Source: Rhizobacter sp. (GTDB taxonomy: Bacteria; Pseudomonadota; Gammaproteobacteria; Burkholderiales; Burkholderiaceae). From it: DNA of 5,237 bases. Position 1 is the stretch's first letter. Every line of letters begins with the position of its first letter. Of this stretch, positions 1 through 5,237 are shown in pieces. Both the position numbers and the translations under genes were made by a program. Where the stretch lies: contig JACMKW010000485.1 of the NCBI GenBank assembly GCA_014379885.1, positions 1-5,237 on the forward strand, in the 5' to 3' direction. The notes below the pieces were generated by a model. The model was given only the letters and a program-made list of their open reading frames with translations, was not told where the DNA came from and made no database searches.

Positions 1-9
1 AAATAGTGC

Positions 10-456
10 ATGAGAGTTTTGCGTAGCGTTTTTGCTTTGTTGATGGTGGCCCTGCTCACCGCCTGTGCCACAGGCCCCAAGATGTCTGAAGTCAGCGCGT
101 CCATCAAGCCTGTGCAAGCGAACGAGGCCCGTGTGTACTTCTATCGCAGTGGCAGCATGATGGGCGCCGCGATCCAGCCCAACATCCTGCTCAACGGCAA
201 GGTCGTCGGTGAATCCAAGCCAGGCGGCTTTTTCTTTGTCACCACGGCCCCCGGCCCGATGGAAGTGAGCACCTCGACCGAAGTCGAGAAGAAGCTGACC
301 TTCAACCTGGATGCCGGCCAAACGCGCTACGTGCGCACCAAGGTTGGGTTCGGCATCATGGTGGGTCGTGTCTACCCTGAATTGGTTGACCCGGCCGAGG
401 CCACCAAGGAGTTGGCTGACACCAGCTACATCGGCGCGCCCTTGCCCAAGCCCTGA
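10..456 (+). CDS. DUF2846-like outer-membrane lipoprotein
   Basis: This is a 148-residue predicted lipoprotein. Residues 1-18 form a lipoprotein signal peptide: MRVLRS, then a hydrophobic core, then the lipobox L16-T-A-C19. Cys19 would be lipidated, and Ala at +2 (no Asp) favours Lol-dependent sorting to the outer membrane, facing the periplasm. The mature part has the pattern of DUF2846 proteins: ARVYFYR at about residues 40-46, an 'ILLNGKVVGES' strand pair near 59-69, a Gly-Phe turn, then an 'LDAGQTRYV' strand near 100-108. The family has no established biochemical role. The start is well bounded, because an in-frame TAG lies two codons upstream at 4-6. Only nine bases precede the ATG, so its ribosome site and promoter cannot be judged. 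The family call rests on recognised pattern, not on a profile search. Confidence 0.85.
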   Translation: MRVLRSVFALLMVALLTACATGPKMSEVSASIKPVQANEARVYFYRSGSMMGAAIQPNILLNGKVVGESKPGGFFFVTTAPGPMEVSTSTEVEKKLTFNLDAGQTRYVRTKVGFGIMVGRVYPELVDPAEATKELADTSYIGAPLPKP

Positions 457-468
457 CCGGATAGGCCT

Positions 469-495
469 GTACAGCGCTGCGACGCGGCGCTGTAC
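469..495 (+). terminator. Strong hairpin after the lipoprotein gene
   Basis: Arms GTACAGCGC (469-477) and GCGCTGTAC (487-495) are perfectly complementary. The stem can extend inward through T478.G486, G479-C485 and C480-G484 to a GAC triloop, giving about 12 pairs. It begins 13 bases after the stop codon. There is no T-run after it on either strand, so it is not a classical intrinsic terminator. It could be a T-less terminator, an mRNA 3'-end stabiliser, or an operator palindrome ahead of the cupin gene. Confidence 0.5.
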
Positions 496-529
496 GCCGG
501 CATGCGCTGTGTGGCACGCTGCGGGTTCC

Positions 530-535
530 AAGGAG
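530..535 (+). promoter_or_regulatory. Ribosome binding site of the cupin gene
   Basis: AAGGAG lies six bases before the ATG at 542. It fixes that start over the in-frame upstream reading that begins at 311, which would overlap the lipoprotein gene. Confidence 0.85.
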
Positions 536-541
536 AACTCC

Positions 542-1054
542 ATGAGCCAAGCCTCCCGCGCTGACACCTTGCGTCAAGAGTTGATCCGCAACTTCAACGA
601 CGTGCCACTCAAGCACGAACAGCGCGACCCGTTGTACGACGCCTTGGGTGCCCGCCTCGGCCCCGGCACCGCCGCACGCAAGCTCGGCGCGAGCGTTGAC
701 ACCGTGGCGCCCGGCAAGCGCTCGTGCCCCTACCACTTTCACTACGCACAAGAAGAGATGTTCGTCGTGCTCGAAGGCGAGGGCACGCTGCGTGTGGCAG
801 GCGAGATGCTGCCCATCCGCAGCGGCGACGTGGTGTTCATTCCGCCGGGCCCTGCGTACCCGCACCAGATCATCAACTCCTCGGCCGCGCCGCTGAAGTA
901 CCTGTCCATCAGCACCAAAGACAGCCCCGAGGTGGTGGAGTACCCCGACTCCGGCAAGTACCTGGCCTCGGCCACGCGCGATGGCGACCCGTATGGGTTT
1001 GACCAGATCCACCCCCTCAAAGACGCCCTCGACTATTGGGATGGCGAGCCCTGA
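542..1054 (+). CDS. Single-domain cupin protein, function unknown
   Basis: This 170-residue protein has one conserved beta-barrel cupin domain (Cupin_2 type, about residues 50-125) and no signal peptide, so it is probably cytoplasmic. Motif 1 is visible as Y64-H65-F-H67-YAQE-E with a Gly at 79, and motif 2 as G95-D-VVFIPPG103-PAYPH108-QIIN112. His65, His67, Glu71 or Glu72, and His108 give the full three-His/one-Glu metal site, so a divalent metal is expected. The C-terminal tail (about 126-170) is rich in Asp, Tyr and Gly, ends in DYWDGEP, and looks like a family-specific extension. Cupins of this size include isomerases, dioxygenases, decarboxylases and sugar-binding proteins, and nothing here picks one. 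The start is set by the AAGGAG at 530-535. Hairpins lie on both sides, so it may be its own transcription unit. Confidence 0.93.
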   Translation: MSQASRADTLRQELIRNFNDVPLKHEQRDPLYDALGARLGPGTAARKLGASVDTVAPGKRSCPYHFHYAQEEMFVVLEGEGTLRVAGEMLPIRSGDVVFIPPGPAYPHQIINSSAAPLKYLSISTKDSPEVVEYPDSGKYLASATRDGDPYGFDQIHPLKDALDYWDGEP

Positions 1055-1105
1055 GCGCGCCGTGCTAACTTCGCTCCCGGCAACCACGCCTCCCTCAAAC
1101 CGGCA

Positions 1106-1123
1106 GCGCAACCACCCTTGCGC
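1106..1123 (+). other. Small inverted repeat between cupin and peptidase genes
   Basis: GCGCAA (1106-1111) and TTGCGC (1118-1123) form a perfect 6-base stem around the loop CCACCC, between the cupin stop and the peptidase start. No T-run follows. It could be a weak terminator, a 5'-leader hairpin or chance in GC-rich DNA. The rest of 1055-1153 shows no clear promoter. Confidence 0.3.
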
Positions 1124-1138
1124 GGCTGGCCTCATCTC

Positions 1139-1143
1139 AGGAA
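1139..1143 (+). promoter_or_regulatory. Ribosome binding site of the S9 peptidase gene
   Basis: AGGAA lies ten bases before the ATG at 1154. Starting at this ATG gives a protein that opens directly with a Sec signal peptide. The alternative in-frame TTG at 1118 would add 12 polar residues before it and has no such site. Confidence 0.6.
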
Positions 1144-1153
1144 CCTTCACACC

Positions 1154-3388
1154 ATGAAGCTTGCGTTTTCTTTCGCGTTTTCTTTCGCGTTTTCTCAACT
1201 GCGCCATGCCGCTTTGGCGTTGGCCCTTGGCGGCACAGCGCTGGCCGCCTTCGCGCAAACCACGCTGCCCACCGCCGCCGTGCGCAACGTGACCGACACC
1301 CATTTCGGCACCAAGGTCGACGACCCCTACCGCTACTTCGAGAACAAGGCTGACCCCGACGTTGCCAAGTGGATGAAGGCGCACAGCGACCATGCCTACG
1401 CCACGCTGGCGCGCATTCCCGGGCGCAACGCGCTGCTTGAAAAGATCCAGAAATACGACTCCGCCACCTCCGACCGCATAGCCCAGGTCACGCGCCTGCC
1501 TGGCGACCTGTACTTCCTTGAGCGCCGCTCGGCGACCGAAAACCAGTTCAAGCTCTACATGCGCCAGGGCGTAAAGGGAGCCGACAAGTTGCTCGTCGAC
1601 CCCGAGGCGCTGGAAAAGAAAACCGGCAAGCCGCACGCCATCAACTGGTACACCCCCTCGCCAGACGGCTCACTGGTGGCCTATGGCCTGTCGGCCCAGG
1701 GCTCTGAAGCAGCAGTGCTGCACCTCTTGAACACACGCACCGGCAAGCCTGTGGGCACACCCATCCCCCGCGCTGACTTTGGCGGGGTCGATTGGTCGCC
1801 CGATGGCAAGAGCTTCGTCTTCAACCGCCTGCGTGCTCAAGGCAAAGGTGCGAAGGCCACCGACAAATATCAGAACAGCCAGACGCTGCTGCTGCGCCCC
1901 GGCGAGCGCGTGGCAGCCGCCCGCAGCGTGTTCGGCACCGACGTGAAAGGCGTGAAGATCGGCGCCGCTGAGATCCCGGTGGTGAGCTTCTCGCACGACG
2001 GCCAATGGGCTTTCGGCTACGTGATCAACGGCACCCAGCGGGAACAAGGCCTGTACGTGGCACCGCAGGCGGGCGTGCTGTTGGGCAAGCCGGCCTGGAA
2101 GCGCGTGCTCAGCAGCAGCGACGACGTCACCAGCATCGCCTACTTCGGCGGCACGCTGTATCTCGTCTCGCACAAGAGCGCGCCGCGCTCGCAGGTGCTG
2201 TCGCTCAAGCTCGGCTCACCCGACTTGAAGTCGGCCGAGGTGGTCATGCCCGCTTCTGACCGCGTGGTGGTCAACGTGGTGGCCGCGGCCGATGCCATCT
2301 ATGTGGAAACACGCGACGGCAACGTCAAGCGCCTCTTCAAGCGCGCCCACGGTGCGAGTGGTGCGCCGGTGGAAGTGAAGCTGCCGCTCGAAGGCTCGTT
2401 CGAGCTGTCCAACAGCGAAGGCGGCGTGACCGCGGCCAACCCCAGGCTGCCGGGCGTCATCATCGACCTGCAAAGCTGGAACAGCGCACGCCAGGTCTAC
2501 CTGGTGGCGGCCGACGGCAGCGTGGCCAACACCGGCCTGCAACCCGCCGGCACGTACGACACGCCGCAAGGCATTGTGACCACCGAGGTCAAGGTGAAGA
2601 GCCACGACGGTGCGCTGGTGCCCTTGTCCATCATTCACCGCGACAGTGTGAAGCTCGATGGCAGCAACCCCACCATCTTGTACGGCTACGCAAGCTACGG
2701 CATCACCGAAGAACCCTTTTACAGCGTGAGCCGCCTGGCCTGGCTCGATGCCGGCGGCGTGTACGCCATTGCCAACCCGCGTGGCACCAGCGTCTACGGC
2801 GAAGAGTGGTACCGCGGCGGCTACCAGGCCACCAAACCCAACACCTGGAAAGACTTCATCGCCTGCGCTGAATACCTGATCGCGCAGAAGTACACACAAG
2901 CTTCCAAGCTTGGCATTCTGGGCGGCAGCGCCGGTGGCATTCTGGTGGGCCGGGCCATGACCGAGCGGCCCGACCTGTTTGCAGCCGTCATCCCCGCGGT
3001 GGGTGCACTCGACATGATTCGCATGGAAACCACCGCCAACGGCGTGCCCAACATCCCCGAGTTCGGCAGCACCAAGACCGAAGCCGGCTTCAAGGCCTTG
3101 CTGGCCATGAGCACCTACGCCAACATCAAGCCCGGCACGCCTTACCCCGCCGTGATGCTCACGCACGGCGTGAACGACCCACGTGTGGAGGTGTGGGAAA
3201 GCACCAAGGCGGCCGCTCTCCTGATGGCCAGCACCAACAGCGGCAAGCCGGTGCTCATGCGTCTGGCCTACGACGCAGGCCACGGAGTGGGCAACACCAA
3301 GAAGCAGCAGCTGGAAGAGCGGGCCGACATGTTTGCCTTCTTCCTGTGGCAGATGGGTGTGCCGGGCTTCCAGCCGCCTCCCCCCTGA
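1154..3388 (+). CDS. Secreted S9-family (prolyl oligopeptidase-like) serine peptidase
   Basis: This is a 744-residue serine peptidase of clan SC, family S9, near the usual 690-750. A Sec signal peptide (1-34, AAFA before Gln35) sends it to the periplasm or outside. The N-terminal cap includes D57-P-Y-R60. The beta-propeller runs to roughly residue 470, with blade motifs such as PSPDGSLVAYG and WSPDGKSFVF. The alpha/beta-hydrolase domain follows (about 476-744). By position the triad is Ser592 in G-G-S-A-G-G, Asp675 in N-D-P-R and His710 in A-G-H-G. Tyr512 in YGY matches the oxyanion-hole Tyr473 of porcine prolyl oligopeptidase, and Arg677 matches its Arg643. An ungapped count from the nucleophile puts Asn633 where that enzyme has Trp595, the ring that stacks on the P1 proline. 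Cleavage after proline is therefore not assured, and 'S9 peptidase' is the safer name. It is likely a peptide scavenger. The gene converges on the chaperone-like gene 105 bases away. Confidence 0.95.
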   Translation: MKLAFSFAFSFAFSQLRHAALALALGGTALAAFAQTTLPTAAVRNVTDTHFGTKVDDPYRYFENKADPDVAKWMKAHSDHAYATLARIPGRNALLEKIQKYDSATSDRIAQVTRLPGDLYFLERRSATENQFKLYMRQGVKGADKLLVDPEALEKKTGKPHAINWYTPSPDGSLVAYGLSAQGSEAAVLHLLNTRTGKPVGTPIPRADFGGVDWSPDGKSFVFNRLRAQGKGAKATDKYQNSQTLLLRPGERVAAARSVFGTDVKGVKIGAAEIPVVSFSHDGQWAFGYVINGTQREQGLYVAPQAGVLLGKPAWKRVLSSSDDVTSIAYFGGTLYLVSHKSAPRSQVLSLKLGSPDLKSAEVVMPASDRVVVNVVAAADAIYVETRDGNVKRLFKRAHGASGAPVEVKLPLEGSFELSNSEGGVTAANPRLPGVIIDLQSWNSARQVYLVAADGSVANTGLQPAGTYDTPQGIVTTEVKVKSHDGALVPLSIIHRDSVKLDGSNPTILYGYASYGITEEPFYSVSRLAWLDAGGVYAIANPRGTSVYGEEWYRGGYQATKPNTWKDFIACAEYLIAQKYTQASKLGILGGSAGGILVGRAMTERPDLFAAVIPAVGALDMIRMETTANGVPNIPEFGSTKTEAGFKALLAMSTYANIKPGTPYPAVMLTHGVNDPRVEVWESTKAAALLMASTNSGKPVLMRLAYDAGHGVGNTKKQQLEERADMFAFFLWQMGVPGFQPPPP
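1163..1195 (+). repeat. In-frame 12-base tandem repeat in the signal peptide
   Basis: The unit GCGTTTTCTTTC occurs at 1163-1174 and 1175-1186, with a 9-base partial third copy at 1187-1195. Because 12 is a multiple of three, it encodes A-F-S-F repeated at residues 4-14 of the peptidase precursor. It lengthens the hydrophobic N-terminus before Q-L-R-H and the usual hydrophobic core. It is T-rich, unlike the surrounding coding DNA. Confidence 0.9.
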
Positions 3389-3412
3389 GGGCAAGCCTGG
3401 TCAGAGGCGGCA

Positions 3413-3440
3413 GCCGCGCCAGGTCTTACCGGGGCGCGGC
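3413..3440. terminator. GC-rich hairpin between convergent genes, possible two-way terminator
   Basis: GCCGCGCC (3413-3420) pairs perfectly with GGCGCGGC (3433-3440). Inside, GGT (3422-3424) can pair with ACC (3428-3430) around a CTT loop. The hairpin sits in the 105-base gap (3389-3493) where the peptidase and chaperone-like genes end tail to tail, which is where a bidirectional terminator is expected. Neither side has a T-run, so this is a positional inference. Confidence 0.45.
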
Positions 3441-3493
3441 CGACTTCAGCAGGCGATGCGGGGCCTCATGCCGCGTGCACCACCGCCGCTTGC

Positions 3494-4243
3494 TCAAGCA
3501 CCAGGTGCTGAGGCGGCCGGCTCAGGCACGTACACGGGAATCAGGGGCTTCTGGTCCGCGGGGAGCTTGGCGCGCAGCACATCGAGGCGCTGGTTCTTCT
3601 GCTCGGGAGTGAGCGTTGCATCCTGCTGAACGAACATGGCCTCCATCGTGATGCGGGCGTAGCCGTCGTAGGGCCCGAAGAGCGCATTGGCGGTGGCATC
3701 GTCGAAATGGCGGCGCCGCACGGCGTCCATCTGGTCGAAGAAGGCCATCGATTCGACGAGGCTGTTGGGGATGCCCTTGGGCAGCAGCTCCTCGCGCACG
3801 TCTTTGGTGTAGCCACGGTAGTCGCGAACGAGCTTGAGCGCCTTCTCAGCGTCTTCCTTGGGCAGGCCTTCTCGCAAGGTGCGCTCCAGCCGAGCGAGGT
3901 CTTTCTCGGACAGCTCTTCCGGCATCGAATTCAACAGCGCTTCGATCGATGCGCGGGTGTTGCGGTCGATCACCAACCCGCCGGCAAACCCCAGCTCGAA
4001 CAGACGCGCCGCGCTGAGCGTGGCGCCCATCGCATCCGACACCGTGACCTCCCAGGGCTGTGCACCAGACCCGCCCGACGCAGCGCTTCGAGCGCCGGCG
4101 CCTGCAACCCCGCTGGCTGTCGCCGATGAGGCAGGTGTGGGCTCCGCCTCAGCTGGTGAGCGCATCAACGCGTATGCGACCACACCAACCGCCACCAAGC
4201 CAGCCAACACCACCAACCATGAACGCTTGAGCATTTCGACCAT
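3494..4243 (-). CDS. Lipase secretion chaperone (foldase)-like membrane protein
   Basis: This 249-residue protein reads from ATG 4243. Residues 9-27 form one transmembrane anchor after K6-R7. A flexible Ala/Gly/Ser/Pro linker (about 29-63) leads to a charged, helical periplasmic domain (65-235). This is the architecture of LifO/Lif foldases, which hold and fold lipases in the periplasm before type II export. Family-like stretches are 'LFELGFAGGLVIDRNTR' (81-97) and the C-terminal helix pair with R177-R-H-F, A-L-F-G (187-190), Y195-A-R-I-T and 'LTPEQKNQRL' (211-220). The protein is shorter than typical foldases (about 340). The signature RxxFDY is only R97-A-S-I-E-A, so Phe, Asp and Tyr are replaced by Ile, Glu and Ala. 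The gene is divergent from the PETase-like gene, its possible client. The start is uncertain: ATG 4234 is an alternative and neither has a good ribosome site. I recognised the family by pattern, with no search done. Confidence 0.8.
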   Translation of the reverse strand: MVEMLKRSWLVVLAGLVAVGVVAYALMRSPAEAEPTPASSATASGVAGAGARSAASGGSGAQPWEVTVSDAMGATLSAARLFELGFAGGLVIDRNTRASIEALLNSMPEELSEKDLARLERTLREGLPKEDAEKALKLVRDYRGYTKDVREELLPKGIPNSLVESMAFFDQMDAVRRRHFDDATANALFGPYDGYARITMEAMFVQQDATLTPEQKNQRLDVLRAKLPADQKPLIPVYVPEPAASAPGA

Positions 4244-4309
4244 GAGCTTTAAGAAGATCACCAAGGGAGCCTGAGCATAGTGGGCATCGCGTGGCACGGC
4301 CCTGACAGC

Positions 4310-4333
4310 GATGGGGGCAGCTGTACCCCCATC
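4310..4333. promoter_or_regulatory. 24-base inverted repeat, candidate operator
   Basis: Arms GATGGGGG (4310-4317) and CCCCCATC (4326-4333) are perfect complements around CAGCTGTA. The 8+8+8 layout suits a dimeric repressor such as a TetR- or GntR-type protein, and it lies in the divergent promoter region. It could also form an RNA hairpin in the chaperone gene's leader. No regulator gene is in view, so the binding protein is unknown. Confidence 0.5.
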
Positions 4334-4366
4334 AAGATCAACACACCCGACGCGCGCGTAACACAA

Positions 4367-4383
4367 AAGCCTGCTCGAGGCTT
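4367..4383 (-). other. Small inverted repeat with T-run on the minus strand
   Basis: AAGCCT (4367-4372) and AGGCTT (4378-4383) make a 6-base stem around GCTCG. Read on the minus strand, the stem runs into TTTTG, like a weak intrinsic terminator. There it could stop antisense reading from the PETase-like gene or attenuate the chaperone leader. A second operator half or chance is also possible. Confidence 0.3.
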
Positions 4384-4502
4384 GATCCCGAACGCAGCTG
4401 GAAAGCGCCAATGAGAAAGTTGGGCGGCCAGAGAAAGATCGGCCACCCACCGCCAAAACAGGCCCGACTCCACCGGCTGCGGGTTTCCATCACACCCCAG
4501 TC

Positions 4503-4507
4503 AGGAG
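4503..4507 (+). promoter_or_regulatory. Ribosome binding site of the PETase-like gene
   Basis: AGGAG (within CAGGAGAC) lies six bases before the ATG at 4514. It sets that start, and the resulting protein opens with a good signal peptide. Confidence 0.85.
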
Positions 4508-4513
4508 ACAACC

Positions 4514-5237
4514 ATGACAACCCTGCAAGGCTTCGCCAAAGCGGCCCTGTTCATCAGTGCGCTGATGCTCTCCGCCGGCACTTTCGCCCAAACCAACCCC
4601 TACGCACGCGGCCCGAACCCTACCCGCGACTCACTCGAAGCCAGCCGCGGCCCCTTCGCGTTCAGCTCGTTCACCGTGAGCCGCCCGAGCGGCTATGCCG
4701 GCGGCACCGTGTACTACCCCACCAACGCGGGCGGCACCGTGGGCGCCATTGCAGTCGTGCCGGGTTTCTCTGCACGCCAGAGCAGCATCAACTGGTGGGG
4801 GCCACGGCTCGCCTCCCACGGTTTCGTGGTCATCACCATCGACACCAACTCCAGTTTCGACCAGCCTCCCAGCCGCTCACGCCAGCAGCTTGCGGCGCTC
4901 GACCAGGTGGCCACGCTTGCGCGCACCAGCGGCAGCCCGATCTACAACAAGGTGGACACCACGCGCATGGGCGTGATGGGCTCGTCGATGGGCGGTGGCG
5001 GTTCGATGATCTCGGCTCAGAACCGCCCCTCACTCAAGGCGGCGATACCGCAATCGCCTTCGGTCAGCTCGACCAACTTCTCATCGGTCGTCGTGCCGAC
5101 CTTGATCTTTGCGTGCGAGAACGACACCGTCCCGCCGGGCGGCTCGCAAGCCGTTGCGATCTACAACAGCATGATGCTCAACCCCAAGCAGTTGCTGGAG
5201 ATCGCCGGCGGCAGCCCCTTTTGCGGCAACAGCAATC
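4514..5237 (+). CDS. PETase/cutinase-like secreted hydrolase with altered active site (3' end cut by window)
   Basis: The first 241 residues of a roughly 290-residue alpha/beta-hydrolase are present, and no stop is reached. A Sec signal peptide (1-25, TFA before Gln26) precedes mature [11 protein letters not shown], the same opening as I. sakaiensis PETase as I remember it. Long blocks match it, including [30 protein letters not shown] and STNFSSV. Such enzymes hydrolyse polyester or cutin-type esters outside the cell. By ungapped counting (I. sakaiensis numbering = local + 2), nucleophile Ser158 (160), Met159 (161), Asp204 (206) and Cys201/Cys237 (203/239 disulfide) are present. Tyr87 is Phe85. 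Catalytic His237 is Pro235, Trp159 is Ser157, Trp185 is Ser183, Asp186 is Val184 and Ser238 is Phe236. After Cys237 the loop reads G-N-S-N, about three residues shorter. As read, the triad is incomplete, so this is a pseudoenzyme, a diverged enzyme or a sequence containing errors. Family membership is very sure and activity is doubtful. Confidence 0.93.

Follow-up and report, generated by a model that had tools for sequence, protein, structure and literature searches.

A PETase-like protein of Rhizobacter sp. that reads proline in place of the catalytic histidine

The search for enzymes that recycle plastic has led to the collection and screening of many PETase-like sequences. The closest described enzyme is IsPETase of Ideonella/Piscinibacter sakaiensis. 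According to a study that compared proteins of this kind, the catalytic triad is conserved in all 69 of them (PMC5785972). The same study states that replacement of the catalytic histidine of IsPETase (H237A) nearly abolishes activity, that 5% and 8% of the BHET hydrolysis are left in the mutants W185A and W159A, respectively, and that S238F alone strongly lowers activity (PMC5785972). A PETase pseudoenzyme devoid of the histidine was not found in the literature searched, which does not prove that it is unreported. Nor did this literature yield a report on PETase paralogues of Rhizobacter.

We here deal with a PETase-like gene at the very end of the window, as we call the whole stretch of DNA that was analysed, a single contig of 5237 bases (Table 1). 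An earlier note, made from the letters alone, had claimed that its product carries proline instead of the catalytic histidine and should lack normal esterase activity.

The PETase-like gene and its active site

The reading frame runs off the contig at position 5236, and about 44 C-terminal residues, as estimated from the related protein P0002, lie beyond. Otherwise the gene looks normal. It has no stops, its frame is intact up to the contig end, its start resembles a signal peptide and is preceded by a motif like a ribosome-binding site; a promoter scan of positions 4200-4600 found no sigma-70-like site, which tells little. The product matches the family profile PF12740 with 314 bits (cut-off 28, 1e-93) and, among the entries of the PDB, IsPETase (6eqd) at 5.4e-104. 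Against the NCBIfam model of bis(hydroxyethyl) terephthalate hydrolase (NF051441) the truncated query reaches 247.9 bits, which is below the equivalog cut-off of 520. AlphaFold2, working with the C-terminus missing, returned a model with a mean pLDDT of 84.4 and a pTM of 0.80. Its top PDB match in Foldseek is again 6eqd, with 76% identity over 215 columns and an rmsd of 1.1 Å; the predicted fold is the alpha/beta-hydrolase fold of IsPETase. Confidence is low at the key blocks, the mean pLDDT being 59 for residues 201-210 (with Asp204 and Pro207) and 63 for residues 231-240 (with Pro235). Cys201 and Cys237 align with the cysteines of the additional type II disulfide, residues 203 and 239 in IsPETase numbering.

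Table 1. Features of the window
Feature	Positions	Strand	Remarks and basis
DUF2846 protein	10-456		upstream of the PETase-like gene
Cupin	542-1054		upstream of the PETase-like gene
Prolyl-oligopeptidase-like S9 protein	1154-3388		upstream of the PETase-like gene
Short Lif-like lipase chaperone	3494..4243	-	249 aa from first ATG; PF03280, 2.8e-13; divergent to the PETase-like gene
AGGAGA ahead of ATG	4503..4508	+	like a ribosome-binding site; sequence reading
PETase-like ORF	4514..5236	+	241 codons, open at contig end; PF12740, IsPETase match
Signal-peptide-like N-terminus	4514..4588	+	residues 1-25, putative cleavage between ...TFA and QTNPY; sequence, alignment to IsPETase precursor
His102 (ASHGF)	4817..4819	+	sole histidine of the visible protein; column H 98, W 21, R 1 in best 120 of 1676 matches, window's protein included
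Ser157 (TCG)	4982..4984	+	replaces Trp159; 265-member alignment
Ser158 (TCG)	4985..4987	+	nucleophile kept (GSSMGG); 265-member alignment
Ser183 (TCG)	5060..5062	+	replaces Trp185; 265-member alignment
Asp204 (GAC)	5123..5125	+	catalytic Asp kept; 265-member alignment
Pro207 (CCG)	5132..5134	+	replaces Ala209; 265-member alignment
Pro235 (CCC)	5216..5218	+	replaces catalytic His237; 265-member alignment
Phe236 (TTT)	5219..5221	+	replaces Ser238; 265-member alignment
Contig end within the loop after the His position	5225..5237	+	CGNSN; DNA comparison with relatives; cut off, uncertain

The family alignment comprises 265 members, i.e., 230 listed proteins and 35 further ORFs from the loci of relatives. 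The listed proteins are the best 120 of 1676 matches (E<=1e-40) together with the best 120 of 6614 (E<=1e-30), 110 of the latter being new. All 265 members have serine in the nucleophile column, and the catalytic aspartate is present in 264 of the 264 that cover its place. In the column of His237, histidine is found in 261 of 262 covered members; the single proline is that of the window's protein. The earlier note had proposed to look for other members lacking the histidine: none turned up among the 262 aligned sequences covering the column, which are best-listed matches and locus ORFs; since the searches list best matches only, a more distant one could be missed. Three of the 265 members, P0029, P0107 and P0108, end before the column. 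Their tails are unlike the family and look frameshifted, that of P0029 on a contig of 121 kb, and hint at decaying copies elsewhere.

Sequence and alignment to IsPETase thus bear out the motif G-G-S-P-F-C with Pro235 at the place of His237, and serine and aspartate are intact, as had been read. Of the Ser-Asp-His triad of a functional PET hydrolase or cutinase, Ser158 and Asp204 are present and the histidine is Pro235, subject to the accuracy of the sequence. Because the triad is incomplete, the protein, a PETase homologue by descent, does not deserve the label of PET hydrolase. The claim that the only other histidine lies in the ASHGF strand holds as well, His102 being the sole visible one. 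Its column is not part of the triad, because 43 of the 265 members lack histidine there and all 43 have His237; as a stand-in for the catalytic residue His102 is out.

The active site differs from that of the relatives in further residues, which the earlier note had overlooked. W159S and W185S are unique among the 265 members, A209P is unique among the 263 that cover its column. At the place of Trp159 the family has 138 W, 125 H, 1 Y and the serine of the window's protein; at that of Trp185, tryptophan prevails (252 of 265), the sole serine again is that of the window's protein, and its sister P0002 has leucine. Ala209 is alanine in 261 members, valine in one and proline here. The three codons begin at 4982, 5060 and 5132; they are not artefacts of the contig end, because they lie 103-255 bases inside the contig. 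The aromatic residue of subsite I, Trp185, is Ser183 in this protein. Type II enzymes combine Trp159 with Ser238 (IIb) or with Phe/Tyr238 (IIa); Phe236 fits IIa, Ser157 fits neither. The loop after the histidine position reads CGNSN here as against CANSGNSN in type IIb relatives, one GNS unit being apparently missing, with the contig ending within the loop. As to the codons, TCG, TCG, CCG and CCC stand where TGG, TGG, GCN and CAC are expected, each being a change to C plus at most one further base. A non-aromatic residue at the place of Trp185 is also seen outside this lineage, lysine in P0224 and P0228 and alanine in the PETase-like ORF of locus L045; all of them keep His237.

Phenylalanine next to Pro235 had been taken as a sign that the site mixes features of two groups of enzymes. 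It says little in this respect, because phenylalanine is the commonest residue of the Ser238 column (141 of 262 covered members, with serine in 88). The double mutant S238F/W159H of IsPETase is reportedly improved; its structure, 7osb, is among our PDB matches. S238F is therefore the weakest argument for inactivity. Taken together, H237P, W159S, W185S, A209P and S238F support and strengthen the proposal that normal esterase activity would be lost.

Departures at the active site and their history

Do these departures cluster at the active site? Two sets of positions were used, namely 16 positions in the loops round the catalytic residues, which are our own choice, and the active-site list of PMC5785972. 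Among the 215 mature positions, 118 are conserved to at least 95% in a set of 53 close homologues, and the window's protein departs at 10 of these. Five of the 10 fall into the loops (p 0.004) and three on the published positions (p 0.013). With the missing histidine at 235 left out, since it was the reason for looking, the figures are 4 of 9 (p 0.015) and 2 of 9 (p 0.067). Strictly invariant columns yield p 0.012 for the loops and 0.067 for the published list. The loop test becomes weaker with larger reference sets: p is 0.027 (95%) and 0.26 (strict) with 103 references, 0.09 and 0.43 with 118. Residues that are seen in no reference were also counted. Against the 53 references, 4 of 17 lie at the published positions (p 0.021), the maximum among the 53 themselves being 2; against 118 references it is 3 of 11 (p 0.032), a number also reached by the distant member P0111. 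In a leave-one-out comparison, references departing at an otherwise invariant active-site position numbered 0 of 53, 1 of 103 and 0 of 118. The clustering signal is moderate and depends on the reference set.

The closest protein among the matches listed is P0002, an ENA entry of 291 aa with 86% identity. In a maximum-likelihood tree of 119 proteins the two are sisters with a support of 100 and a stem of 0.187. Both have Ser86, Met165, Ser181, Val184, Gln212 and Gly238, and in both Trp185 is lost. Unlike the window's protein, P0002 keeps His237, Trp159 and Ala209. Since the sister has retained the histidine and Trp159 without having Trp185, the active site was probably lost stepwise. The simplest order would be loss of Trp185 in or near the common ancestor, followed by Trp159, Ala209 and His237 on the branch of the window's protein. 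The window's protein would document, in nature, the succession of steps by which the active site of a PETase disappears.

The terminal branch of the window's protein measures 0.151, about three times that of P0002 (0.048), and its distance from P0014 exceeds that of P0002 by 0.10; it may therefore have changed faster after parting from P0002. Over the whole tree its root-to-tip distance is unremarkable, rank 66 of 119. Pairwise dN/dS to 11 relatives amounts to 0.23-0.38; the 55 pairs among those relatives have a median of 0.29 and a range of 0.06-0.67. Averaged over this history with its long branches, the PETase-like gene was under purifying selection, which may or may not hold for the time after the split from P0002. 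Broad pseudogene decay is not supported, given the frame open to the contig end, the ordinary dN/dS and the middling root-to-tip distance; the early pseudogene that the earlier note had offered as an option finds no frame break or stop in its favour.

A short chaperone and tandem PETase-like genes

The gene divergent to the PETase-like one encodes a short relative of the lipase chaperones (Lif). Its product matches PF03280 with 50.7 bits (cut-off 25.7), over the first half only, and all 8 aligned members of its kind match this profile at E<=0.01. It falls short of a full-length Lif: profile positions 5-224 of 336 are covered, the C-terminal third is absent, and the NCBIfam score is 81.3 as against a cut-off of 285. 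A profile built from the window's chaperone and seven relatives covers residues 21-225 of 332 of the solved chaperone 2es4_D. Eleven other complete short chaperones measure 244-254 residues, the start having been chosen by script; one more is cut by a contig end.

Chaperone genes were surveyed in 11 and in 399 genomes, at least three of which (G001, G005, G010) were in both sets. The two surveys gave 40 distinct matches at E<=1e-10, 18 of them with at least 160 bits. Fifteen of these 18 have a divergent PETase match 278-426 bases away, as measured from match to match. Two more are cut at contig ends, where part of the pair is left, one with a partial PETase match (G230), the other apparently split over two contigs (G002). 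Only one, G005:C2:165296-166000, lacks a PETase match, none being found up to 170000. None of the 22 weaker chaperone matches has a PETase match within 1.5 kb. Weaker PETase relatives would be missed here, because the PETase matches stop at E 1e-60 or 1e-40. Seen from the other side, 16 of 42 PETase matches have a short chaperone within 1.5 kb; among the other 26 are genes close to a contig end and the second copies of tandem pairs. Short chaperones beside PETase-like genes are seen in the window and in the loci L001, L035, L036, L037, L038, L074, L075 and L076.

This pairing was not found reported in the literature searched, where PETase and a foldase meet only in work on autodisplay. From the arrangement it would seem that certain native PETase-like enzymes are served by a folding helper of their own. 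Should that be true, the chaperone would be of use for the expression of PETase-like enzymes.

The PETase-like genes themselves tend to be repeated. In Rhizobacter MAG_54 (L001, 3138-7939) the order is PETase-a, chaperone on the minus strand, PETase-b and PETase-c; the window's gene takes the position of PETase-b. Four relatives (L035-L038) each combine two PETase-like genes, lying within about 5 kb, with one or two matches to the chaperone. In the 12 kb of locus L039 there is a single PETase-like gene, and the chaperone found no match. Nor did the remaining genes upstream in the window match anything in the relatives' loci compared (L001, L035-L039). Redundancy of PETase-like genes is common in this lineage.

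Possible explanations and comparison with known systems

What, then, is this protein? We lean, with somewhat more confidence than doubt, to a natural, secreted but catalytically inactive paralogue of PETase. The fold, the nucleophilic serine and the aspartate would have been retained, the general base (His237) and both aromatic residues of the substrate cleft (Trp159 and Trp185) lost. No acyl-enzyme is to be expected, because the serine cannot be activated without the histidine, and a cleft without the two tryptophans should not stack on aromatic rings. The loss was perhaps tolerated because related genomes carry tandem arrays of PETase-like genes; a similar redundancy in the window's own genome would be the likely reason.

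Second comes the possibility that assembly or sequencing went wrong at the histidine codon, close to the contig end, a case that we consider unlikely. The natural protein would then have the full triad, still lack Trp159 and Trp185, and be a weak or altered esterase. Trust in the sequence is lowest at Pro235, because only 19-21 bases separate its codon from the point where the 5237-base contig ends. Relatives also have a different codon next to it and a different loop behind, which is what a poor read tail would give, and the proline is known from a single sequence on one contig, while every other covered sequence has histidine (261 of 262). Against an error speaks the combination EIAGGS-x-x-CGN, which the window's protein has in common with P0002 and which is absent from the other 118 of the best 120 of 1676 matches. 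Parts of it do occur elsewhere, AGGS in P0009, CGN in P0076, P0079, P0080, P0088, P0091 and P0096. Because the full combination unites it with P0002, the tail is probably native to the lineage of these two; a foreign or random contig tail is disfavoured. Moreover, W159S, W185S and A209P lie in the interior of the contig. A sequence error, which the earlier note had also considered, can therefore explain the histidine codon and cannot explain these interior changes. In balance, the proline at codon 235 is quite probably real.

A repurposed binding protein, be it for esters, polymers or the sensing of a ligand, appears more doubtful still. The plant receptor GID1 shows that such a fate is conceivable: it is a ligand sensor whose triad lacks the histidine. 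Retention of the fold, of Cys201/Cys237, of the signal-peptide-like start and of an average dN/dS would be in line with a binder, as would an overall root-to-tip distance that is not raised and the stepwise loss in a lineage shared with P0002. Binding of a polymer, as had been suggested, is however weakened, because both aromatic residues that grip the rings of PET are gone. Nor can a new site be demonstrated to be conserved, because none of the other 229 homologues among the best-listed matches has lost the histidine. If a new role were true, this would be, to our knowledge, the first binding protein with a PETase fold.

The least probable alternative by far is an enzyme in which another base, from the unsequenced C-terminus or with the aid of water, replaces His237: serine and aspartate are intact and the last ~44 residues (by P0002) lie outside the window, but the column of the only visible histidine lacks this residue in 43 of 265 members, all with His237, the sister P0002 has no histidine after its catalytic one, and H237A nearly abolishes the activity of IsPETase (PMC5785972).

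The inactive secreted paralogue, which we prefer to a codon error, a binder and a surviving enzyme, in this order, can be extended to a bolder picture. A natural secreted pseudo-PETase, its active site selectively dismantled and its fold kept, would serve a non-catalytic role beside its dedicated short Lif-like chaperone, within a conserved PETase-chaperone module. In its entirety we hold this picture to be improbable, on a par with the binder. A PETase homologue that shares about 76% of its residues with IsPETase and lacks the catalytic histidine is a reminder that similarity alone is no guarantee of activity.

With IsPETase, a type IIb enzyme, the window's protein has in common the family PF12740, the serine and aspartate of the triad and the places of the additional-disulfide cysteines. 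It differs by the absence of His237, by the replacement of Trp159, Trp185 and Ser238, by proline instead of Ala209 and by a loop after the histidine position that is apparently shorter, and cut off. With the actinobacterial cutinases of type I, such as TfCut2, it shares the phenylalanine after the histidine position. These enzymes have His-Phe and a second histidine at position 159, according to PMC5785972; the window's protein has Pro-Phe and serine. Of the PETase-like ORFs from the relatives' loci, 35 are distinct from every listed protein; unlike the window's, each of these 35 has His237. The nearest counterpart in terms of gene order is the second PETase-like gene of Rhizobacter MAG_54, which occupies the same place beside a short Lif-like chaperone.
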